Of a DNA stretch of 64,000 nucleotides, positions 1 through 64,000 are shown one piece after another. The notes under the pieces are model-generated. The model saw only the letters and a list, made by a program, of their open reading frames with translations. It made no database searches and was not told the DNA's origin. How positions within the stretch are numbered: the first letter of the stretch is position 1; the number at the start of each line of letters is the position of its first letter. Both the position numbers and the translations under genes were made by a program. Origin of the DNA: Cloeon dipterum (Eukaryota > Arthropoda > Insecta > Ephemeroptera > Baetidae); NCBI RefSeq assembly GCF_949628265.1, contig NC_088788.1, forward strand, positions 11,842,001 through 11,906,000, read 5' to 3'.

Positions 1-1339
1 ATTATATTATTACACATTCATTTCCATTTGTGGCAAATTGCTAATATTGTGTGTTAAGAGAGCAAAGTGAGAGCCCGGTGCGTGTGTTTTCGCTGTCAGC
101 ACAAACACTTGAGAGCAACCCAATTTGAAATTATAATCGAGAATTAATTCATGTTCGCGATCGCATCTCGGACGCTCTCAACGTACGCGCAGTGAGAGAA
201 TTTCCCACTTATGCAATTAGCAGGCGCATTCCGCGGCGTAACGCTCGTGATGAGCTTAATTCCATGCAACAGCCGACAGCGTTCGAAATGCGAGTGTGCA
301 GTGCAGTTTTTTTTATTTTCATTATTATTACTGCCGCAGCGGAATGTTAGAGCTTCGAATGCAAATTAATCGTGCATCGATGCGCCCAGTTTTCTTGCTC
401 GCCGAGTGTGAAAAATTATATCCAGGAAAATGCGTTCAATCCTTCCGTGCAATAGGCGAAGTAACGGAGGAAGTGCGCCGGATGTTTTCTGTTTCACCTG
501 ATAAATACGCTCATCCCACTGTGGAATTGCGAAATATTTTACTGTATTGTATATTTTATGTGCATAGCCGGACCAACTGTTGATTCACTCAGCGAGTTGG
601 CTGCTTTTATGACACTCGCAAATCATTCCTAGCGGATTACCACGCAAGCCCGAAGGGAATAATTTGCAAGTAAAAAGGTAAAAACTCTCTGAAACCGTTT
701 CCTCAAGATTTTTTTGTGTGGAGGGGGAAAGGTTTTAAATTGCAGCAATTAGTAACAAGAAGGGTAATAAGGCGTTACAGAAAATGCACACAGATATTTC
801 CTTTACATTTTTCAGCGTACAATCCTCATGCTTTGTCCCTTAATTATTTTTAACTAAAGATATATTTATCATAAAACAAAATGTTTCGAAATTTTGATTC
901 AAATCAAAAAGATTCTTATTAATTACTCAGCAGGAAATAGAAAGCCTGACGAGGTAGTTAAATTAACTATAATTTTTACCGCAATGTTAACGATTTCATT
1001 TGAAAATAAATATAATTAAGCGTTGGGATTTTCAAACAGTTTTTTTTTGCAAATTTTCTGCAATCTTTGTGGTATTTTCCTTCTGGAAAGAATAAAATGG
1101 TTCATAAAGAATTCTCGGTCAGGAACGTTTTTCCAAGCTCTATGTAGAATTCAACAATTTCATAGCTCAACATGCAGCCTTATTAAATTTGTTAGAAAAT
1201 TAATTACCCCTTAAAATCTTTTCACCTCGAAAACATCTGATTAAAAAAACCAATGAAATTGAAAAGAGACGAAAGAGATTGTGATTTGTGATGATTTTTG
1301 AGAACTTCTCATTTAACTTTGATTTGTCTTGTGTTTCAG
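1..1339. other. Upstream or intronic DNA of the DRAK-like kinase
   Basis: AT-rich DNA ending in a good 3' splice site (pyrimidine-rich tract then CAG at 1337-1339). The first kinase exon in the window opens in phase 2 inside the glycine-rich loop, so at least one coding exon lies upstream. I looked for it here (an end in ...GG CG before a GT donor) and did not find a convincing one. It probably lies beyond the left edge. No other gene is supported in this stretch. Confidence 0.6.
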
Positions 1340-4300
1340 GGGTAAATTTGCAGCCGTACGGAGATGTGTGGATCGGCAGAGCAAAAAGACGCTGGCTGCC
1401 AAGTTCCTGAAGAAGGGCCGCGGTGGCACCCTTAGGCCGGAAATCCTGCACGAGGCGGCGGTGCTGCAGGCGTGTTCTGCGTGTCCACGCATCGCCCAGC
1501 TCGAGAGGGTTTACGAGTCGGACGCGGAAATGGTGCTCCTCCTAGAAATGTGAGTTGAATTCGCGATGTGCCGCCTGCGAGCTGCACCAGGTGTTGCGCG
1601 ATAATCCGGCGCGCTTCCTCTCCCTTGGGAACGGAAACGAATCGACACTATTTGCATTGATCGATCGCGTAGATCGCACGTGAGCGGTGCTTTATTATTG
1701 AAATGCACTCGAGCGTCCGGCCGCAGGAGATTTAAATCCAAGTTTGTTGATCTCCCGGTGAAGGAGGAGAAGTTAAGGCTGCTATTTTCAATTGAGCGTG
1801 AAACATGTCGTGTCCCTGTCAAATGTGATTTTCAGGCCTAACTGCAATCGCTCTTAAATGAAAGTGCTCTAGTTCATCAACTATTTAAATCAATAAATGC
1901 ACTTGACACAAACGGACACAACTCTACGGTTAGAGTTTTCTCCTACAAAATTCAAGTTAACTTTAAAAAATTAAAAATGGTATTGCGTTGCAACAAAAAC
2001 TCATATTTTGGTTTAATGAAACGTTGGTTCTGTTGCAAATTTGTAAAGAGTGATTTCCTAATGTGCGGGAGATCTAGTGAATATTACAAAAAGTTATTTT
2101 ATATAAAATTCCCATTTCTGAAAATGCAGCAGACCATCAACTATTTTCAATCAACAAATCAATTGCAGCCATTTTCTCATATTTAATTTATATTGATGTA
2201 ATCATAAAGATGCACTTCTCTAATTCAACTGATCAAATTCCAGGGTTTCTGGCGGCGAACTGCAGAGTTTGTTAGACAGAGACGAAATGCTGGAGGAGCG
2301 ACACGTCGCGCGGCTGATGGCCCAAATCCTGGAAGGAATCGCCTTTCTGCACTCGATAAACGTCGCACATCTTGACATCAAGGTAATTTTTGAAGAAACT
2401 CGAATATACAGTGGAGGAGATAAGAAGTGCCCAATTGCGAAACATAGCGCTAGTTTAGCGTAGTGCCGGTGCCGGGAGGATCTCACGCCTTTTCACTTTC
2501 AAACGCGGGGCCTCATCCGCCGTCTGTGCAAAATAAAAATTTCTCTCCCGCGCACAAACGGCTGCGAATGTTTGCGCGCTGACGCAATCGTCTCGAGTGT
2601 GTGCACTTGGGTATTGAAATATCGCGTGCTGCGCCATTTAACAACATTTGACAGTTTCGTTTGGGTGCCGGGTCGTTTGCAAAGCTGAATGGCGCTGCAC
2701 TTTAGTCTGCGCTGCCAATTCGCCAGCCTCCGACGCGCGGCTCCTCTGAGTAACACTTAACACACTCGTCGTGTCCGACCCTCTCTCGGCTTATCTTGCA
2801 TCTCTTTTAGCCTCGAAATAAAGCAAGCTTGAGAGGGAAACACGCCGGCGGGCGGACGGGCGGGCGCCGTGCATGTCCGGCGCCTGCTTTTTTATATGCA
2901 ACTTATCTTTCCATGAGCTCTTTGAAGAATTGACGACTTAATTGTGCCGGACAGACGCCAGGAAAATTATGGACGGCCGATCGGTTAATTAAACACGAGC
3001 TCTCTGCTCTAGGGTGTGGTGGTACAAATATAGTTCCTCGACAAGGCCGCCTTGACATGAAGATTAAATTACAAAAATAAATTATCCTTCTTTAAAAAAA
3101 TCATATCGTAGAAGAATGAAGTCAACATGCTTAGATTCAGACTTGATTTTATAAATTTTCTGGGGAGTTGCAAATTTTATTTAAAAAAGAGCAGCTTTTC
3201 CAGCTCCTCGGGCCTCACAAGCAATGTTTAAGAAGTAAAATAAAATAGAAAGCGTAGCAATCCGCAGAACGATTTGCCTAAACAGCAGAGGGAAACGATT
3301 AACTGCACCAGTTGCTAAAGTCGGTGCAAAAAATAAAGATAAGAAGTGATGGGTTCCAGGAGTTTTACTGCCCAACCCTTTTTTGGCTATTAATAAAATT
3401 CACTGAAGCCCTTAAATTTAAACGAGATAAATTTCAGTGGATATTTTGAATCCTTCCTTTTACTTCACAAAAATTTATAGATATTATTTCGTGTTCACCT
3501 TTATTTGGAAATTCTCAAACTGCAACCAAGTCAAGGAGAATCACATTCAACGACCTGGATCATGGGGTTGAAAATGTTGATTAATTGATGAATTAACTTT
3601 ATTAATTAAAATAGATAAAAAATTAACTAAAATGTCCTACTTAAGGGCACAACATGCCGACGAGACAAAGTCTTGGTCTGTCCCAAAATTTCCCAGATGA
3701 GATTTTTAAATCAAAGTCTAACGAACTCTATAACGTGCATGATTTCAGCCCCAAAACTTGGTGCTCACGGGTGAATGGCCGACGTGCGACGTCAAACTGT
3801 GCGATCTGGGCATCTCTCGGTATGTGGGCCAAGGAGCGGACGTCAGAGAAATCCTGGGGACGCCTGACTATGTCGGTGAGTCGTGTTTCAGATCGTCCGA
3901 ATAATTTAACTCTCTGGAGTGACATTGAATGAAAGCGTTGCTAACGAGTGCGGTCATTTTTCAGCTCCAGAGGTGCTCAACTACGAGCCCATTAGTCTGG
4001 CGACTGACATGTGGTCAGTGGGGGTGCTGCTGTACGCCCTGCTAACGGGATACTCGCCGTTCGGAGGAGACACAAAGCAAGAGACCTTCTGCAACATCGC
4101 TCACTGCCAAGTTGACTTCCCAGAAGATCTTTTTGAGGATGTCTCCCTCGAGGCGCAAGACCTCATTGCCAAGCTTCTTGTTAGGGATCCCAGGTATGCA
4201 AAAAAACTCATTGTTGACAATTTGTTAATTAATTTTACGGCTATCTCTTGAGGAGAAAACTAATTTGATTTTTCTGTGCTGAAGTTTAAGAAGGTATATA

Positions 4301-6159
4301 TTTAAAATTATTTATTTTCCTTGTGAAAATACAAACTAGACTTTAATATTTTTTATGTTTCCCTAGATAGTTTCAGCTTCAAGATTAATATATCAAATCA
4401 CAAGAAAAATACACAAAACATTCTGTGAACAGAATATCGAGAGAATAAACGTAGATGCCAGAAATTTTTGCAATTATGAATTTGCTTTCCCCTTAACAGA
4501 CTCTAGTTAAAATATATGGCTGTGATTTAAACACTTTTAAAAACATAATTTAAAGTATTAGCAAAAGATATAGTTTTTAGATTTTATACATTATTATATT
4601 TTGTTTATATTTTAAATTTTTTTTTTGTTAATTGCAATATACAATTATTATTTTTTTAAAAAAAACAACACTGTAGTAGAGTTATGTAAACAGAAAAAAT
4701 ATTCCCAGTAAGATTAGGAACAACAAAGAACTAAGCTACTCTTAACAAATTATATATATAATTTGGGCATTCAATTCAACATTATTGATCATACAATACA
4801 TTATTAATTTCCAGATGTCCTTACGTCCTTACATTTAACTTTAACATACTCTAAACTGGATTTTATGGTGACAATAATATTTAAAACACAGCTTATCGAT
4901 TAATTCTTTTTGCCTATTTAGACGCTTCCACTCAATAGAAATAATATGATTAGTTATGTCGTTTAGAAGATTTCAAAATCGTCTGCAAAGAACAAATCAA
5001 AGATAGAGTGCTTAGTATTTTTTTTTTCAAAATTTTAGTAAAATATAGAAATTGAGTAATCCTGAAACCATGGCACCTTCCGCATATATTTACATGTTTT
5101 GCGCGTAGCTTGATAGTCAGAAAACTTAACAACGCCTTCATATTCCACGGAGAAAAATATTTTTACAAAATTGAAATATAAAAATTTCTGTTTGTAGTGA
5201 TGTGTATATTAAAAGCAATTAATTTGATATATTGCCATAAAACTATATAGAAATTACAGTGAACAAAAATAAAATAATTATTATGAACAGGGGGAAAGGC
5301 AAAAAATATTTAAATATTTCCTTATTTTTAGATATTTAATGAAAAGTGCAACACATTTGTAGTTTTGCATTCTTCTATTGTGGTCGAATATTTTATATTT
5401 TCTGTTTTTTTTCAACAATCACAGCTGCCCTATTTTGTAAAAAAATTGCACGCCCAAAAGATTAAAGTTAAAATTTATTTCGTAATAAAAAGAACTACAT
5501 TTAACATTTGTTTAAAAAATGAAGTTTTTTGTTCTCTTTCCTGAAATTAACTTTTATATTAATTAATCGTAATCGATTGGTCGGTCTAATTTTCTTTGTC
5601 TTCTGATTTCAGCAAACGCCTGACCGCGTCAGAGTGCCTCGAGCACCGCTGGTTCTCCCTGTTCAGTTCGGTGCCATGCGAGCCGCTGCGCGAGCCGCCC
5701 CCACTGCCGTCGTGCGCTCCGCCACCGCTGCCGGAGACGCCGCCGCCGCCGCTGCCCGCGTCGGCGCCGCCGGACGCCGTGTACCGCGTGCGGCGGTGCT
5801 TCGTGTTGGACGAGTGCGACGACAGCGCCACCAGCGACTCGGTGTCCGACATGTCGATTGACTCGGACAGCGTCGTCTCGTTGGACGAGGAGCCGTGCAG
5901 CTGGGACAACGTCAGGCTCTTCCGCCAGCAGCTGCTGCAGCAGGCGCGCAGTCCGTCGGGCGTGCGTCAGCCGGGCGCTTTTGCGCGTGCGCTCAGCGTG
6001 TTCAGCGGCGGCGAGACGCACGACCAGTCGCGTCGCCGCGTCGAGCTCAGCCGCGAGGGCAGCGTCGTGGTGATGCGCGAGCGCCAGGATGGCGGCGCGT
6101 GGCGCGTCAGCCGCATGGAGCCCATCGAATCGCGCATGCGCAGACTGACCAGTGCGTGA
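1340..6159 (+). CDS. Drak: DRAK/STK17-like serine/threonine kinase (5'-partial)
   Basis: Exons at 1340-1549, 2244-2382, 3749-3875, 3965-4193 and 5613-6159 join in phase and give about 416 residues ending in TGA. Visible kinase landmarks in order: end of the Gly loop (GKFAAVRRC), VAIK-type lysine (TLAAKFLKK), catalytic HLDIKPQN, metal-binding DLG (LCDLGISR, where most kinases have DFG), GTPDYVAPE, DMWSVGVLLYALLTGYSPFGG, and a terminal RLTASECLEHRWF. The phrase GGDTKQETF and the REILGTPDYV segment are typical of death-associated-protein-kinase-related kinases; in Drosophila, Drak phosphorylates myosin regulatory light chain. The last exon adds a proline-rich stretch (about 5697-5775), an acidic Ser/Asp block and an Arg-rich tail with no recognised domain. 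The initiator exon is missing from the window. Family assignment is firm; DRAK rather than DAPK rests on the activation-loop and C-lobe phrases. Confidence 0.88.
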
Positions 6160-6483
6160 ATACCGCGCACGCGTGCTGTGTGTGCAGAATATACTGTGAT
6201 TTTTCTCGTTTCTCTCCTGAAATGCGGACTGCGCGTGCGCGCCGCCCGCCAGGCGACGCGTGCGCCACTTTTTCTTAGTCAATCCAAGTTATTTTGTAAT
6301 TTTATAATATATTGAGAATGAGTGTGTGTGCGACGGGTATGAACGTGGAGCTGGGGCTCTTCATCTTATTATTGCATCATAAGATGTCCATTTGATCTGT
6401 GTAATTTATTTCCTCTGATTTATATTAAATGTTGTCAAAACATGATCATTCGCCTTTGTGAATTTGTCGAATTTGTGGCTCCT

Positions 6484-6489
6484 AATAAA
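6484..6489 (+). terminator. Poly(A) signal candidate for the kinase
   Basis: AATAAA about 325 nt after the kinase stop. This is a plausible 3' end; no cleavage evidence is available. Confidence 0.4.
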
Positions 6490-8185
6490 AGTAATAGCCG
6501 GTAGGATATTATATGATTTTAATCAAGTGATTTTATTGTTTATATTCATTTTCCCTATTTGTACACGGATCTGTATAATTCTATATTGCAAACGAAATTG
6601 GCAAAATTGGCTTTTAACGACGCTTATAAAAATTCTGAATAAATTTTATAGTTTAACGTCCCATATCGATTTACTTAAATAAAAAATAGGTTAAATAACC
6701 ATTCGAGTTCTTTACACAAAATTATCTTATAAAATAAAGTCACAATTTCTTAGTTCTGTTTTCAAAAACTATTACTTAACAATCGAAGAGTTGAATATAA
6801 TTTTTAAAGGGCTCGCTATATATAAAGCAAAAAGATCCATTTAGATATTGCAGCCTTCTCATTTCAAGGTAAAGGGAAATTTTTCTTTCTAGATTGTTCG
6901 TGATAATTTACGAAGCAGAATAGCTGTAAAAATAAGGATGGAATCCCGGGCTTTCACAAGATTTCGTACAGCTCATCGACTCTGTGGTGTGAATTTTATT
7001 TTACAAATATATACTGGAAAAATACTGCTGATGAGGCCTGTGAGAGCAAAACAGCTGCAGTCCTGAAAGAGTACGTGTGGGATAATTTTTCTCTTCAATT
7101 GCTAACTCCTGCATATTGCGTTAATTTAAAAAATAAATGTAAGATTAAATATATAGTCAGTCATTCAAATACTGAATAAATTTCAATAAGCAATTGAACA
7201 TCTCGTTCTCACAATCAGCCTACGACTTAAATACATTTTTTGGTATTTTTATTGAAATAGCCATCAGCACTCTTTGCACTCAAAAGTGGTAAAACACTAG
7301 CCTAATTAGAATTTATGGGACCGTATCGCAGCACGCAATTTTATTGCCACCCGTCTAGTGGAGAATGCGCAAATCGGCATTTCCACGAATTTATTGCTTG
7401 TGTTCTGAGAGTCGCACAACCTCTATAATATGCAATACATGCTGCCAACGCGTAATTCCATGCAAATCGCTTCAAGGCTCATTAATTCCCACCGCTTTGA
7501 GCAAAGTGTTAACTAAATTTGCTCGAAGTCTCATGTTTCTTCCCAGTGAATATTTAAATATTAAACGGCACTTCGCACTTTTTTATTTTAATAAAAGGAA
7601 TTGATTATTTTTCTGAAAAGTCAGTACTCCGCCGTTCTTTCTACGTGATTTGATTGTGCCACTTTCAATTCGTTATTACGAGTAGCCTAGAGCTCTGGAT
7701 TAGATTATTGCTTATATAAGAATTAATTAAGGAGACGAGACGAAGACTGCTGCAGAAGTGCAGACGCAGACTATCTTTTATCGACAACTTGTTTCATTTG
7801 AATAGAGACGACGATCGAGTGTCTATTAAAAGATGGCAGTGTCATCCACTTGTCATATTTTCCACTTGTCTTGACTCTAGGTAATGATATTGTTGAGAAG
7901 ATGACTTTCAATCTAACTCTTTCAACAAGAGCCTGTTAAAGCTATGGAGCAATCAATAGATGAAATTATCCAAAGCATTGTCAACAGTTTTTATTTTCTT
8001 TAAATTTCTGTATTTTAACGGAGCCAAAAATGAGACAGAACATTAAATAAAGAATAAATAATTTTAATATAACGAACTTAGTTTTGTTAGCTCTTTGCTA
8101 CTTCAGTATTGAAATAACTAAAAATTTCAGATACATTTTTCTACTTTTGACTTAAATTTTTAGCGCTTATCTGATTCCCTATGAG

Positions 8186-8805
8186 CTTTACAAGGACACT
8201 CTAAGGATTGGGCGTTTTAGTTTTTGGCGAAATTATTGAAATTGTGCAGTTAATCAACGAGTTAACAGATATCACCAGCGGAAAATTTTCTATTCGATGG
8301 AGTTCGAGAGTTATGCAGCTCTGAAGGTTAAAAATCCTTACGGGGTACAACATGGGAATTGTTTCAAAATCGAATTTTGGAGCCAGTTTTCATTCATTTG
8401 TGATGTTACACAGGTATTAAAAATAATGCAACAATGTTTTCAACACATAAAAACAGGAAATTTTTATCAGAATATGTTTTTGCTCCACAATTAACCATTG
8501 AAAACTTACAAAAGCCTGTATGGAACTAACCCTTGTGGAATTTTTTTATTTTTTCCGAAACGTCAGAAACGACCCACCGTTCAAAATTCGTTTCATTTAT
8601 CAGTGTCAATCTACAGACCAAATTTCAGCCAAAATGTATTTTTAAATCAATTTTGAAATTTTATTGGACCAATTTTCTAAAATCTCAAAAAATCGTTATT
8701 CCAATTGAATCGAAAAATTACATTACATCTCTGTATGTTGTTCGCACATGAATTCAATGGTTTTGCACAAAAAAAAAATCGAATCTTAAAGAGTTCCCTT
8801 GTCAG
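8186..8805. repeat. MITE-like element, family A, copy 1
   Basis: The left arm (about 8190-8245, starting ACAAGGACACTCT and containing TTTTTGGCGAAATTATTG) and the reverse complement of the right arm (about 8748-8803) align over about 55 nt with small gaps. This gives a roughly 600-bp unit with imperfect terminal inverted repeats. Related copies occur near 19250 (inverted) and 24110. No transposase-like reading frame is inside, so a non-autonomous element is the likely reading. Exact ends and target-site duplications were not resolved. Confidence 0.6.
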
Positions 8806-9586
8806 TGTCACTTGTTAGACTAGCTAAAACCTCTTTGAAAGTTAGCTTTTGAGAGTCTATTCAAAGATATAATATTTATTTTCTCTCCATTCCTTTATTC
8901 TTCCTACACATTTTATGCAAATTCAAAAAATTAAAAAAAAATCTCAACCCTCTCACAACATGACTTTTAAAAATCGATTCCTTTACTAATTTTACCATGA
9001 GTAACGCTTCTAGTATCTAAACTTATGAATGATAACTTTTTAGACTTGTAAAACGAAACTATAATTTTTCCTTAAAACGTTTTTAATTATTCCATTTAAT
9101 TTACAAATTGTTCTGATATATGCAAGTAGGATAAACCAGTAAATAAAATATTCCATCACTCTAAAAATATGTAAAATATTTGATATGAAAGAATTTTTGT
9201 GGTCACCGTGGTTGCCGCCCATGCTGTAACCTCGCGGGCCGTCTAAAATGACACAAACAATTTAGACTTTTGCCCACAGTGACAGAATGAGTAACGAAAC
9301 TAATACACGAGCTGCTCCTGCTTTCAGCAGGCATGCAAATGAGAGCCCATTTTCATTTAAGCAACCTTCAAGATAGTCTCAAGCCACATGCACAAATAGC
9401 AGATTTGGCACCGCGGGTGCCAAAAAGTGACAGACCGCGCAGTATTTTATTTTGTGAAGCGCCTACAAGATTACAATCTGAAATAAAAAAGGGCGCACGG
9501 ATCGCGATTGCTCAACGCAGCGGCATGCGGCGTGTGAGCGAGCACCGAATGTTCGCGGTATATTTACGCGCTTTTATTATGGTAAA

Positions 9587-9760
9587 ATGTTGCTCGCGGT
9601 GCAGGCAGGTTTCCTTCGCTCGGAGCACCTGCCGCCTGACAAGAAGTGCAACAACTGCAAGTGCGAGGTGCATTACATTAATTCGTGCGAGAGATGCCCC
9701 CCAGGTCTTCACTTTCTCGTTGCACATATCCACGGCGTACGCACACGTGCATTGCGCTAA
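9587..9760 (+). other. Short cysteine-rich reading frame, possible orphan exon
   Basis: A 57-codon frame from ATG at 9587 to TAA. It has Cys spacing CNNCKC ... SCERCPPG, which recalls the central part of VWC-type modules. A splice-acceptor-like TGCAG lies just inside (about 9599-9604), so it could instead be an internal exon. It sits in a GC-richer island. No neighbouring exon could be joined to it, and it may be chance. Confidence 0.2.
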
Positions 9761-10162
9761 TTCACATACACACAAACACTCACGGCTGCTATATTATGCA
9801 ATTAAGAGAGCCGCCTGCGAGGAGTGGCCGCCGCGATCGATCTGGTTCTTCGGCGGCGAAACCTGCCCCTCCGCGCCGCCGCCGCCGCAGACAATTATTT
9901 TCACTTGCCTAACCTGATTTTCATGAGGCAAAGCAACGCCCTAATTCGCGAAAATCTGACTTAAAATCTGATTTTTTTTTAAATTTTCCCTTTCGTTTTA
10001 CATATTTACGAATTGAGGTCAAATGACGACCTGCGCGACCCTCGGTCGCTCGAGTGGCGGCGAATGGATGATCGTCCATTATCCAACAGCGATTCCCAGG
10101 AGTGTCGGGGAGGGAATGCAGATCATGGTCAGCAGGCTGCATCCAGGAAGACTTTCGCTAGG

Positions 10163-10168
10163 TATAAA
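10163..10168 (+). promoter_or_regulatory. TATA box of the repeat protein gene
   Basis: TATAAA 62 nt upstream of the ATG at 10225. This leaves room for a start site near 10193 and a short 5' UTR, as is usual for insect cuticle and secretory genes. Confidence 0.55.
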
Positions 10169-10224
10169 TGCTGCGTGTTGACCGGTGTTTGGTGTTGTAT
10201 TGCTTTGGCTTGTGATCCCATACA

Positions 10225-11173
10225 ATGGCTCGTCTCGCGCTCTTTGCCCTCGTCGTGTGCGTCGTCGTCCTGCAGGCTAACGCCGGTGGATGGCCAAGCG
10301 TGAGTCTCAAACTGCCTCGTTTTTAAAACATTTTGCTTATAATTTTTTGTTTAAATGATTTTTTTTTTAAAAAATGTTGATTTCGTAAAGAAATATATAG
10401 CTCCGCACCACTCATAAAAATTAATTCACAGTTTCAAAAATTATTTAAGTCTCCTTCATTAAATTTACTGATTAAAATACATGCAAATAATTGTGGGCAA
10501 CAACCAGCTAAAAACTGCCCTATATTTAAGATTTAAAAATCATTAAAATAATTTTTGTATTTTTACATATTTTTATTAATTATTCTTCATTTCTGAAATG
10601 ATTTTAGAAGCATTTAGAAAGACACGGTACAGCTTGCAAAATATTGGTGTCAGATATATGCAATCATTTTCATACTGATGCGGCGCAGTTTGCATACATC
10701 ACCGCATCTTATCTGTTTGGCCCTCAAAAGTTTTAGTTTTTATCTTGCCATGCTCTTCATCTTCATATCGACAGTTTAGATAAAGTTTATATCCGACGTG
10801 GTTCACTATTAGTTGTATAAATTGTTATACAATAATCCAGTCGATTGTGTGGGACGAGTTCCATTCACAGATGATATGCATTTTTCACAGCACGTTTTTT
10901 ACATTTTTTTTGTTTTAATTTTGATTTCAGACTTACTCTTACGGCTGGCCTTCGTACAGCTCTGGATGGAGTCCGTCCTACTACTCCAGCGGATGGTCCC
11001 CTAAGGTCTACTCGAGCGGATGGTCTCCCAAGGTTTATTCCAGCGGCTGGGCTCCTAAGGTCTACTCCAGCGGATGGGCCCCCAAAACCTACGTCGTCAA
11101 GACCACCTACTACCCCTCTCCCCTGGAGAAGATCATCGGGCTCAAGAAGTCTCTGCTCCACGGTGGGTGGTAA
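10225..11173 (+). CDS. Small secreted Tyr/Ser/Gly/Trp repeat protein (cuticle-like)
   Basis: Two exons, 10225-10299 and 10931-11173 (phase 0 junction), give 105 residues. Exon 1 encodes a clear signal peptide (MARLALFALVVCVVVLQANA) ending in Gly-Gly-Trp. Exon 2 is built on tandem copies of YSSGW(S/A)PK(V/T), four to five units, followed by a Lys/Leu-rich C-terminus ending GGW. The short signal-peptide exon, TATA box and low-complexity aromatic/Gly repeats are typical of arthropod cuticle or other extracellular structural proteins. There is no chitin-binding Rebers-Riddiford motif, so no named cuticular family is claimed. Poly(A) signal at 11277. Confidence 0.82.
10973..11095 (+). repeat. Coding tandem repeat, about 27-nt unit
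   Basis: Repeated TAC-TCC-AGC-GGA-TGG-(T/G)CY-CCY-AAR-GTY units encode YSSGW(S/A)PKV. Synonymous drift between copies shows the repeat is not brand new. Confidence 0.8.
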
Positions 11174-11276
11174 ATTATTGTAATCAAAAGTGTGATATTT
11201 GATACCTGTATAGCAAATTGTATTATTTTCTTTTGTTAAATATGTTTTGTAACCGGCGCAATTCGAAATATTTTTG

Positions 11277-11282
11277 AATAAA
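11277..11282 (+). terminator. Poly(A) signal of the repeat protein gene
   Basis: AATAAA 104 nt after the stop codon. Confidence 0.65.
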
Positions 11283-13101
11283 ACCAATTTTATACAAACG
11301 AAAATGACGCAGTTTGTTTTTATTATTGCAGAATAAAAATAATAATTATTGTGTAACTGGGAATTTTGTGTTCAGTAAAAATTACTAAAATTAAGCAACA
11401 GGGTATTCCCCGAGAGTTATCTGAGTGCGTTGACAGCCAGCTAAATCTGGATTCCCTTATCTTGAGCTTACCTCCTCGAAAATGACCGTTCTCCGTTCTG
11501 TGTGCCCTTTACGGTTGTCAAGCCTCTAAATATCAATTTTTGACTGGCTGATCTGACTGCTGCAATGGACCAATTGCAGCAAAGTATGCCATGAAAAAAT
11601 TGGGTTTGCAATTTAGAGATACAACATACATGCAAGCAATAATGTCATTTTAAAGCCGTCTGTAAAATCTCATGATTTTATGAGAGCGATGTGTGCTCTT
11701 CAAATATTATCTTTTTATAAAACTGCGTCTCTCATCTAAGAATAACTAAACTGAACGGATTTGAAATGACAAAAATAAGCAAGTCCTAGATGGCAACAGT
11801 TTTTCTCAAAAAATAATAGCAAAACGGTGAAATTTAAAGTTTAAAAATTGCACTTTTTAAAATTTTTAAAAATTTCATTTTAATTTTCGGGAAGACAATT
11901 TTTCATCTAATTTATATTCAATTATAAATCAATTGCTGGCTGAACTGGTAAAAATCTTTCACTTGCAAGAGTAAGATATTTACATGGGGACCTTAAAAAT
12001 CTATAAATTTTAATATCTATTGAGAAAATCGAACCCCGCTGTGTTCTGAAATCCCATTGAATAGTTCCCACAAAATGAAGCTGAAAAAAATCTAACGAAA
12101 AGCCAATGGTTTCAATTCCATTGAATCTTTAGATTCTGTTAAACTACATAAACGGAAGTTTTCCCAATTTTCTCAGTTCTTTCAAGCCTAATAAACCTGT
12201 CTGGTGATATAACACCAATCAAGCACAAAGTTTTCCATGGAATTATTTGTTTTATTTGACAAGAGTTAAAGAGATACTGAAAAATCCTTGTTGCCAATGC
12301 ATGAACTCATCCCTTAGAATTCAGTTGAAGTCAAAATTTACCTTATTGTTAGTAGCTCTATAATTTTTTTTAGAAAAGTGGCTACTAAGTTGGCATGCTT
12401 TTTCAAATGGTGAGGACTGTCTCCCTACTTTAAATCTTATTTTACTTCACAACAGAGAGTTTCCCCGAAAAGTGTCACAAACAGTTGGATAGATCCCGAC
12501 GAGAGGAATCGAAATCTACCAAAAAATGTGGTCAAAAGGCTGTATATTTTGGAAAATTTTGAATTTTTACTGTATAGATGAGCAAGATCTTTTTTTATTA
12601 TTGCGAATTTTAGAACAAATTTATATCGATCAAATGCTATTGCATTCAAAAATTCAAGAATTATTTTTAATTGTCATCCTGTATCGATCCACTTTAATAC
12701 GATTAGAATTTCTTCTAAATAGTTTTACATGCTTATTTACACGATTTCCTACATATTGTTTTCTCTATGAATCTCCATGAGCAGTCAAAATTTATTTTAA
12801 TATGAAATAAAATAGCTATATTGAATAAAAACATAAATGTCAAAAGTCTATGACAAAGATTTCGCTATTCCGTTGTAATCAATCATCCGATGCGCGTTTG
12901 CAATTTAAAAAATCCCCATTTCGAAATTGATATGAATCATTATTTTGTTTATTCCCAATGAGGTGATTTCCCACACCTGCGACTCAAAATTTATTTTTAA
13001 AGGAGATCACGCACCCCGCGAGTGAGGAGTCCTTGCTGCAGTATTATCTTTATGCTGGGTTTTTTGGCCCAGATCGAGATAAGCCACCTCCTTGAGTGTT
13101 G
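11283..13101. other. Intergenic DNA
   Basis: AT-rich. It contains copy 1 of dispersed repeat family B (about 12262-12710). I see no gene. Confidence 0.6.
12262..12710. repeat. Dispersed repeat family B, copy 1
   Basis: Aligns in direct orientation with about 28930-29385. Shared landmarks in order: TTGTTGCCAATGCAT, ACTCATCCCTTAG, TTTTCAAATGGT, CTGTCTCC, GAGTTTCCCC, GTTGGA.AGATC, CGACGAGAGGAATCG, TTTTTATTATTGC and a final CCACTTTAAT. Neither copy is coding. Confidence 0.7.
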
Positions 13102-13109
13102 TATATATA
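13102..13109 (+). promoter_or_regulatory. TATA box of the SERHL-like gene
   Basis: TATATATA 97 nt before the ATG at 13199. A CAGT initiator-like sequence lies at about 13124. Confidence 0.55.
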
Positions 13110-13198
13110 CCCGCACGGGATGGCAGTACAATATCACAACCCACCCAAGCTCGAATCAAGGCAGCAGCAAGCTCCTCTAACAAATCAATCAACTCACA

Positions 13199-14308
13199 AT
13201 GCTGTCTCTCAGACTCACGGTAAGTGATACTAAAATAACATTATAATTTGACACACAGTAAAATTTTTCTCTCCAGTGTCAATAAATTATAATGAAATGA
13301 CATCAAAATAAATTAATAAAACTGCACTGCTAGAATTTTTATTTTTTTAAGTGCATAAACGCTTAAATTTGCATTTTCACTGACGATGTGATTATTATTT
13401 TGCAGAGCGTGGCCGCACGCCGCATCCACACTGACGTTGAGGCCCGGCAGTCGTTGCAGCTGAAGCCGCAGCCGCAGGTGCAGGCGCAGCAGGAGGTCAA
13501 GGTGGACGCGCCCTGGGGTCAGGTGGCCGCGAAGGTGTGGGGTGAGCCGGGGGCTTCCCCGCTGATCGCTCTGCACGACTGGCGCGACAACGCCGCCTCG
13601 TTCGACCACCTGGCGCCGCTGCTGAACGTGCCGACGGTGGCGCTCGACCTGCCAGGTCACGGCCTGTCGTCGCCGCTGCCGGCCGCCGCGCAGACCTTCT
13701 CGCCGGTCAACATCTTCACCCTGCGCTACGTGCTGCGCAAGCTGGGCTACCAGAAGGTGTCGCTGCTGGGCCACGGCAACGGCGCGCAGCTCGGCCTGCT
13801 CTACGCCAGCCTGTACCCTGACGCGGTGAGCCACCTGGTGCTGGTCGACCCCAAGCAGCCGACGCCGTCCGGCGACCTGGCCGGCCGCATGGGCGCCCTC
13901 GTCGACTCCATCCTGGAGAACAAGGCGCATCTTCCCGTGGTCACTGGCATCGAGCAACTCGTGGCTTCCTACAAGCAGAGAGGCCTGTCCGAGGAGGCGT
14001 CCCGCGTGCTGCTGCAGCGCGTCGCCCGCAAGCAGGACGACGGCTACGTCGACTCGTCCGACCCGTGGCTCGACAATGCCCTGTTCCGCAACCTCTTCGA
14101 GCGCACCGAGAGCACCCTGGCATCCAAAATCAAGTGTCCGGTGATGAGCATCGAGTCCGACTCGCAGCAGGCCACCTCGGAGGCCACCAGACAGATCCTG
14201 GCCAAGGCGGCCGCTTCCTTCGAACACCAAAAAGTCGGCGGCAACCACTACGCGCACCTTGAACAGCCTGAGAAGGTGGCTGCCGTGCTCAACAAGTTCC
14301 TCGTCTAA
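13199..14308 (+). CDS. SERHL/kraken-like alpha/beta hydrolase, nucleophile lost
   Basis: Exons 13199-13219 and 13406-14308 join in phase 0 to give 307 residues. The N-terminus (MLSLRLTSVAARRIHT) is Arg/Ser-rich and could be a mitochondrial or peroxisome-type targeting segment (inference). The alpha/beta-hydrolase core is clear: APWGQVAAKVWG, LIALHDWRDN (oxyanion region), VALDLPGHGLSSPLP, VSLLGHGNGAQLGLLYASLYP, and a C-terminal GGNHYAHLEQPEKV with the expected histidine (H288). The family motif GHS-x-G reads GHGNG, so residue 131 at the nucleophile elbow is Gly (GGC) instead of Ser. If the sequence is right, the protein cannot use the normal serine mechanism. Relatives are kraken and SERHL2-type probable serine hydrolases of unknown substrate. 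The coding exon is strikingly GC-rich next to its AT-rich flanks. Confidence 0.85.
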
Positions 14309-14505
14309 GACGCTGAATGGTTTTTGGTTTTCGGAGGAATCTCAATTTGTATAAATATGCACCTTAAACATTCAACTAAAGTATTGCTGTGATTTGTACA
14401 GTTCAATTTAATAGGAAAGTGGGTTCCAAATGTGATAAACTGTATTCTATGTTAAGGTTTGCCTATGTAGCTTATTTAGAATAATGTTCTCAATAATTAT
14501 ATGAC

Positions 14506-14511
14506 AATAAA
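14506..14511 (+). terminator. Poly(A) signal of the SERHL-like gene
   Basis: AATAAA about 200 nt after the stop. Confidence 0.6.
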
Positions 14512-17500
14512 AATATATAAATAATTTATATATTTCATTTAATTGACCATACATAATGAAAATTAATAATCGTGAGCACAAAATTAGATAAATATATCAT
14601 ATATCATACACCAGGAATGGAATGATCCTGTTAGAACAGTAACAAGTCGTTAAAAAATATATTAGCATTGTTCTTACTCTACCAGGTTTTGCAAATAGCT
14701 TAAATAATCACAAATAACAAACAAATAAAAAAATTACAATAACAATCTGCTTCATATTTCACAACACCAAGTTGAAAATAAATGGTATAAAGAGATCTGC
14801 ATTTAATTTAATTAAAAACCATCATATACCAATCACCAGGAATTTGATTGGCTTCAATCAAAACAAATAATTTATTTTGTTTTGCCATAGAAAGTATCGG
14901 CACGTGGCAATTTTTTGTTTAGATCTGTTATACTGTTTCTGCTTGTCACTTTTTGACATTGTTTATGTAACTTTTTAATTTAATCTGACCTATGCAATTG
15001 GATAACAGTGCTTTATTGTCGTCAAATTCACAAATTTCTCGGCTTCAGTAGTCCTATGAAATTTTACTGAATATTTGCTAACCATCACTATTTTAATTAG
15101 GAAGATCAACGTAATGACATGTTGTGATTTCGAACGCTTGACATAAGAATTTTTTAATGCAATCTGATGAACGCTAATTTAATTCTTGGTTTTTGCTGAC
15201 CTAAATAATTTGGAATGGTGTTGAGGCTAAAGAAGTTTGCACTCACTTGCAAGATCAAGACTTTTATTATCATATTAAATAACACTGCGTAGTGAAGTTA
15301 ACACATTCTTTTCCTTACATTCAACTAAAATTCCAATTCCTATAGACTAGACTACTACTACTTGTAATGTTGTTTCCAACTACCAATGTTAAAAAACTTT
15401 AGCTCGATAAGATTGTAAAAATATCTATACTTCCTGCACATCGCCAATTCGAAGCGGGTTGCATCATGCGATTTGCAGGGGCTATCCGCGCGATGTCACA
15501 TGGTACGGGAATCTCAAGGAGGCCTTGAAGATTCTCATGAGATTTTTATTCCTCCTTAAGATTAGCACCACATGTTGAGAGGAACATCAAAGTGTTATCT
15601 TAATGTCACAATTCGAAGACGCGACAACCTCCTTAAGAAATTGAAAGATCGCGTGTGTACCGCAGAGAATTAATTTGAGAAGACAAGAGATTAATCTACC
15701 CTTCCTGACTGTGTATTGCGGCCCCAAATTTAGAGATAAGAGCTGCAGATAACGATGTTCATACCATAACACTCGAATTCAATTCTCCAATTTTAGCATT
15801 ATATTAAAATGCGTAATAAATACATACGTTTATTAATTTTCTATTCATGGACAATTCTTCAAAGTGAAGTGTTACTTCAGCTAACACAATAATTTATTAG
15901 TCTTTCTAGAGATGAATTAAAAAAGACTAAAAAACAGTGTTTTAGAACGTGAAATTTGAGAAAATTACATCATCCTCACAGAAGTCACCACCTTATAATT
16001 TTGAGAGTCACGAAAGACATCGTTGACGACTTTTCATGCCCTAATAAATAAGCCTCATAATGCTTATACTTATCCTATTTATCTGTCAGTCGAGCCTTAA
16101 TACAAAATTCGAGAGAAAAATATAGACAGAGAAAAAAAATTCTGAAATAAGATATAAAGACCAAGACAAGAATTCAACGTAGACTAGACTAGATACGGTC
16201 TGTAATTTTTTATCGAGTGCACGCACGTGCATCTGCTTTAGTTGAAAAACATAATATTATATAGTTGTATCGTTTTTAATATTTACATTTAATTATTTCC
16301 TTTGTTTTGATGGTCCAACCACATTCTGAAAATTTAACTTCCAATATAATTCTGCAACACCTTCACTTCGTAAGTAATAAAAAATTGGTTAAAAATATCA
16401 TTGTTGGGTTTTCAAGGGGATTCTAATCTGAACCAGACTAAAATTGATGTTATAATATGAAGATAAGAAAAGTGGCATCATTTCGCCTCCTCATCGCTTT
16501 TCATGGGTTGAGTACCGAAAGCAAAAGTATCGCCCAGAAACAACAGTAAGCTTACGTTAAGTTGGATAGATCTTGATAAAAGTAAAAATGAGTGACTCCC
16601 AAATTTGGTCGCATTTAGATTAAGCAAGTGTTAGACACTATTTTTTTCTGTTGTGATAAAACAAATTTTGCAAAGATGAGATTTGATAATTATGATCTCG
16701 TTTGTGTATAGGCCGACTATCATATTATCATTAGTATTTTTGCTAGTGACATTGATTAATCTTGTAAAGATGTTTTGTTAGCAACGTTTAGCACAAATTG
16801 TACAAACCTAATAATAAATAATCATATTTAAGTTATATATTATTATGATATAGACAATTATAGAGGAAATACTATGGTTAAGATAACTTTTCCCACCGCA
16901 TTTCTTTAGCCTCTATAAGGTCTTCCATATAGTAACATCCTGTATCTTAATTTTCACATATGTCATGCTGGGTAGGTGCGAACCGATAAACTTCCGCATG
17001 TCTCCCTAACTGTGTGGACTGGCAATGTGAGCGAGTCAAGGGTTTTATAGACCCCCTGACATGACTCAGATTCTCGCAAGCAATCATGCGAACCGTAGAT
17101 GTGGTACTAAAAGCTTTCATTATTTTTTTAGGTTAAATTGATAAAGTACTGATGGAAAAGCCCCCAAAATGTCATTTTTTATAATTTACAGTATATTTCT
17201 GTTAAACTAAAAATATTTTTAAAAACCTGTGAGTTTTAGAATGATAAAGCATTTTCCAGTTACGGTCTTTATTAAATAATGTAATGTCATTAAAATATCA
17301 ATAATTCAGAGAAGTCTGGCTGCACACAGGCTGCATTAAACGGTTAAATCACAGGAAACGAATGATTGCACTGCACGGAATAAATAAGAGTATAAAAGTA
17401 ACAAAACTTTATAAAATGAAGATTCTCAGAAGAACTGTTAGGAGATAAACTCAAAAGAGATTACTTACTAGTGTTACGCACATCAATTTCTTTAATTCGT

Positions 17501-17956
17501 AATTTCTTGCTCTCTCTATATATCAATATATAATACATTTTTAGCAATATTAGTTCCTTTCACAATGTAGTCAATTTATAATCTCGGTTTGTTCATCGAT
17601 AGAAAACATGAATGGCTTATGTAATGTATGTAAAAATGAGTTTCACCACGAGTTTGTCGTATTTATGTAGAAAAGACAGTACACAAGATGATAGACTGAA
17701 AAATAGTCCAAGAGTGTGTGAATTATTACATTATTAGAAGCAGCTGCGGCTAACGAGATTCGATTCAAATGACGTCACGCGCACTTTCACTCGTCAAGAA
17801 TGTTCACAGTAATTAAAGTCTTTCTGGACGCTGAAGGTCCAGATGCGGGGTGGTTTCGGGCCCTCACTGCAGGTCGGCTCCTGTGCACGGCAACAGGGGC
17901 CGCTCACTGCCCCATGGCGCTCGCCGGGGCTAAACAGCAGTGGGGGCCCTCGAATG
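14512..17956. other. Long AT-rich intergenic region
   Basis: No supported gene. Simple AT-rich sequence throughout, except a more balanced patch at about 16960-17110 that can fold into an imperfect hairpin (see findings). The left side is downstream of the hydrolase gene. The right side should hold the 3' UTR of the minus-strand tetraspanin. Confidence 0.6.
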
Positions 17957-20900
17957 TCAGTGCCACTTGGCCTTCTGGGCGAAGATGTCGGCACGCAAGT
18001 TCTGCGCGAAGCAGATGCCCAAGATCTGCAGAGACAGGAGAATTTAAAAATTGTATTTATTTAAAAACTATAAAAATCCTTTGGGGAAAGGCGATTTTTT
18101 ATAATAAGCAACAAGGATAATGCAAAGATTTGAATGGAAACCATTTGTAAAAATTATATTATATTTTTAATGTGACATCTTTCCTTTTAAACATCTAAAA
18201 AAACTATGCCACTATGTGAACTGGAATTATTAAATAATTCAATCGTAAAAATTATTCCCAGTTTTCAAATAATGAACTTAATTTGATTTTTAGACCATTA
18301 TAAAGTCTGTTTTGTGATTTTTTAAAACACTAATTAATTTTTAAGATGAGTTAGATGACTCTAATTTAATGTCAAAATTAAAATTTAAAAATAAAATTAT
18401 GATTTAACAGCCAGTGTGTAATTTGCTCCACTGCTATTCCATTTGACGCAATCGCAGAGCGTCGAGGCGGTACCTGAGAGAAGCAAGTGGTGGTGGCCAC
18501 CACAGCAACAGTGATCAGGTTTCGATCAAGCCAGTCCTCGGCCGCGTGCAGACAGCCGCGCTCGAATATGGCCGTCCCATCAAACTGGAGAGAAGAGAAA
18601 GGGGGCTTTAGTTACCTGCGTGATTGCGAGACCGACTGCCACGCCGCACACCACCACCAGGTTGGCCTCGAGCCACTCCTCACCCGTGCGCAGACACCCG
18701 CGCTCAAAAATGTGCCGCTCGGTCGACTGAGGAGCCGGACAAGAGGCACACGGAATCAAGGGTTAGTCTTTCACACCAAGCGATTGCCAATCAGGTGTTA
18801 GTGCAAATAAAATTTTGACAGCTGCTACCACTACGAAACCAGTTTGGCAAACTTTGAAAAAGCGCGAAGGCTACTCACATATCCTGGTTTCCGGACGTCA
18901 TAGCCGCACTGCTTATTTTTTATTATCTCCTGCAAACGGAAAATTTAGAGTTCAGTCTGATGGATGAATAATATTGAGTGCAACTCACATTCGGTTTTGG
19001 TTTGCAGCAAGAAAATGGCACACCACAGGCTTCTCTACTTCCGACTTCGCGGGACGAGCAATTAAAGTAGTTGTTTTTGTCCCAGTCCTTTGGCCCTTCA
19101 ATACCACAGCATTGCAACTTAAACAAAAAATGAAATAAAGTTAATTTGAAATACGTAAAAATTAACATTAAAGTCATATATTTATTTTGGATATATTACA
19201 ATTTTTAGAATAGTCTGTTTCTTGTATCTATTGGCATGTCAGTAAAGATACTCATAGGATTTGACGTTTTAGTTTTGGCGAAAGCACCTTTCCTGTTCAA
19301 TGGTGGACATTTTTTTCAACTCGATGAATTTTAACGTATTTTTTATTTCAAGAAAATTGTCCTAAATTTAAATTTTGATTTAAAAATACAATTTTTCCAC
19401 TGATAAATACACTGATAAATGAGACAAATCAATTTATGGGTAATTTTTGACGTTCCGAAAATATTAAAAATTTCCCATTAGGCCTAGTTCAGTGAGTTTT
19501 TAATTGCTTATCGCAGAGAAATGAACTAAACATGGTCAGAAAGCTGAAGAAAAATAATATTTCTTCCATGTTGACAAAATTTTCTTTCATAATTTTTACT
19601 TCCGAAAAGATTATGTAGAAAATGTGAAAATTATATGAATTAAAAATTTTCAGAATTTTTCTCCATGGTAAAAATGTACCTGCATGACCTGAGAGTCAGC
19701 TCAGAAATTCACAAAACAATATCTTGAACTGTTAATGGGACATAAAGCCAATTTCTTGACTAAATCTGTCAAATCATAGGATGCTTGTTATTTTAATATT
19801 ATCGAATTAAGACTACTCGTAGTTTTAAGTGAATAAACACATTACACAGCATTCTGGATCCTTGGCTGATAAATTTTAAAATTAAAATTACAAGCTCAAT
19901 TAAATTTGAAAAACCCTTACCCAATCCTCCTGGATCCAGTCGATGAGGTTCTGTTGGTCTGGGTCTTCTCTGTAGTGAACAATAAATGCCTGGAAGCCCC
20001 CAGTGGCCTGTGCCTTGATCTGCAATGAGTTAGCATTCAACACGACTGTCCTTTTGAAACAAAGCGACATCGAGATCGAGTCATCGGATAATCCCGACAA
20101 AAGCACTCACCCAGTCTTTGAAGATGAATCCTAGGATGCCGGCAGTCATCTCCAGCAGTAAAATTATGGCCAGGAATATGGCGTACTGTGTATAGGGAAA
20201 CATATAAAACGGTTCACATTTAATCGCGCGCGCAATCAATTGAAAACACTCACCGCTGCCAAGAGACACGAATTCTCCCTCAGGGCGCCAACACAACCCG
20301 TAAAGCCAATCACAAAGGTCATCAACCCTACGGACAAGCGTTACACGGCGTGACATTTCCGGTTCATTGTGGCGCGAAACGAGAGACACTCACCTACGAG
20401 GATGAGCAGGAATGCAGGGTCGAGGGCCACGTTGGCCAGTCTGCTGAGGTTGCTGAAGGTGTCTTTTTCGCTCCATGCCCAAAAGCCGATGGCCAAGACC
20501 AGCAGACCAATCAGCTGTCGAGAAAAAATTTAGTCAAAAATTTTGCGTGTGAGTGCGCGGCGGGCTAGGAGGGCAGGAAATGCTTTGTTTAACGTAAATT
20601 AAACACGCTCCCTCTCACACTCGGTCTGCCGAGGACGTAATTATTGCGGCGCGAGCCTCGAGTGTTTCAATGAAATGCACAAAGTCGGCGAGTGACAAGT
20701 GTTTGGAGCAGTTGGGGAGCAGGAGACACTCACGCCGACAAGAGGCCGCCGTGTTTGCGGCCCACGTGACATATGATATACTGCGCGACCTTTTTTTATT
20801 TGCACTGCAAGGATTAATGGAGAGCGGCCGACAATTCACCAACAGATGCGAAAACAAAGTGAGACGAGGCGCGTGAAGAGCTAATTTGGAAAGCATCACG

Positions 20901-22983
20901 CTCTCTGAGCAGTTTGCTTTGCACGTTTGCTCAGTGATAATTTGTCAGTTCCTCGTGATTTATTATTATTTGGCTATTAAAGTGATTTTATTGCTCAGGA
21001 AACTGTAGACCTTCTCTTTGAAAAGCGGAGATGGCTTTGAGAATTTAATTAAGAGGCAATGAAATAAATTAAACAAACAAACTTTCTGGTACGAAAATAT
21101 GAATTATTGATTTTAAGTAAGTAAATAGCTACAGAGGAACGATTGAATTTAATTTGAATTGCGGAAACAATTTGCAGATGATTGTACGGTTAGTTTGAAT
21201 AATTATTACATCATCAATGTGTAATAATCAAATTAGGACTGAGTTACAGCTAAATTTCAGTAATTTGACATGAATTTCACAGATAATATAAATCAACTGT
21301 TTGCCAATGATTTTTCGCTTGAATTCGATTCCTCTCGTCATGATCTATTAAACGGTGTGCGAATTATGGGCTAAATTTCCCTTCTGGCGATTTAATCTGG
21401 ATTTTCAGCCAGGAAGTGCTTACCGCTTGATTAGATGCAAACATTGGAGCCGATATTCTCAGAAATTCAAACGGCAACCTTTAAAGCTCTCTCCAACTCT
21501 TACAGAATATTAATTTAACGTAGTGGTAAAAATTATTTTCAGAATTTTTTAGTACTGAAGATCCAATTAAAGCTAATGAGATCACGTGGTGAAATAATAA
21601 TTGGAATATTCCATAGAAATTTAATACTAAGCTAATAAGAAGAATAAATCCACTGAGCAGAAATTTCATAGTGTCTCTTTTTCATTAATTTTTCAAGGGC
21701 AAAAAAATGCTTCTTTTCGATGATTTTCTCCAAACAAAACGAAGCCAAACAAACGAAAATCTCAAATCAAGTCAAAAAAGCCTTTTTCCAGGCGACTGCA
21801 CCCTTTTCAGCTTCAGAGAAATGGAAATTATTGTTAGCTCAGTGAGCAATATATGATCGTTTTCGACTCCCTTCACTCTGGTTTGGTCTCCGGTAACCCT
21901 GAGAGTGCTGTTAATAATTTTTCATCCGATCCGCAGCGTGGGAGTTGGAATATAAAGTCTTGTGCGAGAGAGGAGGCAGCCCGCAGCAAACCAAGCAGTA
22001 ACTGTATCCCGTTACTTTTCCCAATAAGGGCACTTGACTCACTCGCAAGCAATTACCCACATTCGCTCGGCTTCAGACTTCTCTCGTCGGCGCATATTAG
22101 CATAAAATTTTAGACAAAATCTCATTCATCGGCTTTCACTCGTTTCCTACGCGCACGCACAGCAAATGAATAATGAATAAGATAGAGAGAAAAAAAAGAA
22201 AATGTGGAATAACAACGAGGGAATGTGATCTCCATCCTCGGCGAGAAATTCGAGATAGAAGTCAAGGAAAGGAAAAATGAAGGTAGCAAACACTTGATCA
22301 CGAGACGGTTTTCACCTGAAATGCACAAAAGCGGTAAGGATCGAGCTCACGCTCCGTGGCGTTTGACTCAATTCACGCAATAAAACGTTTCAGTTTGTTA
22401 CGAAATAAAACAGTCGTTCAACCGTGAATCGCAAAAAATATCAGCACCTTTCGCCAAGATGCGAGCAGTGAAGAATGAAACTGTATCTCGAGTATACAGT
22501 AAGTTGTTGTTTAAAGCAAAAATAAATTTAATTTTTTAATTTTAAAATTTTACCTGTAAATTTTTCGTGAAGTTAATTTATTGAAAGTGAGAAATATTTT
22601 GATAAAACAATTTAACATTGACAAAATTAATTTTCTAGGAGGAAAATCAAAGGTAATAATGCAAGGCTTGCACAGAGCAAAGCTCTGCAGACGGATGTGT
22701 ATGGTATGGTGTGTCTGTTGTGCCATTGACCTTCGGCCCACCCCCTAGCAACAGCCCTCGCACCCCAACCCACCCTCGGGCAGTCCGAAGCCCCAGCGTG
22801 CCTCGGAGGCGACAAGGGCGTCCCTGGGAGGTGGGGGTAGCGGACCCCGCGGGGCTCGCGCTGCCCCGCGGACGGCAGGCGCTGGTCACTCACCCAGAAG
22901 ATGACGTTCGAGCCGAAAATGACGTATTTGAGGCAGCAGCTGACCTCGGTGTGGTCACGCCGGACCTTGCGGGTCACGGGCAT
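17957..22983 (-). CDS. TspanC8-class tetraspanin with mutually exclusive exons
   Basis: Minus-strand exons in order: 22983-22894, 20514-20394, 20327-20254, 20185-20111, 20019-19921, 19117-18989, 18929-18879, then either 18726-18616 or 18584-18474, then 18025-17957. All junctions are in phase and either isoform has 272 residues. Four membrane segments are visible (about 18-44, 62-84, 93-116, 233-257). The large loop carries CCG (156-158), NC, EAC, SCC, QCGY and ERGC, giving eight cysteines, the mark of TspanC8 proteins (vertebrate TSPAN5/14/17, fly Tsp26A/3A/86D). In known cases these bind ADAM10/Kuzbanian, control its exit and trafficking, and so affect Notch. The start was chosen at [13 protein letters not shown] by family fit; the frame stays open upstream. 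The 5' region is GC-rich and the first intron is about 2.4 kb. Confidence 0.9.
18474..18584 (-). other. Alternative exon A of the tetraspanin (LEL end and TM4)
   Basis: 111 nt, 37 codons, phase 0 at both ends, flanked by CTCCAG acceptor and GTACCG donor (minus strand). It encodes [18 protein letters not shown] then [19 protein letters not shown] (residues 214-250). It keeps the last large-loop cysteine (ERGC) and forms most of the fourth membrane segment. It is the twin of exon B. Confidence 0.85.
18616..18726 (-). other. Alternative exon B of the tetraspanin (LEL end and TM4)
   Basis: 111 nt, phase 0 at both ends, flanked by CTCCTCAG acceptor and GTAACT donor (minus strand). It encodes [18 protein letters not shown] then [19 protein letters not shown]. 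It aligns without gaps to exon A and sits 31 nt from it. Compared with A, the loop end and the membrane segment differ (more hydrophobic and Gly-containing here). Confidence 0.87.
19240..19480. repeat. Family A repeat, copy 2 (inverted, in tetraspanin intron)
   Basis: The arm GGATTTGACGTTTTAGTTTT at about 19258 matches the left arm of copy 1. The following 200 nt match the reverse complement of about 8540-8750 (for example GACGTTCCGAAAA at 19450 against TTTTCCGAAACGTC at 8550). The far end was not found, so it may be truncated. Confidence 0.5.
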
Positions 22984-23460
22984 GTCGAAGGGCCGAATCG
23001 CGATCAGCTGCCCGTCGACCAAACATCGGCCATCGTCCTGCTGGCTGTGTGCGCTGTGCTGCCGCCGCCGTCGCTGCTCGCTGGCTGCTGCTCGCTTGGT
23101 TCGCAACTGAATCGCTATTCGACTCGACCACTGCCTGCCAGCCTGCACTGCTGCCAACCTGACCTCGCCTCGCCGCCTGACTGCGCAGCCTCGCGCCCGT
23201 CTCCATCTCCGAGGGAGAAATGGGTTAATCGCGCGGCACGTGCAAGCAGAGAGGGTGCACCCCCCGTGATTTGGACCAACGCCGACGCGGATCGACGAAG
23301 CCGATTTCGCTGTTTGCCTCGTTTTCGATATGCAGGCTGCAACCCGCGAGTCGGACGTGACGAGCGAGTTGCATATTGTACCCAGGGCTGCTGCTGTTAT
23401 TGCCGCCGCCGTGGCTGCCACTGCTTGCGTTGCATAATACCGCGTATAACACGTACACAT
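22984..23460 (-). promoter_or_regulatory. GC-rich 5' region of the tetraspanin gene
   Basis: GC-rich, Ala/Arg-codon-like stretch directly upstream of the tetraspanin start, open in several frames because of composition. Best read as 5' UTR and promoter. The reading frame continuous with the CDS has no family support upstream of 22983. No TATA box stands out. Confidence 0.45.
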
Positions 23461-25699
23461 ATCATTACAACTTCCGAGAAAAAGTATAAAAAAGTAATAT
23501 ATGAATTCAGTACTTTTTGTGAGTTCTCCTGTTTACTGATAGCTTTTTCTGTAGCAACTGCGCCGCATTTGATGGGAATTTACACATAATTAACAAAAAT
23601 GTTGATGAGGAAAGGGGAAAATACGCAAAACAAAAAATACACACTATGCACACAATAATTTACCAAACATTTTCAATTCTTATTTCAGAACTGCTAAAAA
23701 TCATTTACATTATAATATTGGTTGAAATGTTCGACATTTTCATCGTTTTTTAACGACTCATTATAACAGTACCTTTTATCTCACTCAACAAAAAATACTA
23801 GAAGGCAAATTATTGGAACAAACCTCTGCAGAGAATTTTGCCTCGCCGCCGCAGTGGAAAACGATCATTATTTACTCTCACAAGGAAACTTTAGATTTTG
23901 GCAAAATTAATGATATCGTCTTCTATTCAAATATTCAAAATACGTCAACAGTGGAAAATCTTTCGATTTGGAGCTCATTCAAAAGTCGTGGAAAAATTTA
24001 AAAAAATATTTACTTAATAACTTCAGATAATTTTTAATTCTCATTAATGTCTAAAATGATTGAAAATTTTCAACCAGTTTTGTATACATCATTTATAAGC
24101 CTCAACCAATTCAATGGTTTTACCAAAACTAAAAAACGTCGAATCCTAAAAGAGTTTCCTTGTAAGTTACTGTGAATTCTTTGACTTTCGACTAACAACT
24201 TATATAACTTGCAAAATTCAGAAGCCAACAATTTCATTCAGTTTAGTTTTTCCCCAAGATCATTCGTTCATTTCCCAATTTTATATCACACTCGTCATTA
24301 TCAACTTTTCAACTAAATATTTTCAGGAAATCATTTAAAGTTGATTGCAAAAGCCCTAGTTTTTTTATTCAATTGAACGGTTTCCTCATTTTCCTCCATT
24401 CTGTAATCGAAACGTGTCACGTCGTCGCGTGTCGATAAAACCTCAGCACACGATTTGATTTATCCCACAATTAGCGAAAAGGTATGATAATGCTGAATGC
24501 TCTAATTGCTGGATCTATATTGCATCTCTATCATGTGGAATATTGCGCAGTGGCATATTTCGCAATATGTGTACACTGCTGAGCATTGCAGCTAAACAAC
24601 ACACACGGCGCGCAGGTGTGTGTCGGCAACCCCCAAGATCAGTTCATTGACGCGCCCGGTGTCGCCGCGCACATCCCAGCATCCTTTTTCCGCTCCTTTG
24701 TTTCTGCTCTCTTAACCCTCGAAACCACACCACACACGCTGCACCAACACCTCCGCGAATTGATGACCTCGGTTCCGTGCAAAACTTGCGAAACACGCTG
24801 CCAAGCAGAAAATCACCAATGCACCCGAGGTGAGAAAGGCGACCTCGTCATGAATAATTCATTGCTTTGGACTTCAACTTCACAGCCCATTTAAATTAAT
24901 GACGCTTCACTTGGGCATTGCCGCTGCATATTTTATTGTGAAAAGTTTCAACAGAAAACAATAAAATTTTTAATCAAGTAGAAAGGATTTCAAGCTTTAT
25001 GATGTTTTGCATGCGCAATTTGGTAAAGATTTCAATTTACTGCGAAATCAGATCGCAAAAAGTTGTTTTGTGAGTTATTGATAGTATTTTTACTAAACGG
25101 ACGTACATAACTGTTTATATCAGAAACAGTTAATTTATAAAATTCATGTTAGTTCCCTGTCATGATGTGGATTTGTTTCAATGAATGAAAATTTACATCT
25201 CGCTAATTTAATCAATTTATATTTACAGAGCTTTAAAATAGCAAAAAATTAAATTAATTAATAAACGCCATGATATACTGATGATTCTTTTCTGCGTCAG
25301 CAGAGGGCAGCGCCTGTAAGGCCAGCTTTAGCAGCAGGCAGCGAGAAGGAGTCAATAATGAATTCAATGATAAAAATGTTTAATATAATTAAATTGGTGC
25401 AGTTTTCAAAATTGGAATAAAAATCGTTTTGGCTATACTCTATTGACAATCGAGAAACAATAATCGTCATGTTGACCTGAAAAAACTTAACTGTTGACAT
25501 AATTAAGAAACCCTTTTTGCTCCAATCTTCTAAACCATCCAAAAACTATGCTGCAAAACAAAATGATACCATTTCAAAAAATAAAAGGACAAACTTTGGC
25601 ATTTCGATATAATCTCTTTTAATTAACAACTAACAAATAACTATAGGATTTGAGGAATTCAGTCAAGCTGTTTAGATCACAGTGGTCAGCAGTCTGTAT
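23461..25699. other. Intergenic DNA between tetraspanin and carrier genes
   Basis: AT-rich. It includes a family A repeat arm (about 24095-24170). No gene is supported. The right-hand part should include the 3' UTR of the minus-strand carrier gene. Confidence 0.55.
24095..24170. repeat. Family A repeat arm, copy 3
   Basis: The reverse complement reads ACAAGGAAACTCTTTTAGGA then TTCGACGTTTTTTAGTTTTG and ends CCATTGAATT, closely matching the arms of copy 1. Weak internal similarity extends left to about 23940. A second arm was not found. Confidence 0.55.
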
Positions 25700-27349
25700 T
25701 CATGTCGCGTGCCTGTTGAGCAAATAGACGACTGCCTCGTATGTAGACATGATGATAGCCGTGTTGGGGATCTGCCGGACGAGCTGAGTGGCGAGGCCTC
25801 GGTAGAGACCACGTGCACCCTCCTCACGGGCCACAATCGCGATCGTCTGCAAAAAGCCGTGGTACTTGCTGCCCTCCTCGCGCAACCGCGTGCGCGCAAC
25901 CTCGTGTGGGTAGGCGACGCACGAGGCCACCGTCCTGGAAAATGCACCCGCCAACATGAGCTCGAGGAAGTCGCGCGTTCCTCTTTCACCGGTCTTGTCA
26001 TCGCCGTGCCTGCGAGCCACTAGCTGCGCTTTGATCGCCTCGTAGATCACGAAATGCACCACCGTTTCTGAGATGCCAGCATAAGACGCCGTGATGCCCT
26101 TGAAGAAGCCACCAAACCCCTGCAACAACCGAATCGTCAAATGGTAACTTGACTTGATTGTCATTTGGCACATTAAATAGGCGGGAGTGCAGCTGAAAAA
26201 ATGCGTATTTTATTTCTGGAGAAATTTAAGACATAAATTTACAGCAACCACAAGTAATTGTAGAGTAAAAGGGAAGAAATTTCTTTGATCGTTTAAAATT
26301 ACGATATATTTAAAAAAAATTAAAAATTAGCTTTGCATTGTATAAAGATGAAAGTGCTCCAGACTTTTGAGCATTAAATCTGACCAATAGGTTGTTAATG
26401 ACACTTTACAAATTTGTTGACACTAATTTTTCCAATAAAGAATAATGTTTGAACCTTACTATTCTTCTCTGATTAGATTGGATAAAAGAAAAATGTTGGC
26501 TTGCAACTCTTAAAAGCAAAGAACAATCACTCATTATTATTGGGAGGCGCTTTGTTCCAAATTTTAATTGCAAAAGTACTCACTTCTTGTGCGTATATCC
26601 TCCTGGTACATTGGAGGGTGGTTAAGCGGCTGCTTTTCTTCCTGTGATCTAGTTGCATCCTTGTTTTCACAACCCAAATAGGATTTGTGACCGAGCAAGT
26701 GACAAAACCTGCGGACATGACGTAACCAACCATCAATTAATTTTAAAAATTTTCAAAAATTGTTATAGCGAGGATTAAAATTCTAGCATGAGTTGACTCA
26801 GCTGATTTGCCTTCTATTATTTATTTACTATTTGGCTTTAAAACAAACCTCCACAAGATGCAGCCCCGATGTGCACCAGGGGCGTGTCAGGGGTGATTAC
26901 GTCATTGAGGAACCGCTTGGACTGCGAGTAGACGCCAAAGTAGATGGCCCTGGCGGGCGCCACGCCTACCAGCGTGGGTCCAAGCCCTTTGAAAAGAGCC
27001 TGAGGGCCTTCGTGCACGACGATGTGCCTCAGGCACTGCACAAGGCTCGTTTGGGGGCGCAGCTGCGACCATGGCAGCACCCCAGCAGTCGTGAAGGTTC
27101 GCCTGGCGTGCAGGGGCTCGCAGGTTCCATTATTGAGGCTGGCGATGTGCCCAGGCACCGACCCAAAGTGGCCATTAGACGACTGTAGCCGCGTCTTCAC
27201 CACATCAAGAGGGCACGTGACAATCGCACCTGCTGATCCCGCAATTCTGAAATAAGTGCAAAATGAAATTGATTATTTTTATTTGAAAACGGCTGCTTCT
27301 TCACTTACCCTCCAGCCACCAGGTGGATGGCAGTGTCCTTTCGAGACAT
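25700..27349 (-). CDS. Rim2: Mitochondrial pyrimidine nucleotide carrier (SLC25A33/36, Rim2)
   Basis: Minus-strand exons 27349-27309, 27246-26849, 26708-26584 and 26119-25700 join in phase into 327 residues. There are three mitochondrial-carrier repeats with the signature motifs [10 protein letters not shown] (from about 25), [10 protein letters not shown] and [10 protein letters not shown]. The second motif, with Trp after PI, and the long insertion after the first helix are typical of the Rim2/SLC25A33/A36 branch, which exchanges pyrimidine nucleotides across the inner membrane and supports mtDNA/RNA synthesis. The start [14 protein letters not shown] is the first Met in frame and fits the family. 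Length is within the usual range (311-365). The last exon carries two of the six helices. Substrate is inferred from family membership. Confidence 0.9.
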
Positions 27350-29961
27350 CGCTTTGTGGTGGTCGGTGCTCTATCAATAATGGGCCTTAAACACAAATCA
27401 AATTTTTGGTTTTATAATTTGATTTTTTTTGCAACCAGAAATTTAACACTAATTCAATAAAAAATTGATTCTATTAATAATAAACTTTTATCTAACAAAA
27501 AGTCAACAAGTGTTGCATCATCTTCAAAACAGCGGGCGCTTGAAGGTGTGTGCAACTCTTAGAATTTCATGTTTTCCTTATAAATGTTCCCTTAATCATT
27601 CCCAGTGAGTTATCCCTGATTGCTACTCAATCTACTGCAGTCTATCATTGTGGTGTCTTGGACTTAAAAGCTCTTTTACAAGAAAGAGCGATAGCATGAA
27701 AATGTACTTTATGCATATGGCAACACACACGAGACAAAGTCTTGATTAAAAGAGCGAAAAAAGTTACAATGACACCAACGAAAATCCTAGCGAGTAGGCG
27801 TAAAATGAACCTTTGAATTAAAAGAGGAATCAATGATTTGGTTATACTTGTGAATGAACTGTTAAATCCGATTCTGATAGTGAGAGGACAGGCTGGCGCG
27901 CGCACATTGTTGTTTTCTTCTTTCAAGCCTGGTTCGAGCAGAGCTCAGAAGATCGTGTGCGAGTCGATCGACAAACGCACACACACCCCTCTCTTTCGTT
28001 CATGACTCATGAGGGTAGTGCGCCTGCTCGAGTTCGCTCAGGCTACGCGCTGCGGGACGCTGGGCGCGGAAGCCACATTCACAAGGACAAAAGGCTTTAA
28101 TGCAAAACCTCTTGATGTTGTTGTTGTTGATTGTTGTTATGGCATCTGCGTTTTGAAGAGGGTGAGAAGTGCGTCGTGTTCAGAAATTAAACATTTTTGT
28201 AATATTTAGCGGTAATAAAATCGACACTGATAAATTTGATCGTAATTCAGATATTATGAGCTGGTGTTCATTTATGGTGATACAAAAATTTGTAAAATTT
28301 AAAAATGTACAAATAAAAGCCCCGTTTTTGTATATTTTTTAGATTCACCTCTTCTTATATTCATTCCAAAGCAAAGTACCTAAGGCTCTTAATTAAGTGA
28401 GTTAAATTTTCAGCGGTCAGTGACTGTAACTAATCTCCTACATAATTATTATACTGTCACAATAGTGTCAACGTGCGAAGCATATGAGTCAAGTTTAGCA
28501 AGTTTAAGTTATTAAACACTTTAATCTTTTCTTGATAGCCTCTAATTACAGGGGCGACTCATTAAAATACGTCAAGGATTGTAGCCTAAATTACAGGCTT
28601 TCAATAAAATGATAAAAAATCGCAGGTGAAGAATTCCGATCATACTGAAATTTAAATGCATTTCGCTTATTAAACAGATCTGAAAAATACAAATTTACTA
28701 CTTTTAATTTTGTTAATTTAAAGATTTTTATTAAAAATGACTCCAGGAAAGACCATTGAAATTCTGAAAATTAAGGCCTTTGATTAAAGGTCATGTATAT
28801 GAACCGTATGCTTGCGAAAATCCAAAACCATTCCAATCAATTAATTAATTCCAGTGAATATTAATTTAATACCTTCAAATCTGAGACTTTTAGTTAACCA
28901 GAGCAATATCTTAATTCAAAACATATTAACTTTTAAAGAGGAATGATACTGGAAAAGCCTGGAAAATGCTTGTTGCCAATGCATAAACTCATCCCTTAGG
29001 ATTCAGTTAAAGCCTAAATTGACCTAAGAAGCGCTGTAATTTTTTGAGAAAATTGGCTTGAAAGTTACCGTGCTTTTCAAATGGTAATGGCTGTCTCCTT
29101 ACTTGAAATCCGATTTAATTTCTAAACCAAGAGTTTCCCCAATAAGTGGCATACACCGTTGGACAGATCTCGACGAGAGGAATCGGAATATGCCAAGAAA
29201 TATGTTCGAGCACTGTAAATTTTGGAGAAAATTGGCAAAATTTGAATTTTTATTGTAGGAAGGTCATTTTTTTATTATTGCAAATTGTTGAACAGATTGT
29301 TTATCGGTCATTGTTTAAGGCATCCAACAATTTAAATAATTTTCAATTGTTGCCCAGTATCATTCCACTTTAATTTTTAACCATTTACAACGTTGAAGTG
29401 AGAGTTTTTAGTGTTGCCCAATATTTACCCATATGTACAATAACAATATAGAGAAATCAGACGCAATTATACAAAAGCAATAAATAATTCTTAAATTATA
29501 TAAAGAAATCATTGTTGTCCAAAGAAATAACAGATGGAAAAGGGGTTAAAAAAGAAAAATAATTTTAGTAACGCACCTTCTGTTCTCGCTTTAGTGTTTG
29601 CAAAAAGAGCAAGAAAGTGAAGAAAGAATCGCCAAAGTTGAAATCATCAGACGATGGATCATACAACTGTTATGAATTGACTTCATACACGACGAGATGC
29701 GAAATTCTTCGTCCCGCCCGAGGTTGGCAGCTCTGCAAGTTGCGTGATTGAATGTGAGCCCAGCAGACGTCGCGGCGGCACACACAAACAAAAAGTAGTG
29801 GTGTCACAGACGGAACCCGGTGATTCGATCGCTATTCGGTGGCGCCGCTGCATCTGCCCACTCGAGACTAAGCCGTCGGCCGGCCAGCTGAAGAGCGAGC
29901 AGCAGTCGAGCAGAGCACAGTTGACAGCGAGCAGACAGTCCGGGAGAGTCGGTAGTTGAAG
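27350..29961. other. Divergent intergenic region, carrier (-) and Gdh (+)
   Basis: Holds the 5' ends of both genes. The right-most 250 nt are GC-rich and look like the Gdh 5' UTR and promoter. It contains repeat family B copy 2 (about 28930-29385). No other gene is supported. Confidence 0.55.
28930..29385. repeat. Dispersed repeat family B, copy 2
   Basis: Direct-orientation match to about 12262-12710 over about 450 nt, with substitutions and small indels throughout. Both copies share CGACGAGAGGAATCG and GTTGCCAATGCAT. Non-coding. Confidence 0.7.
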
Positions 29962-32900
29962 ATGCTTCGCCTACGGACGATAACCGCGCCGATGCGCCGG
30001 CTGGCCGTCGCGGCCGAGTCGAACAAACACATGAGCACATCTTCATTCGAAGGGTCCATCCACAAGATCCCGGACAGGCTGAAGGACATCCCGGACGCGC
30101 TCAACCCGAAATTCTTCTCCATGGTCGAGTACAACTTCCACCGCGCGTGCCAGGTCGCAGAGCCGAACCTGCTCGAGGCCATGAAGAAACACCGCATGTC
30201 CGACCGCGACAGGACCGAAAAGGTGAAGGCCATCCTCAACCTGATGGAGCCGTGCGACCACGTGATCGAAATCACCTTCCCCATCCGCAGGGACTCTGGA
30301 GAGTACGAGATGATCACGGCCTACCGAGCCCAGCACTCCACCCATCGCACCCCCTGCAAAGGAGGTCGGTACCGAATTTTTTTATTATTAATTTATTCTT
30401 TGCCAAAAAAGTTATCAATCAAATCTGAGCTGGTTATCTGGCAATCAAAAGTCAACAGCAGTTTCAAGGACAGCAGTATAACATCAGTTGCCCTCGAAAG
30501 GATCAAATTAATTAGGAATGACAGGAAAAATATTTGAAATTCCTATACCTCAAATAACTAAGTGATGAACAGCTTTTTCAGTTCTTGAATGAAAGCCGAT
30601 CTTTACAAGGGAAATTTAGTTAAAAAAAATCTTAACATCTGTACTGATAATTAATGTAATAAAAAAAATTAATTTTTAACATTCTCAGACCAGTAAATTC
30701 AATGGTTTTGAAATATTTCTTTTTGTGATGAAGTCGTGCCTTCATAAAAAAGGTCACTTTTGGGAGCAGAAAAGCACTTTGTAAGCACTTATCTAAACTG
30801 CCTTCAAACATCCACGGCTCACCAACCAGATACACAACTTTTATTACTTTCTTTGTCATTTCAAGTCACAGGATTTGGTGAAAAGGCCAAAAGTCCAGCG
30901 GAATGCCACACCACACCAATAAACTGCGCCAGTAACTTTTTGGGGCGTCGGTCGCGACCATCGTGGCGATCAAGCAACAAAATGAATAGCCTTGAATTGG
31001 GTTTAACAGCTCACTTAAATATTTGTTGACCACGATTTTATTGGCTCTTTTAAAACGTTTGCAGGTTCGTTTATAGTAAAATATTGCTGCAAAGTTTAAC
31101 TGGTTCCATAGTTTCGCCACAAAAATAAGATAAGCATTTGAGAGACCAGGATTTCCTCTTTAGATTCATCGTGATAGTGTTTAGCCGAACTACCCGCTCT
31201 TCAAATTGGCAAATCGTGTTGAAAATTATCTCCATTCCTATAGTTAAACACTTCTTATTCTCTGTACAGATTTTTGGGTTTTACGCACCACTTGGAAAAT
31301 ACCAACACAAGTATTCTCAAGTGCTGGATTTTTCATTCACTCCTGCTGTTTCTACATTGCCTCACAATCAGAAAAAAGCGGCTCCTTTTTTTAACACACA
31401 CGCTCACAACCCGATATACACGAAGAAGAACAGTAAAACGCGGCATTGGCGATCGAACGACTGCCAAGAATTTGCTTCTAGGCTCATCCGGCAGAGTCAA
31501 TAGAAGTTGTACTGTATTATCCCTATGCTATTTTAGCAGGCATAAAATAAATTTTCGCAATAAGTACATAATAGATGTTGATTAGAAGAAACCAACGAGA
31601 AACTAAACTCATTACTTGTGCGGTGATTAATGAAAATCTTTTGCAACTGGATATATAAAAAAAACTTGGTCAGCTAGAAGAAAAATATTTATCTTGGAAA
31701 TGTGAAAGACTGAGAAAATGTCAAACGACAAGTTCCCAACGTGCATTCCTTAAGGAAGAATATTTATTTAGAATAGCGGTCGGATCTCCACCAAAAACGG
31801 ATCGGTATATATTTTTAAAGCAGAAATTCATTTACTGACCGCCGGTAAATCTCAAAGAACCAAATTCGACGGGCACATCCGTTTTTTTTATAAATAACTG
31901 AAAAACAGTGAAATTCATACGAGTTAAAACGCGCATATTTAGAAGAAAATATTAATTTGTAAGTTATATGCACAAAAATTTTGATTATTCAATAAAACGT
32001 ATCCGCTTAATTTGCTTTAATTGTTAATCGGTAATCGTCTCGATTAGTCAGGAACACCAGAGGAATAGCTAGCTTTAAATTTATAATTATTCTAGCAATC
32101 AACCGAGAGAGTCACCTAGTTAAAAAAGACATTACAAAGTAGTAAAAATAAAGGTCTATTCTATTAAAGTTTGTGACGGAAATAGACCAGAAATCGTGCA
32201 AAAAGTGGCGTCATCGTTGTTCTTGCTCCATGCAAAATTTAGCCGGCTCCGCTGAGCAGAGTTCATGTCTGAGGATGCTGCATGAGACATTGCTCAAGAG
32301 GAGTCACAAGACGAGCCTGTTTGTTGGCACTGGCAAAAATCACGCGCACACCAAATCGACAAACGATGATAACCAGTGGCAAACCGTGTGACATTCGAAA
32401 ACCAATCCTAATTGGTCACGCCAGCGTTTCAAAAGGCGATAATTGAGCGTTGGGGGCCCGTTTTTTTATCGCCTCCTCGCCCGCTCAGCTGACTGACTGA
32501 CCCACATACGCTAATTCGATTTTCGGGTCCTCGGAAATAGCTCAGCCGGCTTCGCGCTGCACCCGGAATGCGACGCAGACGAGCTTTACAAATAATGTTG
32601 GACTTTGGAGGGGCGCTAGCTCCGACTAAACTACATTTTTGAAATGCCAAAATTCATGAGCGACGCAGTTATTACTCCTTTGACAGTTTAATTTTAACTT
32701 ATGCTGAAATAAATTTATATAAAAATTTGATAAGCCACCAAACAGATTTACAACAAAAATGGTATAATTAAATTGTCGCATTCTTAAACAAAATTCAGAT
32801 CAATTTTCGTTGACATTCTTCAGTTTAATTAAAATCTTTCGGTTAGTAAAAATACAAAATTCGCTTTGAGGAAAATGTCCGGAATTTCAATTCATCTCAT

Positions 32901-35900
32901 GACAAAGCTCCAAGCTTAGAGAAAAAGATTATCTTCAACGATTATAGCAATTATTATCATCTCGTTATGTAAAAATCCTTTGTCTTGAGTTAGCACGCCT
33001 CTGCTCACTCAATGGGCTTGTTGTTCACATGAAATGAGAAACACGCACGCAAAAGCGTGTGCAAGCGCTGCTCAGAAATAATTTTCTCCGTATTTTATCG
33101 GCATAAGAGTTAGCGCGTCATCTGCCTCAGGCAGTCGCAATTATGCTTTGTTAGATTGACAGAAAATTGTTAAAAATCATGAAATATCAGTCTATATTTC
33201 CTACATTTTTGCTTTGTTTATCCAATAACAATTTTTTCACGAGGAAATAAATAGTTATGTCCACGCCGCATAAATGAATAGCTTCGGTGCTAAATTACAG
33301 TTTTTAAAAACCTTCCATGTTCACGTCAGCACAAATTAGCACTGACGATTAGTTTGAAAATTTTGCCCAAATGATGAAATACCGGCTGGCACTGGTTGTG
33401 ACCCGAAAGCTAAAATTAGCGAGATTCAATGCCAACTGGTCTGCATGGCAGAAAAGCATTGCCGTCGGCTGGCACTGGCAGCCAATCGCGATTCCTCTTA
33501 AAAACAGCGAAACAAGCCTCCTCACGCTTGCAGGAGGAGGCTTGAGAGAGAGAGATAATGACGTAATGCCCAGCAACAATAAAACTGAATTGGGACGTGA
33601 GCAGTATTCATAAGGCAACATGTGGGCTTGATACTGACACGCCTTCATATATGGGCAATGCACTGCCGAAAATGGCACAATTGCAGAAATGTAATGAGAC
33701 GAGTTTTGAAATTTTAATTTGAAGAATCCCACAGTATGAGGGCTTCAAAATGGAAACTTTATTTAACAAATTCTGGTCTTATGTGATAACTTGAGAAATG
33801 AGGGCCACTGCAATTTAAGTATTCTGTAAATCGCAAGCTACAATAAATTGCTTCATGCAGGTAGCAACTAACTCTCTTGGCAGGTTTCTTACTTGCCGGC
33901 CGGCCTACTTTTTTCAGCAAAAATGCTGAGAGTGGAAAATCACTAGGATTGATTTCAACATTTTTCCTCTAGTTAGCTGATAAACTGGCGTAAAACACAC
34001 GCGATAGTGCACTCAAAAATTCCCTTATCTTCTCGAGCGCCCTATAATTTCCCATTCACTGCACGTCTGCTTGTCGATGAAACTGCAGAACAGGCCACTT
34101 CGAGATTAATTTAAGAAATTTTAAGGTCAATGTCATGGAGCCTCATAATTTTTCTTCTCTTCAGATAATTCAGCCGTAACTTAAATTGTTTCAGGTATTC
34201 GTTACTCTCTTGATGTGAGCCGCGATGAGGTCAAGGCCCTGTCTGCCCTGATGACCTTCAAGTGCGCGTGCGTGGACGTGCCCTTCGGCGGCGCCAAGGC
34301 CGGCGTGAAGATCAACCCTAAGCTGTACTCTGAACACGAACTCGAAAAAATCACCCGACGATTCACCCTGGAGCTGGCCAAGAAAGGCTTCATCGGGCCC
34401 GGCATTGACGGTATCTTGAAACTTTGCCGGCCATTGTCAGATTTTCAATTTCCGATTTGCAGTGCCCGCTCCCGACATGGGCACCGGCGAGCGAGAAATG
34501 TCTTGGATCGCCGACACTTACGCCAAGACCATTGGACACCAGGACATCAACGCTCACGCCTGCGTCACCGGCAAACCCATCAACCAGGGTGGCATCCACG
34601 GCCGCATCTCAGCCACCGGCCGAGGTGTCTTCCACGGCCTCGAGAACTTCATCATGGAGGCTGGCTACATGAGCCAGATCGGAACCACTCCTGGCTGGGG
34701 TGGCAAGACTTTCATCGTGCAGGTTTGGCTCATTACTATTTTAAAATCATTTAAATTAAGCCTTGCCTCCCGCTCTACCATCTTGACCTGAAAACTGAAG
34801 CTGACTCAGCTTCAAGATTTAGTTCATTGCGATATTGACGGGGAATTTTTTTTAAGGAGATGAGATGGGAAAATAATTGATTGATGAATTTTATGGACGT
34901 TTCAAACAAAATGATAAATATAATAATGTATCAAATATCCTCTAGGGCTTTGGTAATGTCGGCCTCCACACCATGAGGTACTTCCACCGAGCAGGAGCTG
35001 TCTGCATTGGCGTCAAGGAATACGATGGATCCATTTACAACCCCGACGGTATCGACCCCAAGGTACGAAATAAAGTTAAATCAAAGCCATGTACTGGGGG
35101 CTGGTCCTGTTTGTTTGCTTTGATTGGGACGGACTAGATTAGCATAAAGAGTGCGAGTGTTGTTATTAATAGACAATGTGAAAACAATCGTTGGCTTTTG
35201 TGAAGTTGTATGGACGCATGCCAAAATAGTACAACTATGACAGTTCAGCTGACATTGGCTGGTTTCTTTTATTAGTACGTGAGGTTCACTATGCGTGATA
35301 GATTGATAGAAATTCCTTTACTCCCCAGGCACTGGAAAACTACCGCAATGAGAACGGCACCATTGTTGGCTTCCCTGGCGCCCAGCCCTACGAGGGCGAG
35401 GACCTCATCTACGAGCCGTGCGACATCTTCGTCCCCGCCGCCATCGAGAAGGTGATCACCAAGGAGAACGCTTCCAAAATCAACGCCAAGATCATCTGCG
35501 AGGCTGCCAACGGCCCAACCACGCCCGCCGCTGACAAGATCTTGATCGACCGCAACATCCTGATCATCCCCGATTTGTACATCAACGCTGGTGGTGTCAC
35601 CGTCTCCTTCTTCGAGTGGCTCAAGAACCTGAACCACGTGTCTTACGGCCGTCTGACCTTCAAGTACGAGCGCGAGTCCAACTACCACCTGCTCGAGTCT
35701 GTGCAAGAGTCGCTGGAGAGGCGCTTCGGCAGGGTGGGAGGCCGCATCCCCGTCACGCCCAGCGAGGCCTTCCAGCAACGCATTTCCGGCGCCTCCGAGA
35801 AGGACATCGTGCACTCTGGCCTTGACTACACCATGGAGCGGTCGGCCAGGGCCATCATGAAGACGGCCATGAAATACAACTTGGGACTGAACCTGCGCAC

Positions 35901-35967
35901 TGCTGCTTACGTCAACTCGATCGAGAAGATCTTCACCACCTACAAGGAGGCCGGCCTCACTTTCTAA
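29962..35967 (+). CDS. Gdh: Glutamate dehydrogenase, mitochondrial
   Basis: Exons 29962-30364, 34195-34410, 34463-34722, 34946-35062 and 35329-35967 join in phase into 544 residues. The enzyme interconverts glutamate and 2-oxoglutarate plus ammonia in the mitochondrial matrix using NAD(P). The N-terminus [20 protein letters not shown] is an Arg-rich presequence. PFGGAKAG (about 164-171) holds the substrate Lys, [20 protein letters not shown] and [11 protein letters not shown] follow, GFGNVG (294-299) opens the NAD-binding fold, and the C-terminal half has the animal antenna-type insert ([10 protein letters not shown] ... [13 protein letters not shown]). Start is the first ATG after an in-frame TTG. 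Intron 1 is 3.8 kb, the others short. Confidence 0.97.
30365..34194 (+). other. Long first intron of Gdh
   Basis: GT at 30365 and TTTCAG at 34189-34194. Mostly AT-rich, with a GC-richer patch at about 32440-32600 and a short GAGA run near 33543. Nothing coding could be supported. Intronic enhancers would be expected here but none is identified. Confidence 0.7.
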
Positions 35968-36230
35968 GCCGGTTGCAAGATATGTTGTGCAGCCATTATT
36001 GAGACAAAGTTGGCGTTTATTTTTGGTGGAAACTCGCGTGTGAATCGAGGCCGAATTTAATGTATTAATTATCCCAGTCATTTGAAACAATCAATCTCAA
36101 TTTTTTCCGTATTTGAACCGACAGTTGACTCAAGAATGAGATGCACAATTAATATTCCTAATTGTTGACGGTTGTTGAGAGAAAGAGATTGAATACGTGA
36201 TGCGCCAGTGAGTGACTTAAAAGAGTATAA

Positions 36231-36236
36231 AATAAA
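36231..36236 (+). terminator. Poly(A) signal of Gdh
   Basis: AATAAA 264 nt after the stop codon. The minus-strand AAA gene ends 300 nt further on, so the two genes converge. Confidence 0.55.
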
Positions 36237-36536
36237 AGACATGAATGTATCGAACGTGTGGCTGTGTGCTTCTTTTTCTAAAAAAGCTTAACCTTTGCAC
36301 ACAATCAATGTCTTTCTGCACGTCCACACTAAGTAGTGAACCGAGAGTTCCACAAAATGGGTCAAAATCCAAAATAAAAGATCAGGCTGCGTTGCATTTC
36401 AGATTGCTATTTGATGCTGTGGCTTTGCTCTTTCAATAAAAGTGTCTTAAATTTCACAACACTAAACAAAACAAAAATGTTTCTGTCATCATCCACAATT
36501 TACTCAGTAAATGTAGCAATATATTTTCATGAGTTA

Positions 36537-38555
36537 TCAAATGACACCACTCTGGTTTGCGAAATTTTTGTATTTTTCAAAGTCGGCGCTGCTGTTTGTT
36601 GGTGCTACTTGCTGCAGTGACGCAACAAAATCTGCCAATTCCACATTTCTTGTTACGACCTGAAAGTGAATGAGAATTTAGAAACCCCCAATTATTTCCA
36701 CTTGAGGCTTACCAAGTGGGGAGGAAATTCGTCAAGCGTTCCTTTCATTGCAACATAATCTTGTTCATTTGTTGGTTGCAATTGGCCATCTGCAATAATT
36801 GATTAAATGTTGGATCTTAAATTATTTCCCAATAGTGATCACCTGCAGTGTATTTCCAAAATTGGGCAAATCTTAGCTCCCTTACTGGCTGAAGCAAAGC
36901 ACATTGAGCCATTTGTTCCAAATCCGATCCCGTATATCCTTCAGTCTTATCCAAAATTTCAGTCCAGTCAATGAGCTGTCCGCAGCTCATCATGCTCTCA
37001 TATTTGGCCAAGAACTTGAGCCGCGACTCCCTGACGGATTTTAAATTAAATAAAAATAATGATGTCACCTATGAGAGCAGCACCTATCTGGTGATCCTAT
37101 GTACACCTTTCTCTGGAATCGGCGAAGAAACGCTTTGTCCAAATCCCACGGACAATTTGTAGCACAGATGACGAAAATGTCGTTCTGCGAGGATGCATCC
37201 ATTTGAACCAAGAGCTCAGTTTTCAGCCTATAAATCATGAAGATATGCGTACACAAAAATATTAAAAATCACCTTCGTGAGTGGTCGGCCTCATCGGTGC
37301 TCCTAGCTTTGCACAAACTGTCGATTTCATCGATGAAAATCACAATCTTTTTCTCCCCTCTATCATACTTCATGTTGAAGAGCTCTTTAATTAGCCTTTA
37401 AAAGAGAAAGTAACTTATTAAATTCAACCAGAATTTATAATTACTTCTCTGATTCTCCCAGCCACACAGAGAGCAGATCACTTGAGGAAATGCAGTAAAA
37501 GTCGGCTGACACTTCTGCAGCTACAGAATGCGCCAAATATGTTTTCCCGGTTCCAGGAGGGCCATAGAGCAAGATCGAACTGATCTTCTTCCTCAATCCT
37601 GCAGGATGAAACATTACTTAAGCATTTTTTAAAATTTATTTTTAGTGCCTTCAAAGAGATGGGGAAACTTCATTGGCATGATCAGAGCTTCGTGGAAAGT
37701 AGATTTCGCTTCCTCGAGCCCAACGATTTCGAGCAGCCCTCGGCTTTTTGGTGTGGTCCTGGTGGATGAAATTGCATCCCTCCTTCTTTTAGCAGCAGAG
37801 GCATCATCATCTTCAGATCTTACCTTGTACTTGGTTGCACCATCAGCTATATGAGTTTCGTATCGTAAATTATCAAAATGAGATTGTATAAATTTGTCAT
37901 ACAATTGCAATTCTGACTAGCTGATACAAGATTGGTAGAATTGCTGGACAGTGATGTTTTGCAAGAGCTGAGTGAGTCGGATAATGTCTCTGGAGAGGAA
38001 TTATCCCCAGTTGAAGAGCTGCCTAAAATTTGCACCAAAGCACGCTGGATTTTTTTAATTCACGTTATTAATTGATTTAGAAAATTATTTTGCGACCAAA
38101 ATGACAAACCTTCAGCATGATATTTTCCTCCTCTAGTGAAACCTCATGGCCAGGCGTCTGATTAGCCGCAGATCCAGCAATTCCACATCTTGAGAGCAAT
38201 TGGTCGTACCAAATATCATCTAAGTCAAAGTCTGCATTCTTTTCTGCATCATTGTCATAAATTTGCTGATCTTCCTGACGAAAAAACGTAACCATGGCTT
38301 CTATCGATTCACCTTACGCAATCAAATATTGAATTATCGTTATTTTTAATTATTGTTAAGTTAAGGATTTCGATTTTTTTATTAAATTTTCTGATTTTTA
38401 CCTCTTGGCTGCTGATAAACGTTCTGAAAACAATTTTCATTCATTGTGGGCTCAACTGGGAGAGCGTTAGGAGGCCGCAGCAAATGGGACACCATGCTAA
38501 ACTCATCACTCTCCATTTCAGAAAGCATGTCCTCAACTGAACTGTTCTCAGACAT
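36537..38555 (-). CDS. VPS4-like AAA ATPase without evident MIT domain
   Basis: Minus-strand exons: 38555-38402, 38300-38110, 38044-37918, 37846-37649, 37598-37445, 37395-37273, 37227-37084, 37030-36843, 36789-36713 and 36659-36537, in phase, 492 residues. The AAA module is complete: Walker A GPPGTGKT (236-243), Walker B IFIDEID (295-301), sensor region [11 protein letters not shown], Arg-finger segment [12 protein letters not shown]. The C-terminus ([20 protein letters not shown] ... FEKYKNF) matches the Vps4-specific C-terminal region. Closest class is Vps4, which dismantles ESCRT-III. The first 160 residues are acidic and Ser-rich ([20 protein letters not shown]) with no three-helix MIT pattern. 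The donor at 37648 is GC. The least certain junction is 37918/37846. An upstream non-coding exon is likely (TTTGCAG just before the ATG). Confidence 0.75.
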
Positions 38556-39307
38556 GCTGCAAAGAATAAAATTAAAATAAAACAAGTAAAATAATAAAAA
38601 TCCGTATCTTTGATAATATCTGCAAACTCAAACGTAATAAATAAAATATTCAACATATATTATATTATGTAGTATAAAATATTGTAATATTTTTTTACAA
38701 TCTTTTGTATCTACGTATTGTGTACATACATACGTCGTGGTAATGTTCCAAAAATCACTTCGTTTTAGAGCGCACAAACTGATTTTCAACGCATTTAATA
38801 ATAATCAAAAATATGATGAGTAGTTGAATTGAAATTAATTTTAAGTTACAAAAAGTTAAAATACAAAGTATGATACCTGCTTGGATGTTATATGTTATGT
38901 AGAGGATTATTTGCTGAAAACTGGAACTACAAAAGCAGCTGGTATCGTGGTTGAAGGTTGAAGCGAAGTGGTAAGAAACTAGAGGTTATATTATAGAGGT
39001 TTATAAATAATTTCAAGGAAATTACAAAGCTGGATCTGCAGAATCCTTCGCAAATAAACAAAACTATAGCTCTTTTCGGTAGCTTCGGTTCTGCACTGCT
39101 CTCGCTCTCTATTTTTCCTTTCCCGCTCTCCCTGCATTCTCGCGGCCAAACTGCCCAATCGCTGGTCACATAATATTTTTGACCCCGCCCACATTTTAAA
39201 ACATGTGTGAGGCTCCGGCGTCAAGAAAACATTGGCTCGTGTGAAAATGGAAAAGACCCCAACTCGAAAGGAAAACTAATTTGATAGGGTTATTTCGTCT
39301 CTTCACA
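38556..39307. promoter_or_regulatory. Shared divergent promoter region, AAA gene and mtTFB2
   Basis: 752 nt separate the two start codons, and the genes point away from each other. The stretch should contain both promoters and a 5' non-coding exon for the AAA gene. Most GC-rich part is about 39070-39250. No TATA box is evident. Confidence 0.5.
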
Positions 39308-41460
39308 ATGAGCACGGTGAGTTAGAAACTATGGAAATGGACCTGCTTATTTTTAACTGTTCATCGATACGATTTTTTTTCCTAAATTTAAAAATAGATA
39401 TGTACATACGAGACAAGATGCATCACTAAACTTGTCTGTTTTGAAAATTTTAAATAATCTTAAAATTCTCTCATTGATGCTAAGTTTTTCTTTGCAGATA
39501 TCAATTTCGTCTACAATGACTAGGCAGCTGCTTGCAATTTTAACAAGAAATTGTTCGACGTCGGCAAAACCCCTTGCCAAACCTAGCAAATATGTGCCTA
39601 AAAAAGCAAAATATGTTAATGAGATCAACGATTACCTCCAATCGTCACCCTTTAGGAAAAGTGCTGACAGCATTCCATCCACCTTTAAAAACTGTAACAG
39701 TTGTCCTCCCGAAACGTTGATCTGCATCGATTCAACGACAGCTGGTGATAGTTTGGATTTTTTTTACTTTTTAACATTTTTCTTACTTAAACCATTTTCA
39801 GATACAATTGCGGATAGAATTGCTTCCAGTGCATCCTACATTACGTCTTCAATAGATCGCACACCAGTCTTGGAAATGTCTCCTGGTCCAGGTCTTGTTT
39901 CAAGCGAGCTGCTGAAAAGAGGAGTTAACAATTTGAGACTCTACGAGCCAAACCCAGTCCTGAACTCAAATCTCCAAGACCTGGCAAAGAAGAACAAACA
40001 GCGGGTCAATGTTTTCCCTCACGACTTAAATAGTTTGGCAAAGCTTATTTATGTTGACCAAGTCAGCAAAAGTGACAACATGGGCACCATAATGCACGGC
40101 ATAAAGCGACTCGAGCCACCAGGTATGTGGCAAATCAAACATCTGATTAGATAAGACTGTATATCCTGAAGAATAATTTTTAGAACTAAAAATCTGGTAT
40201 TGTATTGCAACTCTTTGTTATTTCCTGACAAGAACAATACCAAAAATACCTGACTGGAATATTTAAATACGTCTGCTGAATTGCTGATATCATTTTTTAC
40301 ATAAAAGTAATGACAGTTACAAATAATAATATATGATAGATGGCTGGTTTTTCATTGTCTAAAAGTGTCTGAAAATACTGGAATGTAAAACAATGGATCT
40401 ACACCTCATCAAACCTAATATTTGCATAAAAACCCTCCGAAGTAACATTTTTTACAAGAAAAATACTTAAATTCGCATAACAATACTATATCATATTTTT
40501 TTTACTTCAGATGAAACCAGAAATAAAGACGTTCTAAATTAAATGTAACAATCTGTTTTGCTTTTCCAGAAATAACTAGCGTTGTTGTCGGAGCTTGTCC
40601 GAATCCCATATTCGTACACCTTCTGCCGTATATGACGGCAAACAACCAAGGCTTTCCTCAGTATGGGTTGACTGAGTACTTTTTAATCGTCCACCCTTAC
40701 AATTATCTGGTAGGTAATATTGGGTACTGTTCTGTATCGTGTTTTTAACTAAATAGCATTTTACAGAGAATGAACGCAGAACCTGGAAAGCATTACTACA
40801 GATATAGGTACCATTCTGTTGCCACGCAAATATTCTACAACATTGAACTGCTGGAGAAGTTGGATCGAAAATCATTTTTGCCCTGGGAGAAACCCTATCA
40901 GCCGAAGCAACGAGATAAACAAATCAAGGTACCAAAGTATTGCCAGTGAATTGGCTGACATTTATAAATAAAACTATTCCTCAGCTCTTTACCCATGACG
41001 AGGAATATTTATATCTACTCCGCCTAACACCAAAAAAGCCTTCCTATGAACTGAGCCCACTGGAGAAGCAGCAGCTTTGGTACTTCTTGCGCTACAATTT
41101 GTTTGCGAGGAAGGCAGAGGTGTTCACGCTATTCAAGTAAGTGTTAAGTAAAGCTTAGAGAAACGTGTCTAAACTGTCACCAAACTGAGCAGAAAGTGGA
41201 TCCCGGAATGCGTTTCTAGACTGGAGCAATTTGGAATTGACGAGAAAACCTGCATTGGCGAGCTGAGCCCTGATATGTTGCTGAGGCTGTTCCTGGCATT
41301 CATAAAATGGCCTGAATTTCCCTACTGCTCATTCAACTCTTCAATGGAAATGTCTTTCCTCAAGAGCAACTTCAATTTCATCGAATCTGCAAGTGAAAAG
41401 GAGCAGCTCGTACCTGTTGGTGAGAACAGCCCTTTTTTACTGAGGAAGGAGTTTTATTAA
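39308..41460 (+). CDS. mtTFB2: Mitochondrial transcription factor B2 (rRNA dimethylase-like)
   Basis: Exons 39308-39316, 39498-39744, 39802-40122, 40570-40709, 40767-40928, 40985-41136 and 41193-41460 join in phase into 432 residues. The KsgA/Dim1-type SAM-binding motif appears as VLEMSPGPGLVSSELLKRG (from about 108), followed by LRLYEPN. The central part fits the TFB family: VVVGACPNPIFVHLLPYM and YHSVATQIFYNIELLEKLD. The N-terminus (MSTISISSTMTRQLLAILTR) looks like a mitochondrial presequence. TFB2 proteins act with mitochondrial RNA polymerase in promoter opening. B2 rather than B1 is preferred because the methylase motifs are diverged and there is a long C-terminal extension. The first coding exon is just three codons. 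Confidence 0.82.
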
Positions 41461-42422
41461 TTAGACTACAATTCCATGAATTCAATTATTACTAGGTTTG
41501 TGAATTTTAGACAGACTTATTTCGAATCATATAGTCATCTCTTTTAAGAAAATAATTGTTTTAGACAGTTCATTAGCTGTCAGCCAATTAGATCGTTTTT
41601 TTAGTTAAAGTATTTTACCCTTAATATGGAATTTTGCGGAAAAACTAATGTTTTTTTATAAAAGGTTTAATTTTTTACGAATATAACTGCACATTTCGAG
41701 ATCTGCAATATTTAGAATGACACAATAGGTGTGAATTTAAGATCAAAAATTTGTCAGGAGTTTCATTAGATAATTTTGTTACATCTTAAAATATTATACC
41801 ACTTGATGATACAGCTCGAGCTCTCTTTTCAATGAGTCCCATGTTAAAAGAATTTCCTGACGCTTGCTAATCTTTCATTGAAATTTTAAAAACCAATATT
41901 TTGTGTTGCTTTCTTTGCTTTCTTGATATCAAGGAATTAAATGTCTAGGTGTAATAAAATCGATTCTTTTACTGGCGTAAAAAATATAGTTATCTGGCTA
42001 AATAAAGAACAAAACAATTTTGAGTTGGAAAATCTAAAATAAAATGCTTTATCTCTTGAGGAAAAGATATTGGATTATATATATAGCATTTTTTGAATCA
42101 AAAAATTTAGTTGGTTATGGACTTATCAGTCAATTTAGACGGTTTGGGTAGCTTTAGATGGTTTTATATAATTATAAATTTGGCTCAATTTTTTCTGTAC
42201 TCATTTGACGATTCCCCAACAATTAGAAAGTTCAGTAAAAATGGTCGATTCTAAATTTCATAACTTAAAATAGAACTTAACAAAATCCAGTTACTCTAAA
42301 TAGGGAAAACAAGGAGAGGTAAATCGAGATAAGTATGTTATCATAGTTGGTTTATTTTTCATAAAAAATTGGAGCATTTGGGCAAATAAATATACATATA
42401 TAAATACTGCGGCTAAGGTCCG
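41461..42422. other. Convergent intergenic region
   Basis: 3' flanks of mtTFB2 (+) and the secreted protein gene (-). AT-rich, no gene seen. TTTATT at 42351-42356 is an AATAAA for the minus-strand gene. Confidence 0.6.
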
Positions 42423-43722
42423 TTAGAAAATAACAGACATGAGGAAAGTCTTGACTGCGCCCATCAAATTGTCAGAGTCGGACTTGCAGCTCTTGAATTC
42501 AGCTGCACAGTCTCCGTTCGAACGTCCGACTTCCAATGCCCGCTGGTACTCGGACGAGTTGAAAATGTTCTCGGACGTGGCTTGGCTGGAAGCAGATAAA
42601 AATTCAAATTCCTCTCTTTGCGACAGTCATAAAAATCTTTACCTGGTGATGTCGCTGATGACCTTTTCGTAGTCAGAGGCGGCACCTTCCTTAACCTTCA
42701 CGCTGGCCTTCTGCACGAAAGAGCAGAGAGCCCTTTGCGCGCAGCTCGCAGCGTCAATGTGGTTGGTGGCGAGAGCGTCGTTCAGTTTGCTGAGGAAAGC
42801 CACGGCCGCGCTGTCAGGTTCTGCGTCAGTGCCTGAAAATGATCGAAATTCAGATTTTTTCCCCTCTGCCGCTGCTCCTCAAAACTCACTCCTGGCTTGG
42901 TAGTTGTAGCAGTCTCGTCCGGTGTTGGGGAACAACAGTTTGGGCACCAGGAAGATAAGGCCCAGACCGATGGCACCGCCGACCAGAAGTCCACCCAGGT
43001 CGAGTTTCAGGGGAGAGGTGGCTCCGTACTGGCCGGTGCCGGTGCTATACGTGCCCTGCTAGGAAAGCGTTGGTAGAAAACCAAGTTTGCGTTTGATCAA
43101 AGGTCTTCTTACGGGGTAAATTGAGTTGGAGAGGAAGCCAAAGCGGGGACTGGCACCTGAAGCATCTTGGTCTTTATCCTTGGCCTGCAGTTCCTTGGCA
43201 CTGGGAAGGAGGGTTTGCCTGGATTTTCTAACACGATTTAGCGTTATTCTCGAGGAACGGTGCACTTGAAATTAATTCAGACTAACTGACGTTAGATTTT
43301 TTTGTTCATTGTGATTGAAGAATTGAAATGTTTGATTCTAGGTTCTGTAATCCACGGAAGGTCGGAGAGGATGAATTCATTGAGTGAAGAACTCGTAACT
43401 TAAAAGACATCTGGATGCGTCTTTTATAGAGATAAAAATACTTTTATGTGTGAAAAGTAATAAATTTATCTTGAAAACATTGAAACTTGAAATCAAAATC
43501 ATCAGATTTTCAATTAAAATCTAAATAATTTACAATATTATACCCAACACGCAAAATATCCAAGTCTTACCCGTGAGCAGGCTCGTTCTTGCCTGGGTGT
43601 GCGGCCGCCGCGCCGAGCACCACCACCAAACCTACGGCCAAAACCACTGCTTGCTTCTGAAACACCTTTGAAGTCCGTGAGTAAAGCGGTGCACTGCGAA
43701 TCCCAATAGCAGTGCTTACCAT
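42423..43722 (-). CDS. Secreted or membrane protein, DM4/12-like cysteine pattern
   Basis: Minus-strand exons 43722-43720 (ATG only), 43656-43571, 43218-43113, 43058-42890, 42832-42643 and 42585-42423 join in phase into 238 residues. The N-terminus (MKQAVVLAVGLVVVLGAAAA) is a signal peptide. Residues about 81-105 hold one strongly hydrophobic segment in the context LKLDLGGLLVGG ... LIFLVPKLLF, then a C-terminal domain with spaced cysteines: IDAASCAQRALC ... EYQRALEVGRSNGDCAAEFKSC. That C-x5-C ... C-x5-C layout recalls the insect DM4/12 (PF07841-type) family, but I could not verify it. Function unknown. The initiator codon is the last codon of exon 1, which is therefore otherwise all 5' UTR. 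A TATA box lies 58 nt upstream. Confidence 0.75.
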
Positions 43723-43780
43723 GATGCTGGAGATGCTGAGATAGAACCCCGAATGAATGATGTAGCTTGGCAGGCGCCGT

Positions 43781-43787
43781 CTTTATA
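43781..43787 (-). promoter_or_regulatory. TATA box of the DM4/12-like gene
   Basis: TATAAAG on the minus strand about 60 nt upstream of the ATG at 43722, giving a start near 43757 and a very short 5' UTR. Confidence 0.6.
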
Positions 43788-45966
43788 GTGTGTCGTCACT
43801 TTCGCCGGGCACGCATGCATGCGCTCCGCACAAAGCTGCATTGTGTCACTCGCGCAAATTGCCCGCGCCACACGCATTGTTGACACGGACGAAGCGTTCC
43901 TTCCATTCTTCGCCTGCATTGTCTTTACTTGCGAAGAGACAAGCGCTGCTCTTCTCGTGGTTATCGCACACCGAGCCAACACGGGTTACACGCCAGGAAC
44001 ATACTTGCGCCGAAACTCTCGTTTCACTCTCATTGTTGGAGCCACACGGAGTTACACAAACGCGCAAATGACGATGATGCGGAGGAGGCGGTCCTTTTGA
44101 TGCTCTGCTGATTCCGGCTGCAATATTTTGTTGATGTAAACGCTTAATTGCTCTAATGATAGGACTTTTCAATCAAAGTCTGGCGGAAAATGAGAAGTGA
44201 TGCAATCAATTTCTAATTTTAGCGTGTCTCGTTAGATTGAGAGGAAAATATTTGCACTAGTCTTTGGCCTGTTAATATAAAGAAGTTTCAGATTTGTTTT
44301 AAGAGGTTTTCTTGATTATTGCTGATGCTTGTATTTTAATTAAAACTTAACTGTCAACTCTAAAGCTACATAGTTATAAGTAAGCTAACATTAAAGTTCT
44401 GTTTATCTTCAGTTTGCAAGCTATATTTTTGCTATATTTCATATTTATAGTAAGTTAGTACTTTATATATAATACATGCAAAAAAGGAACATGCTCAATG
44501 AATTTGTGCACTTAAGCACGATTCAAACCTATTAATTTTTTAATAAAAAATAATATAGCAAATTATGGAGCTTTGAAGTATATGAAAGAGAAATCGTTTT
44601 TATAAAATTTAAATTATTGAGTGGCGTTCTTTAACCGAATATTGAATCAAATTTTCGTTCAACTACGATGGTTGCTTAAAAGTAGACTCTATTTGCCGAG
44701 ATTATTGTATTTGATTATTCTCGCAGTACTAAATTCATAAATTATTTTATGGTTAAATAACACGCAAGAAAGGGTGAACAGAACTAGCAAAATACTTAAA
44801 AAATATTATTTTCAGTGTAATCTCTCGCCTCACTGAACCGTAAATTTGATTGATGTGTGATTTTTTGCATTCAATAACAGTCCAGATTTTTTAATTGGTA
44901 CAAGAAAATCGCGAATATGTTTGTTAATTCTGATTAAAAATAGTTAAGCAAATTCGATTAAAAGGAAACCAAGCTTTTATTTTTGTCAGTAAATTCTTCT
45001 GGATTATTTACTTCCAGATATATATGACTATGTAAGAAATTTTCGGTGTACATACAAAAGCAGGAAATTTAATCGACTTAACTAATGTGCGCATATTTCA
45101 TTTTGCAAATCCAAAAATGAACAATTGATAGATTTGTTTCATAACATTTTTTCTCTGTGTTAAAAATGATCCCTTAGTGATACAATTTTCAGTGTTTAAT
45201 AAATGCTTCATCATTGCAATCACATGAGCAAAAGCAAAAATAACAAGCATAAACGCGCGAAACGAAATAATGAGTTGACGTGGGCATGAGCCACGCACTA
45301 AAGGTTAATAAATTAATGCAGCACACAATTTTTTTTACAATTGCTCGCTGATAAAGAGTATATTTTGATGCGCCTCAGTCTATCAGTTTTTGTTGTCTAG
45401 TAGAAAATAAATCCGCGCTCCAGGTGTCAACTTTCATTTATGAAATCTAGCCGCTGAAACTTGGGTTCGAATTTCATATGTAAGCAAAAATAAAGTTTTT
45501 TTATTTACTTCACCGACGGATTTCTCTTAAAATGTTGTAAAACAGTCCACTTATTTTACTTTACTTGTATTGTTTCGTTTTTGTTAATGTGCTTAAAGTC
45601 GTTCAGGTTCGACTGGCGGCGAAATGCGCACAAACAACTGTTGCGTCAATATTTTCGTGTCAATGTTGTGGAATTCAAGAATACTTATTCCGCTTCTCTC
45701 GTGAGATGAGCACCATACTTTTACTCGACGGCGCGGCATATCACGCAAACTTCCTACCTTAAAGCACCGCCGCGTGCTATTATTAGAAGTAGACTGCAGA
45801 CGACACTCTCCGGAACATCCTTTCTTTCTTCCTACGTCCGGACTGTCGAAAATTGTGCAATTGCTAATTGCAACCGGACTCATGAGTTTCCTGAAAAGGG
45901 GGAGTTTGGAGTTAAAATAACTAGGAGATGCTGCCTGAGCAACTCACAATTCACACCGCAGCTACC
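43788..45966. other. Intergenic DNA
   Basis: Upstream regions of the divergent secreted-protein genes. AT-rich from 44200 on, with a GC-richer patch up to about 44110 that is open in several frames by composition only. No gene seen. Confidence 0.6.
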
Positions 45967-46443
45967 ATGGAGCGAACATCTCTCATCTTGTGTCTCATCG
46001 TTCTGATCACTCCAGTCCTGGTCTCCTGCAGGTAGGATTTACATAGAGGCTTTATCCTCAGTCGGAATTGTAACGACTGTATCTGTAGACCGCAAGACTT
46101 GGATCATCGAGATGGGAAACAATACTCTCTCTTTGGCGCCGATCGCTTCATTAAGTTCCAAAACGGGGAAGGAGACGACTTAAAGGTTTTTCCTCTCATT
46201 TTTAACCAAGTCGTTGAATTTCTAACTATTTTTACCATCTTTTAGGTTGATTTTTCATTCAGTGTGCCATTCGTGAAGTTGCCTCTGAGAAGAAGACAAG
46301 GCGACGGCAAGTCTTCTGTGGACATTAATCTGAAGGGATTGGCGGTGGCTGCCAGTCTCAGCGCCATATCTTCCTTCATGAGCTTCGTCACCTCAAATTA
46401 CGACAGCACTCCCTCATCTGGACTGAAAATCTACAAGCACTGA
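45967..46443 (+). CDS. Small secreted protein, tandem paralogue 1
   Basis: Exons 45967-46031, 46089-46185 and 46246-46443 give 119 residues. The signal peptide MERTSLILCLIVLITPVLVS is followed after a phase-2 intron by RPQ, a charged spacer, then, after a phase-0 intron, FSVPFVKLPLRRRQGDGKSS and a hydrophobic core VDINLKGLAVAASLSAISSF. The exon phases, the RPQ after the first intron and the PFVxxP plus NLxG core are shared with the next gene. An RRR stretch could be a processing site (inference). I do not recognise the family; it may be secreted or membrane-anchored by the core helix. Confidence 0.72.
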
Positions 46444-46885
46444 TATTTTCCTGCCAGTTCCATTTATAATGATAATTTATTAATCAAAATATGCGAAATA
46501 CCTCTTGTAACATAGCTACTAATATTTATCGTGCTCATATTAATACATAGCTGATGTTTCTAGGAATTGTTAATTTAATGTAAGGTTATGCTCATTAAAT
46601 TAAATTATTTATTTACATAATCTTATGGTATTTTAATTGTGCCAAAACCCATGCATTCAGTTATCGAGAAAATTTGCAAATGGTTTAGAAGCGAATGCAA
46701 TTTTCACCAGACACGGTTTGCGATTGACGCATTTAAAGCGTCACACGCTCCAGTCGCACTAATAGCGATTGACACAAAATGCACATGGACAATCGACGCC
46801 GAAATGATTGTCATTGTGCTTGACGTTCGCTTCCTCGTCAGAAGGAAAGAGCTCGCACTCTTGTTTCTGCCGTAGTGGTGAAGGC
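46444..46885. other. Gap between the tandem paralogues
   Basis: 442 nt of 3' flank and promoter. ATTAAA-type poly(A) variants occur near 46595. Open in one frame from about 46639 but without family support. Confidence 0.5.
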
Positions 46886-47653
46886 ATGAGGCTTGCAGCT
46901 CCACTCATCTTTGCGCTCCTCGTTTGGGCCCTTGTGGTTTATGGCAGGTAAATCTCTTACCAATAATTATTGCTTCTTTAACAAACTTATGGCTCCTTGA
47001 CTTTACCCAATAGAAGCAAAATTAGAAAATTTTATTTCATTTTTGTTCTCTTATTGGACAGCAGCTGTTTTGTTTTGGAGTTCGTCATTTCTGATGAGGC
47101 TCAAGAGGCTAAAATAGCTGCTGCAAAGTACGAGAACGTTTGATCAATTTTCTTGTAGATTTCTGTCATCCATATCCTGTTTCGATAAATATGGAGAGGT
47201 TGCTAGAAAATCCTATTTTAGAATTTTTTTTAAATTCCTTGTTTATTAAAAGATTCAACACAGCTTCTGGTTAATTTTCGAGCATTAATGATGCTTTAGA
47301 AAATATTTTACTCCTTTCAGACCTCAGGGCAGAAAACGCATGCCAAGATCAGCTTTTGGATTCTCGCATCGAGGTCTGGGCGATGTGTCTGTGAGTTAAT
47401 TCATTTATCCCGCTAAACTATTTAAGTGATTTTTGTCTCACCAATTTTAAAGCTGGGCCTAGGAATCAATCTGCCATTTGTAACGATGCCAGGCAACACC
47501 ACTGATGGTTCTCCAGCGATTCAATTTAACTTGCGGGGCATTATCATTGCTGCTGGTATCGCCGCTGCCGCAGCTTTAATGAACCATGCACCGACGCCAA
47601 TGCCGGGCCAACACTACGTTGGAAATATCTGGAATGTCACTCTTCCCCTTTGA
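46886..47653 (+). CDS. Small secreted protein, tandem paralogue 2
   Basis: Exons 46886-46947, 47321-47390 and 47453-47653 give 110 residues. The signal peptide is MRLAAPLIFALLVWALVVYG. As in the upstream gene, the first intron is phase 2 and is followed by RPQ, the second is phase 0 and precedes LGLGINLPFVTMP. The core is IQFNLRGIIIAAGIAAAAAL. It has a basic GRKRMPRS site after RPQ. The C-terminus (HAPTPMPGQHYVGNIW) differs from the neighbour. No known family recognised. Tandem duplication is inferred from matching architecture and the shared motifs. Confidence 0.72.
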
Positions 47654-47697
47654 CATTGTTTGTTAACTTAATTTATTAAACCAATGGCCATAAACTT

Positions 47698-47710
47698 AAT
47701 AAACTTTATT
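47698..47710. terminator. Overlapping convergent poly(A) signals
   Basis: AATAAACTTTATT carries AATAAA on the plus strand (for secreted paralogue 2, 45 nt after its stop) and on the minus strand (for the asparaginase, 88 nt after its stop). Confidence 0.55.
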
Positions 47711-47797
47711 GTGTTTTTCTTGTTCTCTTTGTAACCTCTAATAAAAATACACAAAATTTTGACACCGTGTTAATAAGTCTTTGGATATTTCACTTGA

Positions 47798-50700
47798 TCA
47801 CTCGGCTCCTTCTATCATGGTAAGGACGGCTCCATAATTTCTTCGTGCTGCCAGGTCCGACGGTGTGTCGCCCAAAGCGTCCATTGGGTCGTGCGTAACC
47901 TTAGCCTCTAGCAGCAGCGAAACGCACTGCAAACGAGCAAAGAGTGCAGCCTATCGGATGCAAAAACACAATTATAAATGTCATTCACCAAATATAAAAA
48001 ATTAAATTTACCAAGTGGAGAGGTGTCCTTCCGCTCGGGTCCGTTTGCGAGAGGTCTGCACCGGCCAGTTTGTATGACTTGAGTCTCACCACGTCACCCC
48101 TGGCAGCTGCCCTGAAGTTTAAAACAAACACACATTTTGTTTCCATTCTATTAGCTCTTCCAATTAAATCGCACTCGCAAATTTCGGTGCCGTAGTGGCC
48201 GGACTGCAGCGAGGCGCCGAACGAGCGCATCACCGAGATAGTTTCGTGGTGGTCGAAGGCGACCGCGTCCATCAGGGGTGACCGGCCGTGTCTGTCCAGC
48301 ACGTCCAGCGACGCTCCTGCCAGCAGAAGGTGTCGCACGATGCCGGCGTCGCCCTCGGCATTCGCCACGTGCAGCGCCGTGCGTCTGTCGCCGAGCGTCG
48401 CGCTGTTGATTTCAGCGCCACTCTCCAGCAGCTCCTCGACCCTGGCGACGTCCTTGCTGGCCACGGCCGCGCACAGTCGGGCTGCCATTAATTCACTATC
48501 GATCTCGTCCTCCTGCTGTGCATTATTCCAAAATTTCATTAAAAAAGGAAATAAAATATGAAGATTTGTATCACACTTAGAGAGCGGACAATTTTTGGTT
48601 AGTGATTATTTTTCATGGAAATAGTTCCTTAATTTTCAATATTTTTTAGTTTTAATAGTTTTTCAAGCCATTTACAAAAACTCTAATTCAACTGGGAATG
48701 TCTTGAGGGCTTTAAAAGCCAATTTAGATGGTTTGTGGGGGAAAAGACGTATTTAAGTGAAGCTCGAAATGCGTTGGTGTTACTCATTTTGTACCCAAGA
48801 ACCGAAAGAAAGCTCAGAAAAAATTGGATTTGATAGATGAAAATGAAATATTGCTTACTTTTGCATGGTTCCCGTTGTAATTATTTGCTTTGGGCACTGT
48901 CAGTTCTCCTCTGAGACAGCTCTGCATCATTTGGCGCTTGGTGCCGATGTCCCACTCGCTCTTTGACAGGACGTAGGCCAACTTGGTCAGCGCCGCCTCG
49001 GGGGTCATATCCGATCCGTTGGTGACCCCGACCTCAGTGAGTGCCTTTCCCGTCTCATAGACGTTCATGACAAGTCCCTGCTGGCACTGCGTGCAGTTGA
49101 CCAGCACCACGCCGCGAGAGGTGGCGGCTTTGAATTCGCTGAGCAGGTCTTCTCGATTGGAAGGGACGTTTCCGGCGCCGAAGGACTGCAGGACGGCGCC
49201 CTCCAGGGGGGGCTGCAGGAATGCGCGGACCATCTGGGTTGTGATGCCGGGGAAGAGGCGAAGCAAACCGACGTTTCTGTTTAGGGTCGAGTGCACCGAG
49301 AAGCTGTCAATCCTCGCAGGACGGATGATGATTTTGAAATCAACTGCATTAAATTTTAGAAATTATTAATAAATTTGTCTTCAGAATTCAAATCAAATTC
49401 CTGTACGTGAAAAAATTATTTTTTCCTGAAAAATTACTCACCTTCAATTTTAACTCCAACGGTGGCCAGGGGTCTGCAGTTGGGCGAGGCGAAAGCCCTC
49501 AGTGAACCGACACTGGCCTTGACAGTCCTGTTTCCTCTGAGCAGAACGTCTCCAAAGAAAACGGTGACTTCGGGAATCTCGCAGTTACCAGCCAGAACCA
49601 GTGCGGAGAGAAAATTGCTTTTGCCGTCGCTCCGTGCATCAACCATTGGAATTTGCGACCCAGTGATGATCACCGGCTTGGACAGATTTTCCAGCATGAA
49701 GGACAACGCTGACGCGGAAAAGGCGAGTGTGTCCGTGCCGTGGAGGACGACAAAGCCGTCGAAAAGGGTGTAAAATCGCTGGTGATGCAAGACTTTTAAA
49801 ATTGTTTTAAATAAGGCGTCAAAATACTTCACTATACCTTGATGTCCTCGGCCATTTTGCTCCAGTCTTCCATGGTCATGTTGCTGGAGTCCAGCAAAGG
49901 ATCGTACTCCAGGATGGAGTAGATGACCCGTCGCTTTCCTTCGATGTGTCTAATTTTGGTGTTGAATAAGTTAACAAAAAATAGAGGTCAAGGTCTTTTC
50001 TTACGGTAGCGCCAGAGGGGCATCGGTAGCATCAGATTTGAACTTTGCTTGTGCGTACGACTCATCGTGTAGATCAGGGTAGCGGCGCAGTGAGTGCACG
50101 AGTGCATTTGCCGTTGGTGCTAATGCTGTTTGAAAACAGTTTAGCATCAATGAACATCTGGACTTGTAAATTATTTGCCTGCGACAAATATACTCTATGG
50201 CCTTAATTTTGTTTAGTAAATTTAGTTTAACAAATATTCATTCCAGAACAAAAGTTGAAGAATTCATTAAAATACTTTTATGTTCCAGAAGGCAAATCGA
50301 TGCAGAAAAAGATATATCTCAACGGTTGCCACTATAGTTGACTAAGGTAAGGGCACTTTCCGTCTCTCTAATTTTTTGAAGACGCGGAACTCGATTAAAC
50401 TACGCCTTTAAATGGTACACAATACTACAAGTCTCTTCCTTGGCTAGATCAAGAGCTATCAAAAGGTCGGCGTGCCATAAATTGTCAATACTATTAAAAT
50501 GTAATATGTTCGACTTTCTAATTGCATTTGCAATCACTATTACTGCAAAGTTCAAGAATCAAACACTGACGCGCTATATTATTGTTCCGTAAACGCCGTA
50601 AATGCACTATATTGTTTTGATTGATATCCCGATGATATTTCCTGAATCGATATGACGGATAATTCCATATAATTCTCTTCTGGTTTTGTTATTAAAATGA

Positions 50701-51210
50701 AAAAGCGAGAAAGTAATAAGATTTGTCTTGTGCTGTTAAATTTTGTACGTTCAATAATTCTCAATCTCACTAATTATTTTGTCTGTTAATTTCTGGAAGT
50801 AAAATATTTAGCAAATTCTGGCAGTTTGATGATGTACCTACGATTCATACTTTTACAGATAAACCATAAACTCTAACTATACCTGAATATATGTTTTTAA
50901 ATTAATAGATTGAATTGAAGAAAATTTTGGTTTAATTTTTTTTTAATCCCAGTTGCGAACCTCTAAAAAATGATTTGAGAAGATCTTTCAAACATAAATA
51001 ATCTCCCTATATTTGAACTAATCTAAATAAAAACTCACCTCCATTGCCGTTTCGAACCATTCCAATCGTACCACCGGTGTACAAAACGAGAACCCTACTC
51101 TCGGTGCAGGGATCAAAAGAAAAGCTGAATGTGCGTCTGGAAATCCGAGAAATGCAAGCGCTGGGAATCTCAGAGGCCTTTCCGGCCGCCTGCCTAGCAC
51201 GAGTAGCCAT
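47798..51210 (-). CDS. ASPG: L-asparaginase / lysophospholipase with ankyrin repeats
   Basis: Minus-strand exons 51210-51039, 50125-50005, 49949-49838, 49778-49442, 49343-48859, 48515-48175, 48111-48012 and 47926-47798 join in phase into 598 residues. The N-terminal type-I asparaginase domain has both threonine motifs, LYTGGTIGM (45-50) and VLHGTDT (148-152), plus SDGKSN. LLRLFPGI ... AFLQPPLEG and VVLVNCTQCQQG also match the animal 60-kDa lysophospholipase/asparaginase family. Residues about 415-598 form ankyrin-type repeats (RTALHVANAEGDAGIVRHLL, GRSPLMDAVA, GRTPLHL). It would hydrolyse asparagine to aspartate and ammonia in the cytosol. The N-terminal 35 residues are variable, so the start could be later. 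Confidence 0.92.
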
Positions 51211-52603
51211 CCCTTCAGTGGCACGGGTAAACCAGAAATGATGAACGGACCGCGCGCTCTACTGATTATGAAGTCTCTCTTCTCTTGGCGTGTTGGGAAA
51301 ACAAGTGGCGGTGGAGCTGCACCGATGATTGAGTGAGTCAATACTCGAAGATCTCTTCCGCCGTCGAAATTTGGAATTCAGCCAAAATTCAAATTTAATT
51401 TTCAGAAAAAATCATTACTCTTAATAAAATCTGTTGAGTTTATATTTTACGAAAATTTTAAATATAAATAAAGTAAGATAAAGGGGCGTTAAAATTGATT
51501 TCACGGTTGATATTTATCAATTAATAATTTAAAATTTTCAGCCCCATATTCATAATTATATTTCTGATTTTGCTTTCCATCATAAGTCTTGTCATAAAAG
51601 ATAACAAGAAAAAAAATTACTCCACCCTCCTGCGGGGTTAACAGAGACTTATTTAGTCAGAGTCGACGTGACTTTTATCCCGGACACCCATCCGCTTTTT
51701 TCTTGCGACATTTTATAGTGGCTCTTGAGGTTCGACGCAAAAGATCAGATTTTTCTTTCATCATCATTATTTTATCCCATAAAAGTATTTTTCCGATTAA
51801 GCAAAAACCTCCATGTTTACTTAGCGCAAAATCATGCTGGTTATAAAGTTTCAAAATTTTTCTGAATTAACGCCAAGCTTAAATTAGCATAATGAGACGC
51901 AAGAAAATTTGCCTCTGTGCGTCGCGTTAACTCATCTGTGTGTGCAAAGTGACTCTAATTTGATTTGCGTTCCATCTACGACCCGTGTTGCTTTCTAAAC
52001 GCGATTTTGTTGCTGTTGAGACGTGCGTCAGGTGTTTTTCGATTGTTTGTTGTGCGCGGACGTTTTGTTTGTTTTAGAGGGCACGAGATGCTAACAGCGA
52101 ATAAGTTATTGACCGTCGGCGACTTTCCTCCTCGTTTAGACAGCCAAAATAGGATTCAAGCCAATATAGGAGAGACAGGCCCAAAAATTAATACTTTTAA
52201 TGAATATTGAAAAGAAAGAAGAAAGTAAATAGAAAATACTTTGATATTTTTTGGAAATATTTGGTTTTGTAGAAGTGTCTTAATTGTTAATCAACGTAAT
52301 ATTAAATTATTTACATTTTTTATCAAATTTTTTTCAATGAATGTGATGTGTTCACAGCCTTAATATTATTGAAAATATCTTGTCCAAGAAATATTTTTCT
52401 CCTATTAGCTGCGGCTATTACGTAGCTCCTTCCAGTTATACAATTTATTCAAGAGGCGATTAGGGAGGGGCAAACGGAATGCTTCGTTGGAGAAAAATAC
52501 TACTCGATCCAAAGCACTCTTGATATAAATCATCGCCGGCTAAAATCTCACTCTATCAAACAGTCCTTTCAGTCGCGTCAGCCAGTCAGTGTCGGCGCAG
52601 AAA
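51211..52603. other. Divergent intergenic region, ASPG (-) and mannosidase (+)
   Basis: 5' flanks of both genes. AT-rich with no supported gene. TATAAA at 52524 lies 80 nt upstream of the mannosidase ATG and may serve it. Confidence 0.5.
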
Positions 52604-55600
52604 ATGTGGCTGGTGATCGCGGCCTGCCTGGCCGTTTTCCAAGGGGCGATTGGAGACCTCAGTTGCGCCGTAAGTTAATTGGTTTTCGTGTTAATTACTG
52701 GTGATTTTTCTCATTTCTAGAAGCAGCAGCATAATAAGTTTACTTATTAATCAATAAGCACGAAAATTTTGAATAATTCTATTGAAATCATAAATTGTTA
52801 AGTTTTTCTGCTAATTTCACATAAAACGCCACTGAAAGTGTCAGCGAGTAAAGGTCAAAGATGAAAAGCAAGATTAAAACTTTCCAGTTGCTGTTGCTAC
52901 TCGAAATCGAGAAGCTCTAAAACCATCATTTAAAAATTAATTTTTTCTGCCACCAGTCCTGCAAGAATTGGAAGGACGGTGTGCTGAACGTGCACATTGT
53001 TCCGCACTCGCACGATGACGTAGGCTGGCTGAAAACCGTCGACCAGTACTACTACGGCAGCAGACAGGGGATTCAAAATGCCGGCGTCCAGTACATTCTG
53101 GACACCGTGGTCTCACAGTTGCTGCACGACCCTGCGAAGCGGTTTGTCCAGGTCGAGACAGCCTTCTTTTGGCAGTGGTGGCAAGAGCAAAACGACCACA
53201 TGCGCCACCAGGTCAAGCAGCTCGTCTCGAACGGACAGCTTGAGCTGCTTGGAGGTGGATGGGTCATGAACGACGAGGCTGTCACGCACTATCAGGTATT
53301 AATTTATCAAAAAAGTAGTGCAGGCTTCAAAATTATTTATTTTCCTTTCTACTCATTTTACAATGGCCAATATGGCTACTTTCAACTCGCACAATAAGCA
53401 AAATTCAGGCATTTTTTTATTTTCATTTTTTGTCGAGGTAAACCTTATGGTAAATTCTCAATTGGCTTGCATAGCAATTAATATAATGTGCCATTCTTAC
53501 ATAATGGGTACTTGATTGAAACGCCAGACATTTGTCCATTTAAAGCCGCTGGAAAGGTGTGCAAACCAGCAAGTATCATAGTAGCGAGTCGGCGCCGGGG
53601 CGCCTTCCAGCCCGTTGAGCTATTTGAGCATTTCGAGTCACTAAACTAACAACTTTTAGCAATCTCTGACATTGAGCAGCCAGTATTAGATCCCAAAACT
53701 GCTCAAATATCTCCCATTGCTTTGACACTCCTGAGAATGCCTCAACAATGCGAGCCAACGGGCTGGTAATACATGTATTATTTGCATTATTTACTAGAGT
53801 GCGAGAGGCACTGACTTTCGTCGTCCTGTGAAGAGTTAACTTTTTTCAGTGAGCGTGCAAACACAAAACTAGCCGTGCGCAAGAGCGCCATCAGGTGGCG
53901 GCCACTAGATTATAGGAATTTATATTCCTTTCCACCTTAAAAGAATTCACATCTTCATCACAATGACCACGTTTTAAATTTTTTAATTATAAACTTCGCT
54001 CTTAATTTTATTTTATTTTAGTTTTGCCCAATCTAAATGACAACAATTTTTATAGGCAACAGTCGATCAATTCACGTGGGGATTTAGAAGACTGAATGAC
54101 ACCTTCGGCTCATGCGGTGCGCCTCGGGCTGGCTGGCAAATCGACCCGTTCGGCCACTCGCGCGAAACGGCCTCCCAAATGGCCACAATGGGCTTCGACG
54201 GCCTCTTCTTCGGCAGACTCGATTATGCAGACAAAACGCAGCGTCTGAAGAACAAAACGGCGGAGATGGTGTGGCAAGGCAGCCCGCAAAATCTCGGCAA
54301 GCCGGCTGAGCTGTTCACTCACGTCCTCTTCAACAACTACTCGCCTCCGCCTGGCTTTTGCTTTGATCTTTTGTGTGGCGACGAGCCCTTCATCGACAGC
54401 AAACACAGTCCCGACTACAATGTGGATAGGAGGGTAGCCAAAACAAATTTAATGCTCTCTTGATTGCGCGGAAAATTAACACGTTGATCGCCGCAGGTCA
54501 AAGAGTTTGTCGACTACGCCAAAAAGCAGTCTGCTCACTACACGACAAACAACATCATCATGACCATGGGCGAAGATTTTAATTACCAGGATGCCAATGC
54601 TTGGTACAAAAACCTGGATAAACTCATCAAGTAAGTAGTATAGTTTCGATTTAATTTTCCCAGTAATAAAACTTGAATTATTTATTTAAAGTTGAACGAC
54701 TGGAATTTAATTGCAATTCCAAGTAACTGATTTAAATAATTTCATGGCAGATACGTCAATGCCAAAAACCCAGACTTGAACCTGTTCTACTCTACCCCCA
54801 CGTGCTATCTCCAAGCAGTGAACTCTGCAAACGTGACGTGGTCCACCAAAGACGACGATTTCTTCCCTTACCCAAGTGATCAGCACTCGTACTGGACCGG
54901 TTACTTCACGTCCCGACCAACTCTGAAGTTCTTCGCCGCCCAGGGCAACAATTTCCTGCAAGTCTGCAAACAGCTCTACGCTCTGACAGAGCTTGGACCT
55001 GAGGACTGGGCCGATCTGACCGCAATGAGGGAGGCGGTCGCGATGATGCAGCACCACGACGCAATCACGGGCACGGAACAGCAGCACGTTGCTCAGGATT
55101 ATGCCCTGCGCTTGAGTAGAGGATTTGATGAATGCCATTTTGCAACTGAAGCTGCAGTTACGTAAGGAAATTTTAATTATTAATTTAATTTGTTGAGATA
55201 AAATCCGACATTTTAATTCTGTTTTCAAGAGCGCCAATTTTTGTCTGAAGCTCTAGCTTTTTTTCAAGAACATAAATTGAAAAGAATTAATAATTGTTTG
55301 GTTTAAATCTGTTATAATGAAATTATTTTAAACGTCTTATTTTTCCATTATTCTCTATTTGGAAAAAAATAATTTTGTTCTTGCAGAAAATTGTTGACTA
55401 TTAACTCTACGCAGCCCACACTGGACTTTGAGTCGTGCACCCAGTTGAACATCAGCCAGTGTGCAACCACAGAGTCCTCTGACCAGTTTGTGGTGCTCGT
55501 CTTCAACCCTCTGTCCCGCTCTGTGTCCCACCATGTCCGAATTCCGGTCACCATGTCTTCCTACAAGGTTTTCGATACGATTGGTGTTGAGGTCAAGGCC

Positions 55601-57789
55601 CAGATGGTTCCTCTGCCGGAGCCAATGCTGCGGCTGCCGGGCAGAGTGAGCCCTGCAAAGCAAGAGCTGGTGTTCATTGCTGAAAAACTTCCACCTCTGG
55701 GCTATACCACCTTCTACGTTCAGAAATTGGCTGGAAAATCCATGCTCGCCTACGCTGAGAAAGGTCCTGAGAGGCTTACATTGAAAAATAAGGTATACGT
55801 TTCTGATCTTCAATAAACAAAAATAACTTTTTTACTCTGTAGTTCATGGAGGTTTCTGTCAACGAGATAACCGGAGACTTGTCTGAAATCGTTGTTGACG
55901 GCGCTCAGCAAACAATCGATCAATCATTCTACTTCTACGAGGGTGCCGTCGGCGACAACGAAGAGGCGAAGAACCGCTCATCAGGCGCCTACATTTTCCG
56001 TCCGGCGGGAGATGCAACAAAGGTTGCCAAGCAGGCCAAAACTGTCTCCTACAAGGGCCCCATCGTCCAGGAACTGCAACAGACCTTTAGCCCTTGGGTC
56101 AGCCAGGTCGTTCGGCTTTATGAGGATGACCCCCAGCACCTTGAGCTCGAGTGGCTCGTGGGACCAATCCCGATTGAGTGAGTTTGCTATCAAGTTCTCT
56201 CTTTATTAAAATAAAAAAATCAGGAATAGCACCTAAAAATAAATTTTCAAGTTATTTTTATTGTTGATGGAATGTAATAAATTTTAAATGCAGTTTAGTA
56301 TATTTGCTCAAAAAATTTTAGCAATGCATATGAATGTAAATGAGAAAACATTTAGGTTATATCAACAGTTAGCAACGTCAAAATCACTATTGAGTATAGT
56401 TTTAAAATTGATCAACTGAAATTAATATTGCAATTTTGCCCGTTCGCGTGAGAGGTTCTAAAACGTGTCGTAGACCGCTTAAGAATGATTTATAAGCTTT
56501 TTGTTAAAAAAATTGAGCATTTAGAATCACAATTGTTTTTACTGCGTTTAACAAAAATAACTTTTTCCCCGCAGGGATGGCAAAGGCAAAGAGGTGGTGA
56601 GCAGGCTGGCCATCGACTGGAAAACGGACGGAATCTTTTACACCGACTCCAACGGCAGGGAAATGATGACTCGCAAGCGGCGGGAAAATCTGACCGAGCC
56701 GATCGCGGGCAACTACTACCCCGTCACGACTGCTGCCCTTTTGGCGAGTGGAGATCAGATGTTGGCCGTTTTCCCCGACCGCGCTCAGGGTGCGTCCAGT
56801 CTTCGTGACGGAGAACTCGAGCTGATGGTGCACAGGCGTCTGCTGAAGGACGATGCTTTCGGGGTGAGCGAAGCCCTCAACGAGACCGCGTTTGGCGAAG
56901 GTTTGGTCGCCCGCGGTCGCCATATCGTGAAGCTCGGCTCGAGGAGTCTCAAAGCTGAACAGCGCCGACTGGCTCAGCAGCACAATGTACTTCGACCCTG
57001 GCTGCTCTTTGCCCCGACTGATTTGACGGCGAAGCAGTTTGCCAAGGCGTACAAAACATCGGTGAGTAATCTCTGACACAGTGAATTGTGTTGATTCAAA
57101 TAATGGCAATTTCGCAAAACTGTTTGCTTCAAATCATTACATTTTCGTATTTTTTAAATGTGTAAATATATGACGTTAAAAACAAAGCCTAAGAATGCGT
57201 TAGAAATCTTAATTTTTTATTAATTTTAATTTTTTATGTGATGTGATTATATCCAATTTTGTTATTCCTATGAATTCATAAAAAATCCACTTAAATTTTT
57301 TTAAATGAAAATTTAATTATAATAAAAAAATATTATTTTAAAAGTATTTAAGTTAACATTGCAAATTTTCTGGAACGAAAATAATCAGCATCAAACTGCC
57401 TTCTTTTCTGCTTGCAGTGGTCTGGGCTGTCCGCAGCTTTGCCTCCCAACGTCAACCTGCTAACTCTGGAACCGTGGAAGGGCCGCTCGCTGCTTCTCCG
57501 CCTCGAGCACCTGCAAAATCGAGATGACGATGAAGTGCTCTCCAAGCCTGTTACTGTCTCGCTAAAAAGTTTGTTCTCTGGATTCAACGTGACCGCCGCG
57601 AGAGAAACAAGTTTGGGTGCCAATCGCTGGCTCAGCGACGTTAAGAGAATGGAGTGGGAAATCGACTCCAACGAAATCGGCCTGGACAGCAACACCTTGG
57701 CTGGAGGCCTCGATGACGATTTCAATGTTACCCTCACCCCCATGCAAATCAGAACCTTCATCATTGACGTCACTGCGAAAAAGGTTTAA
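52604..57789 (+). CDS. MAN2B1: Lysosomal alpha-mannosidase (GH38)
   Basis: Exons 52604-52669, 52957-53295, 54056-54433, 54497-54630, 54751-55161, 55387-55792, 55843-56177, 56575-57061 and 57418-57789 join in phase into 975 residues, the usual size. The signal peptide is [19 protein letters not shown]38 zinc and catalytic motifs: [18 protein letters not shown] (His39, Asp43 region) and [11 protein letters not shown] with the nucleophile Asp165. ITMGEDF-like [12 protein letters not shown] and [11 protein letters not shown] follow, then the beta-rich C-terminal half ([20 protein letters not shown]). It trims alpha-mannose residues from N-glycans in the lysosome. Several N-x-S/T sites are present. 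Lysosomal rather than Golgi type is indicated by [16 protein letters not shown] and lack of a membrane anchor. Confidence 0.95.
53296..54055 (+). other. Mannosidase intron 2
   Basis: 760 nt with GTATTA donor and TTTTATAG acceptor. It contains a GC-rich patch at about 53575-53640 unlike the rest of the intron, whose origin I cannot identify. Confidence 0.6.
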
Positions 57790-57826
57790 TAAAGTTAAAA
57801 TGTTATCATCAACAATTTTCAGTTTA

Positions 57827-57832
57827 AATAAA
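57827..57832 (+). terminator. Poly(A) signal of the mannosidase
   Basis: AATAAA 38 nt after the stop; another begins at 57840, and a third hexamer (57788-57793) overlaps the TAA itself. Confidence 0.5.
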
Positions 57833-59790
57833 ATTAAAAAATAAAAATCTAAATCTTTCATTACAGAAATTCAATTAAATTCGACAGGCAAAGATACAGA
57901 TTAAAATTTGAAGAGAATTGGAACCATGGATTGAAAAGTTTGAATTGAAATATTTATAACCGATCTTTATCTTTTTTCGCGTTGGATTAAACAATGAAAA
58001 GTGAAACCCCTCTAAAATAGCTTGCTGAACTCTTTTTACCGTCTGAGTGCATGAATCAGTCAGGCAAATTCCTACATAGTTTTCTACGATATTTGTTTAG
58101 TTTTGTAAGTATATAAAAAGAGATGCTCGTGAGATCTGAACATCTGAAGGGCTGAAACTTTGCTGCTGTCGAGTATTATAGAATCACAAAAATGAAAAAG
58201 ATATTTTCAAATTCTTGTTTATTTAGAAATGTTCGCGATATGCAAGGAAATATTTTCTGCCTGGAAACTGGCCTTTTTCCTGAAACGCAATTTGCTCGCA
58301 CTTGGCAACAGCGTCAAAGGGGAATGAAACTCCATAAACTTTTGCTCGATGACAGCAGCGACGGTACAGCTCGATTACTTTTCCTCGTACTCCTTTCACT
58401 CCACTTTAAAACAGCAAAGCGAAAAAAAAAAGGAAAAATTGCATCCGATCGTAGAGAGTTGATTATCAGCGCCGGGCTGTGCACATTTGCTGCCTCTCTT
58501 GCTGGTTGGCGCGCGGCCTTGCTCTTTTTGCGCGCGCCCTTGATCGCGAACAGCAGGGGCAGATGGCTCCACGGGCAGAGCGCTCGCTTTCCCGGGCGCT
58601 TTCCCTCTTTGCACTTTCCCGTGTCGGGTCGGGCCGCCAGTGACAGCGCGTTTCCCAGCAGCAACATCAGGACTCCATTGCGGCGGGCAGCGCGGGCCCG
58701 ACTTGCTCATTGTTGCTCTCACTCGTCTCGACCGATCAAGCATGTTGCATCGGACTGCGTGAGCCGCAGGATTCGACTTAAGGTGAGACACAGATTGGGG
58801 CTGCAGCCTCGCTGGCCGGGAAACGAGTTTTATCGACGGATCTCGCGCTGGAGCTGAGCAAACAAACGTAAATTATGCACAGCCTCTTTTCGCCCCCGTC
58901 TGGAAACGCCCTTTTGTGTTGGCAAAATCGGGATTTCAGGTAATTTCAAATCGTTGATGCCTACCCTACTGGAGTTTCAGTCAAAAGTAATTAAATTATA
59001 AAATAAAAATAAAAATTTTAAATTAAAGTGGAAATTTCAGCGTTTAAGATTAAAAAAGGGGTGCTTTTAACTTTTATTATCGTGTTTACTTTAGGTGCGT
59101 AAAACATTTTGCCGAGCGTAATTGTAATTTACACTTTTTAATCAACGCGATGAGGCATTAACGCGCATTTTGCTTTTAAGTGCGGCAAGGCGCGTGCTCG
59201 CTTATTCTCCTTTTTTTTAAGAGCCATTGAGCCTCATTAGAGTGAGAGCGTGGGTGTATTCCAGCCTGCGACGAACGCGTGTTTTCGACGGGAGGACCCT
59301 TTTCTGCGTCGCGAAATCCACAACTGAAACGCATTTGAGATGAAAATCTGGCGCCTGTGCCGACGTGTGGATGCTGAGCGTCTGTTGCAGACGAAAATCA
59401 ATAATTCAAGGCAGAGCGGGGCAGAGCTCTGCCCCTTCTGTACACCGCGCGCGCGACTCAGAGGAGAGAACAACCTTCCATACATTAACCCGACAACGAG
59501 ACAGAGCAGACACGAGAGCATTTTGCTCTCTTTGTAGTCGCGAGGGAGACGAGAATGCATAGACGCCAATAAGTCGAGTTTTCCCTTGCCGATGCAAAGT
59601 CGCCGTTTGTTTCGACCGTAAAACATACACGGAGGCAGGTGCGCGAATCTGTAGAAAATTGGTCCAGTTCAAAAATCTCGAGGGGTGCTATTTTGCATTT
59701 TTGGAATGCGTTCAATAGTGTGTTGGGCCTCATTTGAATCGTGCTCCCCTTTTTTCCAGCTAAAGCTCAGCAGGCATTCAGGAAGCGAAA
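57833..59790. other. Intergenic DNA and probable 5' UTR exon of tetraspanin 2
   Basis: A GC-richer block at about 58480-58850 ends in a strong donor, AAG/GTGAGA at 58782/58783. An acceptor TTTTTTCCAG lies at about 59759, 31 nt before the ATG at 59791. I read this as a non-coding first exon spliced to the start-codon exon. A long frame at 58192-58857 has no family support and is matched by open antisense frames, so it is compositional. Confidence 0.45.
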
Positions 59791-62700
59791 ATGGCGATCG
59801 TTTGTGACAACACGAACAAATGTGCCAAAGCAGGGCTCATTTTCTTCAACCTCATCTTTTGGGTAAGTTCCAAAAGCGTGCTTGTATCGTAAAATATAGT
59901 GACTTTCCGCCCCGGCGTCGGTCATTATTCATTACGACCGCGCGGCAAGCCACTCTCTGCAGTGGCTTGCCTCAGCCTCTTTTGTTCCACGAAATAACTT
60001 GATGGCAGCAGGAAAAAATTTGGGCCCATATGTTACTTTCACTTGCAAACTGTTTTCCTCCTTTCTTTTAAAAGCGGCGCATTTTCAGATTGCCTGAAAT
60101 AAAATATCTCAATTTGTGAGAGAGAGGAAAAGGTTTATATATATTTCCATTAAGTGAGGTACTTAAATTGAGCAGCAGAGCTTTCCTGCAAAAAATTAAC
60201 ACTGTATATGCAGCAATGTACAACGTCAGTCACGAAGAGCGATTAAAATGCACTTTTCTGCAGAGTGTGATTAAAAAAAAGTGACGGATTTTATGAATGT
60301 CGTCCTTCCCGACAAGAAAACACTTTCTTACAAAATTGAAAAGCTTTTTGAGTTCAATTTACTTGCAAAAGATATAATGAGAGAAAAGTTTTGCTGCTTG
60401 CATTGCAAAATTAATTGGAAGAAAATGTTCTACAAGCTGTCGAGAAAATGAATTCCCTTTGGATTCAAAGTTAAAAATGCAAAAAAGACTAGCAAACTGC
60501 GAAAACGCAGGACATTTAATATTGAAAAAAATAAGGAATAGCTGGCCAGTGCTCTTCAAAATTTATTTATCCTATTCTTAGTCAACAGCGCAGAGTGAAA
60601 CAATAATTTATTTTTCATTTTTAATGTAAAAAATCTTTGTTATATTTTTGTTATTAAAATATTTCATTGAAGAGGGTTTGCAGTAGGTAGTCATTTTAAA
60701 ATCAATAGAATTAAATTTCCCCCAGCCTGTGTTTTTATCCTTTTTTCTTTTCTTTTTAAGTATTGGGTTATGTTAAGTTTTTAGGAGACGTAATATGTTC
60801 AAAAGATTTTGTCAGATTTGCTGTATTTATTTGCTCAGCATTGAGTTCTGTCAATTTTATCTGATGGCTGGTAGTTTTAGAATCCTTTGTAAATTAAAAT
60901 TAATTTTATGGATTTTGTTTTGCATGTATAGTTCATAAAAATAATAAATTGTTTCTCTTCATTTATATCACTTTTTCATTCAGCACCAAGGTGTAGAGCC
61001 ATTTAGAATATTTCCTTTTAAAGAAAATCCTTTCCTTCGTACTTGATTCCAGGCGTCAGGTGCCGCCCTTATCCTCCTGGGAGCATCGATGTTGCTGGAC
61101 CAGGGCCAGGCAGTGTTGCTTACGGCCGTGGCCTCACCGGGAATGCCGCCGCTGCTGCTGGTGGCCTTCGGGCTGGTCGGCCTGGGCAGCGTGGTACTCG
61201 TGGTCGGCATCCTTGGCTGCTTCGCCGGCCTCGTCGAGCAGCTGAACAAATGCCTGCTCGGCACTTACTTCACCTTCCTGTTCCTCGTGTTCGCGGCCGA
61301 AGTGTCCCTGGTGGTGGCAACTCTCCTGTTCCGCGAGCAGACCATCTCCGGCCTCGAGTCCCGTCTGCGCGACCGTCTGCACAACCAGTTCAACCGCACT
61401 GGACACGAACACTTCTCGGACGCTTATAACTTTGCACAGTACAAGGTACGCACACTAAAATTATCTTTCCAGAGCAGGCCAAAAATAAAAATAAAATAGT
61501 TTTTTTTGCTAAATATTTTTGCAAGATATTATGTGTTCGTCTGATTTTGGTTTCCGTGGTATAACTATTTTGAGCTTTTTTCAATTTGAAATTAAATTTG
61601 AGGGAGATTTAAGGAGAGAGGTGCTTTCAGATCCTTCAGTATGTACTACATTCAAAGAATTATTTTTCCAAAAGTTAGAATAATTTTTGAGGTAATATTT
61701 TGAAATCAGCAATGCCATGTTTGCGCAAGAAAGTGATAATAATTGACCAGATGAAAGGCCTGAATTGATAAGAAATACAAACCTGGGCACATATTTTTTT
61801 CTTTTATTTGCTGACGGTGCTGTTTCAGCATTAATAATTCTCCGCTTGAGGGTTTTAAAAGTAATGGCCCACTGGCTTGCCAAAAAATAAACACTTTTAC
61901 GAAGAGCACGAACAAGGACGTCTCTTAGATGGTGTCGTTTTAGGATTGAATAGCCCAGAAAACGTTAGGAATTTTCCTCATTTCGTGGTTTCGACGCCTG
62001 AAAGTTTTACAGGCAACGTGCTTGGCAAGGCTGTGCACCCGGTTGCATAAGTATCCCATAAAAATGTCGTACAAACTTTTTATGGCGACCCGTAATTTCA
62101 ATAAACACCGTTCAGATTCCACGTTCTTACACCAAATTGCTGAGGAGCATACTTTGAAATTTTAAACTGTTAGCTTCACGCTTCATAAACTTAAAACCTA
62201 TTATTTTTGTTTCGGTTTTACGATTTCATTATATTTTTTTAGCATTTGATCATAAGCGGCATTTATGGACTAACAAAAAGAGCGAAATCATTACAATATA
62301 CTAAAGCATATGACGCAAACAAAAAATGTGCACAAAAATCTACAATTTCCTTAAAAATCACTAATATTTCTCTGCAACTGTCAATATTTTCGTCAGGAAA
62401 AATTAGAAATTTTTTAATTGAATATCTTTTACCTTTAGCATTGAATTTATTGTTCTCACAATCAAAAAATGGTAATTTATGTCAAAAGTACAGGAAAGAA
62501 ATAAATTAACAATTTCCCATGTTTGCCAAATTTTCGTCCCAAAAGAAAATTTAAATGCACCAAAAATAAAACTATATCGCCCTTTTTATCTCAGAGAAAG
62601 CTTATTTTAGCGGGAAACCCGACTAATTTAGTCTAAAACATTGTCTAAAAACTATCCTTTTGATGCGTTTTACTTTGCCAAAAGTAAATAAATTTGATAA

Positions 62701-63805
62701 AGTCAAATCTAAGAAATTTATAAAAAAATCGATCTCAACAAACGGCGCATTTTTTCTCGCAGTTCGAGTGCTGCGGCGCGACCAAGGTGCAGGACTATGA
62801 GCTGTGGGCCAAGATGCAGCAGCCAGACAACGGACAGAACGGACCCCGCGTGCCAATCACGTGCTGCATGGTGCAGAAGACGACCACGCCGGACGCTAGC
62901 ATGCACGGAATGCTGATGGGCATCGACATCGACGAGTGGCGCACCGCGCGGCCCGTCAGGAGCGACCTGTGCCAGAGCCAGGGAGTTAGCGAGGCACGCC
63001 ACGAGCGAGGATGTCTGCAGCCGCTCGAGGACTGGTTCAAGGACAAGAGCCTGCTCGTGCTGGCCGTCGGACTGGCAGCCAGCCTCCTTCAGGTGAGACC
63101 TGATTTTTTTATTTGTTAGAAACAAAACGTTCATCTACTCGAGGTTGATTGCGTTCTTTATAGGAAAAAGAATTCGTAACACCAAAATGCTATATTTCAA
63201 CCCCTTAAAAACTGCTGGAATTTTGTATTCTATTTAAATTAATATTGTTTTAATTTTGAAATAATTTGGGGTGTTAATTTTAGCCTGAACGTTTGGATAA
63301 TTTAAATTATTTTTAAGCCTTGACGAGGAAGCATGCTTTTTAAGACATTTATTTTATATTTTAAATGTTTAAGGGGTTGGGGTAAGCACCCCTAAATGAT
63401 TCAGCTGATCAGGGGAGATTGAGATGAGTCTAACGGTATGCAGTTTTAGCAATTCTGGTGATTAGAACCCGAGATTTGGAGTTGACACTATTTTCTAATC
63501 ACAGAAGAGTTGAAAAATTCGTGATTTTTTAGAGTTTCGAAGCGTGTCGTTTCTCGAAAATGAAAAATAACACCACTCTGAAATTTTCACACAAGGTTCA
63601 AGTCATTTTACTTCACGGAATACGGTGCACTAAATACGCCGGAACTGCTTGAGTTAATTAAAAATATCTGAAATCAACAAGAGATGTTTTTCATTTTCCA
63701 GTCATGATTAAATTTTTATATTTTTTCTTAACGCGTGATACGCACGTGTTTCAGATCCTGGGCATGGCTTACACAGCGTGTCTCTGCAAGGTGGCAGGAA
63801 AGTAA
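59791..63805 (+). CDS. Tetraspanin with six-cysteine large loop
   Basis: Exons 59791-59862, 61053-61445, 62763-63092 and 63755-63805 join in phase 0 into 281 residues. Four membrane segments: about 14-36, 55-80 (PPLLLVAFGLVGLGSVVLVV), 94-116 (YFTFLFLVFAAEVSLVV) and 247-275. Between the second and third is GCFAGLVEQLNKCLLGTY, the usual small inner loop. The large loop has CCG (158-160), TCC, DLC and RGC, six cysteines in all, so it is not of the TspanC8 class and not closely related to the tetraspanin at 18-23 kb. The loop is long and Met/Gln-rich. Tetraspanins organise membrane partner proteins; the partner is unknown. The coding exons are much GC-richer than the introns. Confidence 0.88.
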
Positions 63806-64000
63806 AGAAACATACATCAAAACATCGCCAAAGAAAATGAAAAGAATGGAATGTACGTTTCGCGCGGTACATTCGACATCACTCTACATGTTCAAGATGA
63901 GGAACCAGTCCTATTAATTTTAATGTAATTCTCGATGCCAAAATATTGATCCTGTCCTTTACACTTAGTTGATTCAGCCTTCTTGGGAGTAATTAGGTTG
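63806..64000 (+). other. 3' flank of tetraspanin 2
   Basis: Probable 3' UTR. No AATAAA is seen before the window ends. Confidence 0.5.

Follow-up and report, generated by a model that had tools for sequence, protein, structure and literature searches.

A tandemly duplicated exon pair, probably mutually exclusive through steric hindrance, in a TspanC8 tetraspanin gene of the mayfly Cloeon dipterum

Alpha-tropomyosin carries mutually exclusive exons of the steric kind, i.e. two homologous exons of which the downstream one has its branch point too near the donor of the upstream one for both to be used. Exons 4a and 4b of OGDH are a further case (excerpts of PMC7969005 and PMC6692369). The least distance from donor to branch site is given as approximately 50 nt, and an adenovirus E1A pre-mRNA with a distance of 35 nt no longer supported assembly (excerpt of PMC6692369); a distance below 50 nt also served as the criterion by which 57 human clusters (9%) were assigned to steric interference (excerpt of PMC5740500). 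In OGDH, birds and mammals have 118-131 nt of intron between the two exons, and the branch points are distant ones that in human lie 25-41 nt downstream of the donor (excerpt of PMC7969005). Here we describe a pair of the same general design in C. dipterum for which, unlike OGDH, the whole spacer is 31 nt long, with candidate branch sites that overlap the very donor. It lies in a window of 64,000 nucleotides (the whole stretch of DNA that was analyzed), within a gene encoding a tetraspanin of the TspanC8 type.

TspanC8 proteins act as escorts of ADAM10 (Kuzbanian), an enzyme that cleaves Notch. The TspanC8 members of Drosophila include Tsp3A, Tsp26A, and Tsp86D. The TSPAN15-like group (TSPAN5, 10, 14, 15, 17, and 33) is characterized by the loop pattern CC-C-C-CC-C-C and by phase-0 introns 1, 2, 3, 4, 4b, 4c, and 6 (excerpt of PMC2650405). 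Production of two isoforms from one TspanC8 gene has been described for TSP-14A and TSP-14B of Caenorhabditis elegans, which have different localization and function; these two, however, differ by their 5' ends, with 24 extra N-terminal residues, and not by the substitution of a helix-4 exon (excerpt of PMC8827444). Human tetraspanins, including TSPAN14 and TSPAN5, are also alternatively spliced, but there exons are omitted (excerpts of PMC6773723 and PMC2650405), and the term "mutually exclusive" is absent from the main text of PMC6773723.

We rebuilt a complete gene model on the minus strand, from the start codon at 22983 to the stop codon at 17957, with nine exon places, the eighth of which is present in two versions termed 8B and 8A (Table 1). 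The introns comprise seven of phase 0 and one of phase 1, and either isoform is a tetraspanin of 272 amino acids. Against the Pfam Tetraspanin profile (PF00335, cut-off 32.1), the isoform with 8B scores 178.7 bits and the isoform with 8A 174.1 bits, covering profile positions 1-221 of 225, and the best solved relative of both is Tetraspanin-15 (8esv; 149.4 bits with 8B and 138 bits with 8A). When read by eye, the large loop of both isoforms contains eight cysteines in the arrangement CC-C-C-CC-C-C, the eighth being contributed by 8A or 8B. The N-terminus matches a segment of human TSPAN5 at 15 of 18 residues. Upstream of the start codon, another ATG opens a 9-codon frame (window 23004-23033, minus strand), in a different reading frame, whose stop lies 20 nt before the tetraspanin start.

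By our reading, the phase-0 introns sit at the numbered places of the TSPAN15-like group as listed in PMC2650405. The gene is, by its structure, classed as a TspanC8, in agreement with the identity proposed by the sequence-only reading: the eight-cysteine loop, the intron set, and Tetraspanin-15 as the best relative in the PDB are all as in the TSPAN15-like group, from which this gene differs by the duplicated exon between introns 4c and 6 and by an extra phase-1 intron after exon 2.

Table 1 Window positions of the exons of the TspanC8 gene and of the spacer between exons 8B and 8A.
Feature	Position	Strand	Basis
Exon 1, with the start codon and the first membrane helix	22894..22983	-	N-terminal translation
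Exon 2	20394..20514	-	frame and GT-AG sites
Exon 3, after the only phase-1 intron	20254..20327	-	gene model
Exon 4	20111..20185	-	gene model
Exon 5, large loop begins	19921..20019	-	gene model
Exon 6, with loop cysteines 1-6 in the motifs CCG and CGVPFSCC	18989..19117	-	gene model
Exon 7, loop cysteine 7	18879..18929	-	gene model
Exon 8B (5' alternative), with loop cysteine 8 and the greater part of membrane helix 4	18616..18726	-	gene model, profile and structure matches
Spacer of 31 nt (GTAACTAAAGCCCCCTTTCTCTTCTCTCCAG) with the donor of B and the polypyrimidine tract and acceptor of A	18585..18615	-	sequence
Exon 8A (3' alternative)	18474..18584	-	gene model, profile and structure matches
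Exon 9, remainder of helix 4, C-terminal tail, stop	17957..18025	-	gene model

In the transcript, exon 8B comes first and exon 8A second. Both are 111 nt long, begin and end in phase 0, and possess their own splice sites (acceptor CTCCTCAG/T and donor CAG/GTAACT for 8B; acceptor CTCTCCAG/T and donor CAG/GTACCG for 8A), and the spacer between them was counted as exactly 31 nt. The locus holds a tandem pair of homologous exons that agree in length and phase and have an acceptor and a donor each, and the coordinates, lengths, phases, and spacing that had been claimed for the pair were all correct, as was its description as gap-free alternative versions of the loop end and the fourth membrane helix. 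The two 37-residue versions align without gaps and share 16 of 37 amino acids and 62 of 111 nucleotides, with 23, 22, and 17 of 37 identities at the first, second, and third codon positions, respectively. Their BLOSUM62 sum is 79, whereas shuffling A 20,000 times gives -34 ± 13. The copies differ at 44% of their nucleotides, which rules out one exon having been assembled twice, and a tblastn search of positions 17900-23000 with A, B, and the exon of a paralogue (see below) yielded no third copy, the next best match having 15.8 bits and an E value of 0.41.

The Nei-Gojobori method gave pN of 0.38, pS of 0.61, dN of 0.54, and dS of 1.27 (1.21 by Biopython) for the two exons. As a neutral control, the same base changes were placed at random in 20,000 trials: at least 16 residues were kept in 0.9% of the trials (mean 10.8), such that the likeness of the proteins exceeds the control at the level of ~1% only, for a short exon (37 codons) with low power. 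The same control left 38% of the trials free of stops, so the open frame by itself says little. Because dN is 0.54 against a dS of 1.2-1.3, with amino-acid changes lagging silent ones, the sequences point to an old duplication under protein constraint. The exon ends would correspond to two ancient phase-0 introns, making a tandem duplication frame-neutral.

Both 8A and 8B keep the eighth loop cysteine as well as a Gln at the exon end. Either version supplies cysteine 8, so the switch would leave the cysteine frame unchanged, as had been proposed. The exon-end Gln aligns with a Glu of CD53 and would correspond to Glu/Gln209 of CD9; no other position of helix 4 is described as highly conserved (excerpt of PMC1190194). 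The differences between 8A and 8B consist of five loop-end residues, a 10-residue stretch, and the helix. At the positions 9 and 5 residues before the Gln, B possesses two Gly residues (GxxxG), as do Tetraspanin-15 and -7, whereas A possesses Val and Thr (VxxxT) and has lost the GxxxG-like motif. The motif is not obligatory in helix 4, e.g. CD53 lacks it. Small residues occupy both places in 8 of the 12 helix-4 matches from the genome that span the two positions, A being among the other 4, in a set that includes A and B as well as some weak matches and that was retrieved with a profile for which A, B, and the paralogue had formed part of the training set. Exon A is also farther than B from the tetraspanin family profile. 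Helix 4 has a mean hydropathy of 1.68 in A and 2.18 in B; Tetraspanin-15 and -7 have 1.77 and the paralogue 1.55, so each version can serve as a membrane helix.

The splice sites of the two exons are of unequal strength. Exon 8A has the poorer donor and 8B the better one, and the 17 positions before the acceptor contain 17 pyrimidines for 8A, the highest value in the gene, and 14 for 8B. At position +5, the seven constitutive donors (E1-E7) carry G and both alternative donors carry C, which could suggest regulation; nevertheless, weak donors do not prove regulation, because the donor of the single exon 8 of the paralogue is weak as well (GTAATT). No U12-type site was found in the pair, as neither donor (GTAACT or GTACCG) displays the U12 donor consensus as commonly given and the acceptor pyrimidine tracts are long.

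These data bear on the alternative of a relic exon, in which one of the copies, A more probably than B, would seldom or never be spliced in. Exon A scores below B against both Pfam and Tetraspanin-15 (values given above), its helix does not follow the pattern of the family, and its donor deviates from the usual consensus at +4, +5, and +6. Yet A is fully open at a dS of ~1.2-1.3, it preserves the W/N/L framework along with the loop cysteine and the helix Gln, its acceptor is preceded by an uninterrupted pyrimidine tract, and its helix hydropathy is near that of Tetraspanin-15 and -7. A dead copy at such divergence would be expected to contain stops or frameshifts, but the stop-free share of the neutral control, which modeled base changes only, tempers this argument. 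Overall, we consider a relic exon improbable.

We scanned the 60 nt before the acceptor of A for branch sites (NTNAN, scored for yTnAy) and obtained three candidates, GTAAC at -28, CTAAA at -24, and ATCAC at -37. The first two lie inside or directly over the donor of B (GTAACTAAAG) and the third in the last codons of B, all three being at most 10 nt from that donor. Joining B to A would require the 31-nt spacer to be removed as an intron. The shortest constitutive introns of this gene measure 59, 66, and 68 nt, and two introns of the paralogue, read by eye, measure ~59 and ~63 nt. The distance from the donor of B to a candidate branch site of A is below the ~50 nt associated with steric interference, a limit that derives from mammalian work, and splicing of B to A should fail because the candidate sites fall far below this minimum.

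We propose the following mechanism. The exon between the ancestral tetraspanin introns 4c and 6 would have been duplicated in tandem. With the branch site of A in or beside the donor of B, U1/U6 at B and U2 at A could not act together; B would be joined to exon 9, or exon 7 would be joined to A, but B would never be joined to A. If the spacer were left in, a stop after 11 codons would remove the faulty double inclusion. The loop cysteines, the intron set, the closeness to Tetraspanin-15, and the donor/branch-site geometry favor the prediction of mutually exclusive exons in a TspanC8 gene made by the sequence-only reading, and the pair is probably a real one of the steric type. We assign a probability of about 0.82 to the reading that the 4c-6 exon of a TspanC8 gene was duplicated in tandem and that the copies are alternative, mutually exclusive exons of the steric kind.

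The earlier claim that geometry blocks the inclusion of A plus B holds for the B-to-A splice, but not for a fused exon of 253 nt, which is physically possible and is halted instead by a frameshift and a stop. Because 31 is not a multiple of three, retention of the spacer breaks the frame: 11 codons are added after helix 4, followed by a stop that lies just over 100 nt upstream of the 18474 junction. The resulting third product is possible; it would be truncated and probably unstable. One could also imagine this fused exon as the regulated output, either as a stop-containing form that lowers the tetraspanin level or as a protein with a short alternative tail, given that the acceptor of B and the donor of A could define one exon and that the frame stops where it does. 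No positive evidence for such an output was found, and the strong internal acceptor and usable internal donor would compete with it, making this reading quite improbable. When both exons are skipped, the frame is kept but cysteine 8 and most of helix 4 are lost.

Exclusivity could alternatively arise through competing RNA structures of the Dscam type, described for Dscam, Mhc, and 14-3-3zeta (excerpt of PMC3923563), instead of steric crowding. The 253-nt unit formed by B, the spacer, and A folds no better than shuffles (z of 0.01). Nine inverted repeats were detected in 17957-18929, all of them at 18044-18407 in the A/T-rich intron after A, leaving the spacer and the upstream intron untouched. 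Folding and inverted repeats thus revealed no paired selector/docking sequences around the exons, in what is a weak test on a single species. The 31-nt spacer moreover makes a competing structure unneeded, and we regard this explanation as highly improbable compared with steric exclusion.

We searched the genome (190 Mb in 10 contigs, five of them of 33-43 Mb) for other tetraspanins, the counts of Pfam matches being lower bounds. A second TspanC8-like gene, the paralogue mentioned above (L013), lies 11.5 Mb away on the minus strand of the same contig (G000:C3, ~338990-336190) and has one exon 8 only (KIYTTGCVEEVRVWLERNLYTIASVALGVALAQ). A retrocopy of a spliced form was rejected, as the seven genome matches belong to this gene (five) and to the paralogue (two). 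We examined 23 tetraspanin stretches, i.e. 20 from the genome, L013, and two of the window, leaving out six places with weaker Pfam matches. They contained no other close pair of helix-4 exons (matches above 12 bits within 200 nt), in a search where 15 of the 23 stretches had no match above 12 bits and where the profile was biased and insensitive, since A, B, and the paralogue were among the six sequences behind it. Two further candidates for a second pair were discarded: the matches of L014 (12.7 and 8.3 bits) are 1.7 kb apart and fit two neighboring genes with separate Pfam matches, and those of L028 (7.6 and 4.8 bits) are 3 kb apart.

The window holds another tetraspanin gene on the plus strand (~59764-63116), with exon matches at 61047-61454 and 62700-63092 and an N-terminus near 59821; its loop reads CCGATKV...CC and it has one helix-4 exon, starting ERGCLQPLEDWFKD. 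Elsewhere in the genome, tetraspanin matches cluster at G000:C1:35.71-35.73 Mb and at C1:1.91-1.92 Mb in a manner suggestive of tandem gene arrays.

Among the literature matches listed, judged by titles and abstract openings, none describes a mutually exclusive pair in a tetraspanin, and tetraspanins are not mentioned in the main text of PMC3303723, PMC9741552, PMC5740500, or PMC3923563. In the brains of flies devoid of eMIC activity, Tsp26A is one of the genes named as alternatively spliced (excerpt of PMC8797185), and for this reason the pair or its counterpart may already be annotated in insects. Steric mutually exclusive exons are a known kind, for which the tetraspanin family would be a new setting among the matches listed. 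We infer the function of the pair, and its mechanism is stated more sharply here than in the sequence-only reading.

Less certainly than the splicing itself, exon choice would alter the membrane-proximal loop end and helix 4, and with them packing, the lipid pocket, or partner handling, leaving the eight-cysteine fold undisturbed. The switch may plausibly affect the handling of ADAM10/Kuzbanian. The loop of Tspan14 is necessary and sufficient for ADAM10 binding, with lower efficiency in a CD9 frame (excerpt of PMC4751363), and this sufficiency disfavors a leading role for helix 4. On the other hand, Tspan15 given the main extracellular region of Tspan5 did not thereby gain Notch activation (excerpt of the review PMC8268256), and parts outside the loop may count for that reason. 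The most far-reaching reading is that one TspanC8 gene provides two ADAM10/Kuzbanian escorts of the same cysteine fold but with different fourth helices, the GxxxG face being present or absent, through a minimal steric switch with a donor and a branch site placed in the same ten bases, and that the choice between them by tissue tunes Notch shedding; we regard it as speculative and rather unlikely.

How a TspanC8 steers ADAM10 to one substrate is an open question in the field. A natural pair of isoforms that differ only in helix 4 and at the loop end would offer a ready-made way to test the parts outside the loop, and the 31-nt spacer would represent a very compact case of steric exon exclusion.
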